A DNA stretch of 64,000 nt from Thioalkalivibrio sp. AKL19 (GTDB taxonomy: Bacteria > Pseudomonadota > Gammaproteobacteria > Ectothiorhodospirales > Ectothiorhodospiraceae): assembly GCF_000420165.1 (NCBI RefSeq), contig NZ_ATUK01000011.1:248001-312000 (forward strand), read 5' to 3'. Below, in pieces: positions 1 to 64,000 of the stretch; position 1 is the stretch's first letter; every line of letters starts with the position of its first letter. The notes under the pieces are model-generated. The model did not search any database and was not told where the DNA came from. It was given only the letters and a program-made list of their open reading frames with translations. The position numbers and the translations under genes were made by a program.

Positions 1-194
1 AGCAGGAGCAGCATGCCGAGTGCGGAGCTGTCCATGTACTCGGTCTGCGAGAGGTCCACGGTATAGCGCACGCCGGCCCCGGCGGTGTCGCGGTAGGCGG
101 CACGAAAGTCCTGGTGCTGCTCGAAGTCGAACCGGCCCTTGACCCGGATGCGGACTTCCTTGCCGTCGTCGGAGGTGTGCTGCTCGATACTCAT
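1..194 (-). CDS. STAS-domain protein (anti-sigma factor antagonist type), C-terminus outside window
   Basis: The first 64 residues of a small STAS protein are visible, starting MSIEQHTSDDGKEVRIRV. The segment ends in the hallmark DLSQTEYMDSSALGMLLLL, where the serine pair after the Asp is the usual phosphorylation site of SpoIIAA/RsbV-like antagonists. Such proteins bind partner kinases or anti-sigma factors and are switched by phosphorylation. The gene follows the small membrane receptor by 97 bases on the same strand, so it is probably the distal gene of the chemosensory operon, whose first gene also encodes a STAS protein. The C-terminal part and any following genes lie outside the window, so a fusion to another domain cannot be excluded. 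Confidence 0.85.
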   Translation of the reverse strand, partial: MSIEQHTSDDGKEVRIRVKGRFDFEQHQDFRAAYRDTAGAGVRYTVDLSQTEYMDSSALGMLLL

Positions 195-291
195 GTGCGG
201 TTCCTGGCGCTGTGACGGGCCTCATGCCCGGTTGAATTTGGATGCGTGCCCCTGTCGAAGAAGGGGGTAGCGTGGTTTCGACGGAAAAGCC

Positions 292-1491
292 TCAAAACAA
301 TTCCACGTCGCCCGTGCCCATGTTCTGCTGATCTACTGCGCGGTGGTAGTTCTCCTGGCGGCGGTCGCGCCACTCGCGCACACGGGCGGCCATGGCGTGG
401 GCGTCCTCGGTGGCGCGGGCCTCGTGCAGGATCCCCTGCAGCTCCTGCAGGTGCGCCACGGCCTCCTCGGCGGTGCCGAGTGATTGCCGGGCGATGTCCT
501 CGAACTGCAGGGAGCGGACGGCGGTGGCAACCGCGCTGTTCATGCGTTCGCTCAGCTCGGCTTCCTCGCAAATGCGTGCGTCCAGCTCGTCCGTGGCGCG
601 CTTCGCGTAGTCGAACAGCCGGCCGATGCGCTCTTTCTCGCCCATGCTTTGGTTCATGTCGCGCGACGCCATGTCGTGCACCGTGCCGTGCACCTTGCCA
701 ATCGACTCGCGGGCCTGGTCAATCTGCTTGCGGATGTCGTCGTGGAAGGTCGCGGAGCGCTGCGACAGCGAGCGCACCTCGTCGGCCACTACCGAGAACC
801 CGCGGCCGGCCTCGCCGGCCCGCGCTGCCTCGATGCTGGCGTTGAGCGCCAGCAGGTTGGTCTGCCCGGCGATCGCGCCGGCGCTGTCCAGCAGCTTGAA
901 CACCCCGTCCATGTGCTGGCTCATGTCCTCCATATGGTGGGCGCTCTCCACGCTCTGGCGGCTGATCTGCACAAGTGTGTCGATGAACATCTGCAGGGTC
1001 TCGTCGGACTTGCGGGTCAGTTCGGTGATGACCTCGGCATGCGTCATGTCCTCGCCATCCTCGCCGTCGGCGGCGGTTCTGCGGGTCATCAGCTCCATCT
1101 GGCGTCCCGCGATCTCGTGCATCTCGTTGAAGCTGGAACCCAGCTCCTGCACGGCGTCGGCGATCAGCCCGCGCTGGCGGCCGATCTCGCCCTCCAGCTG
1201 TTCCAGTTCGAAGCGCATGGCCTGGTCCAGTTCGTCGGAAAGCTCGCCGCCGCCGGTGGGCTGGTCCGCCCCATCGGTCTCGCCCGGCGCATTCTCCCGA
1301 GTGTCCCCACGCTGATGGATGCCCTGGGTCAGCAGCGCCGCCAGCCCGGCCAGGATCGCCGCGCCCAGCGCGAGCCACCCGGCACCGTTCAGACCGGCGA
1401 GGATCGCCGCGACCAGCAGCAGAGTGGTGAGTGCCAGCGCCATCCCCTTGTGGGTGGTGTCACGCGTCAGCCAGTGCATGCGGTTGTCCAT
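292..1491 (-). CDS. Small membrane-anchored methyl-accepting chemotaxis protein-like receptor
   Basis: This is a 399-residue receptor-like protein. Two hydrophobic segments lie at about residues 18-50, with almost no periplasmic part between them, so there is no evident extracellular sensor. The cytoplasmic region carries a recognisable MCP signalling hairpin tip ([18 protein letters not shown] then [14 protein letters not shown]) that contacts CheA and CheW. It is shorter than a normal chemoreceptor and has no HAMP domain that I can see. The last residues are GDVELF, identical to the end of CheD in the same operon. It lies 11 bases after cheB. The shape suggests an internal-signal or accessory signalling protein rather than a nutrient receptor; that reading is inference. 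Confidence 0.85.
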
Positions 1492-1502
1492 TCCGGTGGC
1501 TC

Positions 1503-2579
1503 CTATTCGCCGGCGGCGGCGTTGCGATGGTCGCGGATCAGCGCGGCGGCAATGCCGCCCAGCGGCAGGACCTGGGCGGCGGCGTCGAGCTTGACGGCCT
1601 CGCCGGGCATGCCCCAGACCAGGCTGGTGTTCTCGTCCTGCGCAATGGTGTGGGCCCCGACCTCGCGCAGGGCCTTCAGGCCGCGCGCCCCGTCGTCGCC
1701 CATGCCGGTCAGCAGGGCGGCCACAACATTGGCGCCGGCCTGTTCCGCGGCCGAGTGGAACAGCACATCCACGCTGGGTCGATGGCGGTTCACCGGACCG
1801 CTGCGGTCCAGGCGGCAGACGTAGCGGGCGCCGTCGCGCGCCAGGCGCAGGTGATAGTCGGTGCCGGGGGCCACATAGGCGTGTCCCGGCATCACGATAT
1901 CGCCGTCCTCGGCTTCTTTCACGCCGAGAGCGGTGCTGCGGTCCATGCGTTCAGCGAAGGCGCGGCTGAAGCCGGAGGGGATGTGCTGGGTGATCAGGAT
2001 ACCCGGGGCATCCGGCGGCAGGGCCGTGAGCACCTCGCGCAGGGCCTCGGTGCCGCCCGTCGAGGCCCCCAGGGCGATCACCCGGTCGGTGGTACGGAAG
2101 CGCCCCGTGTTCGCGGATGCGAGACGTTGGGGAGCCGGGCCCGGGGTTGCGCTGCGGGCCTGCAGGCGGATGCCGGCGGCGGTGCGGACCTTGTCGATCA
2201 GGACGTCGGCGTATTCCTGCAGGGCATGGGAGACGTCTACCTTGGGTTTGGTGACAAAGTCCACCGCGCCCACTTCCAGCGCCTCCAGGGTCACATCGGC
2301 GCCTTCTTCGGTCAGCGAGGAGACCATGACCACCGGCATCGGGCGCAGGCGCATCAGATTGCGCAGGAAGGTGATGCCGTCCATCCTGGGCATCTCCACG
2401 TCCAGGGTCAGTACGTCGGGTTCGTGCTGCTTGATCTTGGTGCGCGCGTCATAGGGATCGGAGGCGGCAGCCACGACCTCGATGTCCGGCGCCTGGGACA
2501 GGATCTCCGTGAGCAGCTTGCGGATCAGGGCCGAGTCGTCGACGACCAGAACGCGAATGGGCTTGGCAGTGGCAGACAT
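1503..2579 (-). CDS. cheB: Chemotaxis protein-glutamate methylesterase/glutamine deamidase CheB
   Basis: CheB removes methyl groups from receptor glutamates and works with CheR in sensory adaptation. The 358-residue protein has the standard two-domain layout: an N-terminal receiver (VLVVDDS at 10-16, phospho-acceptor Asp60 in [15 protein letters not shown] near 113) and a C-terminal esterase with the catalytic Ser ([11 protein letters not shown]), His (ITQHIPSGF) and Asp ([10 protein letters not shown]). The start codon directly abuts the cheD stop, consistent with translational coupling. The length is normal for the family. CheA phosphorylation of Asp60 is expected to activate it. Confidence 0.97.
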
Positions 2580-3203
2580 CTAGAAGAGTTCCACGTCGCC
2601 CTGCAGGGGATCGTCCTGCAGACGGCGACGGTAGTCCTGCTCGCGCTCGAGCAGGGTGTTGTTGTGCAGGGACACGAGCTTCTTCACTCGTACTCGCCCG
2701 CTGGCGGGGAAGAACACGACCTTGCGCGGCCACGGCCCGCCGATGTCCTCCGCGACCAGTTCCAGGTTCTCCTCCCGCACGAAGCGGCGCAGGAAGGCGA
2801 TGTTGCCGGCACCCACGTCGGTCATCCCGGCCATCACCCGGCCGCCTCCGAACATCTTCACGCGCAGGTCGTCGCGTTCGGCCCCAAGCTTGAGCAGTTC
2901 GTTGATCAGGAACTCCATCGCGTGGGTGCCGTAGCGCGTGGCATTGGACACGGCCGGTCCCCAGCCGCTGTCGCGGGCGCCGTCCGGCAGCATGAAATGA
3001 TTCATGCCGCCGATCCCGGCCGCAGGGGACCAGACGCAGGCGGAGACGCAGGAGCCCAGTACCGTGGTGATCAGCTCCGAACGCGATACCGAAACGTAGC
3101 ATTCTCCAGGTAGCAGTTTCGCCGCCGGGCAGGCATGTACCCGATCCCAGTAGCGGTTGATATGCGCGAACGCGTTGTCGTGCAGGTCCGGCAATGCGGC
3201 CAT
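2580..3203 (-). CDS. cheD: Chemoreceptor glutamine deamidase CheD
   Basis: CheD deamidates or modifies receptor glutamines. The start is placed at 3203 because this ATG overlaps the cheR stop by one base (TGATG); an upstream in-frame extension would run inside cheR and is not family-like. The 207-residue protein shows the catalytic Cys region (TTVLGSCVSACVWSP), the His motif (GGMNHFMLP) and a Thr-containing segment (YGTHAMEFLINELLKLGA), as well as the KMFGGGRVM segment typical of the family. The protein ends in GDVELF, the same tail as the small receptor two genes on. Its place between cheR and cheB groups the three adaptation enzymes together. Confidence 0.95.
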   Translation of the reverse strand: MAALPDLHDNAFAHINRYWDRVHACPAAKLLPGECYVSVSRSELITTVLGSCVSACVWSPAAGIGGMNHFMLPDGARDSGWGPAVSNATRYGTHAMEFLINELLKLGAERDDLRVKMFGGGRVMAGMTDVGAGNIAFLRRFVREENLELVAEDIGGPWPRKVVFFPASGRVRVKKLVSLHNNTLLEREQDYRRRLQDDPLQGDVELF

Positions 3204-4024
3204 CAGGCGGACCTCCGGTACAGGGTCTGCTCCAGCAGGCGGAAGTCCTCGGTCACCCGGAACAGCGATTCCGAGTGGCCAATGAACAGGTAGCCCCCCG
3301 GGCGCAGTAGCTGGGCGAAACGTTCCACCAGCTGCTTCTGGGTGGGCTTGTCGAAATAAATTAGCGTGTTTCGGCAAAATATGACGTCAAGCGGCCCCTG
3401 GATTGGCCACGCGTCGAACAGATTCAGGCGCCGGAAATGCACCATCGACCGCAATTCGTCGCGAATCTTCACCTTGCCCTCGTTGGCACCGCGGCCACGC
3501 AGCAGCCAGCGCTGCTGGCGCCCCCCGGGAATTCCGGTAACCCGGGCGGCGTCATACACCCCCGCATCGGCATGTGCGACCACCCGCGAGTCGATATCCG
3601 TGGCCAGGATGCGGGCGCCTTCCGGCGCCCCGAGGGCCTCGGCCAGCGTCATCGCGATGGAATAGGGCTCCTCACCGGTGGAGCACCCGGCCGACCAGAT
3701 CTTCAGCGGCCCGGCGGGATTGCGCTTGCGCATCTCGTCCAGCACCGGCCCCCCCAGCATTTCGAAGTGGTGCGGCTCGCGAAAGAAAGCGGTCAGATTG
3801 GTCGTCAGCGCATTCACGAACTCCTCGAGCTCGTCCTCGTCGCCACCTTCCACCCGATCCAGATAGGTGTCGAAGGCCTCCAGGCCAAGCGCGCGCAACC
3901 GCCGCGAAAGCCGGCTGTACACCAGATCCTTCTTGCTGTCGTTGAGCATGATCCCGGTGCGTTCCTGCGTCAGACGCACAACGCGCCGGAAGTCGCGCTC
4001 GCTCAGCCGATCGGAGGTGGCCAT
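3203..4024 (-). CDS. cheR: Chemotaxis protein methyltransferase CheR
   Basis: CheR methylates receptor glutamates with AdoMet. The 273-residue protein has the N-terminal helical CheR_N region (residues 1 to about 70) followed by a Rossmann AdoMet domain with motif LKIWSAGCSTGEEPYSIAM. The segment YFDKPTQKQLVERFAQLLRPGGYLFIGHSE is cut here for length but its core LLRPGGYLFIGHSES is characteristic of CheR. It follows the PAS receptor by 20 bases; that receptor ends in a WxxF tether of the sort that docks on a CheR beta-subdomain, so the pair is likely matched. It overlaps cheD by one base. Confidence 0.97.
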   Translation of the reverse strand: MATSDRLSERDFRRVVRLTQERTGIMLNDSKKDLVYSRLSRRLRALGLEAFDTYLDRVEGGDEDELEEFVNALTTNLTAFFREPHHFEMLGGPVLDEMRKRNPAGPLKIWSAGCSTGEEPYSIAMTLAEALGAPEGARILATDIDSRVVAHADAGVYDAARVTGIPGGRQQRWLLRGRGANEGKVKIRDELRSMVHFRRLNLFDAWPIQGPLDVIFCRNTLIYFDKPTQKQLVERFAQLLRPGGYLFIGHSESLFRVTEDFRLLEQTLYRRSA

Positions 4025-4044
4025 TCGGCATCAGCCCCCCGTTC

Positions 4045-6282
4045 TCAGAACTCTTCCCATTCTTCGGAGGCCTCCTGGCGCGAGGTCGCCGGGGCCGGGC
4101 GACCGGTGGGGCTGCCACCGCTGGCAGACGCCGGGCGCTTCAACCCGGTCGTGCCACCCGCCGCCCTGCCGGCGGTCGCGGAGGGCCGAGCAGTCGGCTG
4201 CGGCGCCGCCTGGCCGGCTGCCGACGCCTGGACACCTTTGAAGAAGCTCATCATTTCGAGGAGCTCGCGCGACTGGTCGTCCAGCGACTCGCTGGCGGCC
4301 GCGGCCTCCTCGACCAGCGCGGCGTTCTGCTGGGTCACTTCGTCGAGCTGGGTCACGGCCTTGTTGATCTCGTCCAGGCCGGTGGACTGCTCCTCGCTGG
4401 CCGCGGCGATCTCGGCAATGATGTCGGAGACCTTCTTCACCGAATCGACAATGTCCTCCAACGCCTTGCCGGAGTTGTCGACCAGCTTGCTGCCCTCGCC
4501 GATGCGCTCCACCGAGTCGTTGATCAGGGTCTTGATCTCCTTGGCGGCCTGGGCGCTGCGCTGAGCCAGGTTGCGCACCTCGGTGGCGACGACCGCGAAG
4601 CCGCGGCCCTGTTCGCCCGCACGGGCGGCCTCGACCGCCGCGTTGAGCGCCAGCAGGTTGGTCTGGAACGCGATCTCGTCGATCACGCCGATGATGTCGG
4701 CGATCTTCTTCGACGACTGGTTGATCTCGCCCATCGCCGAGACCGTCTTCTGGACGACCTCGCCGCCTTCCTGCGCCTTGTCGCGTGCGGCGGCGGCCAG
4801 CTGATTGGCCTGCCGGGCGTTGTCGGCGTTGGACTTGACGGTGGAGGTCATCTCCTCCATCGACGAGGCGGTCTCCTCCAGCGAAGAGGCCTGTTCCTCG
4901 GTGCGCTGGGACAGGTCGGTGTTGCCCTGGGCGATCTCGGCGGAGGCTGAACGCACGTTGCCAGCCCCTTCGAGGATCTGCCCGACCAGATTGTCGAGGT
5001 TCTCCAGCGTGGTGTGGATGGCGTCGCGAAACTCGGCGAACTCGCCCTTGAAGTCGCCCTCCAGGCGCCCGCTCAGGTCGCCCTCGGCCATCGCCTGCAT
5101 TACCCGCGAGCCCTCGCGCAGCGGGCTGACGACTGCGTCCAGCAACTCGTTCACGCCTTCCGCGATGTTGCGCGCAAAGCCCTGGTACTCCTCGGGTGCC
5201 AGGCGTTCGCCGAGGTTGCCGGCCGCGGCATCCTTGATCAGCGCGTCAATGGCGTCCTCGGCCCGGCGCATCTCGGTGATGTCGCGCCACTCGACCATGT
5301 TGCCGGCATAGTTTCCGTCGGCATCAATGATGGCGGTAGCGTTCAGATTGAAGTGCAGGTCCGCGACCTGAATGTTGGCCTCGTACGGCAGGCGGGCGGG
5401 GTTCTGCAGGATCGCCCGCTGGTGCGTCGGGTCCTTGTGGAACTGGTCGATCGACTGGCCGATCAAGTTGTCCGGATCGAAGCTCGGGAACTCGCGGCGC
5501 AGCACGTCGCTGCGGCTGCGCAACAGGCGGATCACGGAGGGGTTGGCATAGACGATGTTCATGTCCGGGTCGCACATCATCAGCGCGGTCTGCGAACTCT
5601 CCACCGCTGCGCGCATGCGCGCACGCTCCTGCTCCACACGTTCCTGTTCGGTGGTGTCCTGCCACTCGACCATGTTGCCCAGGTAGTTGCCGGCATCATC
5701 CAGTACTGCCGTCGCGTTCAGCCGGAACTTGAGGTCGGCCACCTGGATGCGGGCCTCGTAGGGCAGATTTGCGGGGTTCTGCAGGATCGCCCGCTGGTGT
5801 GTCGGGTCCTTGTGGAACTGGTCGATCGATTGCCCGATCAGGTTGTCCGGGTCGAAGCCCGGGAATTCCCGGCGCAGGGTGTCGCGGCGCTTGCGCAGGA
5901 GCTCGACCACCGCCGGGTTGGCGTAGACGATGTTCATGTCGCTGTCGCACATCATCAGCGCGGTCCGGGCACCTTGCACGGCGGCACGCATGAAAAGGTT
6001 GTTTTGGTCGCTGCCGGTGTCGGTTTGTGGATTGGCTGCCATGGGGGTGTCCTCGCTTTGCTTGTTCGTCTGACGCGGGGCCGGCGTGCGGCGCCGCGTG
6101 GATTTGTTCGTTTTAGGTGCCGAGGCCGTTTCCGGACCGGGCGGGGGCTTGGGTACAGCTGTGTCGGCCGGAGGGTGGTCGTCGGTCGAGGTATCGCTGC
6201 TGCTTGGCTCGCCCCGCTCACTGGATGCATCTATCCACCCCAGGGGGTCGTTGCCCAGTTTGTTGCGCTTGCGTGTCGTCAT
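4045..6282 (-). CDS. Soluble methyl-accepting chemotaxis protein with two PAS domains and CheR-binding tail
   Basis: This 745-residue receptor has no transmembrane segment, so it should sense in the cytoplasm. After a low-complexity, charged N-terminus (about 1-85) come two near-identical PAS repeats, each beginning RTALMMCDSDMNIVYANP or QTALMMCDPDMNIVYANP and ending NMVEWQD or NMVEWRD. A HAMP-like segment (about 370-420, MAEGDLSGRLEGDFKGEF) and a full MCP signalling domain (tip [19 protein letters not shown]) follow. The extreme C-terminus is EEWEEF, after a Pro/Ala-rich linker, matching the WxxF pentapeptide used to recruit CheR. The architecture recalls Aer2/McpB of the Pseudomonas che2 system. 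The PAS ligand or cofactor is not evident. Confidence 0.93.
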   Translation of the reverse strand: MTTRKRNKLGNDPLGWIDASSERGEPSSSDTSTDDHPPADTAVPKPPPGPETASAPKTNKSTRRRTPAPRQTNKQSEDTPMAANPQTDTGSDQNNLFMRAAVQGARTALMMCDSDMNIVYANPAVVELLRKRRDTLRREFPGFDPDNLIGQSIDQFHKDPTHQRAILQNPANLPYEARIQVADLKFRLNATAVLDDAGNYLGNMVEWQDTTEQERVEQERARMRAAVESSQTALMMCDPDMNIVYANPSVIRLLRSRSDVLRREFPSFDPDNLIGQSIDQFHKDPTHQRAILQNPARLPYEANIQVADLHFNLNATAIIDADGNYAGNMVEWRDITEMRRAEDAIDALIKDAAAGNLGERLAPEEYQGFARNIAEGVNELLDAVVSPLREGSRVMQAMAEGDLSGRLEGDFKGEFAEFRDAIHTTLENLDNLVGQILEGAGNVRSASAEIAQGNTDLSQRTEEQASSLEETASSMEEMTSTVKSNADNARQANQLAAAARDKAQEGGEVVQKTVSAMGEINQSSKKIADIIGVIDEIAFQTNLLALNAAVEAARAGEQGRGFAVVATEVRNLAQRSAQAAKEIKTLINDSVERIGEGSKLVDNSGKALEDIVDSVKKVSDIIAEIAAASEEQSTGLDEINKAVTQLDEVTQQNAALVEEAAAASESLDDQSRELLEMMSFFKGVQASAAGQAAPQPTARPSATAGRAAGGTTGLKRPASASGGSPTGRPAPATSRQEASEEWEEF

Positions 6283-6306
6283 GGCCCGTTCTCCCTGGCG
6301 CGAGGC

Positions 6307-7086
6307 TCAGGCGTGTGCCGCCGTCGGGCGGGTGTCAATTTGTGGCCCGGCCGCGACCAGGTCGGCGGCCAGTTGCTGGAAGTCGGTGGCCGCGCGGTGG
6401 CGCGGCTGGTATTCGAAAATCGTCTGCCCGAAGCTCGGGCTTTCCGCCAGCACCACCGTTTCGCGGATGGTGGTGGGCAGCAGGGCATCGGCGAAGTGCT
6501 CGCGGATGCGATCGCGCACCTCGCGGGCGTGCCGGCGCTGCTCGACGAAACGCGACAGCACGATCCACTTACGACGGGCCGTGCCCAGACGCGCCTCGAT
6601 GCCCTGAAGGATGCGCATCAGACGCGACAGGCCATTCAGGGCGAGGAAGTCGCCGGCCACCGGGATCAGCATCTCGTCGGCCGCGATGATCGCGTTCATG
6701 CCCAGCAGTCCAGCCGAGGGCGGGCAGTCGATCAGCACGAAATCGAATGGCTGTTCCACCGCCTCGAGGGCCTTCTTCAGTCGCCAGCCACGCTCGGCTC
6801 CGCCTTCGTTCAGGTTCTCGACGTCCTGAAGCTGTTCCCCGGCGGCGACGATCTGCAGGCCGTTGCCGGCCTCGCTGAAGGCATCCTCCAGGCGTGCGCC
6901 GCGCTGCAGGACCTGGTCCAGTCCGGCGGGATCTTCCAGGCCGAAGGCCATGGACAGGTGGCCCTGCGGGTCGGCGTCGATCGCCAGCACGCGATGCCCG
7001 GCCAGGGCCAGGGCATGCGACAGGTTCAGGGTCACGGTCGTCTTGCCGACGCCCCCTTTCTGATTGATCACCGCGATCGTCCGCAT
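6307..7086 (-). CDS. ParA-family ATPase encoded in chemosensory operon
   Basis: This 259-residue ParA/MinD-family ATPase starts MRTIAVINQKGGVGKTTVTL, with the deviant Walker A lysines KGGVGKTT at about residues 10-17. The switch I Asp (LAIDADPQGHLS) and Walker B-like LIDCPPSAGLLGMNAI are present. Related orphan ParA proteins (ParC in Vibrio, PpfA in Rhodobacter) position and segregate chemosensory arrays to cell poles or midcell. It sits between cheW (20 bases) and the soluble receptor (24 bases), which fits a cytoplasmic-cluster positioning role. No parB or parP gene is visible nearby, so the partner that links it to the array is unknown. The localisation role is inference from family and context. 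Confidence 0.92.
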   Translation of the reverse strand: MRTIAVINQKGGVGKTTVTLNLSHALALAGHRVLAIDADPQGHLSMAFGLEDPAGLDQVLQRGARLEDAFSEAGNGLQIVAAGEQLQDVENLNEGGAERGWRLKKALEAVEQPFDFVLIDCPPSAGLLGMNAIIAADEMLIPVAGDFLALNGLSRLMRILQGIEARLGTARRKWIVLSRFVEQRRHAREVRDRIREHFADALLPTTIRETVVLAESPSFGQTIFEYQPRHRAATDFQQLAADLVAAGPQIDTRPTAAHA

Positions 7087-7106
7087 GATTCCGTCGAGGG
7101 ACCGGG

Positions 7107-7628
7107 CTACGCCGGTGCGCCTTCCGCGATGGCATCCTCGCTGGCGATCAGGCCCGGGCCCAGCAGGGTGTCGATGTCCAGCATCAGGATCATTTTTTCG
7201 TCGATGGTCGCCAGGCCGCGCACAAAGTCGATGCCGATGCGCGAGTTGAAGTCCGGGGCCGGCTGCAGGTCGTCGGCGCCGATGCTGTAGACCTCGGATA
7301 CCGCATCCACGACCACACCCATCACCCGCTCGCGGTCCTCGTTGATCACCCGCAGCATGATCACCACGGTGGTCGGACCGTATTCCATCGGCTCCATGCG
7401 GAAGCGCAGGCGCATGTCGATGATCGGTACGATCATGCCGCGCACATTGATCACGCCGCGGATGTAGTCCGGGGTATTGGGCAGCGGAGTGGGCCGCTCC
7501 CAGCCCTTGATCTCCTGCACCCGCAGGATGTCCACGCCGTATTCTTCCTCGGCCAGGATGAAGGTTAGGTACTGGTCCTCGCCGGCGGTGGCCGGGTCGT
7601 GGATGGACTGGGTTGCGTCGTTCGCCAT
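7107..7628 (-). CDS. cheW: Chemotaxis coupling protein CheW
   Basis: CheW bridges receptors and the kinase CheA. The 173-residue protein consists of one CheW domain, with the conserved core YLTFILAEEEYGVDILRVQE, PLPNTPDYIRGVINVRGMIV and VVDAVSEVY. An N-terminal extension of about 18 residues precedes the domain. It is the only free CheW in the operon. It lies 26 bases downstream of cheA and 20 bases before the parA-like gene, so it is surely co-transcribed with both. Confidence 0.96.
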   Translation of the reverse strand: MANDATQSIHDPATAGEDQYLTFILAEEEYGVDILRVQEIKGWERPTPLPNTPDYIRGVINVRGMIVPIIDMRLRFRMEPMEYGPTTVVIMLRVINEDRERVMGVVVDAVSEVYSIGADDLQPAPDFNSRIGIDFVRGLATIDEKMILMLDIDTLLGPGLIASEDAIAEGAPA

Positions 7629-7654
7629 GGTGCTTGGCTCCTTGGAGTTCAGGC

Positions 7655-9697
7655 TCAGGCCGCGCGGGTGTCGCGCCCGGCGGCCATCCGCGCGATCCCC
7701 GCGACATCCAGGATCAGGGCCACCTGGCCGTCCCCGAGGATGGTCGCGCCGGCGGTGCCGGGGACCTTGCGGAAATTGGTTTCCAGCGTCTTGATGACGA
7801 CCTGTTGCTGGCCGAGCAGGTCATCCACCCGCAGGGCTACCCGCTGGTCGTCCGCCTCGGCGACCACCAGCAAGGCGCGCTCCGGAAGCGGGCTGGGCTC
7901 GGCGCGACCGAACAACGCCGCGAGGTCGATGATCGGGATGTACTCGTCGCGCAGGCGATACAACGGCAGCTTGCCAAAGGCCTGTTTCACGCTTTCCGGA
8001 AGGGTCTGGAGGGACTCCACGATCGCGATCAGCGGGATCACGAAGGTCTCGTCGCCGACCTTCAGGAGCTGGCCGTCCATGATCGACAGCGTCAGCGGCA
8101 GGCGGATGGTCAGGCGCGAGCCCTTGCCGGGCTCGGACTCCAGCTCGACGTTGCCGCCCAGGCCGCGGATGTTCTTCTTCACCACGTCCATGCCGACGCC
8201 GCGGCCGGAGAGATCGCTGACCTGGTCCGCGGTGGAAAGCCCCGGTTCGAAGACCAGTTGCAGGATCTCGTGGCGGTCCAGCTGCTGGTTCGGACCCACC
8301 AGCCCGGTGTCACGGGCCTTGGCCAGGATACGGTCGGCATCCATGCCCTTGCCGTCGTCGCGGATCTCGATGATGACGTTGCCGCCACGGTGATAGGCCT
8401 CCAGGGTGACCTGGCCGGTCTCCGGCTTGCCGGCCGCCGCGCGCGCCTCGGGCCGTTCGATGCCGTGATCCACGGCATTGCGCACCAGGTGCACCAGGGG
8501 GTCGCCCAGGTGCTCCATCACGGTCTTGTCGATCTCGGTGTATTCGCCCTTCAGGGTCAGCTCGATCTGCTTGCCGAGTTGCCCGGAGATGTCGTGTACC
8601 AGCCGCGGGAAACGGTTGAAGACCTGCGCGATCGGCACCATGCGGATGCCCATCACGCTCTCCTGCAGCTCGCGGGTGTTGCGTTCCAGTTCGGCCAGGC
8701 CGGTGCGCAGGCGCTCGATCTGCGCCTCCATCTGCGACGGATCTTCCTCGAGCTGCTCGCTGATGTCGGTCAGCATCGACTGGGTGATGACCAGCTCGCC
8801 GACCATGTCGATCAGCGCATCGATCTTGCCGGTGTTCACCCGCATGGAGCTGGATTCGGCCCCGCGAGCGCTGCCCCCGCTGCCCTTCGCTGCGGTCTCC
8901 GGCCGGGCGGGCGTATCCGCGGCGGCTCCGGGCTCGGGCGCGGACGACTCGTCGGGAGCGACCGGTGCGGCCTCGAGGGGTTCGATGACGAGATCGCATT
9001 CGTCCTCGACCCACTCGAAGACCTCCTCGATCTGGTCGCCGGTGGCGTCGCCTTCCAGTTCCAGGGTCCAGGCGAGATAGCAGTCCTCCGGATCGAATGC
9101 CTCCGCGCTGTCGGGCAGGCGATCGGTCTCGCAATGCACGGTCAGCCGGCCGAGTTCTGCCAGGACCTCGAACATGCGCAGGGGGTCGTTGCCGGTGCGC
9201 ATCAGGTCCGCATAGGGGCGGAAGTGAATCCGCCAGCCGCGCGGACCATCGTCGTTGCCGTCGCCGGGGCCTTCTTCCGATCCATCACTCGGCGCAGGAT
9301 CCCGGGGCGGGGCGGCGTCACCCAGGTGGGCTTCGATCAGGGTGCGGACCTCCGCAACCTCGGCGGCGTCCGCCTCCCCGCCGTCGCGTGCGGCGTGCAG
9401 CTGGGCGCGCAGAATGTCCACTGCCCGCAGGAGAAGGTTCACCGTTTCCGGTGCCGCATCCTGTTCGCCATTGCGCATCCGGTCGAGCAGGGTCTCCACA
9501 CCGTGGGTGAACTCGGAGATCGCGCCGAATCCGAACGTGCCGGCCCCACCCTTGATCGAATGGGCGCAGCGAAAGATGGTATTCAGCGTCTCCGGATCGC
9601 CGCCATCCAGCGCCAGGAGCTCGGTCTCCATGCGCTCCAGCCCCTCGAAGCTCTCTTCGAGAAAGGCGTCGACGAACTGGGCCATGTCGATGGACAT
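7655..9697 (-). CDS. cheA: Chemotaxis histidine kinase CheA
   Basis: CheA autophosphorylates in response to receptor state and passes phosphate to CheY and CheB. The 680-residue protein shows an N-terminal HPt domain with phospho-His46 (RCAHSIKGGAGTFGFG), a P2-like region at about 145-250, a Pro/Ala/Gly-rich linker, a dimerisation domain from about 305 (VNTGKIDALIDMVGELVITQ), the ATP-binding domain (LVHLVRNAVDHGIE, then DDGKGMD and GRGVGMDVVKKNI), and a C-terminal CheW-like domain. All key boxes look intact. The gene begins two bases after the cheY stop. A second in-frame ATG four codons on is also possible as start. Confidence 0.97.
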   Translation of the reverse strand: MSIDMAQFVDAFLEESFEGLERMETELLALDGGDPETLNTIFRCAHSIKGGAGTFGFGAISEFTHGVETLLDRMRNGEQDAAPETVNLLLRAVDILRAQLHAARDGGEADAAEVAEVRTLIEAHLGDAAPPRDPAPSDGSEEGPGDGNDDGPRGWRIHFRPYADLMRTGNDPLRMFEVLAELGRLTVHCETDRLPDSAEAFDPEDCYLAWTLELEGDATGDQIEEVFEWVEDECDLVIEPLEAAPVAPDESSAPEPGAAADTPARPETAAKGSGGSARGAESSSMRVNTGKIDALIDMVGELVITQSMLTDISEQLEEDPSQMEAQIERLRTGLAELERNTRELQESVMGIRMVPIAQVFNRFPRLVHDISGQLGKQIELTLKGEYTEIDKTVMEHLGDPLVHLVRNAVDHGIERPEARAAAGKPETGQVTLEAYHRGGNVIIEIRDDGKGMDADRILAKARDTGLVGPNQQLDRHEILQLVFEPGLSTADQVSDLSGRGVGMDVVKKNIRGLGGNVELESEPGKGSRLTIRLPLTLSIMDGQLLKVGDETFVIPLIAIVESLQTLPESVKQAFGKLPLYRLRDEYIPIIDLAALFGRAEPSPLPERALLVVAEADDQRVALRVDDLLGQQQVVIKTLETNFRKVPGTAGATILGDGQVALILDVAGIARMAAGRDTRAA

Positions 9698-9699
9698 GA

Positions 9700-10062
9700 C
9701 TAGCGCAGCACCCGGTTCACGGTGTTCATCAGCTGATCCGGGTCGAACGGCTTGACCAGCCAGCCGGTGGCGCCGGCCGCCTTGCCTTCCTGCTTCTTCT
9801 CCGGCCCGGCCTCGGTGGTGAGCACCAGGATGGGGGTGAACTTGTAGTCGCCCAGTTTGCGCAGTTCCCGCGTCAGCTGCAGGCCGTCCATAGTGGGCAT
9901 GTTCACGTCGGTGATTACGAGATCCGCCTTCGCGCCCTGGGCCTTGCTCAGGCCGTCCTTGCCGTCGCGCCCCTCCACGACCTCGTGTCCGGCCTGCTTG
10001 AGGGTGAATGCGACCATCTGGCGCATCGAGGCGGAATCGTCCACCACCAGAACCTTAGCCAT
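9700..10062 (-). CDS. cheY: Chemotaxis response regulator CheY
   Basis: This is a stand-alone 120-residue receiver domain, [16 protein letters not shown], with phospho-acceptor Asp52 (LVITDVNMPTMDG), the switch Thr (VLTTEAG) and Lys in VKPFDPDQL. The chosen ATG at 10062 has an AGGAG Shine-Dalgarno seven bases upstream; a longer in-frame start exists but would add residues not found in CheY. The start overlaps the STAS gene end by 8 bases. Unlike in a classical swimming operon, no cheZ or flagellar gene is seen here, so its output could be flagellar or not. Confidence 0.95.
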   Translation of the reverse strand: MAKVLVVDDSASMRQMVAFTLKQAGHEVVEGRDGKDGLSKAQGAKADLVITDVNMPTMDGLQLTRELRKLGDYKFTPILVLTTEAGPEKKQEGKAAGATGWLVKPFDPDQLMNTVNRVLR

Positions 10063-10360
10063 TGATCTCTCCTGAATCCGTGTTGTGTTGTCCGGCACTC
10101 GCGGCGGCCCAGTCCGCGCCGAGCGCCTGGAAGGCCTGCGCGAGGACGGCGCTGGCGCCGTCGATTAAGAAGGCCTGCGTCTTGCGTGTCGCCGTGTGGC
10201 GGGCCATCAGCAGCACCTGCACACCGGCGGCGTCGATATCGGCCACGGACGCTGCGTCTACCCGAAGGTTCTCGCCGGCATCCAGTGCCGCGCGCAGCTC
10301 CTGCCAGCAGTCGGCTGCGGTGTCGATGCGCAGGCGTTCCGGGAGCGCAATGGTGGTCAT
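10055..10360 (-). CDS. STAS-domain protein, first gene of chemosensory operon
   Basis: This 101-residue protein has the STAS fold pattern of the SpoIIAA/MlaB type: a strand (TIALPERL), then VDAASVADIDAAGVQVLLMA, where the Asp-Ile-Asp-Ala-Ala-Gly loop occupies the usual DSSG phosphorylation site. Here the position lacks a serine (DIDAAGVQ), so phosphorylation in the classical way is doubtful and a MlaB-like or binding-only role is possible. A GGAAAGG Shine-Dalgarno precedes the ATG. It overlaps cheY by 8 bases and leads the operon, mirroring the STAS gene at the far end. Confidence 0.85.
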   Translation of the reverse strand: MTTIALPERLRIDTAADCWQELRAALDAGENLRVDAASVADIDAAGVQVLLMARHTATRKTQAFLIDGASAVLAQAFQALGADWAAASAGQHNTDSGEING

Positions 10361-10390
10361 CGGCGTTACCTTTCCGTGAATTAGTGCTCA

Positions 10391-10409
10391 CTGTACAGGA
10401 TATGTACAG
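10391..10409. promoter_or_regulatory. Perfect dyad CTGTACA-N5-TGTACAG in che/tmcA divergent intergenic region
   Basis: Two perfect 7-base arms separated by GGATA lie 31 bases upstream of the first gene of the chemosensory operon and about 180 bases upstream of tmcA. The position and symmetry suggest a dimeric regulator site controlling the che operon. The half-site spacing (CTGT-N11-ACAG) does not match LexA or lux-box spacing (N8). I cannot name the regulator. Confidence 0.45.
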
Positions 10410-10589
10410 GTATTCGCCAGCCATTCGTAAAAAACTTGTACGGCTGCCGGAGGGAAAACTTGAGGACGGATTCAGAGGTAGATGCCGGCCGAGGCCTGGA
10501 CTTTTGCCGCACCGGTGTGACCAGATGCCGTTTCTGTCCCCGCGAGGCCGCATTTTCCATGAGCCATTCGACCCCGGTGAGGTGCTGAG

Positions 10590-12536
10590 ATGGAGGCGCG
10601 TTCGCTCTACCGCCTGTCGACTGACCCGGACGCTCGCCGTGCGGTCGAGGCCTGGTTGCGGGCCGCTGCGGTCCGGGATTCGGTCCTCTGGGTGGGGGGG
10701 CATGCTCCCGAGGGGCTGCCGCACGTGGCCCCCGCGCAGGCCGGGCACTGGCTCGGGCACGAGGTGCAGGCCCTGGTGTTCGAGGCCGGCGAGCCGCTTG
10801 CTGTGGATGCGCTGGTCACGGCCGCGGGGTTGCTGCGCGGCCGTGGCACCCTGGTGATCCTCGACGGAGTCACCGGTGATGGCGTGTTTGCCCGGCGCTG
10901 GCGGGCGGCACTGGCCGAACCGTGGATACAGACGATCGGTTCACCATCGATGGACCGGTTGCCCCCCGTGCCGGCAGCAACGCCGGCCCCGTTCGCCTGG
11001 ACACCGGATCAGCGGGTTGCGCTGGACCGCCTGGCGCGGCTGGAGACGGGGGAGTGCCTGGCGCTTACAGCACCCCGCGGGCGCGGCAAGTCGACCTTGC
11101 TGGGGGAATTCCTGGGCATGGCGCTGGCGAGGGGTGAAGCCGGTATCACGCTGACCGCCCCGGGTTCACGGGCCGTGGACGCCCTGCTGGCACGTGCCCG
11201 GCAGTGGGAGAATGCCGCGGATCGATGCTACCGGGCCCCCGATCGCCTGCTGGACGACTCCGTGCGGCTGGATACCCTGATTGTCGACGAGGCGGCGAAC
11301 CTGCCGGTGGAGCGCTTGCTGCGGCTGGCCCGCCGGGCGCGACGCCTGGTGCTGGCGACCACGACCGGCGGATTTGAGGGGAGCGGGCAGGGCTTCCGGT
11401 TGCGTGCCCTGCCGGCGCTGGAGGCCGCGGGGTTTCGGGTGCGGACGCAGGCGCTGGATACCCCGGTGCGCTGGGGCCCTGGGGATCCGCTGGAGGACTG
11501 GCTCAATCGGTTGTTCCTGCTGGAGGCCGAGAGCTTGACGCCGTCCGTCCAGGCCGTCTGCCTGCGCTGGCGCATGGGCGCGGCCTTGGCGAACTTGCCG
11601 CAGACCCTGGAGGCGGTCACGGGCTTGCTGGCGGATGCGCACTACCGCACCCGGCCCTCGGATCTTGCCCGCTGGCTGGACGACCCCGGGGTTCGGGTGT
11701 TGTGCATGGAGGGAGCGGGCGACGGGGCGCTGTTTGGCGTGGCCCTGATCCAGGAGGAGGCTGGCCTGGAGCCGGCCCTGGCCGAAGCGGTCTGGGCGGG
11801 CGAACGGCGCCCGCAGGGACATTTCCTGCCTTGCACCCTCGCCGCGCGGGGCGATTTTGACCTGGCGTCGGCAGCTGCCTGGCGCATCCAGCGTATTGCG
11901 GTACACCCCCGCTGGCAGGGGCGGGGGCTGGGCGGCCGATTGCTGCGTGCGGTCGCGGACCGGGCCCAATTCGAAGGCATGGGGCTGCTCGGCGCCAGCT
12001 TCGGTCTGCAGCCCGCACTGCTGCGTCTCTGGCGGCGGGCGGGCTACGGCCTCGTGCGCGTCGGCACCCAGCCGGATGCGGCCAGCGGCCAGGTCAGCGG
12101 CGTGGTCCTGCGTGCGGTGGCGCCCGCATTGCAGCCCCGGCTGGAGGCGACATGGGAGGATTTTCGGCGCGACTGGCCCGTCTGGCATCGGCGATTCCTG
12201 CCCGCTGCAACCGCTGCCATGGTCGATGCGGTGCTGGCGTCACCCGCGGGTGATTCGGCTCGCGTGGACGCGCCGGTCGACCCGGCCGCGGACCGGGCGG
12301 AGGTGCGGGCCTTTGCCGAGCGCGCGCGGCCGCTGGAGTGGGTGCTGCCCGCGTTGCTGCGGCAGCTGGCGGCGTCCCCTCCGGTGGAGCCGGAAGGCCG
12401 GTTGCTCGCCGCGAGCCTGACCGCGCCGATCGACTGGCCCCGGCTGGCGCGCGAACTGGGGGTGTCCGGGCGGCGCGGGGTCACCCGCAGGCTGCGTCGC
12501 GCCGCCCGGACCTGGCTGGAACCGCAGGGTCGCTGA
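10590..12536 (+). CDS. tmcA: tRNA(Met) cytidine acetyltransferase TmcA
   Basis: TmcA makes N4-acetylcytidine at the wobble position of elongator tRNA-Met, using ATP and acetyl-CoA. The 648-residue protein carries, in order, an N-terminal DUF1726-type domain, an RNA-helicase-like module with Walker A (TAPRGRGKSTLLGEF, about 160) and Walker B (LIVDEAANLPVERLL), a GNAT acetyltransferase domain (RIAVHPRWQGRGLGGRLLRA, about 435), and a C-terminal tRNA-binding part. The length is slightly below the E. coli protein. It is transcribed away from the che operon and converges on the next chemoreceptor gene with a 9-base gap. Confidence 0.96.
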   Translation: MEARSLYRLSTDPDARRAVEAWLRAAAVRDSVLWVGGHAPEGLPHVAPAQAGHWLGHEVQALVFEAGEPLAVDALVTAAGLLRGRGTLVILDGVTGDGVFARRWRAALAEPWIQTIGSPSMDRLPPVPAATPAPFAWTPDQRVALDRLARLETGECLALTAPRGRGKSTLLGEFLGMALARGEAGITLTAPGSRAVDALLARARQWENAADRCYRAPDRLLDDSVRLDTLIVDEAANLPVERLLRLARRARRLVLATTTGGFEGSGQGFRLRALPALEAAGFRVRTQALDTPVRWGPGDPLEDWLNRLFLLEAESLTPSVQAVCLRWRMGAALANLPQTLEAVTGLLADAHYRTRPSDLARWLDDPGVRVLCMEGAGDGALFGVALIQEEAGLEPALAEAVWAGERRPQGHFLPCTLAARGDFDLASAAAWRIQRIAVHPRWQGRGLGGRLLRAVADRAQFEGMGLLGASFGLQPALLRLWRRAGYGLVRVGTQPDAASGQVSGVVLRAVAPALQPRLEATWEDFRRDWPVWHRRFLPAATAAMVDAVLASPAGDSARVDAPVDPAADRAEVRAFAERARPLEWVLPALLRQLAASPPVEPEGRLLAASLTAPIDWPRLARELGVSGRRGVTRRLRRAARTWLEPQGR

Positions 12537-12545
12537 CGCCCAGGC

Positions 12546-14561
12546 CTACAGGCGGAACTGGGCCAGCGCCTGCTGGATCTCCTTCTCCACCTGCTTGAGT
12601 TCGTCGGAGGCGGCGCTGACGCGGTCGGCGGTGTTGGCCGACTGATCCGCCTCGTCGGAGATCTGCACGATGTTGCGGTTGATGTCCTCGACCACGGTGC
12701 TCTGCTGGCGCGAGGCGACCGCGATCTGCTCGGTCATCTCCACGATGGTGGTGACCGACTGGCGGATCTGCTGCAGGGCCCCGTTGACCTCGGAGGTGTG
12801 CTCCATGGTGTTCTCGGCCTCCTCCTGCCCGTTCTGCATGGCCTTCACCGCACTGTCGGTGGCGGACTGAAGGCGGGCGATCATGGTCTCGATCTCGTCG
12901 GTGGATTCCTGGGTGCGGGTGGCCAGCTTGCGCACCTCGTCGGCGACCACGGCGAAGCCGCGGCCGTGCTCGCCGGCCCGGGCGGCCTCGATGGCCGCGT
13001 TCAGGGCCAGCAGGTTGGTCTGTTCGGCGACGCCGCGGATCACTTCGAGGATGGTCCCGATCTGCTTGGAGTCCTCGCCCAGCTTGGCCACGGTACCGGC
13101 CGCCTGTTCGACGGTTCCGAGCAGGGAGGCCATGGACTCGATGTTCTTGCTCATCACCTCGGAGCCGTTGTTCACCGCATCCCCGGCCTCCTGGCCGGCC
13201 TGGGAGGTCGCGTCGGTGTTGCGCGCGATCTCCTCGGCGCTGCTTTGCAGTTCGTTGATCGCGGTGGCGACGCGTTCCGTCTCGTCGCGCTGGCGCGAGA
13301 CCGCTTCGCGGGCCTCGTAGGCCTCCTGGTTCAGATTCTCGGTGGCCCGGTTCAGCGTCTCGGTGCTGCCCCGGGCGTTGCCGATGGCCTGAGCGATCTT
13401 GTCGGTGAAGCGGTTGAAAGCGCGACCGAGCTGCGCGGTCTCGATCAGCCCGTTCTCGTCCAGCCGGCGGCTCAGATCTCCATCGCCGTCGGCGATCTCC
13501 TCGAGCGCCGCCGTGGAGTGGGCCAGGGCGCGCCGCACCACCAGGATGATGAACACGGCACCGGCCAGGCCCAGGATTACCCCGATCAGGGCCAGCACGC
13601 CCTGGGTGGTCTGGGTGGCGCGCATGTCGGCGGTCAGGGCGGCGGCGCTGCGCTCGGCGCGGGTGGTGATGCGATCGCTGAGCCCCTGCAGGTGGTCACG
13701 GGCCTCGACCAGTAGCGGACCAATCTCGGTGCGGATCAGGTACGCGTCCTGCAGGGCCTGTTCGCTGCCGTGGATCTCGATCAGGTCGTCCAGGGCGGCG
13801 TTCTGGATCTCGAGGGCACCCTGGAAATCCTCCAGCGCGATCTGCTGCTCGAAGTCCAGGTCATCGAACTGTTCCATCAACTGTGCGCTGATGTCGTTGG
13901 TGCGGGTGGAGAACAGGCGCACGTTCTCGCGAAACGCATCGTCGCGGAAGGCGATGAAACCGCGCAGGTTCGACGTGACCTGAACCACCGACATGCGCAG
14001 GTCGTGCAGGGTGTCAAGACGGTCCCAGGAGCGCTGGAAGCGCGGCAGGGCCATCTCGGCATCGATCATCATGTTGGTCTGCTGGGTCATCTCGCGACTG
14101 GCGGGGTTGGCCCGGGCATTGGCAATCCCCAGCGCCGGCATGTTCTCGGCGGCGTTCTCGGCGACCTCGACCAGGCGCTCATCGAAGCTGGCGAACTGGT
14201 CCACCAGGCGGCGCACCTCGGTCGCGCTGGCGGCGAGTTCCTCGTCCGCCGCGATCACCGGGTCCTCGTTCAGCGCGCGGGTGGCAGCATCAAGCTCGCG
14301 CATCGCGTTCTGCCAGGCATCGCGGTGCGACTGCTCCTCGCTCATCAGATAGAAGCCGAGGAATGCCGCGCTTTCCTGCAGCAGCTGCTCGACATCATTG
14401 ACGCGGGCCACGGCCGGGTAGTCCGCCTGGGTGAGCTGTTCGACCCCCTGGCTACCCGTACTCATCGCGCGCAGGGCCAGCAGGGAATTGATGATCAGGA
14501 TGGCGACTACCAGGCCGAAGCCGGCGATCAGCAGCCCCCGGATGGAGAGTTTGTCCAGCAT
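12546..14561 (-). CDS. Membrane methyl-accepting chemotaxis protein
   Basis: This is a classical 671-residue chemoreceptor. TM1 is at about 9-28 ([20 protein letters not shown]), a helical periplasmic sensor spans roughly 30-310, TM2 lies at about 318-340 ([20 protein letters not shown]), followed by HAMP ([15 protein letters not shown]) and a complete signalling domain with tip [20 protein letters not shown]. The C-terminus (ALAQFRL) has no WxxF tether, unlike the soluble receptor at 4-6 kb, so it may belong to a different chemosensory array, such as the flagellar one elsewhere in the genome. The ligand cannot be read from sequence. It is monocistronic as far as visible. Confidence 0.95.
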
Positions 14562-14913
14562 GCGATGACTCCTTCAACGCGCCTTGTGTCCGGCGCTTCG
14601 CGAACCGGTCGCGGTCACAAGCACCGCGAGCCCGAAAGGTGGCTATTCAACCCCTGTTACGGCAGGCCCCGGGCAGAGTTGAGCGTCGATGGAACACGGA
14701 TCCATTTATGCGCTTACGCCCGAGTCCCTGCCTTGCATCGTTTTGAGGTGGGTATGCCGGGTTCCCCGGTTCCACGTTGCGTTCCGGTAATCCAGCACGG
14801 GCGGGCAGCAGTACGGCTGCCCGAGGTCTCGGAATACGCGGGGTCCCAACGTGAATCCGTACATTATCTCCCTGTTGCCCGGAAACCCGATCGGATTGTA
14901 GACGTGACGGGGC
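14562..14913. other. 352-base intergenic region, no gene recognised
   Basis: The region separates the chemoreceptor start from the uup stop. I see no convincing ORF and no tRNA. It must hold the promoter of the receptor gene. The bases just upstream of the receptor (about 14580-14700, minus strand) are rich in short complementary runs, but I could not match them to a known riboswitch, and no clear sigma-28 (TAAA-N15-GCCGATAA) site was found. Confidence 0.6.
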
Positions 14914-16818
<1,905 letters not shown>

Positions 16819-17213
16819 TCGAGTTCCGGTCGCGAGCGAGTGTTGTAGCGGGCGCCAAGACTATCACCTTGGCGTGCCGTAGCGCGCACCGTGAGGCCTT
16901 TCAGGCTCGCCATCCCGGAGCGCGAATTGCGTTCTTTCTACTGCCTGCCGGGAGAGGCCGGCCCAGCGCGTCCGGAGCGAGGTTCCCGGGCGGAATCCGG
17001 GTGCCCTTCTTTGGGTACTTTCTTGGGCAAGCAAGAAAGGACCTCGCGGCGCGCTCGCGAGAGAGCGCGCGGCAGGCGGCCGGACGAAGGCACCGTAAAC
17101 ACCGGAGGACGAACCCGGACCAGCCACAACAGGGCAGGCGGCTGGGCGAAGGCATGTAAACACCGACGACGAGCCGTGGCCAGCCGGCGGAGTCGGCGGG
17201 GACGAGGCGGGCG
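16819..17213. repeat. 395-base non-coding region with a two-copy imperfect direct repeat
   Basis: Two related units of about 55 bases lie at 17071-17126 and 17133-17186. Both run GGCAGGCGGC..G.CGAAGGCA, then GTAAACACCG, then GACGAnCC..G.CCAGCC. The preceding part (about 17005-17045) contains the string TTTGGGTACTTTCTTGGGCA and its surroundings, which resemble a dispersed intergenic sequence often mis-annotated as short ORFs in gammaproteobacteria (translations with KKGTRIPPG-like words). Short ORFs here have no family resemblance and were not called. The region also lies between uup and the 3' end of an MFS gene. Confidence 0.6.
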
Positions 17214-18554
17214 TCAGGCTTCGCCCATGAGCCAGGCGCTGACGGCGCCGGCGAGGCTCATCAGGGCGAGTACGAAGATGGCGACTTCGGTGCCGGCCAG
17301 TTGGGCCAGCAGCCCAAACAGGCCGCCGATCAGCAGCAGGCCACCGATGACCGTGTTGCTGACGGCGGTGAACGCGGCGCGCGTTTCCTGGGTTGCCATG
17401 TCGACCAGGTACGTCTTGCGGCCCAGACGGACGCCGGCATGGCTGACCCCAAGCAGGAAGAACAGGGTCGCGTAGACCCAGCCGCCGGGGACCAGCGCAT
17501 GGTCGGTGCCGACGGGCGCGAGCCAGACGCTCAGGGCGACCGCGATGCCGAGCCCGGCCGCGAGCAGGCCCGAAAGGATCAGGACCCAGCGCGCGGAGCG
17601 ATCGGACAGCCGCCCCCAGACCGGGGCGCTGACGGCCGAGGCCAGGCCGCTGGCGAGGATCAGCAGGCCCAGGGTTCCCAGGTCGCCGGCGCTCGCGTCC
17701 TCCGCGAGCAGGACGTAGAAGGGGAGTGCCAGGGCCGTGCTCATCAACAGGGCGCGGGTCAGCACGAAGTGACCGAAGGCGCGGTCGGTCCACAGCAGGC
17801 GCATCGACTTGATGGCCTCGCTGACGGCGTTGCCGCCCCCTTCGGTGGCACCCGGATCCTCGCGCAACCCGGTAAAGGTTGCGGCGGCGACCCACCAAGC
17901 CCCGGCCGAGGCGGCCAGCAGGGCGACGAACACACCGATGCCGGCTTCGTCCAGGGTCGCGAGGGAGAGGTAGATGCCCAGCCCCAGGGTAGAGAACCCG
18001 GCCAGCGAGGCGGCATAGCCCATCACCGTCCCGCGCCGATGCTTCGCGATGGTCTTGCCCAGTACATCCTTCGCCGCAACCGAATTGATCCCGCGCGAAA
18101 GGGCAAAGACCACCAGCAGCCCGAGGATCGCCCAGCCGGCGGCCGCGCCCTCCAGGGTCAGCGCGACGATGGCCATGCCGGCCACCGCCAGGCCGGAAAG
18201 CGCGCTGCCGAGGACCCAGAAGCCCTTGCGGATGGCCCGGCGGCGAATGGATGCGGCGACGAACAGTTGCGGGAGCAGCGATCCGGACTCGCGGATCGGC
18301 ACCAGGAAGCCGGCGAAGGCGGCCGGGGCGCCCAGGGCGCCCAGCAGCCAGGCCAGCACCAGGCGCGCCGAGGCCAGCTCGTCGCCGATCTTGCTCAGGG
18401 TGTTGGAGACCAGGTGGACAAAGAAATTGACCGGCTGGGCGCGGCAGGCGTGTTCCGGGATGTCCTTGCAGACGCGGGCGTCCTCGTCGCCGGCAATCGT
18501 CTCGTACAGGGAGACGATCGGGCGCGGCAGCTTGTCCGGGGCATTCTCGGCCAT
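17214..18554 (-). CDS. Major facilitator superfamily transporter
   Basis: This 446-residue multi-pass protein has about ten to twelve hydrophobic segments, for example LVLAWLLGALGAPAAFAGFL near the N-terminus, GILGLLVVF-like helices in the middle and FVLALMSLAGAVSAWLMG at the end. The start is placed at 18554 (MAENAPDKLPRP); longer in-frame extensions would run into the upstream palindromic repeat. The N-terminal cytoplasmic part contains two cysteines and a charged segment (DEDARVCKDIPEHACRAQP), unusual for MFS proteins. The substrate cannot be inferred. The neighbour metA lies beyond a repeat, so co-transcription is uncertain. Confidence 0.85.
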   Translation of the reverse strand: MAENAPDKLPRPIVSLYETIAGDEDARVCKDIPEHACRAQPVNFFVHLVSNTLSKIGDELASARLVLAWLLGALGAPAAFAGFLVPIRESGSLLPQLFVAASIRRRAIRKGFWVLGSALSGLAVAGMAIVALTLEGAAAGWAILGLLVVFALSRGINSVAAKDVLGKTIAKHRRGTVMGYAASLAGFSTLGLGIYLSLATLDEAGIGVFVALLAASAGAWWVAAATFTGLREDPGATEGGGNAVSEAIKSMRLLWTDRAFGHFVLTRALLMSTALALPFYVLLAEDASAGDLGTLGLLILASGLASAVSAPVWGRLSDRSARWVLILSGLLAAGLGIAVALSVWLAPVGTDHALVPGGWVYATLFFLLGVSHAGVRLGRKTYLVDMATQETRAAFTAVSNTVIGGLLLIGGLFGLLAQLAGTEVAIFVLALMSLAGAVSAWLMGEA

Positions 18555-18577
18555 GAAGTCCTTCCGTTGCGTTGCCC

Positions 18578-18690
18578 CCGTCATTGCGAGGAGCGCAGCG
18601 ACGCGGCAACCTCGCACTGGAGTCACCCGGCCTGGCGCGTTGCCAACTTTGTGAGGTTGCCACGTCGCCTTTGGCTTCTCGCAATGACGG
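18578..18690. repeat. REP-like palindromic element, about 113 bases
   Basis: Outer arms read CCGTCATTGCGAGGAGCGCA on the left and the complementary TTCTCGCAATGACGG on the right; inner arms GCAACCTC and GAGGTTGCC pair again. The CATTGCGAGGAGCG...GCGACGCGGCAA string belongs to a widely dispersed palindromic family found between genes in many proteobacteria. It lies 23 bases upstream of the MFS start and downstream of the metA stop, where it could act as an mRNA-stabilising or terminating hairpin. Confidence 0.8.
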
Positions 18691-18712
18691 GGCTTCGGCC
18701 CCATGCGGGGTC

Positions 18713-19783
18713 TTATCGGCGTCCGGCCAGCGGGTCGCTCGGGTCGACGCTGTCGCGGAACGGCTTGCGCCGGTCGAGGTTGGTCAGCTGGTAGACGTTG
18801 CCCAGCCAGTTGTTGATCACCGCCAGGGCCGTGTCATGCCAGGTGTTGTCCAGCCGATCCAGCAACAGGGCCTCGGGCAGCGCCGGGATCTCGGTGCAGT
18901 GTTCCAGTGCGGCCTCCACGTGCTCGCGGTGCTCGTCGAGGATCGCGGCCGCCTGCGGCATCAGGTAGTTCTCCGGCAACGGCGGGTAGGCGTCGCGTTC
19001 GCCCTGTATGTAGCGCACGACCTCGCGCTTGTACTCCTTGAGCAGGCTAATGGAGTCGTACTCCGGGTGGCCCTGGAAGAAGACCATGCGAAAGCCGTCC
19101 GGCGACGCGCCGAGGTGGATGCCAGACTGGTCGCTCTCCACCAGCACCCGAAGCCCGTGGCGTTCGAACTGTTCGCGCGACACATCGTTGTAGCGCGAGT
19201 GCGGCACATCGAAGCGGGTGTTCACGCCGGTGACCAGCGGATGGCCGCGGTCCACCACGCGGTGCGGGAACACGCCCCACAGCTTTTCGCCCATGTGCCG
19301 GCGGTGTTCGCCGTAGCGGGCCTGCAACACGGCATGGGTGGCGAGACAGGAGCACAGCGTCGAGGTCACGTTCTCCCAGGCCCAGTCCACCACCTCGGCC
19401 AGCGGCTCCCAGAAGGGTTCCAGCGCCAGGTCCGGCTGGGTCACGTTGGCGCCGGTGATGATGAGCGCGTCGAGGCCTTCCTTCTTCAGGTCCTCGAAGT
19501 CCTCGTAGTACTGCTTGACGTGATCGCGTCCCTTCGGCCCGCGCTTGAGCTGCGGCAGGGTGAACGGGTGGATATAGAACTGCGCGATCTGGTTGCTCTC
19601 GCCAATCAGGCGGAAGAACTGGCGCTCGGTGGCCGCGAGGGCCGCGTCGGGCATCATGTTCAGCAGCCCGATGTGCAGCGCGCGGATCTCCTGCTGCTGC
19701 GCGAAGTCGCTGGGCAGGACGGTCTCGCCCTCGCTCCGCAGGCGGGCAAAGGTGGGCAGGTCGGAGTAGGCGACAAGTGGCAT
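18713..19783 (-). CDS. metA: Homoserine O-succinyltransferase (MetA family)
   Basis: The enzyme acylates homoserine in the first committed step of methionine synthesis. The 356-residue protein belongs to the MetA glutamine-amidotransferase-like fold: GLLNMMPDAALAATERQF, the nucleophile Cys146 in TSTLCSCLATHAV, and FFQGHPEYDSISLLKEYKRE with the catalytic His and Glu. It is longer at the C-terminus than the E. coli enzyme (about 309 residues). Whether succinyl- or acetyl-CoA is used is not decided here. Its start overlaps the stop of the upstream P-loop ATPase by one base, indicating coupling. Together with metH at 57 kb it covers part of methionine synthesis. Confidence 0.93.
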   Translation of the reverse strand: MPLVAYSDLPTFARLRSEGETVLPSDFAQQQEIRALHIGLLNMMPDAALAATERQFFRLIGESNQIAQFYIHPFTLPQLKRGPKGRDHVKQYYEDFEDLKKEGLDALIITGANVTQPDLALEPFWEPLAEVVDWAWENVTSTLCSCLATHAVLQARYGEHRRHMGEKLWGVFPHRVVDRGHPLVTGVNTRFDVPHSRYNDVSREQFERHGLRVLVESDQSGIHLGASPDGFRMVFFQGHPEYDSISLLKEYKREVVRYIQGERDAYPPLPENYLMPQAAAILDEHREHVEAALEHCTEIPALPEALLLDRLDNTWHDTALAVINNWLGNVYQLTNLDRRKPFRDSVDPSDPLAGRR

Positions 19784-20634
19784 TACAGGCGCGCCTCCCG
19801 TTCCAGGGCCATGCAGACCAGGTCATCGAAGTCGGCCGCATTGTGCACGCGCGCCAGTTCGGTGGTGCTGATGGTGTAGCCGTGGGTCTCGGCGATCGCC
19901 TCGTAGCGCGGCAGGCGCGCGCGGAACAGGCGCGAGAAGACCCAGCGAACGAAGGCGTCCGGATCGATCTGGGCGACGTAGTCCAGCCCCTCGTCGCGCA
20001 TATATTCGGCCAGCTGCTGGTCGAGGAATGCCTCGCGGTAGTACAGCGGCTTGGGGTCGCGCTCGGCGCGCTCGATCAGCTGGCGCTCGTCCTCGTCAGT
20101 CGCCTTGATGTACAGGATCAGGGTGTGCTCGGCGAGGGTCTCCAGCACGCCGGGGCTGTCCAGTTCGCAGACCGAACCGCCGGCATCGTTGACGAAGTGC
20201 GGATAGCCGAACAGCGTTTGTGCCTTGTGGATGAAGTCCGGCACGTCGAGCATCGCTCGCACCTCGGCCTCGTGGTGCAGGGTCTGGCGGCGCTTGAACT
20301 CGGTCAGCGGCAGGCCGCCTCGTTCCGGGTTGCCGAGCTTGCCGAGGAAGCTCGCCACCGGGTGCAGGTTGTCCACGGTGATGTTGTTGATGATCTGGAT
20401 CGAGTCCGAGCGCAACAGGTCGCGCAGGAACGGCACCGCCATCGCCTGGGCCTTGATGTTGTCCAGGATCGGCTCGCTCAGGTAGCGCGTGCCGATGCGG
20501 TAGTCCCCCGAATAGTGGAACCAGTCCTCGCGCCGGAGCATGTTGGACAGGCGCGTCTTGCCGACACCGGACATCCCCAGCAGGGTGATGCGGCGGTGCT
20601 CCTGGTTGCGGTATTCGTCGGGTGTCAGGCGCAT
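19783..20634 (-). CDS. Uncharacterised P-loop ATPase coupled to metA
   Basis: This 283-residue protein has a Walker A motif near the N-terminus (LLGMSGVGKTRLSNML, about 18-33), followed by WFHYSGDYRIGTRYL and VNDAGGSVCELD, the latter with acidic residues that could serve as Walker B. No transmembrane or signal segment is seen. It resembles small kinase-like ATPases found beside metA/metX in several proteobacteria, but I do not know a demonstrated function. It overlaps metA by one base and is preceded by a 48-residue membrane protein gene, so a link to sulfur amino acid metabolism is plausible but is inference only. Confidence 0.8.
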   Translation of the reverse strand: MRLTPDEYRNQEHRRITLLGMSGVGKTRLSNMLRREDWFHYSGDYRIGTRYLSEPILDNIKAQAMAVPFLRDLLRSDSIQIINNITVDNLHPVASFLGKLGNPERGGLPLTEFKRRQTLHHEAEVRAMLDVPDFIHKAQTLFGYPHFVNDAGGSVCELDSPGVLETLAEHTLILYIKATDEDERQLIERAERDPKPLYYREAFLDQQLAEYMRDEGLDYVAQIDPDAFVRWVFSRLFRARLPRYEAIAETHGYTISTTELARVHNAADFDDLVCMALEREARL

Positions 20635-20644
20635 GGGGACTCGA

Positions 20645-20791
20645 TTAGCGTCGCAGGATGAACAGGATACCGGCGATCACCGCCAGGCCGCTGATGACGT
20701 AATGGTCGTACTGGAACTGCAGCCCCAGCAGGCCGCGCAGGCCGAAAAGGATCAGCCAGGCGCCCAATAGAATGTTGCCGAGTATGCGCAT
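20645..20791 (-). CDS. Small inner-membrane protein, 48 residues
   Basis: The reading frame MRILGNILLGAWLILFGLRG... ends in ILFILRR. It has two predicted membrane helices (about 4-21 and 31-45) separated by a short QFQYDHYV loop. Codon use is like that of the neighbours, and it fills almost exactly the gap between the isochorismatase-family hydrolase and the P-loop ATPase gene on the same strand. A GGATTCCGCAGGG segment upstream is only a modest ribosome site. It resembles short DUF3309-like or phosphatidate-type membrane peptides in size only; no function is assigned. Confidence 0.7.
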   Translation of the reverse strand: MRILGNILLGAWLILFGLRGLLGLQFQYDHYVISGLAVIAGILFILRR

Positions 20792-20809
20792 CCCTGCGGA
20801 ATCCTCCGG

Positions 20810-21385
20810 TTAGCGGATCAGTTGGCTCAGTTCGCGGAACTGTGGATCGGCCGCGTCGCGCAGCCATTCGAACAGCACCGACTCGTGGTTGGTGATGATG
20901 GCCCCGGCCGCCCGCAGCCGTTCCAGCCCGTTGCGCTTGCGCCCGGCGTCGCGCGAGCAGACGCCGTCCTCGACCACGAAGACGGTCACGCCCGCCTCCA
21001 GCAGCTCCAGTGCCGTCTGGGTCACGCAGATGTGGGTCTCGGCGCCGGTCAGGATGATCTGGTCTCCCCCGGTCAGGCGCGCGTGAAGGTCGTCCTCCGC
21101 GCAGCAGGAGAAGGCCGTCTTGTCCGTGACCGCTCCGGCTCCTTCCAGCGCCTGTTGCAGGGGAGCGGAGACCTCGCCCAGTCCCTTCGGATACTGGCGC
21201 GAGACCTCGATCGGGATGCCCAGCTGGCGCGCGGCCTCGATCAGGCGCGCGGTGTTGCGCTCGACTTCGGCGCGGTCGGCCTCCGACATGGCGGCCAGCA
21301 GGCGTTCCTGCAGGTCGATCAGGACCAGGCGCGAGCGCTCGCGTTCGCAGCGGGCCTGCGGATTGTGCGCGGCGGGCCCGACCAT
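20810..21385 (-). CDS. Isochorismatase-family cysteine hydrolase
   Basis: The 191-residue protein has the alpha/beta hydrolase fold of isochorismatase/nicotinamidase/YcaC enzymes. The catalytic triad is visible as Asp in LVLIDLQERLL, Lys in TDKTAFSCC and Cys in AETHICVTQTALEL. The start at 21385 is chosen because its ATG overlaps the stop of the TolC-like gene by one base (TAATG). The C-terminal region (NHESVLFEWLRDA) matches the YcaC-like subgroup. The substrate is unknown. It is probably translated from the same message as the outer-membrane channel gene upstream. Confidence 0.88.
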   Translation of the reverse strand: MVGPAAHNPQARCERERSRLVLIDLQERLLAAMSEADRAEVERNTARLIEAARQLGIPIEVSRQYPKGLGEVSAPLQQALEGAGAVTDKTAFSCCAEDDLHARLTGGDQIILTGAETHICVTQTALELLEAGVTVFVVEDGVCSRDAGRKRNGLERLRAAGAIITNHESVLFEWLRDAADPQFRELSQLIR

Positions 21386-22713
21386 TACTCCAGCAGGTCG
21401 TCGATGGCCTCGAGATCGGCCACGCTCAGGCGGCCGGCGGCGCGCTGCAGGCGCAGCGATTCGCCGAGGAAGCCGTAGCGGGCCTCGGCGTAGTCGCGCT
21501 CGGCGCGGAAGACCTCGCGCAGGGCCAGCAGGACGTCCACCTGGGTACGGGTACCGACCTCGAAGCCGGCCTCGGCCGCCTCGAATGCGGACTGGGTGGA
21601 GGCCAGGGCCTGCTCCAGGGCGCGCACGCGCGAGCTGTTCGACATCACCGACAGGTAGGCGCTGCGGGTGTCCTGGGTGGTGCGGCGCTCGACCAGGGAC
21701 TGGCCTTCCTGAGCGGCCTGGAAGTCCTCGCGTGCCTGACGGGTCAGGGCGCTGACGCGACCGCCGGTGTAGAACGGGATCTCCAGTTGCACGCCGACCT
21801 GGGCGTCGGTGCCTTCGAAGAACGCGCCCCCGGAGCCTGGCGGGATGTCCAGACCGTGGTAGCGGTTCTCGCGGACCGACGCATTCAGGTTGACCCGCGG
21901 CAGGCCCTCGGCGCGCTGGCGCTGGATCTGTTCGCGGGCGGTCTCGGTGCTCAGGCGCTGGGCGGCCAGCTCGAGGTTGTTGGCGAGCGCGATGTCGACC
22001 CAGGCCTGCGGGTCGGCCGGGTCCGGCGGGGTCAGCTCGGCCTCGTCGTGCAGCATGTCCAGCTCGTCCCAATAGGTGTTGGTGATCACCGCGAGCTGCT
22101 CGCGGGTCAGGTCCAGCTGGTTCTCGGCGGCGATGCGTTCGGCCTCTGCAAGGTCGCGCTGGGCCTGGGCTTCGGTGACATCGGTGCGGGCGACCAGGCC
22201 GACGTCGAAGCGGCGCTCGGTCTGTTCCAGCTGGCGCTCGATCGCGTCCACCTCGGCCTCGCGGAAGGCGAGGGTCTCTTGCGCGATCAGCACGTCGAAG
22301 TAGGCCTGGGCGACGCGCAGGATCAGGTCCTGGCGGGCGCCGTCCAGTTCCGCCTCGGCGCGGGCGATCTCGAGATCCACCTGCGCCAGATCGATGTAGT
22401 TGCGGCGGTCGTAGACGCTCTGCGACAGATTGACGCCGAAGCTGGTCTGGCGGCCGTCGAGACTGCCCGGCTGGTTGCGGTCGTCGCGGTAGAACGCGCC
22501 GGCCTCGGCCTGCCCGGAGATCTGCGGCAGCAGGGCGGAGCGCGCGATCGGACGGTTTTCCAGCACGCTGCGGTATTCCGCCTCGGCGGTACGCAGTTCG
22601 GCGTCTTCCGCGGCCGCCCGCTCGTAGACCTCCATCAGGCTGGAGGCAGCGGCGGGCGTCGAGATCACAAGGGCCAGCCCGGCGGCGGCAAGAAGCGACG
22701 GCAGACGGTTCAT
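21385..22713 (-). CDS. TolC-family outer membrane efflux channel
   Basis: The 442-residue precursor begins with a signal peptide (LLAAAGLALVISTPAAASS) and carries two outer-membrane-efflux repeats of long coiled-coil helices (for example EAQAQRDLAEAERIAAENQL and a second half near 280-430). The start of the mature part, LMEVYERAAAEDAELRTAEA, is typical of TolC itself. No membrane-fusion or inner-membrane pump gene is adjacent, as for E. coli tolC, so it may serve several pumps. The order tolC before pcm is common in gammaproteobacteria, in agreement with this being tolC proper. Confidence 0.9.
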   Translation of the reverse strand: MNRLPSLLAAAGLALVISTPAAASSLMEVYERAAAEDAELRTAEAEYRSVLENRPIARSALLPQISGQAEAGAFYRDDRNQPGSLDGRQTSFGVNLSQSVYDRRNYIDLAQVDLEIARAEAELDGARQDLILRVAQAYFDVLIAQETLAFREAEVDAIERQLEQTERRFDVGLVARTDVTEAQAQRDLAEAERIAAENQLDLTREQLAVITNTYWDELDMLHDEAELTPPDPADPQAWVDIALANNLELAAQRLSTETAREQIQRQRAEGLPRVNLNASVRENRYHGLDIPPGSGGAFFEGTDAQVGVQLEIPFYTGGRVSALTRQAREDFQAAQEGQSLVERRTTQDTRSAYLSVMSNSSRVRALEQALASTQSAFEAAEAGFEVGTRTQVDVLLALREVFRAERDYAEARYGFLGESLRLQRAAGRLSVADLEAIDDLLE

Positions 22714-22878
22714 GGACGCGACTCCGGAGGATATTAGGAAAAGCCTATCCTATCAGAGCCGCAACGCCGTGCGCGCCCATTTTCGTCAACAGCGGGCAGT
22801 CGTGCCCCTCCGGGGTGGATGCCCCGGATTCCCCGATCTTGCGGTGCCCATGCGAGCGCATACATGGATCGGCGTTTC

Positions 22879-22901
22879 CCCGGGCGAGTGGGCTGCCCGG
22901 G
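22879..22901 (-). terminator. GC-rich hairpin after pcm
   Basis: CCCGGGC at 22879-22885 pairs with GCCCGGG at 22895-22901, seven bases downstream of the pcm stop codon. There is no T-run, so it is at best a weak intrinsic terminator or a 3' stabilising stem between pcm and the tolC-like gene. Confidence 0.35.
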
Positions 22902-22907
22902 CAGCGC

Positions 22908-23564
22908 TCAGAATTCGAAGGCGGGTTTCGGCTCGAAGCCGGCCAGCGGCTTCACGCGGGTCTCGAACAGGCCCTCGTGGAGGCAGTCATCCTCGGTGGT
23001 GCGGGTAATCAGCTGCGCCTCCATGATCGGGCCGTCGCCGGTGATCACGAACAGCCGGCCGCCGAGCGTCAGGTACGGCTCGAGGAAATCTTCGTACTCG
23101 GTCATGGCGCCGGTCAGGATGATCGCGTCGTAGCGCGGGCGCGGTGGCGTCCAGTCGCGGGTCACCGTGGCGGTACGCAGGTTGGCGTTGTCGAGGCCCA
23201 GGTCCGTCAGCCGGTTGCGCGCGGCCAGACGCAGCTCGTCGATGCGCTCGATGCTGTCGACCTGGGCGGCCAGGTGGGCCAGGCAGGCGGTGACGTAGCC
23301 GGAACCGGTGCCGATCTCCAGCACGGTCTCGGTGGGCTGCGGCGACACGGCCTGCAGCAGGCGGCCGACCACGACCGGCGGCAGGGTGTTCTCGCCGTGC
23401 CCCAGCGGGATCTCGGAATCGGCGTACGCCAGGGCCTGGTAGGGCTCGGGCATGAAGCGCTCGCGCGGCAGCGTTTCCATCACGTCCAGAACACGAGTAT
23501 CCAGCACGTCCCAGGGGCGGACCTGCTGTTCGACCATGTTGATCCGGGCCTTGGCGTAATCCAT
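22908..23564 (-). CDS. pcm: Protein-L-isoaspartate O-methyltransferase
   Basis: Pcm methylates abnormal isoaspartyl residues to start their repair. The 218-residue protein has the AdoMet motif VLEIGTGSGYVTACLAHL and the preceding family motif HGENTLPPVVVGRLLQA, in which the second differs from the textbook Q-TISQP substrate loop (here GENTLPPV). A GAGGAAA Shine-Dalgarno stands before the ATG. The altered substrate loop suggests the subgroup often found next to tolC, for which repair activity is not always shown. Downstream lies a hairpin, then the tolC-like gene. Confidence 0.85.
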   Translation of the reverse strand: MDYAKARINMVEQQVRPWDVLDTRVLDVMETLPRERFMPEPYQALAYADSEIPLGHGENTLPPVVVGRLLQAVSPQPTETVLEIGTGSGYVTACLAHLAAQVDSIERIDELRLAARNRLTDLGLDNANLRTATVTRDWTPPRPRYDAIILTGAMTEYEDFLEPYLTLGGRLFVITGDGPIMEAQLITRTTEDDCLHEGLFETRVKPLAGFEPKPAFEF

Positions 23565-23626
23565 CGCGGTTTCCTCAGTACGCTCGACAGCCGCGAAAGA
23601 GTACGTTCACGGGCCGAAACAGGCAA

Positions 23627-23771
23627 GTAGGAGCTCAGCCCTCTGCGCGATTGGATGTTGGACAGGCCCCATTGCCCAGGGGGGCTCCTGCGCTCCGGCC
23701 CCGTGCAGGAGCCGAGCCTCCCGGCGATTGGGTGTTGGACAGGACCCATCGCCCAGAGGCTGGGCTCCTAC
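23627..23771. repeat. Two tandem imperfect palindromes between pcm and cca
   Basis: Unit 1 (23627-23691) runs from GTAGGAGCTCAGCC to GGGGGGCTCCTGC; unit 2 (23705-23771) from GCAGGAGCCGAGCCTC to GAGGCTGGGCTCCTAC. Each can fold back on itself, and both share the inner core CGATTGGrTGTTGGACAGG followed by CCCATyGCCCAG. The second copy supplies the last bases and stop codon of cca. The layout is that of a REP/BIME doublet. Expected function is 3' end protection of mRNA; mobility by a RAYT-type transposase elsewhere is inference. Confidence 0.75.
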
Positions 23772-25000
23772 GGTTCGGGGTTATCCGGGAGGGCGTCGGC
23801 AATGGCGCGAATGCGCTCGCGCTGCAACGCCTCGCCCAGTGCCTTGCCCTTGTAGCCCTCGGCCATCAGCGCCTGCGGCTGCACGCCTTGCGCGGCTGCC
23901 ACCGCGCGGCGCACCGCGTCGGCCTGCGGATAGGGCTTGTCTTCCCAGCCGGTGCGACCGCGGAAGTCCGCCTCCACCGCCAGCAGGAAGGGTTCTACGT
24001 TCTCCGGGCGGCGCAGGACGTCCAGGCCGTCGACCAGCTTCATCACGGTCTTCGGACGCAGCTCGAACACGCGATGCACCAGCCCGTGGTAGCGCGCCAC
24101 GCGCACCGCCAGGTCGCGGTAGCGGTTGGGTATGCGCAGGCGTTCGGTCAGGGCGCGGATCAGATCCACCCCGCGTTCCTCGTGCCCGTGATGGCTGGGC
24201 AGGATCTCCGGGTCGGTGGTGCCCTTGCCGAGGTCATGCACCAGCGCGGCGAAACGGACCTCCGGCGCATCGGAAAGCCGGGTCGCCTGGTCCAGCACCA
24301 TCAGGGTATGCACGCCGGTGTCGACCTCCGGGTGGTAGCGTTCCGGCTGGGGCACGCCGAACAGCCGCTCGATCTCGGGGAACAGGATGGCGAGCGCCCC
24401 GGCCTCGCGCAGCACCTCCAGAAAGCGCCGCGGGGCCGGGCTCTTCAGGGCCTTCTCGCATTCTGCCCAGACGCGCTCGGGTACCAGGGCGTCGACCTCG
24501 CCGGAGGTGACGAGCTCGCGCATCAGCGTCAGCGTGTCGGGTGCGACTTCGAAACCCCACGGCGCAAGCTGTGCGGCAAATCGGGCCACGCGCAGCAGGC
24601 GTACCGGGTCCTCGGCGAAGGCGGGAGCGACATGCCGCAGCCGGCGCGCTTCCAGGTCGGCCTGGCCGTTGTAGGGGTCGATCAGCGTGCCGTCGGCATC
24701 CTCGGCCATCGCGTTGATGGTGAGATCACGGCGTTCGAGATCGTCCTCCAGGGTGACCTCGGGCGAGGCGTTGAACTGGAAGCCGTGATAGCCGCGCGCG
24801 GTCTTGCGCTCGGTGCGTGCCAGCGCGTATTCCTCGTGGGTTTCGGGATGCAGGAAGACGGGGAAGTCGCGCCCGACCGGTCGAAAGCCCGCAGCCTCCA
24901 TCGCCTCCGGCGTGCTGCCGACGACGACGTAGTCGCGCTCCGTGAACGGGCGACCCAGCAGGCGGTCGCGAACCGCACCGCCGACGAGGTAGGTCTGCAT
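23768..25000 (-). CDS. cca: Multifunctional CCA-adding tRNA nucleotidyltransferase
   Basis: Cca adds or repairs the 3' CCA of tRNAs. The 410-residue protein begins [18 protein letters not shown] with the nucleotidyltransferase motif, then [23 protein letters not shown] and [12 protein letters not shown]. The C-terminal half has an HD phosphohydrolase domain (ALVHDLGKG), as in the E. coli enzyme, which gives phosphatase and phosphodiesterase activity. The start at 25000 is chosen because the family begins with this motif. It is probably co-transcribed with the SDR gene 25 bases upstream. Confidence 0.96.
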
Positions 25001-25025
25001 GGCGGCCCCGGGTTCGCGATCCGGG

Positions 25026-25997
25026 TCAGCCGCGGCCCGATCCGCGGTTGAGGGTCCGCAGTACCTGCATGCGGGCCTCGCGTCCGGCACCGCCGCCACC
25101 CAGGTAGCTGGGAGCGATGGATTCCAGGCGGGTCGGGCAGGGCAGCTGCTGCTCGCCGTCGCAGACCGAGTCGATGGTCAGCGAGGCGAAGTTGTCGCGC
25201 GACAACGGCTTGCCGGGCACGAACTCGAGCACGCTGGCCTGCAACTTGCCGGCCCAGTCGGGCAGGCCGATTACCGGGCGCCGGTGGCCGGAGACCCGGC
25301 CCACATACCGCACCAGGTCGCCCAGGGTGTAGGTCTTCGGGCCGCACAGTTCGAAGCCCTGACCCACGGTGTCATGGTCTTCCAGGGCCTCGACGAAGTG
25401 CTCCGCCACATCGCCCACGAACACCGGGGCGAAGCGGGCCCGGGCGCGGGCCAGCGGCATCACGGGGGAGAATTTCAGCAGTGTGGCGAAGCGGTTCAGG
25501 AACGAGTCTTCCGGTCCGAAGATCACCGACGGCCGGAACACCGTGACCGCCAGGCCCTCGCTGGCGAATACGGCCTGTTCGGCCGCACCCTTGCTGCGCA
25601 GGTAGTGGCTGGGGGCGTCGTCCATGTCCGCCTTCAGTGCGCTCATCTGCAGGAAGCGGCGCACGCCCTGCGACTCGGCGGCGGCCAGGGCCTTTTCGGT
25701 CAGCTCGGTATGGGCGGCACGGAAGCCGGCGCCACTGTGGCCACGCTCGTTCAGGATGCCGACCAGGTTGATCACCGCGTCCTGTCCCGCGAACACGCGT
25801 TCCAGGGTGGCGGGGTCATGGGCGCTGCCCTCGACCAGGTCCACCTCGGGGTTGACCAGGAGATCGCGATGGCGATGCGGGCGCCGGGACAGCACGCGGA
25901 CCTTCAGGCCGCGGTCAATCAGTCGGCGGATAATGTGGTGGCCGACAAAGCCCGTGCCGCCGAGCAGGCAGACATTGCGAATCGAATCGATCGACAT
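25026..25997 (-). CDS. NAD(P)-dependent SDR protein, complex I NDUFA9 subunit-like
   Basis: This is a 323-residue extended/atypical short-chain dehydrogenase. The N-terminal [19 protein letters not shown] is a nucleotide-binding Gly motif; [14 protein letters not shown] and the [13 protein letters not shown] segment resemble the NDUFA9/YfcH-like group that lacks the full YxxxK catalytic set in its usual context. These proteins bind NADPH and in bacteria are often listed as complex I accessory-like, but a bacterial role is not settled. A good sigma-70 promoter lies just upstream, and cca follows by 25 bases. Confidence 0.85.
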
Positions 25998-26032
25998 GGG
26001 GCAAGGTCCTTCCGAAAGCGAGTGCGGGACGT

Positions 26033-26061
26033 CTTATACTCGGGTGACCGGCATTGTTCAA
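26033..26061 (-). promoter_or_regulatory. Sigma-70 promoter for the NDUFA9-like/cca operon
   Basis: Read on the minus strand, TTGAAC (26061-26056) and TATAAG (26038-26033) are separated by exactly 17 bases. The site lies 36 bases upstream of the SDR start codon, which has GGAAGGAC as ribosome site. Both boxes deviate from consensus by only one or two bases. Confidence 0.65.
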
Positions 26062-26126
26062 ACTAGCAAATAGTTGACCTGTGTTTCCCATGGCCTGTTT
26101 CCGGGTCACCAATCCGAGGCGCCGAC

Positions 26127-27494
26127 ATGACCGAACTGACCGCGATCAACCCTGCGACCGGCGAGACGCTCGCGCGCTACCCCCGCATGGATCGGGACGG
26201 GCTGGAGGCTGCGCTGGCACGCGCGGCCAGTGCCGCTCCGGACTGGGCGGCACGCCCGATGGCGGAGCGTGCCGCCCGCCTGCGCGACCTGGCCGGGGTG
26301 CTGCGCGACGAGCGCGAGACCCTGGCGACCACGGCCACCCGCGAGATGGGCAAGCGGCTGGTCGAGGCGCGCGCCGAGGTCGACAAGTGCGCGAATGCCT
26401 GCGAGTACTACGCCGAGCATGGTCCGGACTTCCTGCAGGACACGATGATCGCCTCGGATGCGAGCCGTTCCTTCATCGCCTGGCAGCCACTGGGGACCGT
26501 GCTGCTGGTGATGCCCTGGAACTTTCCCTACTGGCAGGCCTTTCGCCAGGCGATCCCGGCCACGCTGGCCGGCAACACCGTGCTGCTGAAGCACGCCTCC
26601 AACGTCCCCGGATGTGCCGAACATCTGGAACGGGTGTTTACGGCGGCCGGTTTCCCCGAGGGGGTGTTCCGCAATCTGCCGGTGGGCTCCGACGCGGTGG
26701 AAGGCATCATCACGGACGCTCGCGTGCAGGGCGTCAGCCTGACGGGTTCCGAAGGCGCCGGGCGTGCGGTGGGCGCCGCCGCCGGCAAGGCCCTGAAGTC
26801 CTCGGTGCTGGAACTGGGCGGCTCGGATGCCTTCGTCGTGCTGGCGGATGCCGATCTCGACCACACCGTGGAGCAGGCGGTACGCGGGCGCTTCCAGAAC
26901 AACGGCGAGACCTGCATCGCCGCCAAGCGCTTTATCGTCGAGGAGATGATCGCCAAGGACTTTGTCGAGCGCTTCAAGGCGGCCATCGAGGCGCTGGTGA
27001 TCGGTGATCCGATGGCCGAGGGAACGAACATCGGGCCGCTGGCGCGCGATGACCTGCGAAGCGAGTTGCACGACCAGGTGACCCGCAGCGTGGCGGCCGG
27101 CGCTCGCCTGGTGTCGGGCGGCGAGCCGCGCGACGGGGCGGGTTACTTCTATCCGCCCACGCTGCTGGATGCCGTGGAACCCGGCATGGCGGCCTTCGAT
27201 GAGGAGACCTTCGGCCCGGTCGCGGCGGTCACCCGGGCGCGCGACGCGGACCACGCCATCGAACTCGCCAACGGCTCGCGCTTCGGCCTGGGCGGCAGCG
27301 TCTGGACCGCCGATCCGGCTCGCGGCGAGGCCCTGGCCCGGCGCCTGGAATGCGGCTGCGCCTTCGTCAACGGCATCGTCAAGAGCGACCCGCGCCTGCC
27401 TTTCGGCGGCGTGAAGGACTCCGGCTACGGCCGCGAACTCTCGGAGCTCGGCATCCGCGAATTCGTCAACGCTAAGACCATCTGGGTGGCTTGA
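26127..27494 (+). CDS. NAD(P)-dependent aldehyde dehydrogenase, succinate-semialdehyde dehydrogenase type
   Basis: This 455-residue ALDH oxidises an aldehyde to its acid. Motifs present are the Asn region LVMPWNFPYWQAFR, VSLTGSEGAGRAVG for the coenzyme, the catalytic Glu in LELGGSDAFVVL and the nucleophilic Cys in NNGETCIAAKRFIV, plus the C-terminal NGIVKSDPRLPFGGVKDSGY. The length and the Cys context fit the GabD/YneI (Sad) group. It stands alone, read away from the SDR gene, so no pathway context helps; a betaine-aldehyde role is unlikely given the glycine methylation route at 54 kb. Confidence 0.88.
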   Translation: MTELTAINPATGETLARYPRMDRDGLEAALARAASAAPDWAARPMAERAARLRDLAGVLRDERETLATTATREMGKRLVEARAEVDKCANACEYYAEHGPDFLQDTMIASDASRSFIAWQPLGTVLLVMPWNFPYWQAFRQAIPATLAGNTVLLKHASNVPGCAEHLERVFTAAGFPEGVFRNLPVGSDAVEGIITDARVQGVSLTGSEGAGRAVGAAAGKALKSSVLELGGSDAFVVLADADLDHTVEQAVRGRFQNNGETCIAAKRFIVEEMIAKDFVERFKAAIEALVIGDPMAEGTNIGPLARDDLRSELHDQVTRSVAAGARLVSGGEPRDGAGYFYPPTLLDAVEPGMAAFDEETFGPVAAVTRARDADHAIELANGSRFGLGGSVWTADPARGEALARRLECGCAFVNGIVKSDPRLPFGGVKDSGYGRELSELGIREFVNAKTIWVA

Positions 27495-27606
27495 TCAGGC
27501 GTCCTTGTTCATCGTTCCGTCAACGTGGGGGCGGGTAACGCCCTCGGCGTGCCGGGCTGCATGACGGATTTCGGGGTTGCCGTTCCCCCTCTTGTTGTTT
27601 CGTTTA

Positions 27607-27650
27607 TTGCGTTTGCTGTGTAAGTGCTCCTATATTCGTCAGTAAACGCA
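27607..27650 (+). promoter_or_regulatory. Toxin-antitoxin promoter overlapped by an 11-base inverted repeat
   Basis: TTGCGT (27607-27612) and TATATT (27631-27636), 18 bases apart, form a likely sigma-70 promoter. The arms TGCGTTTGCTG (27608-27618) and CAGTAAACGCA (27640-27650) are inverted repeats with one mismatch and centres 32 bases apart, flanking the -10 box. This is the usual design of an autoregulated toxin-antitoxin operator bound by the antitoxin. The antitoxin start codon is 12 bases downstream. Confidence 0.6.
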
Positions 27651-27661
27651 CAGGAACCGAC

Positions 27662-28114
27662 ATGAACGCCCCTGGACAGCACAATGCATTGCCCGACGCC
27701 GAAGCGGCCGCGCTGGCGCGCGAAAGCGCGAGCGCGTTGGCCCGGCTACTCGCGGAGAAGCCCGAGGCGGAACGGGCACAGATTCGGCTGGATGGAGCCG
27801 ATCTGATCGTGCCGCGGCAGGCGGTCTCCCTATTGCGTGACATTCTCGCCCAGATGGCCCAGGGCAATGCGGTGACGATCGTCCCGACGCACGCAGAACT
27901 GAGTACCCAGGAGGCGGCTACTATCCTGAACGTGTCCCGACCGTTTGTGGTCAAGCTGTTGGAACAGGGTGAAATCCCGTTTCGGAAAGCCGGTACACAT
28001 CGCCGCATTCGGTACGAGGACCTGATGAAGTACAAGGCGCGCATGGACTGCGATAGCCGAGAAGCAATGGATGCCCTGGCCGCGCAAGCGCAGGAGCTGG
28101 ATATGGGCTACTGA
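27662..28114 (+). CDS. Antitoxin with excisionase-type helix-turn-helix
   Basis: This 150-residue protein has an N-terminal acidic and Ala-rich half and a MerR/excisionase-type DNA-binding domain at about 82-130 (LSTQEAATILNVSRPFVVKL and IPFRKAGTHRRIRYEDLMKY). Proteins of this build are encoded directly before PIN-domain toxins in many proteobacteria. It ends three bases before the toxin ATG. It likely binds the inverted repeat in its own promoter. Because the toxin frame is broken (see next entry), it may now be a solitary regulator. Confidence 0.85.
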   Translation: MNAPGQHNALPDAEAAALARESASALARLLAEKPEAERAQIRLDGADLIVPRQAVSLLRDILAQMAQGNAVTIVPTHAELSTQEAATILNVSRPFVVKLLEQGEIPFRKAGTHRRIRYEDLMKYKARMDCDSREAMDALAAQAQELDMGY

Positions 28115-28117
28115 TAC

Positions 28118-28680
28118 ATGCGCTTCATCGTCATCTACGATGCCTGCGTCTTGTATCCGGCCCCTTTGCGTGACTTCCTGATCGCTTGGCCCGTACCGGT
28201 CTTTTCTCCGCGAAGTGGACGGACGATATCCATGAGGAGTGGATTCGCAACCTGTCGGCGCGCCGTCCGGAAATTTCCCACAGCCTCCAGCGGACCCGCC
28301 AGTTGATGGACCAGGCGGTGCCGGACTGCCTCGTGCAAGGCTATGAACCGCTTGTGGAGGGTCTCGATCTGCCCGATTACGACGACCGTCATGTTCTGGC
28401 GGCGGCAATCCGGGCCGGTGCCCAAGCCATTATTACTTTCAACCTCAAAGACTTTCCCGAACGCAGACTTTCGCCATTCGATCTGGAAGCGATGCATCCC
28501 GACGTCTTCGCCGAACATCAGCTTGATCTGGGCGAAGCAGCTGTCCTTCAGGCAGCCAAAGAGGCGCGGACCGCCCTGCGCAACCCGGAGGTCAGTCCCG
28601 ATGCCTACATCGAAACTCTCGAGCAACAGGGTTTGGTCGTAACCGCTCAGCGCTTGCGCGAGTTCTCGCATTTGATTTAA
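28118..28680 (+). pseudogene. PIN-domain toxin, frameshifted
   Basis: The start, MRFIVIYDACVLYPAPLRDFL, is the first strand of a PIN RNase with catalytic Asp8. About 65 bases in, the frame shifts by one missing base near 28181-28186; the remaining domain continues in another frame as LARTGLFSAKWTDDIHEEW, through LPDYDDRHVLAAAI (acidic residues) and ITFNLKDFP, to the stop at 28678-28680. Restoring one base gives a full-length protein of about 187 residues. A truncated product starting at the TTG at 28186 would lack the first catalytic Asp. Either the toxin is inactivated or the sequence has an error here; both readings stay open. Confidence 0.8.
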
Positions 28681-28820
28681 TCCCCGTCGGCATCGCCTGG
28701 TTTCTTCACGGCGTCCGGTCGCCCCAGCGCGCATCGTTAGGCAACAGATCAACCGGCGGGGCGTCGTTTCGTCCTTAAATTGCTGGAGCTTGTAGAGCCA
28801 AGCGAGGGTGACGGCTGGGG

Positions 28821-28892
28821 TGGTCCAGTAGCTGGGCGGCCAGGGTGTTGCGGTCGCGGGGCAGGTAGCCCAGGTGGTGATCCACCCAATGT
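28821..28892 (-). pseudogene. Fragment of a HIRAN-domain gene
   Basis: About 71 bases are some 90 percent identical by eye to 29635-29705 inside the intact HIRAN gene. On the minus strand they read as [21 protein letters not shown], matching [21 protein letters not shown] of the intact copy. Flanking sequence no longer aligns, and no start codon remains. It is a decayed duplicate, and forms a direct repeat about 810 bases from the intact copy. Confidence 0.8.
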
Positions 28893-28904
28893 TGATGGGT
28901 GTGG

Positions 28905-29154
28905 CATCGAACTCTCCCTGGTGGAACCCCGCCGTCGAGACCCAGGCCTCCGACCGCGCCCACCGCATCAACCAGAACAAGCCCGTGTTCGTCTACTAGC
29001 TGGTCACCGAAGCACGGTGTAAGAAAAGATCCTCGCCCTGCAGGCGCAGAAACAGCAACTCGCCGACCACGTATATGGCAAGGACGACCCCGCCGACCCG
29101 AACGATGCCCCCATCGATGCCGAACCCCTTCGGCGCCTGCTGACACAGGATTAG
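28905..29154 (+). pseudogene. C-terminal remnant of an SNF2-family helicase
   Basis: Translation gives [20 protein letters not shown] then NKPVFVY, the conserved helicase motif VI region of SNF2/Rad54-type ATPases, interrupted by an in-frame TAG at about 28998-29000. After a frameshift near 29025 the frame resumes as EKILALQAQKQQLADHVYGK and runs to a natural stop at 29152-29154. Only the last 80 or so residues of what is normally a protein of about 1,000 residues are left. It abuts the HIRAN fragment on the opposite strand. The original helicase was probably part of an accessory or defence locus that has been deleted. Confidence 0.82.
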
Positions 29155-29389
29155 TCCCGCCTCTAGCCAGGCGAAGCCGGGTCCATGGTCATTCTCCCAC
29201 TGGTACAGCATGGGCGTTGATCGCAGATTTCTATTCCTGGGTAGCCCGGGTCCTGCGGACCTCCGGGGCCTCTCCCTTCACGGATTCGCCCACTACCCGC
29301 TTTGATGAGGCCGGAGCGCGAAGTTCAAGATGGCATAACGCTTTCTGAGCAGGATCGGCTTGGAAGAGACGCTTCCACTTATTTGAGTA

Positions 29390-29418
29390 CGGTTCATCCC
29401 CGCGGGTGCGGGGAACAC
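29390..29418. CRISPR. Single orphan type I-E CRISPR repeat
   Basis: The 29-base string starts CGGTTCATCCCCGCGG and ends GTGCGGGGAACAC. It matches the I-E repeat form, with inner palindrome CCCCGC...GCGGGG. No second repeat stands 32-33 bases away on either side, so this is not an array. The minus-strand translation gives the PRTRGDEP word that often betrays I-E repeats. No cas genes are in the window. It is likely the relic of a deleted array or a repeat carried with neighbouring leader sequence. Confidence 0.8.
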
Positions 29419-29516
29419 TGTCTCTCGCACAATTCCATGCCGATAGAAAGGTGATGGTGGGACTCCACAAATGCGTGCAAGTGAATTTTGACTGCCACTG
29501 CAGTCTCGACTTGCAA

Positions 29517-29933
29517 TCATTCGCTTTGGGCACGGCTGGCCGGTAGCTTGGGGCGGTAGAGGCCGAGTTCGAGACGGTGGTGGCGGTCGGCGTGGTCGCG
29601 CTTTTCCAGGATGCGGGCGATCAGGGGCTGGTCCTGGTCCAGTAGCCGGGCGGCCAGGCCGTTGCGGTCGCGGGGCAGGTAGCCCAGGTGATGATCCATC
29701 CAGCGCACGGCGACGGCCTGGCCGTCGTGGGTGTTGGTGCGTTCGCGTTCCACGGTCAGGGCCTGGCCGCGCTTGAGGATGTCCCACAGTCTGGGCGCCT
29801 CGTGGTGGCGGAAGCCGGCCAGGGGGATGCGGTCCAGCAGTTCTTCGGTGGTGGCGGTGTGGTTGTAGGTACCGCGCTTGGCGTAGTAGCCGGCGAGCGG
29901 CGGGACGGGACGTGCCTGACGGTTGTGCGACAT
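29517..29933 (-). CDS. HIRAN-domain protein
   Basis: This 138-residue protein has a HIRAN domain (about 40-120): [40 protein letters not shown] and LAARLLDQDQPLIARIL. HIRAN modules bind single-stranded 3' DNA ends, and in eukaryotes are attached to SNF2 helicases such as HLTF. In bacteria they occur alone near helicases and nucleases. A GAGGAG ribosome site lies seven bases before the ATG. A decayed partial copy and an SNF2 remnant lie 0.7 kb away, which suggests that the pair once worked together. The gene lies downstream of the WYL regulator, separated by a hairpin. Confidence 0.85.
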   Translation of the reverse strand: MSHNRQARPVPPLAGYYAKRGTYNHTATTEELLDRIPLAGFRHHEAPRLWDILKRGQALTVERERTNTHDGQAVAVRWMDHHLGYLPRDRNGLAARLLDQDQPLIARILEKRDHADRHHRLELGLYRPKLPASRAQSE

Positions 29934-29973
29934 GTTCGGACTCCTCGGTGTGGCCTGGGTGTCCGTTGTAGCA

Positions 29974-30005
29974 CCGGGGGTGGCTCACAGAATGAGCCAC
30001 CCCGG
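29974..30005. terminator. Strong hairpin between WYL regulator and HIRAN gene
   Basis: GGGGTGGCTCA pairs with TGAGCCACCCC around a five-base loop, with CCGG extending the stem past one bulged G. It lies 14 bases after the WYL stop, on the minus-strand transcript. There is no obvious T-run, so it may be a partial terminator or an mRNA-protecting stem within an operon. Confidence 0.55.
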
Positions 30006-30018
30006 AAATCCGGCGCCC

Positions 30019-30987
30019 TCAGCCGGGCGAGTGGTACTGACCGGCGGCCCGCGTGAGGTCGTCGGCCACGCGCCGGCGCAGCGCGGCGGGCGCCAGCACC
30101 TCGACGCCCGGGCCGTGGCGAAGGATCTCCTGGACCAGCTCGGTCGGGTCGGAGTAGGGGATGCGAAGGCGATACGCGTCGCCCTCGTATTCGCCGATCT
30201 GCTCCGGGTGCCAGGTCTCGTCGCCGACCCAGCGGGCGTGTTCCGGGGTGAATCGCAGCACGGCCCATTCCTGTGCGGGACCGGTGAAGATGCCAAAGGC
30301 GTCTCCGGTGTGGGCATCCAGGGTCGCCTCGTCGATGCTGCGGTAGGCGGACTCCGCCGGCTGCACCGAGCGGATGCGTTCCAGGGCGAAGGTGCGCAGG
30401 TCCCGAGCCCGCTCGCACCAGGCGATCAGGTACCAGTTGTCGCGGTAGTAGAGCAGGCGCTGCGGGTGCACGACACGACAGCTCGCGGCGTCCCGCGCAC
30501 GGCCGTGATACTCGATCTCGACGGGGTGTTCGTCCAGGGTTGCGGAGGCGACCGCCTGAAAGCTTTCGCCGCGGCTGCCGCGCTGAGCCAGTGGCTGGAT
30601 GCGGATGCGGCGGCGCACGGTGTCTGGCTGGTGCCCGCCGCTGGCGAGCAGCTCGCGGATGCGGCCCTTCAGCGGCCCCAGCGTGGGTGCCAGCAGCCCG
30701 GGCTGCACGTCCTCCAGCAACTGCTCCATGGTCAGCAGCGCCAGCAGCTCGGATTCGTTGAACCACAGCCCCGGCAGCTCGAACGCCGGGGCATCCTGCG
30801 CGTAGCGGTAGCCATTGGCCTGGGCATCGTATTCGATGGGCGCCTGCATGAAGTCGCGCATGTACTCGAGGTCGCGCTTGATGGTGGCACGCGAGACCTC
30901 GAGGCGTTCCATCAGATCCGCCAGCGAGGGCGGACGCCTCCCCTGCAACAACCGATGCAGGTGAAAGATGCGCTCGGCGCGGTTCAC
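30019..30987 (-). CDS. HTH-WYL transcriptional regulator
   Basis: The 322-residue protein has an N-terminal DeoR-like winged helix (RIFHLHRLLQGRRPPSLADL then RLEVSRATIKRDLEYMRDF), a linker, and a WYL domain at about 140-225 (VEIEYHGRARDAASCRVVHP, LLYYRDNWYLIAWCERARDL) followed by a C-terminal WCX-like region. WYL proteins sense nucleic-acid-type or nucleotide ligands and often control DNA repair, CRISPR and phage-defence loci. The nearby HIRAN gene, SNF2 remnant and CRISPR relic fit that pattern. Alternatively it could be of the general metabolism type; target unknown. Confidence 0.92.
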   Translation of the reverse strand: MNRAERIFHLHRLLQGRRPPSLADLMERLEVSRATIKRDLEYMRDFMQAPIEYDAQANGYRYAQDAPAFELPGLWFNESELLALLTMEQLLEDVQPGLLAPTLGPLKGRIRELLASGGHQPDTVRRRIRIQPLAQRGSRGESFQAVASATLDEHPVEIEYHGRARDAASCRVVHPQRLLYYRDNWYLIAWCERARDLRTFALERIRSVQPAESAYRSIDEATLDAHTGDAFGIFTGPAQEWAVLRFTPEHARWVGDETWHPEQIGEYEGDAYRLRIPYSDPTELVQEILRHGPGVEVLAPAALRRRVADDLTRAAGQYHSPG

Positions 30988-31040
30988 GCGTAGGAAGGAG
31001 ACGTGGGCATGTCCGGGACGCTACCGACGGGGCTGGTATC

Positions 31041-31060
31041 CCGCAAGCATTTCCTTGCGG
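31041..31060 (-). terminator. Short hairpin downstream of the zinc permease gene
   Basis: CCGCAAG pairs with CTTGCGG around CATTTC, 20 bases after the permease stop. No T-tract follows on the minus strand. Low-confidence end-of-transcript signal for the zinc operon. Confidence 0.35.
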
Positions 31061-31080
31061 CGACTCACTCAGTGTCGCCC

Positions 31081-31857
31081 TCAGGGCGTTCGGCGGGTGG
31101 CCAGCAGTCGTGCCACCACCGCGAGCGCGATATTCACCAGGACGAGAACCGGCGCAAAGGGCTGATCCAGCGGCAGGCTGAGGCTCCAGGCGATCAGGAA
31201 GCCCGTCAGGGCAATGGCTTGGGTCCACAGGAACAGCCCGCGCAGATTGCGCGCGAGATAGGCCGCGCCCCAGGCGGGCAGCAGCAGGGTGGCGAGGGCG
31301 GCGGGCAGCCCCAGCACCATGCTGCCCAGCACGACAGCGGCTACCAGCCAGCCGATCTCGGTGAGTCGCAGCCACGCGAGCGGGGCCGGTGTGGCGGGGA
31401 CGTCGGGGGCGAGCTGCGCGTGCCGCCATACGCGATACAGCCCGGGCGCGAGCGCGAGGCTGGCCAACCCGAGCGCGACCACCGCCCATAGTTCGCGGGG
31501 GCCGGCGAAGTACAGCTGGCCCTCGGCCCAGGCGGCCGCGGCGAGGCTGGCCTGAGCGAAATTGGCGGCCAGCAATGTCACGGCTGCCAGTCCCGCAAGA
31601 AAGACTGCAAGAGGCAAGCGCTCGCGGTCGGGGCTACGCTGCAGCAGGGCCATGACTCCGGCACCGAGTGCCAGTGCCACGGGCAGTACCGGCCAGTGAA
31701 AAACAGAAGCCAGGACGCCGCCAGTTGCGGCCCATTGCCCGAGCGCCAGGGCTTGCCAAACCGAACCGCGCAGGAATAGGCCGGCCCCGGCCAGGGCCAG
31801 CACGACCGTGATCAGCAGCCCGGCGACAAAGGGCAGGAACAGTAGGTCACCGAGCAT
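31081..31857 (-). CDS. Metal (zinc) ABC transporter permease, ABC-3 family
   Basis: This 258-residue protein has seven or eight hydrophobic helices, beginning LPFVAGLLITVVLALAGAGL and ending VLVLVNIALAVVARLLA. It fits the ABC-3 permease family (ZnuB/MntB) by its place next to a cation-binding protein and an ATPase, and by the GSVWQALALGQWAATGGVLA segment, the family's alternate cytoplasmic coupling region. It is diverged compared with ZnuB proper. The start overlaps the ATPase gene by 11 bases. It would import zinc across the inner membrane. Confidence 0.85.
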   Translation of the reverse strand: MLGDLLFLPFVAGLLITVVLALAGAGLFLRGSVWQALALGQWAATGGVLASVFHWPVLPVALALGAGVMALLQRSPDRERLPLAVFLAGLAAVTLLAANFAQASLAAAAWAEGQLYFAGPRELWAVVALGLASLALAPGLYRVWRHAQLAPDVPATPAPLAWLRLTEIGWLVAAVVLGSMVLGLPAALATLLLPAWGAAYLARNLRGLFLWTQAIALTGFLIAWSLSLPLDQPFAPVLVLVNIALAVVARLLATRRTP

Positions 31858-32455
31858 TGAGGTAGTCCGTCAGCGGGTGGTTCTCGGCCCCGACGGCCCG
31901 CAGGAAGTCGTCGTCGTGGCTGGTCATCACCAGGGTGGCATCGGTCGGGAGGGTGGCAATCAGTTCCACCGCGTCGCCGCGTACCTCGGCGTCGAGGTGG
32001 TTGGCGGGTTCATCCAGCAGGATCAGGCGTTCCTGCGGTCGCTGGTGGATGCCACTGTGCAGGGCCGCCGCCAGGCGCAGGAGTTGCCACTGGCCGCCAC
32101 TCAGGCGGTCGAGCCGGCGATTGAGCAAGGCTTGCACACGGGGCTGACCCGGTGCCGCTGCCCCCATCGCCCGGAACCAGTCGTGTCCGCACAAGGGCCA
32201 GGGATCCCGCCGGGAGTGGTCCTGCGCCAGCAGGCTGACGCGGGTCGAGGGTCCGAGCTCCAGCGTGCCTCCGTGTATCCGTGCCTGGCCGGTCACGGCC
32301 TTCAGCAGCAGGGACTTGCCGATGCCGTTCGGACCGGTCAGGGCCCATCGGGCCCCCGTGGGTACTTCAAGGGACAGCGGGCCCAGCACCGGGCGATGAA
32401 AGCCGAGGTGTACGGCCTGTGCGCGCAGGATGGCGAGGGCGGGCTGAGGCGTCAT
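31847..32455 (-). CDS. Metal (zinc) ABC transporter ATP-binding protein
   Basis: This ATPase of about 202 residues has Walker A LTGPNGIGKSLLLKAV, signature RLSGGQWQLLRLAAAL, Walker B LILLDEPANHLD and the switch His TSHDDDF. It is shorter than ZnuC (about 250) and lacks a C-terminal extension. The start is set at the second ATG of the frame, since the ten residues before it are unlike the family; the longer start (32485) remains possible. It overlaps the permease gene by 11 bases and follows the binding-protein gene by about 90 bases that contain a perfect hairpin. Confidence 0.88.
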   Translation of the reverse strand: MTPQPALAILRAQAVHLGFHRPVLGPLSLEVPTGARWALTGPNGIGKSLLLKAVTGQARIHGGTLELGPSTRVSLLAQDHSRRDPWPLCGHDWFRAMGAAAPGQPRVQALLNRRLDRLSGGQWQLLRLAAALHSGIHQRPQERLILLDEPANHLDAEVRGDAVELIATLPTDATLVMTSHDDDFLRAVGAENHPLTDYLNAR

Positions 32456-32490
32456 GCGAGCTCGCAAGGGTTGGGAGGGAGTCAATCATA

Positions 32491-32520
32491 TCGGGCCCGG
32501 AAGGCTTTTTCCGGGCCCGA
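32491..32520. other. Perfect 12-base-pair hairpin between binding-protein and ATPase genes
   Basis: TCGGGCCCGGAA (32491-32502) pairs with TTCCGGGCCCGA (32509-32520) around a six-base loop. It lies 27 bases after the binding-protein stop and 36 bases before the ATPase start. No T-run flanks it, so rather than a full terminator it may set the usual excess of binding protein over membrane components by stopping 3' decay or part of transcription. Confidence 0.6.
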
Positions 32521-32546
32521 TCGTCATGAAGGCTTTTTGCCCTGGG

Positions 32547-33473
32547 TCAGCGCTGAGGCAGCGTTTCAGCCCAGGTGGCCATCAGTTCCAGGTAGCCCTC
32601 CAGGGACGAATCCGCGGGCGGATCCAGCGGCACCGGATGACTGGCCCACCCGAGGTTGCGTTCCAGGAACTCCGCGCCGCGCGCTGGCTGGAAGGCCGCA
32701 TGGAGGACCGTGCCCTCGGTGCCTTCCAGGTCGCTCACCAGGCTGCGCAGGTGGCGCGCGGTGGGCGGGATGCCCGGAGCCGGTTCCAGATAGCCCACGA
32801 TCTCGACCGGGAGCCACTCCTCGAGGTAGTCGAGGTCCTCGTGGTAGACCACGATGCGTTGGTTCGGCTGGACCTGTTCGGCCAGTGTCTCGGCGTGGTC
32901 GCGCAGGCGTTCGGCGGCGCGCTCGGCGCGTTCCGTAAACGTGGTGGCATGGTCCGGGCGCAGGTCGCCCATGCGCTCGGCCAGCGCCAGGGCGATGTCT
33001 GCCAGGCGCAGCGGATCGGCGTTGAAGTGCGGGTTCCCCTCTTCGTGGACGTGGCCCATGTTCGGGCCGTCCATGGTGATGGAACGGCGCAGCTCGATCA
33101 TGTCCGCTGCCCGGAAGTGGCCCGGCTGGCCGGAGTTGATCGCGCGGTTGCGGGCGCCGCGCTGGGCGGCCGGCAGCCAGCCTTCCTCGAGCCCGGCGCC
33201 GATCTCGAGCAGCATGTCGGCGCGACGCAGGGCCGCCATGAAGCTCGGGCGGGCGTCCAGGTCGTGCGCGTCCCGGTCCGGCGGGGCGAGGACCCGGACC
33301 TCGGCCTCGTCACCGCCGATCTCGCGGGCCAGGGCGCCGAGGGTAGAGGTGGTGGCAACGATGTTCAGTCCGGCGGCGGCCTGCGACGGCAGCAGGAGCA
33401 AGCCCAGGAGTACCACCGAGGCGAGGGTGGCGAGCGTTCGGGTCATACGGATGCGAGTCTTGCGATAGGACAT
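32547..33473 (-). CDS. Metal (zinc) ABC transporter substrate-binding protein
   Basis: The 308-residue precursor begins with a signal peptide (LASVVLLGLLLLPSQAAAG). It belongs to the ZnuA/TroA cluster: LNIVATTSTLGALAREIGGD, metal ligands in RDAHDLDARPSFM (His) and EEGNPHFNADPLRL (His), and the helical backbone between lobes. ZnuA's long His-rich loop is missing, in line with MntC/TroA-like lengths, so the metal could be zinc or manganese; the Zur boxes upstream and the His-rich partner favour zinc. The AAAGGAG ribosome site supports the first ATG. Confidence 0.88.
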   Translation of the reverse strand: MSYRKTRIRMTRTLATLASVVLLGLLLLPSQAAAGLNIVATTSTLGALAREIGGDEAEVRVLAPPDRDAHDLDARPSFMAALRRADMLLEIGAGLEEGWLPAAQRGARNRAINSGQPGHFRAADMIELRRSITMDGPNMGHVHEEGNPHFNADPLRLADIALALAERMGDLRPDHATTFTERAERAAERLRDHAETLAEQVQPNQRIVVYHEDLDYLEEWLPVEIVGYLEPAPGIPPTARHLRSLVSDLEGTEGTVLHAAFQPARGAEFLERNLGWASHPVPLDPPADSSLEGYLELMATWAETLPQR

Positions 33474-33504
33474 GCGGGACTCCTTTCAGATCGGGATACG
33501 GGCG

Positions 33505-33541
33505 GAGGCAGGCAGGGACGGGAGCAGCCCCTGCCTGCCTC
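33505..33541. other. Perfect 13-base-pair hairpin after the outer-membrane gene
   Basis: GAGGCAGGCAGGG (33505-33517) pairs with CCCTGCCTGCCTC (33529-33541). It begins 19 bases after the outer-membrane protein stop and ends 32 bases before the binding-protein ATG. There is no T-run. As with the hairpin at 32491, it probably adjusts relative gene expression inside a co-transcribed zinc operon. Confidence 0.6.
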
Positions 33542-33559
33542 GCGAGGACAAGAGGCGGC

Positions 33560-34855
33560 CTAGAAGCGGTGGGCGCCGTGGGCGCCGAGGGCCACGTTCA
33601 GTTGCAGCATGAACTCCAGGCCGCGGTCGCGATCGCCGTGGTCATCGACAAAGTCGTTCTGCGACAGTTGGGCACGCAGGAAGACCGGCTCCACCGGGCG
33701 GAAGGTCACCTGGGCGGTGTGGCGATAGGAGGTGCCGAAGGTCTCGCCATCGCCGCGGCCGACGTCGTTGCTCAGGCCCAGGGCCTCGGCGCGCAGGCCG
33801 GCCTCCCAGCGCGGGGCAAAGCCGTAGACACCCTGGACGTAGATCCCGTCCTGCTGGTTCTTGAACGACTGTTCGTTACGCACGAAGCCCACCGGTCCGT
33901 TGCCGTCGGCTTCGAAGTTCACGTCACGCCGGTCGACGTCGATCTCGCGGTAGAAGTATTCGCCCTGCAGGCGCCAGTCACCATGGCCGTAGGCGCGGCC
34001 CGAGCTGTACTTGTACACCGCGTCCACTCCGGCGAACCAGGCGCTGCCGTCCCAGTCCTCGAAGCGGGTGGAGTGTTCGTCCGTCACCTGGTAGCTACGC
34101 GCATAGCCGCCGGAGACGCCGAACTGCGCCGCGTGGTCCGGCCCGAGATCCGGCCCGAACTTGGCAAAGGCGGTGACCAGGCGCGGCCCGGAGCGGTCGC
34201 GCAGGATGCGCTCCTGACCGTTGAGAGCCGACTGGCCGCCCTCGTAATTGGCGATCCCGCTGGTCTCGCCCTGCAGCAGTTCGACACCCAACTGGGTGTA
34301 GGTCGCGGTAGGGGCGAGCCAGGTGGCCTGTACGCCGGTTTCCTGCAGGCCGTGGTCGCCGAACAGGTACTCGTTGACCAGCGGGCGGTTCACGAAGTCC
34401 CACTCGTGGCCGTGGCGGCTGTTGATATAGCCGATGTCGGACAGAAACTTGCCGGCCTTGATCTGGAAACCGCCGGGCAGGGCGCGGGTGGTCAGGTAGG
34501 CCTCTTCAACCTCGATATCGCTGTCGTCGAAGCCAAGGGTCAGGACGCCGTCGAACAGATCGCCCAGTTGCGCGTCCAGCTTGATTTCGGAGTGCCCAAG
34601 ATTGAAGCCATCGTCGAAGCCGTGGTCATCGCCGTGGCCGTGGCCATGATCGTGGCCGTCATCGAAGCCGGCAGGCGAATCGTTGCCGTGCGAAAGTTCG
34701 TTGTAGTAGACGCCTTCGAGAATCAGGGATGCATCCAGGCCCCAGGACGAGTTGTCGCCACCGGCAGTCCATTGCGCCGCGGCGGCTCCGGGCGCGGCGA
34801 GAGTCAGGGCGGTCAGGCCGGCGAGGACCGGGCGGGCGTACGGAGTGCGAGGCAT
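33560..34855 (-). CDS. Outer-membrane beta-barrel protein of zinc-uptake locus, with His/Asp-rich loop
   Basis: The 431-residue precursor has a signal peptide (LAGLTALTLAAPGAAAAQ) and many amphipathic strands, ending in the outer-membrane type aromatic residue (AHRF). Near residues 62-80 it has a His/Asp/Gly-rich loop (DDGHDHGHGHGDDHGFDDG) likely to bind zinc. The family (DUF-type porin, seen next to zinc ABC genes) has been proposed to pass metals through the outer membrane; it has no TonB box or plug. The start at 34855 has an AGGAG site. Two Zur-like dyads lie upstream. Substrate specificity is inference. Confidence 0.82.
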   Translation of the reverse strand: MPRTPYARPVLAGLTALTLAAPGAAAAQWTAGGDNSSWGLDASLILEGVYYNELSHGNDSPAGFDDGHDHGHGHGDDHGFDDGFNLGHSEIKLDAQLGDLFDGVLTLGFDDSDIEVEEAYLTTRALPGGFQIKAGKFLSDIGYINSRHGHEWDFVNRPLVNEYLFGDHGLQETGVQATWLAPTATYTQLGVELLQGETSGIANYEGGQSALNGQERILRDRSGPRLVTAFAKFGPDLGPDHAAQFGVSGGYARSYQVTDEHSTRFEDWDGSAWFAGVDAVYKYSSGRAYGHGDWRLQGEYFYREIDVDRRDVNFEADGNGPVGFVRNEQSFKNQQDGIYVQGVYGFAPRWEAGLRAEALGLSNDVGRGDGETFGTSYRHTAQVTFRPVEPVFLRAQLSQNDFVDDHGDRDRGLEFMLQLNVALGAHGAHRF

Positions 34856-34918
34856 TTTGGGCTCCTGGTTGCGCGGCAGTCTGCTGTTCTGGACAGTGCC
34901 AATCAACGGAAATGGGCT

Positions 34919-34959
34919 GTTATAGCGTAACGATCGGCCGATAAACGTTATACAATAAC
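34919..34959. promoter_or_regulatory. Two Zur-box-like dyads upstream of the zinc operon
   Basis: GTTATAGCGTAAC (34919-34931) and GTTATACAATAAC (34947-34959) share the GTTAT...ATAAC dyad of gammaproteobacterial Zur operators (core TGTTATA-n-TATAACA). They are 28 bases apart, or nearly three helical turns, and end 64-104 bases upstream of the outer-membrane protein ATG. Low zinc should relieve repression by the Zur protein encoded two genes on. The promoter boxes probably lie within these sites (TATAAC-like), but I could not fix them. Confidence 0.75.
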
Positions 34960-35003
34960 AGTTCGCGATTCAACCCTGATCTTGCGCGCCGGTGCGGTGC
35001 CGG

Positions 35004-35516
35004 TCAGTCGCCTGGAAGGCCGGCGAGGGCGAAGGCGTCGCGCCAGGGTTCCAGCTTCTCGGTCAGGCTGAGGCGGGCGTTGGCGGGACTTGTGGAGGGC
35101 AGGCGCAGGGCCTCGACGCCCAGGGCGCGGGTCTCGCGGATGCGCCGCGCGCTCTCGGCGCCGTTATGGACGATCACGCGCAGGCCCGGGGCCTCGCGGG
35201 TCAGGCGGGCGAGATCGTTGGGGACCGGGGCGCGGATGGCGCTGTCCAGGCTCCCCTCGCGTGAGCAGGCACCGTACACGTCCCAGAGGCCCACGCCGTG
35301 GTCGAGCAGGCGCTGGATACGCTCGGGGTAATCCATTTCCGGGAAGGGCTCGCCCAGAATCTGCCCGACAATCGGCCAGAACTGGTTGCGCGGGTGGGCG
35401 TAGTAGGCCTGGGCTTCCAGGGAGGCGACGCCGGGAAAGCTGCCCAGCACGATCAGGCGAGTGTCCGCACGCAGAATGGGCGGGAATGCCTCAAGAGTCG
35501 GCGCGGCGGCGGTCAT
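35004..35516 (-). CDS. DNA-deoxyinosine glycosylase (uracil-DNA glycosylase superfamily, hypoxanthine-DNA glycosylase type)
   Basis: The 170-residue protein excises hypoxanthine from deaminated DNA according to its family. Motifs are VLGSFPGVASL (motif I), YYAHPRNQFWPIVGQIL and the C-terminal LPSTSPANARL. The catalytic water-binding residue common in family I UDGs is replaced by Asn/Phe in the HPRNQFW block. The start at 35516 is tentative because an upstream frame overlaps the zur end. It shares the strand with zur, ending before the zinc promoter region, so it may be in the zur transcript. Confidence 0.82.
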   Translation of the reverse strand: MTAAAPTLEAFPPILRADTRLIVLGSFPGVASLEAQAYYAHPRNQFWPIVGQILGEPFPEMDYPERIQRLLDHGVGLWDVYGACSREGSLDSAIRAPVPNDLARLTREAPGLRVIVHNGAESARRIRETRALGVEALRLPSTSPANARLSLTEKLEPWRDAFALAGLPGD

Positions 35517-35542
35517 CCGGACGTCGGTGTAGGCCGGAGGCG

Positions 35543-36025
35543 TCAGGCGCGGTCCTGCTGACCCCGGCGGCAGTCGCCGCACTGACCGTGCAGCTCCACC
35601 ATGCGCGACTCGATGGCGAAGTCCTGGGCCTCGGCCTCGTCCTCCAGCGCCTGGCTGGCCGGCTCGGGGGTGTGGAATTCGGTGATCTGGCCGCAGCCGT
35701 CGCAGATCATCAGCGCCGACTCGTGGCGCTCGCCGGGATGCGAGCAGGCGACGAAGCCGTTCAGGCTCTCGATGCGGTGGATCAGGCCCTGCTCCAGCAG
35801 GAAGCCCAGGGTACGGTAGACCGTCGGCGGCTTGATGCTGTGATCATCGGAGGACAGCGCGTGGATCAGGTCGTAGGCCTTGATCACGCCGTCGGTGCGC
35901 AGGATCTGTTCGAGGATACGCCGGCGTTGCTCGGTCAGGCGCGCGCCATGGCGGGCACACACCCGCTCGGCATCGGCGAGGGCCTGTTTGATGTCCGGCG
36001 TCTGGGTCTCGGCGGCGGCAGTCAT
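35543..36025 (-). CDS. zur: Zinc uptake regulator Zur (Fur family)
   Basis: The 160-residue Fur-family repressor has a winged helix (GARLTEQRRRILEQILRTDG, then KPPTVYRTLGFLLEQGLIHR) and a dimerisation domain with the structural zinc cysteines (CDGCG and CGDC) plus the regulatory His/Cys cluster (ACSHPGERHESALMIC). This Cys pattern is that of Zur rather than Fur or PerR. A start at 36043 is also possible. Zur bound to zinc would repress the divergent outer-membrane/ABC operon through the boxes at 34919-34959, giving a complete local regulon. Confidence 0.93.
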   Translation of the reverse strand: MTAAAETQTPDIKQALADAERVCARHGARLTEQRRRILEQILRTDGVIKAYDLIHALSSDDHSIKPPTVYRTLGFLLEQGLIHRIESLNGFVACSHPGERHESALMICDGCGQITEFHTPEPASQALEDEAEAQDFAIESRMVELHGQCGDCRRGQQDRA

Positions 36026-36073
36026 GCGCCAAGCATAGCCCAAACGTGCCGGGCGCCCGAAACGCCCTGCTGT

Positions 36074-37102
36074 TCAGGCGGGGCTAGTGACGGTGGTCGC
36101 TTTGACCTCGGCCTCGGTCAGCCGGGTCGCCTCCGGTCGGGCGAAGATCTCGGCGGACCAGCGGGCGCGTTCGGCCGCCGGTTCGGTCTCGCGTGCCACC
36201 ATGTGGGCGTCCACAGCGGTGATCCGGTGGTCGAGACCCTCGCCGTTGGCGATCTGGATGGCAAGGCCTGGACGGGCATTGAGCTCCAGGATCAGTGGTC
36301 CGCGGTCGGCGTCGATGACCACGTCCACCCCCAGGTAGCCGAGCTGACTCAGTTCAAAGCAGCCGGCGGCCAGTTCCATCAGCTCATCCCAGCCGGGAAT
36401 CTGCAACCCGACGATGCTCTGCTCGCTGTCGGGGTGTTCGCGGCAGGGGTTGTTGTAGCGCACCCCGCCGATGGTGCGGCCGGAACCGAGGTCGATGCCC
36501 GTGCCGACCGCGCCCTGGTGCAGGTTGGCCTTGCCATCGGAGTCCTGCGTTGGCAGGCGCATCATCGCCATCACCGGGTAGCCGCGATAGACCACCGTGC
36601 GAATGTCCGGCACGCCGCGATGCGCGACGGCATCGAAGACCGAGGAAAAACGGACTCGCTGTTCGATCATCGCGACATCCGGGCGCCCGCCCAGGCTGTA
36701 CATGCCGGAGAGGACGTTCGAGATGTGGTCGTCCAGCTCGCTCAGCTCCATGGCGCGGCCGCCGGCGCGCCGCGGGCGGTCGCCGCGCCAGCCTTCGATC
36801 ACCAGGATGCCGTCGCCGGCGGCGCCATGCGCCGGCTTGATCACGAAGCCGTCTTCATACTCCCGCAGCTGGCGCCGCACGTCGCGGATCTGGCGGTGGG
36901 TGCGCACGACCCCGTAGAGGTCGGGTACGGACAGGCCGGCGTCCAGCGCCAGTTGCTTGGTCTGCAGCTTGTCGTCCACCCGCGGGTAGAAGCGCCGGGC
37001 GTTCCAGGCGGCGATATAACGGGCATTGCGGGCGTTCATACCCACGATGCCCTGCTCCTTCAGCAGCTTGGGGCGTACGAAGCGCGGCAGCCAGGCGGGC
37101 AT
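36074..37102 (-). CDS. RimK-related alpha-L-glutamate ligase-like ATP-grasp protein
   Basis: This 342-residue ATP-grasp enzyme matches the RimK-related group: RYIAAWNARRFYPRVDDKLQ (not a catalytic block but typical N-terminus), DGFVIKPAHGAAGDGILVIE for ATP, DIRTVVYRGYPVMAMMRLPT and LGVDVVIDADRGPLILELNA with the Mg2+ ligands. Members ligate an amino acid, often Glu, to a carboxylate; the acceptor here is unknown. It overlaps the transglutaminase/7TM gene by one base, and with the secreted protease gene the three form a tightly coupled operon in many gammaproteobacteria. I recall links of this trio to osmotic adaptation, but am not certain. Confidence 0.9.
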   Translation of the reverse strand: MPAWLPRFVRPKLLKEQGIVGMNARNARYIAAWNARRFYPRVDDKLQTKQLALDAGLSVPDLYGVVRTHRQIRDVRRQLREYEDGFVIKPAHGAAGDGILVIEGWRGDRPRRAGGRAMELSELDDHISNVLSGMYSLGGRPDVAMIEQRVRFSSVFDAVAHRGVPDIRTVVYRGYPVMAMMRLPTQDSDGKANLHQGAVGTGIDLGSGRTIGGVRYNNPCREHPDSEQSIVGLQIPGWDELMELAAGCFELSQLGYLGVDVVIDADRGPLILELNARPGLAIQIANGEGLDHRITAVDAHMVARETEPAAERARWSAEIFARPEATRLTEAEVKATTVTSPA

Positions 37103-38637
37103 CAGTCGGTCCTCCGCATCGCGTCCTGGATACGTCCGAAGCGGAACAGTTCGGTCAGGCGGTAGCCGGTGTAGCGCCCCAGCAGCAGGGTCACGGCCAG
37201 CAGCACCAGCAGCAGTTCCGGGAACACAAACAGGAGATGCTCCAGCTGGCGGTTGGCCATCAGGCCGTAAGCGGCGGCCGCGACCACCAGGCTGCCAATG
37301 CCCTGGGTGATGGCATCGGCGGGGCCGTGTTCCTCCCAGACCACCGACATGCGCTCGATGGTCATGGCGAGGATGACCATCGGGAACAGTGACAGCGCCA
37401 GGGCGCGCTCGAAGCCGAGCTGGTGCGACAGGATGCTGATCCCGAGCATGAGCATGATCACCACGCTGACCACTGCCGCCAGGCGCGGGACCAGTAGCAG
37501 TCTGAGGTGCTCGAGGTAGAAGCGCACCACGAGACCCAGCGACACGATCAGCGTGAACAGGATGATCCCGGCCAGCAGCTGGGTCTCGCGGAAGGACAGT
37601 GCGATCAGCACTGGCATGAAGGTGCCGAAGGTCTGTATCCCGATCACGTTGCGCAGGAACACGATGATCATCGCGCCCAACGGCACCATTAGCAGTACCC
37701 GGTAGGTGTTCTGTGTGCCCAGCGGCAGGTTCAGGGTGGAGAAGTCGAGGATGCGGGTGTCGAGGGTGTCGCCGAAGCGCTGGATGGTCGCGAGGGCGTC
37801 TTGGACTCCGCGCGATACCGCAAACCGCACCTCGGCATTCTCGCCGTTGGTGATCTCCAGCAGCGGGGCGTCGCCATGGGCCCAGACGACCACGTCGGAC
37901 GGATATTCGATTTCGCCCGTCTCCGGGTCGATGGGCACCCAGCGCCGGGTATTGTGGACCTCCAGCCAGGTCTGCGGCTCGATATCCCGGCGCCCGTCAA
38001 TCAGTCTCAGGGCGGTCACCTGCCGGGCCGGGATGCGGGCGGTGGCGAGGAGTTCGATCAGGGTCTCGGTGCGGCTTGCGCGGTCGTCGTCGCTCTCGAT
38101 GAACACCGCGGCGTTCGACGACGGCGCGGCGTTGGCGAGGTCGTTGACCAGCACCGATGCGAAGCTCTGGATATTGGACGAACGGCTCCGAACGTCGTCA
38201 ATCAGGGCGTCGGCGGCCGAGCGATAGGGCTCGGTCCAGTCGGGTACGGCCACCGGCCCGGGGTAGTCCGACTCCGAGCGGTCATTGCCGTCGCGGTAGA
38301 GCGTGGCGCGGTAGTACAGCACCTGTTCGCCCCGCGGTTGGCGCGTGGTCCAGTGTGCCAGGCGGTCTTCCGCCTGGGCGAGGGTGTTCAGCCCGTAGCC
38401 GCGCGAGACGAAGCCCTCGTCCAGGATCGAAAAGTTGGGCAGGCGGTGCGGGATGCGCAGTTCCACCGAGGCCGCGCCGCCGGTGGGCTGGTAGCGCACG
38501 CGCGCCTCCACCAGCCAGGTTTCGGCGGTGGCGTCCGGCTGCAGGGGCATCCCCAGCGCGCTGACCTTGTAGGCGAAGACCCCGAGCCCGATCGCGCTCA
38601 GCAGCACGATGAGGATCGGCAGGTGGAAGCGCCTCAC
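37102..38637 (-). CDS. Inactive transglutaminase fused to seven transmembrane helices (UUP1 family)
   Basis: This 511-residue protein begins with an uncleaved N-terminal helix (LPILIVLLSAIGLGVFAYKV), has a periplasmic transglutaminase-like domain (about 130-265) with LRLIDGRRDIEPQTWLEVHN and no Cys at the expected catalytic site, and ends with about seven transmembrane helices (from 312 on, LLMVPLGAMIIVFLRNVIGI and following). It is likely a membrane scaffold or peptide-binding receptor. The start overlaps the end of the protease gene by 4 bases, and its stop overlaps the ATP-grasp start. Its ligand is unknown. Confidence 0.88.
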   Translation of the reverse strand: MRRFHLPILIVLLSAIGLGVFAYKVSALGMPLQPDATAETWLVEARVRYQPTGGAASVELRIPHRLPNFSILDEGFVSRGYGLNTLAQAEDRLAHWTTRQPRGEQVLYYRATLYRDGNDRSESDYPGPVAVPDWTEPYRSAADALIDDVRSRSSNIQSFASVLVNDLANAAPSSNAAVFIESDDDRASRTETLIELLATARIPARQVTALRLIDGRRDIEPQTWLEVHNTRRWVPIDPETGEIEYPSDVVVWAHGDAPLLEITNGENAEVRFAVSRGVQDALATIQRFGDTLDTRILDFSTLNLPLGTQNTYRVLLMVPLGAMIIVFLRNVIGIQTFGTFMPVLIALSFRETQLLAGIILFTLIVSLGLVVRFYLEHLRLLLVPRLAAVVSVVIMLMLGISILSHQLGFERALALSLFPMVILAMTIERMSVVWEEHGPADAITQGIGSLVVAAAAYGLMANRQLEHLLFVFPELLLVLLAVTLLLGRYTGYRLTELFRFGRIQDAMRRTD

Positions 38638-39182
38638 TGGTCATCCGCCGGACAGTCCGGGGCGCGCAGATGTTCCTCCCCGGAGTCCACCAGGATGTGT
38701 CCGGCCATGTGGCTGCGCCCGATCAGGGTCTGGTAGGTGAGGGCCGTGCGGTCGATCAGGCTGGTGTCAGCGGTCAGCAGCCGGTCGCCGATGCAGAATT
38801 CCATGCGCACCACCGGGCGTTCCTGCGACTCGCCGCTGTGGCGGCGGATGCGCACGATGCGTTCGATCGGGCGTTCCAGGGTGATGCGCGCGTCCTCGTC
38901 GTCCGGATCGATGATCTCGAAGCGGATCCAGTCCTCGCCGTCCTTCTCGAAGCGTTCCTTGTTCAGCGCATTCAGGGACGAGGAGGTGGCGCCGGTATCC
39001 ATGCGTGCCTCCAGCACAACGTCCTCCTCGACGATCTTCACGTTCTCCACCGCGCCCAGAATGGCCATGGAGGGACTCGACTCGTGCGCCATGGCGGATT
39101 GCGCGAGGAACACGAATCCAAGCAGCATGGTCGGCAGAAGGGATTGGGTTAAGCTGGGGCGACGGGCGGCTGGGGCAGTCAC
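38634..39182 (-). CDS. Secreted retropepsin-like protease (RimB/ATP-dependent zinc protease family)
   Basis: The 182-residue precursor has a signal peptide (LLPTMLLGFVFLAQSAMA) and a domain with the aspartic-protease motif ARMDTGATSSSLNA, FEIIDPDDEDARITLERPIE and the C-terminal YQTLIGRSHMAGHILVDSG. Databases name these ATP-dependent zinc proteases, but the DTGA signature indicates retropepsin-like chemistry. Being exported, it could cut a periplasmic product of, or a substrate for, the adjacent ATP-grasp and transglutaminase-like proteins. It leads the three-gene operon. The promoter lies in the 117-base gap shared with ppsA. Confidence 0.85.
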   Translation of the reverse strand: MTAPAARRPSLTQSLLPTMLLGFVFLAQSAMAHESSPSMAILGAVENVKIVEEDVVLEARMDTGATSSSLNALNKERFEKDGEDWIRFEIIDPDDEDARITLERPIERIVRIRRHSGESQERPVVRMEFCIGDRLLTADTSLIDRTALTYQTLIGRSHMAGHILVDSGEEHLRAPDCPADDQ

Positions 39183-39299
39183 GCAGTCTCCTGAAGTTTA
39201 CAAAACACGGAATGTTAGCTGATCACACTTGCCAGCCCCTGTTAAGGGGTTCACAAACTTCGGGAATGTTCAGGATTCCCGTGGAGTCCGGGAGTTGCC

Positions 39300-41672
39300 A
39301 TGCGCTGGGTAGTCGATCTCGCCGATCTGACCATGAACGATGTCGCGAAGGTGGGCGGCAAGAATGCCTCCCTGGGCGAGCTGCTGGGGCAGCTGGGCGC
39401 GGCGGGGGTGCGTGTGCCGGGCGGGTTCGCCACCACCGCGGATGCCTATCGCGCGTTGCTGGCGAAGGATGGTCTGGACGAACAGATCAAGGCGCGCCTG
39501 ACGGATCTCGATATCGACGACATCGAGGCCCTGCGGGCGGCCGGTCGCGAGGTGCGCGGCTGGATCGAGCAGGCCGAACTGCCGGGCGAGCTGGAACAGG
39601 CGGTACGCGAGCATTACGCGCAGCTGGGCGATGACGTGCCGGTCGCCGTGCGTTCGTCGGCCACCGCCGAGGACCTGCCCGAGGCCTCGTTCGCCGGGCA
39701 GCAGGAGACCTTCCTCAACGTGCGCGGCATCGACCCCCTGTTGCAGCGCTTGCGCGAGTGTTTCGCCAGCCTCTACAACGACCGCGCCATTGCCTACCGC
39801 GTGCACAACGGCTTTGCGCACGACGAGGTCGCGCTGTCGGCCGGTATCCAGCGCATGGTGCGCTCGGATGTCGGCGCCAGCGGCGTAATCTTTACCCTGG
39901 ATACCGAGAGCGGCTTCCGCGACGCGGTGTTCATTACCGGGGCCTGGGGCCTCGGCGAGACGGTGGTGCAGGGCGCGGTGAATCCCGATGAATACCAGGT
40001 CTACAAGCCCGCGCTGGCAGCCGGCAAGCGCGCCATTATCGGTCGTACGCTGGGCACCAAGGCCGTGCGCATGGTGCTCACCGAGGATGGCACCCACACC
40101 GAGGACACCCCCGAGGACCTGCGCCAGCGCTTCTGCCTGTCGGATGCCGATGCCGAGCAGCTCGGGCGCTACGCGGTGGCCATCGAGCAGCACTACGACC
40201 GGCCGATGGACATCGAGTGGGCGCAGGATGGCGAGACCGGCGAGTTGTTCATTGTCCAGGCCCGCCCGGAGACCGTAGAGAGCCGGGTCGAGCTGGGCGC
40301 GGGCGCGCGCTACGAACTGGCGCCGCACGAAGCCGAGCCGCTGGTCACCGGCCGGGCGATCGGCTCGAAGGTGGGGGCCGGTATCGTGCGCGTGCTGGAT
40401 TCGCCGGATGCGATGCACACCATGAAGGAAGGCGACATTCTGGTCGCGGACATGACCGACCCCGACTGGGAGCCGGTGATGAAGCGCTCGGCCGCGATCG
40501 TGACCAATCGTGGAGGACGCACCTGCCACGCGGCGATCATCGCCCGCGAGATGGGCATCCCGGCGGTGGTGGGTTGCGGCGATGCCACCGAGGTGCTCTC
40601 CGATGGCATGGAGGCGACTGTCTCCTGCGCCGAGGGGGATGACGGCCACGTGTACCCCGGCACGCTGGAGTACACGGTCAAAAAGACCGATATCGGCGAA
40701 TTGCCGGAGCTGCCGGTCAAGCTGATGCTGAATGTGGCCAACCCCGGGCGGGCCTACGCCTTTTCGCAACTGCCACACGCGGGGATCGGTCTGGCCCGGC
40801 TGGAGTTCATCATTAACGGCACCATCGGCGTGCACCCGCTGGCGCTGCTGGACTATGCCGAGGACCCGAACCGCCTCGAGCCCGAGGTGCAGGAGCAGAT
40901 TGCCGAACGCCTGCGCGGCTTTGACGACGGCCCGCGCGAATTCTTCGTGCGCAAGCTGTCCGAGGGCATCGCGACGCTGGCGGCGGCCTTCGCGCCGGAG
41001 CCCGTGATCGTGCGCCTGTCGGACTTCAAGTCCAACGAGTACGCCCACCTGCTCGGCGGCGTCGGGTACGAACCGCAGGAAGAGAACCCGATGCTGGGCT
41101 TTCGCGGGGCCTCGCGCTATCGCTCGGAGACCTTCCGCCCGGCGTTCGCGATGGAGTGCGAGGCATTGCGCCGGGTGCGCGACGACATGGGGCTGGACAA
41201 CGTGCAGGTCATGGTCCCGTTCGTGCGCACCCTCGCCGAGGCCGAGGACGTGATCCGGGTGCTGGGCGAGGAAGGCCTGCGGCGCGGCGAGAACGGTCTG
41301 AAGGTCGTAATGATGTGCGAGATCCCGTCCAATGCGCTGCTGGCCGCGCGCTTTCTCGAGCACTTCGACGGGTTCTCCATCGGCTCCAACGACCTGACCC
41401 AGCTGACCCTGGGGGTCGACCGCGATTCGGGCCTGGTGGCGGATTCCTTCGACGAGCGCAACGATGCCGTCAAGGCGCTGCTGAGCATGGCGATCCGGGC
41501 GGCCCGGCGGGCCGGCAAGTACGTCGGGATCTGTGGTCAGGCCCCCTCCGACTATCCGGAGCTGGCGGTCTGGCTGATGAACGAGGGCATCGAGTCGCTT
41601 TCACTGAACCCCGATTCGCTGCTGTCCACCTGGGAGCAGCTCGCTCGGGTGCGGGATTCCGGCGATGACTGA
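39300..41672 (+). CDS. ppsA: Phosphoenolpyruvate synthase
   Basis: PpsA makes PEP from pyruvate with ATP to AMP conversion, for gluconeogenesis. The 790-residue protein shows the N-terminal ATP-grasp domain ([20 protein letters not shown]), the swivelling His domain with catalytic His410 ([20 protein letters not shown]) and the C-terminal TIM barrel ([55 protein letters not shown]). All active-site blocks look complete. It overlaps the regulator ppsR by 8 bases. In an autotroph it feeds PEP from pyruvate. Confidence 0.97.
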
Positions 41673-42495
41673 GGCCGTCGTCACGTGCCCGCAGGTCTAC
41701 CTGGTCTCGGACGGGACCGGGATCACCGCGGAGACGCTGGCGCGTTCGCTGTTTACCCAGTTTCCGGGGGTCGACCCCGCGTGGCACCGCCTGCCCTTCG
41801 TGCAGACCCCCGGCCGCCTGGCCGGCGTGTTCGCCCGGGCCGCAGCCGGTCCCCAGCCCGCTCTGGTCGTGGCGACCCTGGCCAACGCCGATCTGCGGGC
41901 CGATCTGCGGCACAGCCCGGTGCCGGTGATCGATGTGTTCGGCGAGCAGGTGGAACGGCTGGAGAACCTCCTGGGGGTGACGGCGCAGTCGGTGTCCGGG
42001 CGCGCCCACGGCATGGGCGACGTCACCCGCTACGACCGGCGCATCGAGGCCCTGAACTACACCCTCGCCCATGACGATGGCCTGGCGATCCAGGATCTGT
42101 CGGTGGCCGACGTGGTGTTGCTGGGGGCCTCGCGTTCCGGCAAGACGCCCACCAGCCTCTACCTGGCCATGAACTACGGGTTGTTCGCGGCGAACTACCC
42201 GCTGGTACCGGAGGACCTGCGCCAGGGCGACATCCCGCACATGCCCGAGGGGCTGCGCGGCCTGGGCGGGCGCCTGGTGGGACTCACGATCACGCCCCAG
42301 CGCCTGGCGCAGATCCGCGAGGGCCGGCGGCCGGACAGCCGCTACGCCAGTCTGGCCCAGTGCCGGGCCGAGTGCGTGGCGATCCAGGAGTTCTTCGACA
42401 TCTGGCGTATCCCGCATCTGGATGTGACCGAGCTGTCGATCGAGGAGATCGCTACCCGGGTGCGCGACTGCATGGACGCCCGCCCCGGCGCCTGA
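41665..42495 (+). CDS. ppsR: PEP synthase regulatory kinase/phosphorylase PpsR
   Basis: PpsR inactivates PpsA by ADP-dependent threonine phosphorylation, and reverses it with phosphate. The 276-residue protein of the DUF299 family starts [20 protein letters not shown] and has the P-loop-like motif [18 protein letters not shown]. The start codon lies within the ppsA coding end (ATGACTGA overlap), a standard arrangement. The last residues ([13 protein letters not shown]) are usual for the family. Confidence 0.95.
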
Positions 42496-42589
42496 GGGCA
42501 CGGGACGCGGCCGGCCGCGTCGCGGCTTGGCATCCCGCCGGGCTTGCCGGAGAATGGGCGGCTGACCCGCCGCACTCCAAGGAGCCCGC

Positions 42590-43153
42590 ATGCCCGCCGC
42601 CGGAACCGGACAAGAGATCGCCATCTTTCTCGTCAGCGTTGTCTTCGGGATCTACATCATCCTGCTGATCCTGCGCACGATCTTCGGCCTGGTGCGGGCC
42701 GACTACTACAACCCGATCTCGCAGACCATCGTGATGCTCACCGACCCGCCGTTGAGGGTGCTGCGGCCCGTGATCCCGTCGGTCGGGCGCGTCGACCTGG
42801 CCGCGATTGTGCTGATGATCGTGCTCAAGTTCATCGAGATCTGGCTGCGCGTGCTCATCGTGGGCGTGGATGTCGGGGTCGGGCTTATCCTCGCCGTGAC
42901 GATCCGCGAACTACTGACCACGGTGATCTGGGTGTTCATCATCGCGTTGATCGTGGAGGTGGTGATGAGCTGGATCCAGGCTGGGGGTGGCGGCGCCGCC
43001 AACAACCCCATCATGCGTCTGGCCGGGGCGGTGAACCGCCCCATCCTTGGCCCGCTGCGCCGGGCCCTGCCCAACACCGGTGCGATCGATTTTTCGCCAA
43101 TGATCGCCCTGGTCGGGCTTTATATCCTGCTGATTATCGTGCGCTCTTTCTGA
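42590..43153 (+). CDS. yggT: YggT-family membrane protein
   Basis: The 187-residue protein has two YggT repeats, each with a pair of transmembrane helices and an RVL/PIL-PLR loop: DPPLRVLRPVIPSVGRVDLA and NRPILGPLRRALPNTGAIDF. It has an AAGGAG ribosome site. YggT-like proteins contribute to membrane homeostasis and potassium or osmotic stress tolerance in some bacteria; the molecular role is unresolved. It precedes a DUF4426 gene, as it often does in gammaproteobacteria. Confidence 0.9.
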   Translation: MPAAGTGQEIAIFLVSVVFGIYIILLILRTIFGLVRADYYNPISQTIVMLTDPPLRVLRPVIPSVGRVDLAAIVLMIVLKFIEIWLRVLIVGVDVGVGLILAVTIRELLTTVIWVFIIALIVEVVMSWIQAGGGGAANNPIMRLAGAVNRPILGPLRRALPNTGAIDFSPMIALVGLYILLIIVRSF

Positions 43154-43291
43154 GCCCCGTCCGCGCCGCCGGCGCGGCCGGTCGTTTCCCCCGTTTCATC
43201 GGACGCAAAAGCGGCTAGACTCGAAGACAGGGGTGCCTGGGTGTGTGCCGCCGCAGGGCCCCGCTTTCCCAACCAGGCAAAGGAGTCATCC

Positions 43292-43744
43292 ATGGCAAGA
43301 GTGCATCGGGTCATTTCCGGCTTTCTCGTCGCGTTGGCGGCGGTCGCTCTCGGCAGCTCGATTGCATCCGCCAACGAGGCGGAGTTCGACAATTACGTCG
43401 TCCACTACAACGTGATCAATACCACCTTCCTGTCCCCGGAGGTCGCGCGGGCCTACGACGTGCGGCGCAGTTCCAACCGGGCGATGGTCAACGTCAGCGT
43501 CATGGAGCGTGGTGACAACGGCCTGCAGGCGGTGTCCGCCGAGGTGACGGGGTCGGCCACCAACCTGAACGACCAGATGCGCAACCTGCGTTTCCGCGAG
43601 ATCCAGGACGGTGATGCGATCTACTTCCTCTCCGAGGTGACGGTGCGCAGCGGAGAGACCCTCGAATTTGCGATCGATGTCGCCCCGGCGGGCAGTGAAC
43701 GCGTGCTGCCGGTACGCTTCTCGCGCGACTTTTTCGTGGACTGA
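43292..43744 (+). CDS. Periplasmic DUF4426 protein
   Basis: The 150-residue precursor has a signal peptide (VISGFLVALAAVALGSSIASA). The rest (NYVVHYNVINTTFLSPEVAR, RSSNRAMVNVSVMERGDNGL) matches the DUF4426 family, a small all-beta periplasmic domain often encoded by yggT and methionine genes. An AAAGGAG site six bases before the ATG at 43292 supports this start over an upstream one. Function unknown. Confidence 0.88.
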   Translation: MARVHRVISGFLVALAAVALGSSIASANEAEFDNYVVHYNVINTTFLSPEVARAYDVRRSSNRAMVNVSVMERGDNGLQAVSAEVTGSATNLNDQMRNLRFREIQDGDAIYFLSEVTVRSGETLEFAIDVAPAGSERVLPVRFSRDFFVD

Positions 43745-43770
43745 GCGCGCTTCGAATCCCTGTAACGGAA

Positions 43771-43792
43771 GCCCCGTCCGAGCGGGCGGGGC
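43771..43792. terminator. Bidirectional hairpin between convergent DUF4426 and DsbD-like genes
   Basis: GCCCCGTCC pairs with GGGCGGGGC with one imperfect position, leaving a four-base loop. It fills the gap between two converging genes. It has no long T-run on either side (GCATCACAT to the right), so efficiency is uncertain. Confidence 0.55.
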
Positions 43793-43793
43793 A

Positions 43794-44456
43794 TCACATG
43801 AACACGCTCAGCAGCATCCACGCGCCATACATGGCGACCCCGCCGCCGGCGACCCGGCGGACCCAGGGGCGGCGCACGAAGGCCGCCAGCCGCGCGGCGA
43901 AGACCCCCATCAGCAGCAGGTTCGGCAGTGTGCCCAGGGCGAAGGCGCCCATCAGGGCGGCGCCTTCCAGCGCTCCGCCGGCGCCGAGGGACCAGGCCAG
44001 CACGCTGTAGACCAGTCCGCAGGGCAGCCAGCCCCACAGGCCGCCGACCATCAGCGCCTGGCCCGCGTGACGCACCGGCAGAAAGCGACGCCCCAGTGGC
44101 TCGATGCGGCGCCAAAGCACCCCGCCGGCCTGTTCCAGGCGGGCCAGGACCGGCCACCAGCCGGCAAGATAGAACCCCAGCAGGATCAGGAATATCGCGG
44201 CAAAGCCCTGAAGGATCGCCTGGCCGGCCGGCAATCCGCCGAGGAGACTCGCCCCCAGCCAGCCGGCCAGCGCCCCGGCGATGACGTAGCTCGCCATGCG
44301 CCCGAGGTTGTAGGCCAGCAGCAGATCCAGGCCCGGCCCGCGCCGGTCGTGGCCCATGGAAATCGCACCGACGATGCCGCCACACATCCCCAGGCAGTGA
44401 ACCCCGCCGAGGATACCCACGGCGAGGGCGGCCAGCAGGGTGCCCGGGTCACCCAT
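43794..44456 (-). CDS. DsbD-like/SafE-type membrane protein
   Basis: The 220-residue protein has six membrane helices and two motifs of the DsbD_2 (UreH/SafE-like) family: GGVHCLGMCGGIVGAISM in the first helix and WLPCGLVYSVLAWSL in the fourth. Paired membrane cysteines allow thiol-electron or metal transfer; homologues sit in cytochrome oxidase maturation or copper loci. No such gene is adjacent, only the TerB-like gene 26 bases upstream. Role not assigned. Confidence 0.87.
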   Translation of the reverse strand: MGDPGTLLAALAVGILGGVHCLGMCGGIVGAISMGHDRRGPGLDLLLAYNLGRMASYVIAGALAGWLGASLLGGLPAGQAILQGFAAIFLILLGFYLAGWWPVLARLEQAGGVLWRRIEPLGRRFLPVRHAGQALMVGGLWGWLPCGLVYSVLAWSLGAGGALEGAALMGAFALGTLPNLLLMGVFAARLAAFVRRPWVRRVAGGGVAMYGAWMLLSVFM

Positions 44457-44482
44457 CCGTGGTGCCCTTCAGGCCGCCGTGC

Positions 44483-44956
44483 CTAGCTGGGGTCGGCCGC
44501 ATCGCCCAGGACCTCGTGCTTGGTTCGGATGAAGGTGGAATGGGGCACGTAGAGCAGATCCGCCAGATGCCGGATCACGGCCTCCTGGCGCTTGTGCAGG
44601 TCACGATTGGCCCACGCGGCGCGCCACAGGGCGCGCATGATGTCGGCCTTCTGCGCGGCGTCGAAGGCGGCGTTCACTTCGCGCACCATCGGGTGGATGG
44701 AGATCAGTTCGTCGCTTTCCTCCCGGGCGATCTCCAGCATCGCATTGGCGGTGTCGGCATCCAGCCGGAACAGGTCGACCAGGCTGGCGCGTACCGACTC
44801 GAGTTCCTCCGCGTGCAGCTGGAAGTCGGCCCGGCAGACCTCCATGATCAGCGCCGCGGCGGCGCGCTGCAGGCGCTCCCCGGGGTCGCCCTCGGCGCGG
44901 TCGCTGCGTTCGGCGCCGAGCAGGCGCTGCCAGTGGCTGCGTAGTTGTTCGATCAC
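44483..44956 (-). CDS. TerB-family protein
   Basis: This helical protein of about 157 residues matches the TerB family (AAAALIMEVCRADFQLHAEE, FDAAQKADIMRALWRAAWAN, HLADLLYVPHSTFIRTKHEV). A GTG start at 44956 is chosen because GGAGACC lies just upstream; ATG starts further up would approach the divergent QueC-like gene. The family binds metal through acidic residues and appears in tellurite-resistance and stress-related loci, but isolated members are often in cell-envelope homeostasis. No other ter gene is present. Confidence 0.82.
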   Translation of the reverse strand: MIEQLRSHWQRLLGAERSDRAEGDPGERLQRAAAALIMEVCRADFQLHAEELESVRASLVDLFRLDADTANAMLEIAREESDELISIHPMVREVNAAFDAAQKADIMRALWRAAWANRDLHKRQEAVIRHLADLLYVPHSTFIRTKHEVLGDAADPS

Positions 44957-45008
44957 GTCTTGGTCTCCGTGGTGTTGCGCTGCGCGGGGCATTGCGTATG
45001 GTGCCCGA

Positions 45009-45650
45009 ATGGAACCTGTCCGGCCCGAATCCCCCGATCTGCTCCTGCTCTCCGGCGGCATCGAAAGCAGCGCCTTGCTGGCGCAGCGGCATGCCGCCGG
45101 CCAGTCCATGCGCGCCGTCTGGGTCGACTACGGGCAGCGCAATGCCGCGCGCGAATGGACCGCGGTGGAGCACCTGTCGGCGGTCTACGGTTGTGCCCCC
45201 ATCGCGCTGGATCTCCAGTCCCTGCGCACGGCCTTCACCCGCCGCAACGACTGGGTCGGGCACGTGCCGCTGCCCCAGCGCAATCTGCTGGTGCTGGCGC
45301 TGGCGGTCAACCTGGCCGCGCATCACCGGGCCGGACGCATCCTGCTGGCCTTGAATCGCGAGGACCAGGGGCACGGTCCGGGCTCGCAGCCCGGGTTCGT
45401 GCAGCAGGTCTCGACGCTGGCGACGACCCTGGTGCCGGGGCTGCGGGTCGAGGCGCCGCTGATCGGGCAGTCCAAGGCGGAGATCATCGCGGCGACGGAT
45501 CCGCTGGGGATCGACTGGGGCCGCACCTGGAGCTGCCTTCTGGCACAATCCCGCCAGTGCGGGCGCTGTCCGCAGTGCAAGGCCCGGCGGGCCGCGTTCG
45601 CCGCGGCCGGCATCCCCGACCCGACCGACTACCGCGAAGCGCCCCGATGA
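45009..45650 (+). CDS. QueC-like PP-loop enzyme (7-cyano-7-deazaguanine synthase family), diverged
   Basis: The 213-residue protein has a PP-loop motif LLLSGGIESSALLAQRHA, in which Glu replaces the Asp of QueC's SGGLDS, and the C-terminal zinc cluster TWSCLLAQSRQ plus CGRCPQCKARRAAFAAAG. These are QueC features, the enzyme that makes preQ0 from carboxy-deazaguanine with ATP. The Asp-to-Glu change, the shortness and the lack of queD or queE nearby make it a diverged paralogue whose substrate could differ. It couples to a Rof-like gene by an ATGA overlap. Confidence 0.82.
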   Translation: MEPVRPESPDLLLLSGGIESSALLAQRHAAGQSMRAVWVDYGQRNAAREWTAVEHLSAVYGCAPIALDLQSLRTAFTRRNDWVGHVPLPQRNLLVLALAVNLAAHHRAGRILLALNREDQGHGPGSQPGFVQQVSTLATTLVPGLRVEAPLIGQSKAEIIAATDPLGIDWGRTWSCLLAQSRQCGRCPQCKARRAAFAAAGIPDPTDYREAPR

Positions 45651-45886
45651 CCGATTCCGCCATTCCCCGTCATGTGTCCGAACGCCTGGAGATCGCCATC
45701 CTCACTGGCGAGACCCTGCAACTCAATTGGGCCGAGCCGGCTTCCAGCCAGGCATGGTGGGGCAAGGTGACCCCGCGCGAGCTGCGCGAGGCGGACGGGT
45801 ATCACTGGCTAGACGGCGAGTGCGAGGGGCGGCCGGTGCAGATCCGTCTGGATCTGATCCGCAACCTGCCGACCCCGGTCAAGTAG
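45647..45886 (+). CDS. Small Rof-like (Rho-binding antiterminator-like) protein
   Basis: The 79-residue protein reads as a short beta-barrel: LEIAILTGETLQLNWAEP, then GYHWLDGECEGRPVQIRLDL and IRNLPTP. The pattern resembles Rof/YaeO, the Rho inhibitor with an Sm-like fold, but identity is low and the assignment is only plausible. The ATG overlaps the stop of the QueC-like gene. Its 3' end converges on and overlaps yrfG by 8 bases. Confidence 0.65.
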   Translation: MTDSAIPRHVSERLEIAILTGETLQLNWAEPASSQAWWGKVTPRELREADGYHWLDGECEGRPVQIRLDLIRNLPTPVK

Positions 45887-46637
45887 CCGCCGGACCCCCT
45901 CCCGCCGTGCCGCTCGTCGCGGGCAGGCCGGGCAGCAGGTTCGCGAGCGACTCCAGCAGCAGGAATTCCTCGGAACGCACGGGTTCGCCGCGCTCGTCCG
46001 GGTAGCGCATACCGCGCAACTCGGTGATCCCCGCCGTGGCGGCGCTGGCCAGCGCCAGCAGGTTGTCGTCCACCAGCAGGGTCCGCGCGGGATCGTACGG
46101 CGCGACCCGCTGCAAACGTTCCCAGAACGCGGCATCTTCCTTGGCGCAGTCGAGGTCGTGGGCGGAGACGATGGTGTCCAGGCGGTCACCGATACGGGTG
46201 AGCTGGTGCTTGAAGGCGTAGACCTGCGGGTGGGCGTTGGTGACCAGCACCCGCCGCCGGCCCGCCATTTGCAAGGCATCGAGGACCTGATCGGCATGCG
46301 GTTTCAGAGCGATGTGATGGGCCAGTTCGCGCTTCAGTCCGAGGATGTCGAGGCCGGTGAAGCGGGTCCAGTGGTCCACGCAGTACCATTCCAGCTTGCC
46401 GCGTACCCGCTGCATCTCGTCCTCCAGCCGGCGGCGCGCGCATTCCGGGTCGTCCGGGTGGCAGCGGATGTACTCCTGCGGGATCAGCTCGCGCCAGAAG
46501 CGGTTGTCGAAGTGCAGGTCCAGCAGCGTACCGTCCATGTCGAACAGAACGGTGTCGATTCGGGCCCAGTCCACCGCGAGTGCGGGGGTGTGCGGATTTT
46601 TTTCGGGATCTTGCAGGTCCACAGCTGACGGCAACAT
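45879..46637 (-). CDS. yrfG: GMP/IMP nucleotidase YrfG (HAD family)
   Basis: YrfG dephosphorylates purine monophosphates. The 252-residue protein has the HAD motif I VLFDMDGTLLDLHFDNRF, motif II VLVTNAHP, and motif III/IV CAKEDAAFWERL then LLVDDNLLAL, each as in E. coli YrfG. The start at 46637 has no clear ribosome site and a start some 30 residues further up is possible, although it would overlap the divergent gene. The 3' end overlaps the Rof-like gene on the opposite strand. Confidence 0.9.
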   Translation of the reverse strand: MLPSAVDLQDPEKNPHTPALAVDWARIDTVLFDMDGTLLDLHFDNRFWRELIPQEYIRCHPDDPECARRRLEDEMQRVRGKLEWYCVDHWTRFTGLDILGLKRELAHHIALKPHADQVLDALQMAGRRRVLVTNAHPQVYAFKHQLTRIGDRLDTIVSAHDLDCAKEDAAFWERLQRVAPYDPARTLLVDDNLLALASAATAGITELRGMRYPDERGEPVRSEEFLLLESLANLLPGLPATSGTAGGGPAAT

Positions 46638-46654
46638 GAAAGAGGGTGATGACG

Positions 46655-47368
46655 ATGACCCCCATGGTACCCCAATCGCGGTTTCTGCCCGCGCCCTTGT
46701 TCCTCGCGCTCCTGACCCTGCCACTGGCGGCGCAGGGGATGGACCCTGGCGACCCGGACTACGATCCGCTGGAGGATGATTCCCTGTGGGGCGAGACGGT
46801 CTCCCCGGACCAGACCCAGACCACCAGTCCGGAGCTGACCTTCCTGCTGGAGGAACCGGACCGGACCCCGCATCACCACCAGAACCAGATCCGCATCACG
46901 CAGTCCTCGCTGGAGGATGGCTGGGCCGATCTGCGCCAGTGCCACAACGACGTGGCGGCCATTCGGCGCATGGTCATTGTGTACAATGAAGCCGTCATCG
47001 ACGAGCTTCAGGTCGAGTCCACCCGCAACATCGAATCCGCGCGCGCCGAAGGCGATCGCGTGGACCTGCGCGGGGTGCAAGAGGACGCCGAGGTCTGCGT
47101 GACGGCGCGCATGAAGATCGTCGAAGACGAAGGGGATGGCGTCTACCGCCTGGAGAACGGGCCGTTCGTGCGCCGCTTCCTGGATGGCTACTTCCCGATG
47201 CGCGTCACCATGGCCGTGAGCTGGGGCGATCTTGACCTGCGTCTGGCGGAGACCGATCCGGCCGACCAGGAGGGGTTCGAGGTGGTCACCTCCGATCATG
47301 GCTTCATGTTCGACACCCTGTTCGAGGGCGAACTGCGTACTCTGGTGCGGCTACGCAACAGCCACTGA
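46655..47368 (+). CDS. Secreted protein of unknown function
   Basis: The 237-residue precursor has a signal peptide (FLPAPLFLALLTLPLAAQG). The mature part begins with a Pro/Asp-rich acidic stretch (MDPGDPDYDPLEDDSLWGET), followed by a probably folded domain (QIRITQSSLEDGWADLRQCH) with two cysteines. It resembles small periplasmic proteins encoded next to nudE in related gammaproteobacteria, but I do not recognise a named family. Of several starts in the same frame, the ATG at 46655 has the best distance from AGAGGG. Confidence 0.78.
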   Translation: MTPMVPQSRFLPAPLFLALLTLPLAAQGMDPGDPDYDPLEDDSLWGETVSPDQTQTTSPELTFLLEEPDRTPHHHQNQIRITQSSLEDGWADLRQCHNDVAAIRRMVIVYNEAVIDELQVESTRNIESARAEGDRVDLRGVQEDAEVCVTARMKIVEDEGDGVYRLENGPFVRRFLDGYFPMRVTMAVSWGDLDLRLAETDPADQEGFEVVTSDHGFMFDTLFEGELRTLVRLRNSH

Positions 47369-47384
47369 CCGCCCGGGAGGGCGC

Positions 47385-47930
47385 ATGAGCCGAGACAAAC
47401 CGGATGTCCAGGGGCGGCGCACGGTCGCCACCAGCCGCCTGTTCGAGGTGGAGGAACTGGACCTCGAATTCAGCAACGGCGCGCGCACCTGCTTCGAGCG
47501 CCTGGTCAGTCGCGGCCACGGGGCGGTGATCATCGCTCCGGTGCAGACCGACCGGACCGTCCTGTTGATCCGTGAATACGCCGCCGGCACCCACCGCTAC
47601 GAGCTGGGCCTGCCCAAGGGACGCATGGAGGCGGGCGAGGACATCCTCGCCGCCGCCAATCGCGAGATCATGGAGGAGGTCGGCCACGCCGGGCATCGCC
47701 TGACCCATCTGGGCGCGCTGACCGTCGCACCCGGCTACATGGCTCACCAGACCCACCTGGTGCTGGCCGAGGACCTGTATCCGCGGACCGCGGAAGGTGA
47801 CGAGCCGGAGGCGCTCGAGGTGGTACCCTGGTCGCTGGATCGCCTCACCGAGCTGGTCGCCCGCGAGGACCTGACCGAGGCGCGCTCCATCGCCGCGCTG
47901 TACATGGTGCGCGATTACCTCGACGCTTGA
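47385..47930 (+). CDS. nudE: ADP-compounds hydrolase NudE
   Basis: This 181-residue Nudix hydrolase cleaves ADP-ribose and other ADP-linked compounds. The Nudix box is GRMEAGEDILAAANREIM followed by EEVG. The N-terminal half matches NudE (TSRLFEVEELDLEFSNGART). It follows the secreted protein by 16 bases and is followed by cysQ, the order also seen elsewhere (nudE-cysQ), in which both clear adenine-nucleotide by-products. Confidence 0.93.
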   Translation: MSRDKPDVQGRRTVATSRLFEVEELDLEFSNGARTCFERLVSRGHGAVIIAPVQTDRTVLLIREYAAGTHRYELGLPKGRMEAGEDILAAANREIMEEVGHAGHRLTHLGALTVAPGYMAHQTHLVLAEDLYPRTAEGDEPEALEVVPWSLDRLTELVAREDLTEARSIAALYMVRDYLDA

Positions 47931-47981
47931 GCGCAACCCTGCCAAGCTAGACGGAACGTTCCGGGAAAACGGGAGTTCCCC

Positions 47982-48815
47982 ATGCATGCTCCGCCGAAGG
48001 ATTCGGCTCTTACTGCCCTGATGCACGAGGTGGCTGCGCTGGCCGACCTGGCCGGCCATGCGATCCTCGAGCTCTACGAGACGCGCTTTGCGGTCACCGA
48101 AAAGGCCGATCATTCGCCGCTCACCGAGGCCGACCTGGCTGCCCACCGAATCCTTGCCAATGGGCTGGCCGACATCGACCCCGATTGGCCCGTGTTGTCG
48201 GAGGAGGGGCAGGACGTGCCCTTCGAGCGCCGTCGCCAGTGGCAGACCTACTGGTTGATCGATCCCCTCGACGGCACCCGCGAGTTCGTCAAACGCAGCG
48301 GCGAATTTACCGTGAACGTGGCCTTGATCCACAACCACGAGCCGGTGCTGGGCGTCGTCTGGTGCCCGGTGCTCAAGCGCCTGTACGCCGGTCATCGCGA
48401 CGGCGTGGCGATCCGGCGTGACGAGGATCAGCCCCCGCGGGATATCGCGGTGGCGCGCGAGCGCATCGGGACGGAGCACCCGCTGGTGGCCGGCAGTCGT
48501 TCGCACGGCGCGGAGCGGCTCAAGGTCGTGCTGGAGCGGCTGGGGCCCCACGACCTGGTCAGCATGGGCAGCTCCATGAAGCTGTGCCTGGTGGCCGAGG
48601 GGGCGGCCGACATCTATCCGCGTCTGGGCCCCACCAGCGAATGGGACACCGCCGCGGCCCATGCCGTGGTAAAGGCCGCGGGCGGACGGGTGGTCGACCT
48701 CAACGGCGAGGATCTGCGCTACAACACGCGCGAGAGCCTGCTGAACCCGGAGTTCCTGGTGTGCGCGGGCAACCCCGACGCCTGGCTCCGGCGCCTGGGG
48801 CTTCCGGACACCTGA
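47982..48815 (+). CDS. cysQ: 3'(2'),5'-bisphosphate nucleotidase CysQ
   Basis: CysQ hydrolyses PAP, a by-product of PAPS-dependent sulfate reduction or sulfonation. The 277-residue enzyme has the inositol-monophosphatase fold with motifs LIDPLDGTREFVKRSGEF and GPTSEWDTAAAHAVV for metal and phosphate binding. It probably forms an operon with nudE 51 bases upstream. Converging glgP begins 17 bases after its stop. Confidence 0.95.
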   Translation: MHAPPKDSALTALMHEVAALADLAGHAILELYETRFAVTEKADHSPLTEADLAAHRILANGLADIDPDWPVLSEEGQDVPFERRRQWQTYWLIDPLDGTREFVKRSGEFTVNVALIHNHEPVLGVVWCPVLKRLYAGHRDGVAIRRDEDQPPRDIAVARERIGTEHPLVAGSRSHGAERLKVVLERLGPHDLVSMGSSMKLCLVAEGAADIYPRLGPTSEWDTAAAHAVVKAAGGRVVDLNGEDLRYNTRESLLNPEFLVCAGNPDAWLRRLGLPDT

Positions 48816-48832
48816 AGCCCGGCCCGCGCGCG

Positions 48833-51322
<2,490 letters not shown>

Positions 51323-51362
51323 GGCGTCTCCAGAAAAGAGGTGAGGGGCCGCCGCTTCGGGT

Positions 51363-52652
51363 TTATCCCTCGCGAGCGACGGCGCGATAGCCGATATCTG
51401 TCCGGCAGTATATATCGTTGAAGTGGATTCGTTGCACGGCCGCGTAGGCCTTTGCCTGCGCGCTCCTGACGTCCGCCCCGAGACCGACTACGCAGAGCAC
51501 GCGGCCGCCGGCGGTCACGACCCGGCCCTCGCTGTCGATGGCGGTTCCGGCGTGGAACACATGGGCGTCGGGGTCGGCCTCGACGGCTTCCAGGCCGTTG
51601 ATCACGTCGCCCTTGCGGTACTCGCCGGGGTAGCCACCGGCGGCCAGGACCACGCCCAGGGCGACCCGAGGGTCCCACTCTGCCCGGGCTTTGTCGAGGC
51701 GGCCGTCGAGCGCGGCCTCCACCAGTTCGGTGAGGTCGGAGTCCAGGCGGCTCAGGATCGGCTGGGTCTCCGGGTCGCCGAAGCGGCAGTTGAACTCCAG
51801 TACCTTCGGATGGCCCGCGGCGTCGATCATCACGCCGGCATAGAGAAAGCCGGTATAGCGCTCGCCGTCCAAGGCCATGCCCCGCACGGTCGGCTCGATG
51901 ACCTCGCGCAGGATGCGCTCGTGGAGGTGGTCGGTCACCACCGGGGCCGGGGAGTAGGCGCCCATGCCGCCGGTGTTGGGGCCCTGATCACCGTTGTCAC
52001 GCGCCTTGTGGTCCTGCGAGGAGGCCAGGGGCAGTACGTGCTCGCCGTCCACCATGCAGATGAAGCTGGCCTCTTCCCCGGTCAGGAATTCCTCGATCAC
52101 GACCCGGTTACCGGCCGCGCCAAACGCGTTACCGGCCAGCATGTCGTGCACCGCGGCGCGTGCCTCGTCCTCCGTCTGCGCGAGGATCACGCCCTTGCCG
52201 GCGGCAAGACCGTCGGCCTTGACCACGATGGGCGCGCCGTGGGCGGCGATGAACTCCAGCGCCGCCGTTTCGTCCTCGAAGCTGCCGTAGGCGGCGGTCG
52301 GGATGCCGTGGCGCTGCATGAAGTCCTTGGCGAAGGACTTCGAGCCCTCCAGTTGTGCGGCCCGGGCAGAGGGGCCGAAGCAGCGCCGGCCCGCGGCGCG
52401 GAACGCATCCACCACGCCGGCCACCAGCGGGGCCTCGGGCCCGACCACGGTAAAGTCGACGGCCTCGCGCTCCGCCAGCGCCAGCAGCGCGTCGATGTCG
52501 GTCACGCCGACCTCGACGTTCTCGCACTTGGCCTCGCGCGCGGTGCCTGCGTTGCCGGGGGCTACCAGGACGCGTTCGATGCGCGGCGACTGCGCCAGCT
52601 TCCAGGCCAGCGCGTGCTCGCGGCCGCCGTTGCCGATTACCAGTACGTTCAT
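51363..52652 (-). CDS. purD: Phosphoribosylamine-glycine ligase
   Basis: PurD ligates glycine to phosphoribosylamine in purine synthesis. The 429-residue ATP-grasp protein has [51 protein letters not shown] and [14 protein letters not shown], all typical. It follows purH by 7 bases, the classical purHD arrangement. No oddities are seen. Confidence 0.97.
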
Positions 52653-52659
52653 CAGGACC

Positions 52660-54225
52660 TCAGTGGCGGAAGTGGCGCATGCCGGTGAACAGCATGGCGA
52701 TGTCGTGCTCGTTAGCCGCGTCGATGACTTCCTGGTCGCGCATCGAGCCGCCCGGCTGGATCACCGCGGTGATGCCGGCCTCGGCGGCGGCATCGATGCC
52801 GTCACGGAACGGGAAGAAGGCATCCGAGGCCATCACCGAGCCGGCCACCTGCAGGCCCTCGTCGGCGGCCTTGATGCCGGCGATGCGGGCGGAGTACACG
52901 CGGCTCATCTGCCCGGCCCCGACCCCGATGGTCTGCTCGTCGCGGGCATAGACGATGGCGTTGGACTTCACGTACTTGCCCACCTGCCAGGCGAAGCAGA
53001 GGTCCTTCATCTCCTGTTCCGAGGGCGCGCGCGCGGTCACGGTCTTCAGCTCCACATCGGCCAGGCTGCCGCGATCGGCATCCTGTACCAGGAGCCCGCC
53101 GCCGATGCGCTTGTAGTCGAGGCCGGGACCGACACCCGCCGGCGGGATCTCCAGCACGCGAACATTCTTCTTGGTGGCCAGCGCGCGCAGGGCGCCCGGC
53201 GTGATCTCGGGGGCGATGACCACCTCGACGAACTGGCGGCTGACGATCGCGTGCGCGGTGTCGCCGTCCAGCGGGCGGTTGAAGGCAATGATGCCGCCGA
53301 AGGCGGAGGTCGGGTCGGTCTGGAAGGCGCGTTCGTAGGCCATCAGCTGGGTCGGGGCAACGGCCACGCCGCAGGGGTTGGCGTGCTTGACGATCACGCA
53401 GGCCCCGGCCTCGAACTGGCGCACGCACTCCCAGGCGGCATCGGCATCCGCCAGGTTGTTGTAGGACAGCGACTTGCCCTGATGCTGGTGGTAGCTGGCC
53501 AGGGTGCCGGGGGTGGGCTGCGGGTCGCGGTAGAACGCGGCGCGCTGGTGCGGGTTCTCGCCGTAGCGCAGGGTCTCCACCCGCTCGAAGGTGGCGTTCA
53601 TCTGCCCGGGGAAGGGCGCGATCTCGCCATCCTCGTCCAGGCCCGACAGGTAGTTGCTGATCGCGGCATCGTAGCGCGCCACGTGATCGAAGGCCGCCAC
53701 CGCCAGACGGAAGCGCAGCGACGGCGGGAGCTCGCCCTGGTCGCCGATGGCCGCTGCGATCTCGCTGTACTGGTCGGGGCTGGTGGCCACGGCCACGTCA
53801 CGATAGTTCTTCGCCGCCGCGCGCAGCATGGCCGGGCCGCCGATGTCGATGTTCTCGATGGCGTCTTCCAGGCTGCAGCCGGGACGGGCCACCGTCGCCT
53901 CGAACGGGTAGAGGTTCACCACCAGCAGGTCGATCGGCGGGATGTCCTGCTCGGCCATCACCGCGGAGTCGATGTCGCGCCGGCCCAGCAGCCCGCCGTG
54001 GATGCGCGGGTGCAGGGTCTTGACCCGGCCGTCCATGATCTCGGGGAAGCCCGTGTGCGCGGAAACCTCGATGACCGGAAGGTTGTTTTCGGCCAGCAGG
54101 CGGGCGGTTCCGCCGGTGGACAGAAGCTCGACGCCGCGCTCGTGCAAGGCGCGGGCGAGTTCCACGACGCCGGTCTTCTCGGAGACCGACAAAAGGGCGC
54201 GCTGGATGGGACGGCTGGGGGTCAT
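52660..54225 (-). CDS. purH: Bifunctional AICAR transformylase/IMP cyclohydrolase
   Basis: PurH catalyses the last two steps of IMP synthesis. The 521-residue protein shows the N-terminal cyclohydrolase ([38 protein letters not shown]) and the C-terminal transformylase with [10 protein letters not shown] and the final [20 protein letters not shown]. The start at 54225 ([12 protein letters not shown]) fits the family; a longer extension is not supported. It leads the purHD operon. A TATAAT box lies upstream. Confidence 0.97.
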
Positions 54226-54255
54226 GCGGGGCCTCGGAATCGGGTCAAAACCGCC

Positions 54256-54261
54256 ATTATA
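54256..54261 (-). promoter_or_regulatory. -10 box of purHD promoter
   Basis: The minus strand reads TATAAT here, 31 bases upstream of the purH ATG. The expected -35 region (about 54278-54285) has only weak matches, so the promoter may need an activator or be a minor one. I found no PurR-type operator. Confidence 0.4.
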
Positions 54262-54337
54262 TCGAACGCGCGGCACAGATGGACGGGCAGCGAAAGGTGC
54301 CGGGCCGGGGCCGGCGGGGCGGGCCTCAACTTGTAAT

Positions 54338-54364
54338 TTTTGCGCAAAACCTTCAGGGTATAAA
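54338..54364 (+). promoter_or_regulatory. Candidate gsmt-sdmt promoter with upstream palindrome
   Basis: TATAAA at 54359-54364 is a good -10 box. The -35 region has only T-rich sequence instead of TTGACA. A perfect 12-base palindrome TTTTGCGCAAAA lies at 54338-54349, overlapping that -35 position, where an osmo-responsive regulator could bind. The transcript would have a leader of some 345 bases. Confidence 0.4.
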
Positions 54365-54500
54365 AACGATTTCGGACACAACGCCCGCGTTCAGACGCAG
54401 CGCGCGGCGCCGCAAGCGATCCCCGAGCCAGGCGGGATGGGCCCGCCAGACCACGGCTCGGCATCCGGGTAATGAAGAGCCCTCCGGATGTGCAGGATGA

Positions 54501-54567
54501 ACCGGCCAGGCCGGTGCCGGGTGCTGCGAACAACGCACCTGGCGCATTGATACCCGAACACCAGGTG
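54501..54567 (+). other. Structured part of the long gsmt leader
   Basis: ACCGGCC and GGCCGGT (54501-54515) and CACCTGG with CCAGGTG (54536-54542 and 54561-54567) can form two stems. They lie in a 493-base gap between purH and gsmt that otherwise holds no gene. I compared the region to SAH, SAM and glycine riboswitch cores by eye, without a match. Confidence 0.4.
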
Positions 54568-54718
54568 ACCATCGCCTGGCGCGATCGGGCTGCTGGCGAG
54601 ACCGCCGAGGAATGCGGGGGTCGCGGTTCACTGCGTTTGCGGGGTGTTGTGCCGACGGATCGGCCCCGGGCCCGTCCGTTCACGCTTACAACAGCAGCAA
54701 AAGCCAAGAGGAACCAGC

Positions 54719-55537
54719 ATGGCAGCGAACATCAAGAATGATCAGGACTTCGGTGACAAGCCGACCGAACGCCGCGATACCGAGAACTACCTCAACGAGT
54801 ACACCACCGGCTTCGTCGACAAGTGGGATGACCTGATCGACTGGGACAACCGCGCCAAGAGCGAAGGCACCTTCTTCATCGAGGAACTGAAGAAGCGTGG
54901 CGCCAAGCGCGTGCTGGACGTGGCTGCCGGTACCGGTTTCCATTCCGTGCAGCTCCTCGAGGCCGGTTTCGACGTGGTGACCGCCGACGGTGCGCCGGAG
55001 ATGCTCGTCAAGGCCTTCGAGAACGGTCGCAAGCGCGGGCACATCCTGCGCACCGTGCAGGCCGACTGGCGCATGCTGAACCGCGATATCTACGGCCGCT
55101 ACGACGCCGTGGTCTGTCTCGGCAACTCGTTTACCCACCTGTTCAATGAACACGACCGCCGCAAGGCACTGGCCGAGTTCTACTCCGCCCTGAACCACGA
55201 TGGCGTGCTGATCCTTGACCAGCGCAACTACGACACCATCATGGACCACGGCTACTCGTCCAAGCACACCTACTACTACTGCGGCGACGACGTCCAGGTG
55301 CAGCCGGCCCACGTTGACGAAGGCCTGGCGCGCTTCCAGTACAAGTTCCCGGATGGCTCCGAGTACTTCCTGAACATGTTCCCGCTGCGCAAGGCCTATG
55401 TCCGCCGCCTGATGCGCGAGGTCGGTTTCCAGAAGATCGAGACCTACGGGGACTTCCAGGAGACCTACCGCGAGACCGATCCCGACTTCTTCATCCACGT
55501 GGCCGACAAGCGTTATATCGAGGGCGAGGAACGATGA
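54719..55537 (+). CDS. gsmt: Glycine/sarcosine N-methyltransferase
   Basis: GSMT methylates glycine to sarcosine and then dimethylglycine with AdoMet, the first two steps of betaine synthesis from glycine. The 272-residue protein has the AdoMet motif VLDVAAGTGFHSVQLLEAGF and the family segments DKWDDLIDWDNRAKSEGTFF and LDQRNYDTIMDHGYSSKHTY. It starts after AAGAGGAACC. The protein is acidic, as is common in halophiles. The 4-base overlap with the next gene (ATGA) couples it to sdmt, in the arrangement of Ectothiorhodospira and Halorhodospira. Expected to be induced at high salt. Confidence 0.95.
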   Translation: MAANIKNDQDFGDKPTERRDTENYLNEYTTGFVDKWDDLIDWDNRAKSEGTFFIEELKKRGAKRVLDVAAGTGFHSVQLLEAGFDVVTADGAPEMLVKAFENGRKRGHILRTVQADWRMLNRDIYGRYDAVVCLGNSFTHLFNEHDRRKALAEFYSALNHDGVLILDQRNYDTIMDHGYSSKHTYYYCGDDVQVQPAHVDEGLARFQYKFPDGSEYFLNMFPLRKAYVRRLMREVGFQKIETYGDFQETYRETDPDFFIHVADKRYIEGEER

Positions 55538-56382
55538 GCGAGAACTACTCCGACGTAGTCGAGACCGCTCGCGACTACTACAACAGCGAGGACGCCGACA
55601 CCTTCTACAAGATGGTGTGGGGTGGTGAAGACCTCCATATCGGTTTGTACGAATACAAGGACGAGCCGATCGGCGACGCCAGCCGCCGTACCGTCGCGCA
55701 CATGTCCGATCTCCTGGGCGAGCCGCAGCCAGAATGGCGCGTGCTCGACATGGGCGCCGGTTACGGCGGTGTCGCGCGCTACCTGGTGGAAAACTACGGT
55801 TGTGATGTCACCGCGCTGAACCTGTCCGAGAAGGAAAACGAGCGCGATCGCGAGATCAACAAGGCGCGTCACCTCGACGACAAGATCACCGTGGTCGACG
55901 GCTCCTTCGAGAAGGTCGACGAGCCGGACGAATCCTACGATGTCGTCTGGTCCGAGGACTCCTTCCTGCACAGCCAGAACGAAGACAAGAAGAAGGTGAT
56001 CCAGGAGGCCGCGCGCGTCCTGAAGCCGGGTGGCTGGCTGATCTTCACCGATCCGATGCAGACCGACGACTGCCCGGATGGCGTGCTGGACCCGATCCTG
56101 GCCCGCATCCATCTGGATTCGCTGGCGAGCCCGTCGCTGTACCGCGAGGCGGCCAAGGCGGCCGGCCTGGAAGAGGTCAGCTTCGAGGAGCACTCCGGTC
56201 AGATCTCGACCCATTACGGTCGCGTGAAGCAGGAGCTCGAGTCCCGCGAGGACGAGCTGAAGAACTACATCTCGCAGGACTACATCGACCGCATGAAGCA
56301 GGGCCTGCAGCACTGGGTCGATGGCGGCAACTCGGGTTACCTGACCTGGGGCATCTTCCGCTTCCGCAAGCCGGCCCGCTAA
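55534..56382 (+). CDS. sdmt: Sarcosine/dimethylglycine N-methyltransferase
   Basis: SDMT methylates sarcosine and dimethylglycine to glycine betaine, the major compatible solute of halophiles. The 282-residue protein has VLDMGAGYGGVARYLVENYG for AdoMet, LNLSEKENERDREINKARHL and DVVWSEDSFLHSQNEDKKKV. The acidic composition fits a high-salt cytoplasm. Together with gsmt it is a complete route from glycine to betaine. Three AdoMet are used per betaine, producing SAH that must be cleared by enzymes elsewhere, while metH 0.9 kb on re-methylates homocysteine. Confidence 0.95.
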   Translation: MSENYSDVVETARDYYNSEDADTFYKMVWGGEDLHIGLYEYKDEPIGDASRRTVAHMSDLLGEPQPEWRVLDMGAGYGGVARYLVENYGCDVTALNLSEKENERDREINKARHLDDKITVVDGSFEKVDEPDESYDVVWSEDSFLHSQNEDKKKVIQEAARVLKPGGWLIFTDPMQTDDCPDGVLDPILARIHLDSLASPSLYREAAKAAGLEEVSFEEHSGQISTHYGRVKQELESREDELKNYISQDYIDRMKQGLQHWVDGGNSGYLTWGIFRFRKPAR

Positions 56383-56412
56383 TCGCGCGCAGGACCGAGG
56401 GGCTGGCCGCCG

Positions 56413-57147
56413 TCAGGCGGGCAGCCGCCTCCAGACCCCGTCCACGCGGCCTTCGAGCGGCTGGAAGCGGGTCTTGTATTCCATCTTCGGCGCCTGGTCG
56501 ATCCAGTAGCCGAGGTAGACATGGGGCAGACCCAGGCGGTGCGCATGTGCCACCTGGGTCAGGATTGCGAGGGTGCCCAGGCCGCGACGCGGCTGGTCCG
56601 GATCGAAGAAGCTGTACATCGCCGACAGCCCCTGCGGGGTGCGGTCGGTGACGGCCACCGCCACCAGCGTACCGGCCTGGCGGAATTCGATCAGATCCAC
56701 CGGGCCGTTGCGGTGCGCAAGCATCCCCGCGTATTCCTCGTGCCCCATCTGCTCCATGCCGCCGCCCGCGTGGCGGCTGGCCTGGTAGCGCGAAAACAAC
56801 GGCATGTGCTCGTCGAGATCGGCGGCGGGCCCTGTCCCGGGCTGCTCCGGCGGGCGCCGGATGGCAACCGCGAGATCGTGGTTGCGGTTCAGGCAGCGGC
56901 GCTGGCTCCGGTTCGGGCGGAAATTCGCCACCGGGATACGCACCGGCACGCAGGCGGCGCACTCGGGGCAATGATGCCGATAGACAAACTGGCCGCTGCG
57001 GCGAAAGCCCTCGGCGAGTAGCTGGCCAAAGCGCGCCCCGCCCAGACTGACCGCGGGGTCGACCAGCAGACTCTGCATCTCGCGGTCGTCCAGATAGGGG
57101 CAGGCCTGCGGGGCAGTGATGAACCAGCGGATCGGATGTTCCTGCAT
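56413..57147 (-). CDS. bpt: Aspartate/glutamate leucyltransferase Bpt (arginyl-tRNA-protein transferase family)
   Basis: Bpt transfers leucine from its tRNA to N-terminal Asp or Glu, marking proteins for ClpS/ClpAP degradation. The 244-residue protein has the N-terminal Cys motif [17 protein letters not shown], the [19 protein letters not shown] zinc-like region, and [19 protein letters not shown] as in ATE1/Bpt. The start is placed at 57147, since this MQEHPIRWF opening matches the family and longer starts overlap nothing useful. It converges on sdmt and diverges from metH. Confidence 0.93.
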
Positions 57148-57302
57148 GGCGCTATCGTGACAGTTCTGCTCACGGGCGCAACCAGGCCGCATCCGGGGCC
57201 GCCACGAGACACGAAAGGGCCTGCCACCAGGGTGGGCTCCACGCACGGGATGGAACCCCGGCGTGTACACTTATCCCATTCGAAACCAATGGTGTACGGC
57301 AC

Positions 57303-61094
<3,792 letters not shown>

Positions 61095-61148
61095 GTCCGC
61101 GATCCTGCCTCCGGGCGGGCCGGGTGACCGGCACCGACCCGGCAAACT

Positions 61149-61182
61149 GCGAGCCCCGCCCCGTGCGGGGCTCGCTTTGTTT
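61149..61182 (+). terminator. Intrinsic terminator of metH
   Basis: GCGAGCCCCGC (61149-61159) pairs with GCGGGGCTCGC (61165-61175) around a five-base loop, followed by TTTGTTT. It is the clearest rho-independent terminator of the window, 55 bases after the metH stop. Confidence 0.85.
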
Positions 61183-61251
61183 GGGGTACCGCGCCACACT
61201 GGACGGGTCCGTCCCCTTTCGGATGGGCTTGGCCCCAACCGGAGTCCGCGC

Positions 61252-61644
61252 ATGTCCGCTCGTGAACCCGCGATCGACGCTCGACCGGCGATGCTCCGCA
61301 ATCATCCGTTCGGCTTCATTCTGAGCCTGGTGCTGATCCCGGCCTTCGGCCTGGGCCTGCTGATCCTGCTGTGGTGGTATCTGCAGACCCGTTCGGTGCG
61401 CCTGCGCATCGACGCCGACCAGGTGCATCTCGAACGCGGCCTGTTGTCGAAGTCGCACGTGGACCTCGATATCGGCCAGATCCGCACGGTGAAGGTGGAC
61501 CAGAGCTTCTTCGACCGGATCTTCCGTGTCGGCCAGATCGCGGTGTACACGACCGGCGACAACCCGGAATTCCGGGTTAGCGGCATCCCGGACCCCAACC
61601 GGGTGCGCGAGTACGTTCGGGAGCGCCGCGAGGCCGTGGCATGA
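61252..61644 (+). CDS. Bacterial PH-domain membrane protein
   Basis: The 130-residue protein starts at the ATG after GGAGTCCGCGC. It has two adjacent hydrophobic segments (FGFILSLVLIPAFGLGLLIL and LLWWYLQTRS) followed by a bPH2-type domain (VRLRIDADQVHLERGLLSKS and IRTVKVDQSFFDRIFRVGQI). This is the YdbS/YdbT-like group, small membrane proteins with a cytoplasmic PH domain of unclear use. It overlaps the next gene by 4 bases, so the two membrane proteins probably act together. Confidence 0.85.
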   Translation: MSAREPAIDARPAMLRNHPFGFILSLVLIPAFGLGLLILLWWYLQTRSVRLRIDADQVHLERGLLSKSHVDLDIGQIRTVKVDQSFFDRIFRVGQIAVYTTGDNPEFRVSGIPDPNRVREYVRERREAVA

Positions 61645-61964
61645 GCCGCTCCGACCGCCGCGACAGCCGCCTGGCGCTGCGTATCCTGCTCGGCACCTCG
61701 GCGCTCGTGGCCCTGTTCGTCGCCCTGCTGGTGCTGGCGGCGGCCGTGTCCCTCCCGGGGCTGTCGGACTGGGTCGCGCTGACGTTCGATGACGGCATGG
61801 GTCTGAAGAACGCGGCCCTGGTCGCGGCCATCGTCTCGGTGCTGGTGTCGATCGTCTTTGCCCTGGCCGCCGGCGAGGGACTGATCGGGGAGCTGCAGTT
61901 CATGATCCCCGGTTTCTTCCTGTTCTTTGTGTTCTTCTGGCTGATGCTGGCCTGGATCTTTTGA
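61641..61964 (+). CDS. Small membrane protein coupled to the PH-domain gene
   Basis: The 107-residue protein has three hydrophobic segments (ILLGTSALVALFVALLVLAA, AALVAAIVSVLVSIVFALAA, FMIPGFFLFFVFFWLMLAWI). No family is recognised. The ATGA overlap with the PH-domain gene indicates translational coupling. A GTG-started GNAT-nitrilase gene begins 57 bases later on the same strand. Confidence 0.78.
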   Translation: MSRSDRRDSRLALRILLGTSALVALFVALLVLAAAVSLPGLSDWVALTFDDGMGLKNAALVAAIVSVLVSIVFALAAGEGLIGELQFMIPGFFLFFVFFWLMLAWIF

Positions 61965-62021
61965 TCCGGGCCCGCTACCCGTGCATCCTTCCCGTCCCCG
62001 ACAAGCCCCGGAGCCCCCAGC

Positions 62022-63575
62022 GTGACCACCGACGCGGACAACGAAGCGAACCCCCAGCATCACCTGACCCTGCGCCCGACACGGATCGAGGACTACGAGG
62101 ACATCCGCGAGATCATGGAGCGGGTCTACCACGACCTCGACGGTGCCTGGAGCGAGGCGCAGTTCCGTTCCCAGGTGATGCGCTTCCCCGAGGGGCAGAT
62201 CTGCATCGAGGACAACGGCAAGGTAGTCGCCGCCGCCATCAGCCTGATCGTCGAGTACAAGCGCTTCGGCGATCACCACAACTACTGGCAGATCACCGGC
62301 AACGGCTTCCTGACGACCCACGACCCGGACGGCGACACGCTCTATGGCGTGGACATCTTCGTGCACCCGGACTACCGGGGGCTGCGCCTGGGGCGGCGCC
62401 TGTACGACGCGCGCAAGGAGCTGTGCGAGAAGCTGAACCTGCGGGCGATCGTCGCCGGTGGGCGTATCCCCGGCTACGAGCAGTACCGCGACGAGCTGAC
62501 GCCGCAGCAGTACGTCCGCCGGGTGAAGAACCACGAGATCATCGACCCGATCCTGACCTTCCAGCTGGCGAACGACTTTCACGTCCGCAAGATCATCACC
62601 AACTACCTGCCGGATGATGAGAAGTCCGGGGCCTACGCGACCCTGATCGAGTGGCTGAACATCTACTACGAGGAGAAGGAAAAGCTGATCGGCGGCAGCC
62701 GCTCGGACGTGCGCATCGGCGTGGTCCAGTGGCAGATGCGCCCGACGGTCGACCTGGATGCCCTGTTCCAGCAGGTGGAGTACTTCGTGGACGCCGTCTC
62801 CGGCTACCGCTCCGATTGCGTGCTGTTCCCGGAGTTCTTCAACGGACCGCTGATGGGCGCGTTCAACCAGGACTACCCGGCCGAGGCCGTGCGCCGCCTG
62901 GCCGAATACACCGAGGCGGTCCGCGAGGAGATGGTGCGCCTGGCGCTCGCCTACAACATCAACATCGTGGCCGGCTCGATGCCCGAGTACACCGACGACG
63001 TGCTGCGCAATGTCTCCTATCTGTGCCGTCGCGATGGCACCTGGGACCGCCAGTACAAGATCCACGTGACCCCGGACGAGGTGTCCTACTGGGGACTGCA
63101 GGGCGGCGACGAGGTGCATGTCTTCGACACCGACTTTGGCAAGATCGGCATCCTGATCTGCTACGACGTGGAGTTCCCCGAACTGCCGCGGGTGATGGCC
63201 GATCACGGCCTGCAGATACTGTTCGTCCCCTACTGGACCGACACCAAGAATGCCTATCTCCGGGTACGGCGTTGCGCCCAGGCCCGCGCGATCGAGAACG
63301 AGTGCTACGTGGTCATGTCCGGCTCGGTCGGTAACCTGCCCAAGGTCGAGAACATGGACATGCAGTACTCCCAGGCCGCGGTGTTCACGCCGTCGGACTT
63401 TGCCTTCCCGCATGACGCGGTGGCGGCGGAGGCGACCCCGAATACCGAGATGACCCTGATCGTGGACCTTGACCTCGACAACCTGAAGGAACTGCGCAAC
63501 CACGGGTCGGTGCGCAACCTGCGCGACCGCCGCCGCGACCTCTACTCGGTCAAGTGGAAGTCCAAACCGGTGTAG
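62022..63575 (+). CDS. Bifunctional GNAT acetyltransferase/carbon-nitrogen hydrolase
   Basis: The 517-residue protein is a fusion: GNAT fold at about 15-205 (YGVDIFVHPDYRGLRLGRRL with the acyl-CoA motif) and a nitrilase-superfamily amidase from about 228 with the Glu (VLFPEFFNGPLMG), Lys (RQYKIHVTPDEVS) and Cys (GILICYDVEFPELPRV) triad. The start is a GTG at 62022. Such fusions (RimI-like with a Nit-like domain) occur in many bacteria, and their natural substrates are mostly unknown. It follows the small membrane-protein pair and ends 200 bases before a response-regulator gene. Confidence 0.93.
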   Translation: MTTDADNEANPQHHLTLRPTRIEDYEDIREIMERVYHDLDGAWSEAQFRSQVMRFPEGQICIEDNGKVVAAAISLIVEYKRFGDHHNYWQITGNGFLTTHDPDGDTLYGVDIFVHPDYRGLRLGRRLYDARKELCEKLNLRAIVAGGRIPGYEQYRDELTPQQYVRRVKNHEIIDPILTFQLANDFHVRKIITNYLPDDEKSGAYATLIEWLNIYYEEKEKLIGGSRSDVRIGVVQWQMRPTVDLDALFQQVEYFVDAVSGYRSDCVLFPEFFNGPLMGAFNQDYPAEAVRRLAEYTEAVREEMVRLALAYNINIVAGSMPEYTDDVLRNVSYLCRRDGTWDRQYKIHVTPDEVSYWGLQGGDEVHVFDTDFGKIGILICYDVEFPELPRVMADHGLQILFVPYWTDTKNAYLRVRRCAQARAIENECYVVMSGSVGNLPKVENMDMQYSQAAVFTPSDFAFPHDAVAAEATPNTEMTLIVDLDLDNLKELRNHGSVRNLRDRRRDLYSVKWKSKPV

Positions 63576-63775
63576 GGGGCCCCGGGCGATGACCCATGCG
63601 TGGGCGGCGTGTGTCCGGAAAACGTGAACGGGTTCCGGTTGCCCGGAGGACGCCACTGGCATCCGGCCGTCCGGGCCCTTAGTCTTGCCGGTACAGGGAA
63701 CATCGGTCGCGGCATGTCCGCCGTGGCCGGGGCCGCACCGTCGCCAGGCGGGCGTCTGCCAGTCAGGGGGAAACA

Positions 63776-64000
63776 ATGAGCGACCAGATGCCGGACCCGC
63801 AACGCGCCGCGATCCTCGTGGTGGATGACTCCAAGGTCATCCGGGTCGCGTTACAGCGCATCCTGCAGGGGCAGAACACGGTCTACGAGGCCGCCGATGG
63901 CGAGCAGGCCCTGGAACTGCTGCAGCAGTATCCGGATATCGGACTGGTCCTGACCGACCTGTCCATGCCGGGCATTGATGGCCAGGACCTTTTGCTGCGC
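63776..64000 (+). CDS. Response regulator, N-terminal receiver domain only within window
   Basis: The first 75 residues of a receiver domain are visible: AAILVVDDSKVIRVALQRIL with the acidic pair, and LTDLSMPGIDGQDLLLR with the phospho-acceptor Asp near residue 61. AGGGGGAAAC precedes the ATG. The effector domain is cut off by the window edge, so output (DNA binding, phosphatase, cyclase) is unknown. The 200-base gap before it suggests its own promoter. Confidence 0.9.
   Translation, partial: MSDQMPDPQRAAILVVDDSKVIRVALQRILQGQNTVYEAADGEQALELLQQYPDIGLVLTDLSMPGIDGQDLLLR

Follow-up and report, generated by a model that had tools for sequence, protein, structure and literature searches.

An rlo operon in Thioalkalivibrio sp. 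AKL19 and the mutual exclusion of a live transglutaminase triad and an adjacent RloA protease among RloB loci

Three consecutive genes of Thioalkalivibrio sp. AKL19, encoding a probably exported retropepsin-like protease (RloA), a membrane protein with an inactive transglutaminase domain (RloB), and an ATP-grasp ligase (RloC), form an rlo operon. This kind of operon is already known; it was published in 2025 for Pseudomonas aeruginosa, whose three genes were then named rloA, rloB, and rloC (PMC12239564). The new result of the present analysis comes from a comparison of 95 RloB loci, none of which combines a live transglutaminase with an adjacent RloA gene. We regard this as a strong lead, not as proof. 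We infer that RloC makes polyglutamate, that RloB passes it across the membrane, and that RloA has replaced the hydrolase that RloB lost, a model whose chances as a whole we consider evenly balanced. It is supported by the protein families, the intact active sites of ligase and protease, the dead transglutaminase, the linkage of the genes, and the exclusivity.

In the window, that is, the whole stretch of 64,000 nucleotides analyzed, the three genes follow each other on the minus strand in the order rloA, rloB, and rloC (Table 1), and this order, adjacency, and shared strand are conserved in relatives. The genes overlap by four bases and one base, as the first-pass annotation had described: GTGA is common to the rloA stop and the rloB start, and the single A of TGATG belongs to both the rloB stop and the rloC start. 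A search of the region for an Rfam family, a consensus promoter, and a terminator found none. Next to the trio lie a zur-like gene on the downstream side and, on the other, a divergent PEP synthase gene. The zur-like regulator starts 30 bases past rloC and belongs to a zinc-uptake neighborhood (31081–36043, minus strand), which also encodes a porin-like protein, a zinc-binding protein, an ATPase, and a likely permease.

Table 1. Positions of the rlo genes and their parts in the window.
Feature	Coordinates	Strand	Basis
rloA, secreted (probable) retropepsin-like aspartic protease, 182 aa, GTG start	38634..39182	-	PF05618; NCBIfam; solved relatives
rloB, inactive transglutaminase fused to multi-helix membrane domain, 511 aa, GTG start	37102..38637	-	PF14400 + PF14402; NCBIfam; AlphaFold2
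rloC, RimK-like ATP-grasp ligase, 342 aa, ATG start	36074..37102	-	TIGR02291; catalytic residues as in RimK
RloA probable signal peptide, residues 1–32, AMA before the cut	39087..39182	-	read from sequence
RloA catalytic DTGA, residues 62–65	38988..38999	-	conservation in 35 relatives
AGGAG, likely ribosome-binding site of rloA	39188..39192	-	read from sequence
RloB transglutaminase-fold domain, residues 38–279, triad lost	37801..38526	-	structural matches to 3isr and TgpA; alignment
RloB membrane domain, residues 306–510	37108..37722	-	PF14402; helices in predicted model
Overlap GTGA, rloA stop and rloB start	38634..38637	-	sequence
Overlap in TGATG, rloB stop and rloC start	37102..37102	-	sequence

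RloA matches the Zn_protease family of Pfam (PF05618, 122.7 bits). Among NCBIfam models its scores descend from RloA3 through RloA2 and RloA1 to RimB, each below the curated cut-off; the RloA models represent the Pseudomonas paralogues. In an alignment with 35 relatives, D62 and G64 of the DTGA motif are invariant and A65 is nearly so. The N-terminus, read by eye, resembles a signal peptide ending in AMA, so that RloA is probably exported; of 80 RloA open reading frames, 64 showed a signal-like stretch in a simple test of hydrophobicity. Solved structures exist for RloA of P. aeruginosa and other relatives (9g59/9g58). The P. aeruginosa enzyme has a positively charged channel and cuts runs of 8 or 10 glutamates, but not 6; mutation of R114 and R137 impairs cleavage and abolishes rescue (PMC12239564). 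In our reading of the alignment, R122 and R145 of the window protein appear to correspond to these two residues.

RloC matches an ATP-grasp family (PF14397, 296 bits) and, at 417 bits, exceeds the cut-off of 314 bits that NCBIfam sets for alpha-L-glutamate ligase-like proteins (TIGR02291). Its ATP- and metal-binding residues and its NLH motif are those of RimK and are kept in essentially all 124 sequences compared, as expected of a cytoplasmic RimK-related ligase. RimK makes poly-alpha-L-glutamate when RimB stimulates it, which shows such chemistry to exist in relatives (PMC11957791). Like the trio, the RimK-RimB system, which polyglutamylates ribosomal S6, pairs an ATP-grasp glutamate ligase with a retropepsin; unlike it, RimB lacks a signal peptide and there is no membrane protein. 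The window trio is not a RimBK system, given the signal-like N-terminus of RloA and the absence from RloC of the RimK N-terminal domain (PF18030), which is present in the genome's separate RimK. That RimK is encoded on another contig beside the genome's one other PF05618 protein, for which RimB is the best NCBIfam match, under the cut-off. Because this second protein is RimB-like and adjoins rimK, rloA would encode the genome's only secreted member of the family.

RloB has two Pfam matches, Transglut_i_TM (PF14400, 159.6 bits) and 7TM_transglut (PF14402, 340 bits), and scores 445 bits against the NCBIfam model inact_TG_RloB, below its cut-off of 900. At the triad positions neither the window protein nor 36 aligned relatives have a Cys or a His. 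A PDB sequence search with RloB gave no significant match. The AlphaFold2 model (pLDDT 89.6) clearly predicts the fold of a transglutaminase-type cysteine protease, with structural matches to 3isr (Z 15.6, 221 residues, rmsd 3.7) and TgpA (Z 7.4). RloB thus joins an inactive periplasmic transglutaminase to a membrane domain, and Pfam, NCBIfam, and alignments agree with the first-pass assignment of a cytoplasmic ligase, a membrane protein with a dead transglutaminase, and an exported DTGA protease.

The trio is nearly always found together in Gammaproteobacteria, an arrangement that is not due to chance. Among 369 genomes of the class, PF14402 occurs in 79 and TIGR02291 in 72. We compared 63 strong RloB loci, one of which is that of the window: 60 have RloA next to RloB, 61 have RloC there, and at the two others without RloC the contig ends. 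The A-B-C arrangement is counted in 60 of the 63. The genes are hence not commonly apart; the first-pass annotation had named their separation as something that would speak against a joint pathway. Where the junction of rloB and rloC was measured (61 loci), the two genes overlap in 33, in most cases by one base or four. Three dead-triad loci of the window type lack an adjacent RloA, and one of their genomes has no PF05618 match at all. The only candidate for a fourth conserved gene in the window-type operon is an AstE/AspA-like gene (succinylglutamate desuccinylase/aspartoacylase), which is present in 9 of the 63 loci and absent from the window; it lies directly after rloC, at L039 (9222–10577) and eight other loci. 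No conserved cell-wall gene or betaine gene was found beside the trio in relatives. We also observed short RloB relatives consisting of the membrane part only, with no alignable transglutaminase domain, beside an RloC homologue (L136, 6897–8021; L141, 7080–8237).

Divergent RloB homologues exist in which the Cys-His-Asp triad is intact and no RloA is nearby. The exclusivity of the two features was scored on loci drawn by the membrane domain alone, regardless of the active site; 95 loci were scored, and two further sampled loci without an alignable transglutaminase domain stand outside this number. RloA, counted as adjacent if within 1.5 kb, accompanies 76 of the 80 dead triads and none of the 15 live ones. 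Two of these loci (L072 and L075) were set to live by reading of the motif, the automatic alignment having misplaced columns and scored both as dead. At L075 an RloA gene lies 4.8 kb away on the opposite strand. Fisher's test of triad state against RloA gives p = 3.5e-14, yet the loci share descent. On the tree we count three changes of triad state, and the independent pairs number just two or three, which is not enough for a corrected test; few independent evolutionary events, about three changes, stand behind a replacement of the hydrolase. One class of loci (class 3) contains both live and dead triads.

A scan of named genomes with the live-triad form yielded 45 loci. Its query, the peptide KLGEASCN, contains the active-site Cys and biases the result to live triads, and the scan was excluded from the exclusivity test. 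The loci come from Gammaproteobacteria, Nitrosomonadales, Zetaproteobacteria, Nitrospirota, Desulfobulbaceae, Campylobacterales, Flavobacteriales, Spirochaetes, and others. Most loci are four-gene operons encoding RloB, RloC, a TPR protein, and an outer-membrane barrel (e.g., L150, 7001–12676; also L157, L160, L162, L176, and L187). At scores under the curated cut-offs, the TPR protein resembles PrsT of XrtA/PEP-CTERM systems, and the barrel has a weak likeness to the exopolysaccharide outer-membrane protein EpsL. The live-triad operons have a homologous RloB membrane domain and identical RloC catalytic residues to those of the window, but differ in their intact triad, lack of RloA, added TPR protein and barrel, and wide distribution beyond Proteobacteria, in many phyla. 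We found no description of the four-gene operon in the literature examined, though one may exist elsewhere. Its identification with the known twisted-stalk (sfz) cluster was rejected, as the sfz paper does not mention a transglutaminase.

The operon of P. aeruginosa has the same three families, order, and compartments as that of the window, a dead transglutaminase, and a DTGA protease whose channel has the same basic residues. It differs in having three RloA paralogues, compared with the single secreted RloA of the window genome, and window RloA and RloB fall under the Pseudomonas-specific NCBIfam cut-offs. Without its three RloA paralogues P. aeruginosa does not grow in low salt, and removal of rloB or rloC fully restores the low-salt growth of the triple mutant (PMC12239564), as expected if RloB and RloC act before RloA. 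This epistasis, together with cleavage of polyglutamate (PMC12239564), agrees with the shared ligase, membrane protein, and protease pathway within the first-pass proposal of making, sensing, and cutting. Sensing by RloB found no support, and handling or transport by RloB fits at least as well. The function had also been called unsettled, which no longer applies to the substrate class of RloA, known in vitro (PMC12239564), and still applies to the RloC product and the role of RloB, both left undecided by the authors of that study (PMC12239564). Elsewhere, a study of P. aeruginosa exopolysaccharide hit PA1766–PA1768 in a suppressor screen, PA1767 is among the P. aeruginosa mutants less susceptible to ceftazidime, and loss of an inactive transglutaminase in Shewanella increases vesicle production.

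In the model that we prefer, RloC would use ATP to join glutamates in the cytoplasm into an acidic chain, free or carrier-bound. At the inner membrane RloB would hand over or present this chain, which its dead transglutaminase domain would hold without cutting, and RloA would trim the chain in the periplasm, having taken over a cutting step formerly done by RloB. If cutting failed, uncut chain would build up outside the membrane and the envelope would fail in low salt. The transport role of RloB is suggested by its position in the operon. In the live-triad form, the transglutaminase domain of RloB would itself do the trimming, and the TPR protein and barrel would carry the chain outwards. A broader version of this model, which we hold tentatively and think somewhat improbable, is that RloB and RloC constitute a membrane-coupled polyglutamate synthase and exporter, of which one form has its own transglutaminase-type hydrolase and exports through the TPR protein and barrel; in the window's lineage the hydrolase would have died, a secreted retropepsin taken over, and the chain stayed periplasmic.

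The published phenotypes could also reflect a modified protein or peptidoglycan. For the first, RloC would glutamylate an exported protein or envelope component, RloB would be a scaffold or sensor, and RloA would strip the tag, with no free polymer. There is precedent in RimK, which tags ribosomal protein S6, and RimB, which takes the tag off; in vitro RloA cuts RpsF that carries the tag, and in reporters it cuts polyglutamate placed internally (PMC12239564), and the periplasmic domain of RloB is predicted to be large and to have a peptide-binding fold. However, no periplasmic target was found (PMC12239564), and the TPR protein and outer-membrane barrel of the live-triad form fit the export of a polymer, which leaves protein tagging rather unlikely. 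For the second, RloC and RloB would add glutamates to a peptidoglycan precursor or stem peptide and RloA would trim them, its loss weakening the wall. The shape defects and cell-wall antibiotic sensitivity of rloA mutants agree with this, as does control by VxrB in Vibrio cholerae (PMC12239564), but RloA requires a run of at least eight alpha-linked glutamates, absent from peptidoglycan, and no wall gene is conserved next to the operon. We consider an action on peptidoglycan quite improbable.

A comparison of RloC-RloB can be drawn with the poly-gamma-glutamate synthase PgsB-PgsC (CapB-CapC), in which an ATP-dependent ligase and a membrane subunit likewise produce polyglutamate. Unlike RloC, PgsB is not an ATP-grasp ligase. 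The membrane domains of PgsC/CapC and RloB both have a proline-bearing half-helix and similar helix lengths, and for both the best structural match among membrane proteins is subunit D of Na+-NQR (Z about 7), the CapC model being of low confidence (pLDDT 65.6). Sequence comparison gave no support for homology: profiles yielded E 0.03 (0.0016 at best, with half-domains), an unrelated membrane family scored equally, and neither hhalign nor rank tests against background membrane proteins rose above controls. PF14102 has no match in the genome, and none in RloB at E up to 10. RloB is accordingly not placed in the PgsC/CapC family on the sequence comparisons, and sequence-profile tests supported no kinship to any known exporter. 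Proteins of ~1080 residues with two tandem CapC domains were seen at L116–L118 and L122–L126.

The first-pass annotation had placed the trio next to betaine genes and favored an osmotic role. The placement did not hold. The betaine methyltransferase genes (54644–56382) are ~15.5 kb away, with zur and the PEP synthase gene as the actual neighbors, and neither this distance nor the neighbors in relatives support an association. These genes open a betaine-synthesis cluster on the plus strand (54644–61094), glycine/sarcosine and sarcosine/dimethylglycine methyltransferases being followed by the methionine synthase gene metH. The osmotic role does draw support from the hypo-osmotic phenotype published for the P. 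aeruginosa operon (PMC12239564), but not from betaine genes so distant. A small glutamyl osmolyte, made or recycled by the operon and tied to betaine metabolism, would suit both this main published phenotype, hypo-osmotic sensitivity (PMC12239564), and the presence of the two methyltransferases in the genome. Yet none of the betaine genes is conserved beside the trio, and the substrate of RloA is long glutamate runs, not dipeptides; we regard such an osmolyte as very unlikely.

The split into live-transglutaminase and retropepsin forms offers a concrete reason for the dead domain of RloB. If the replacement is true, the RloC product should be a shared substrate of the two hydrolases. In P. aeruginosa the rlo operon influences survival in low salt, antibiotic tolerance, and biofilms. 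As the Thioalkalivibrio genome has one secreted RloA, a single deletion should show there what took a triple mutant in P. aeruginosa.
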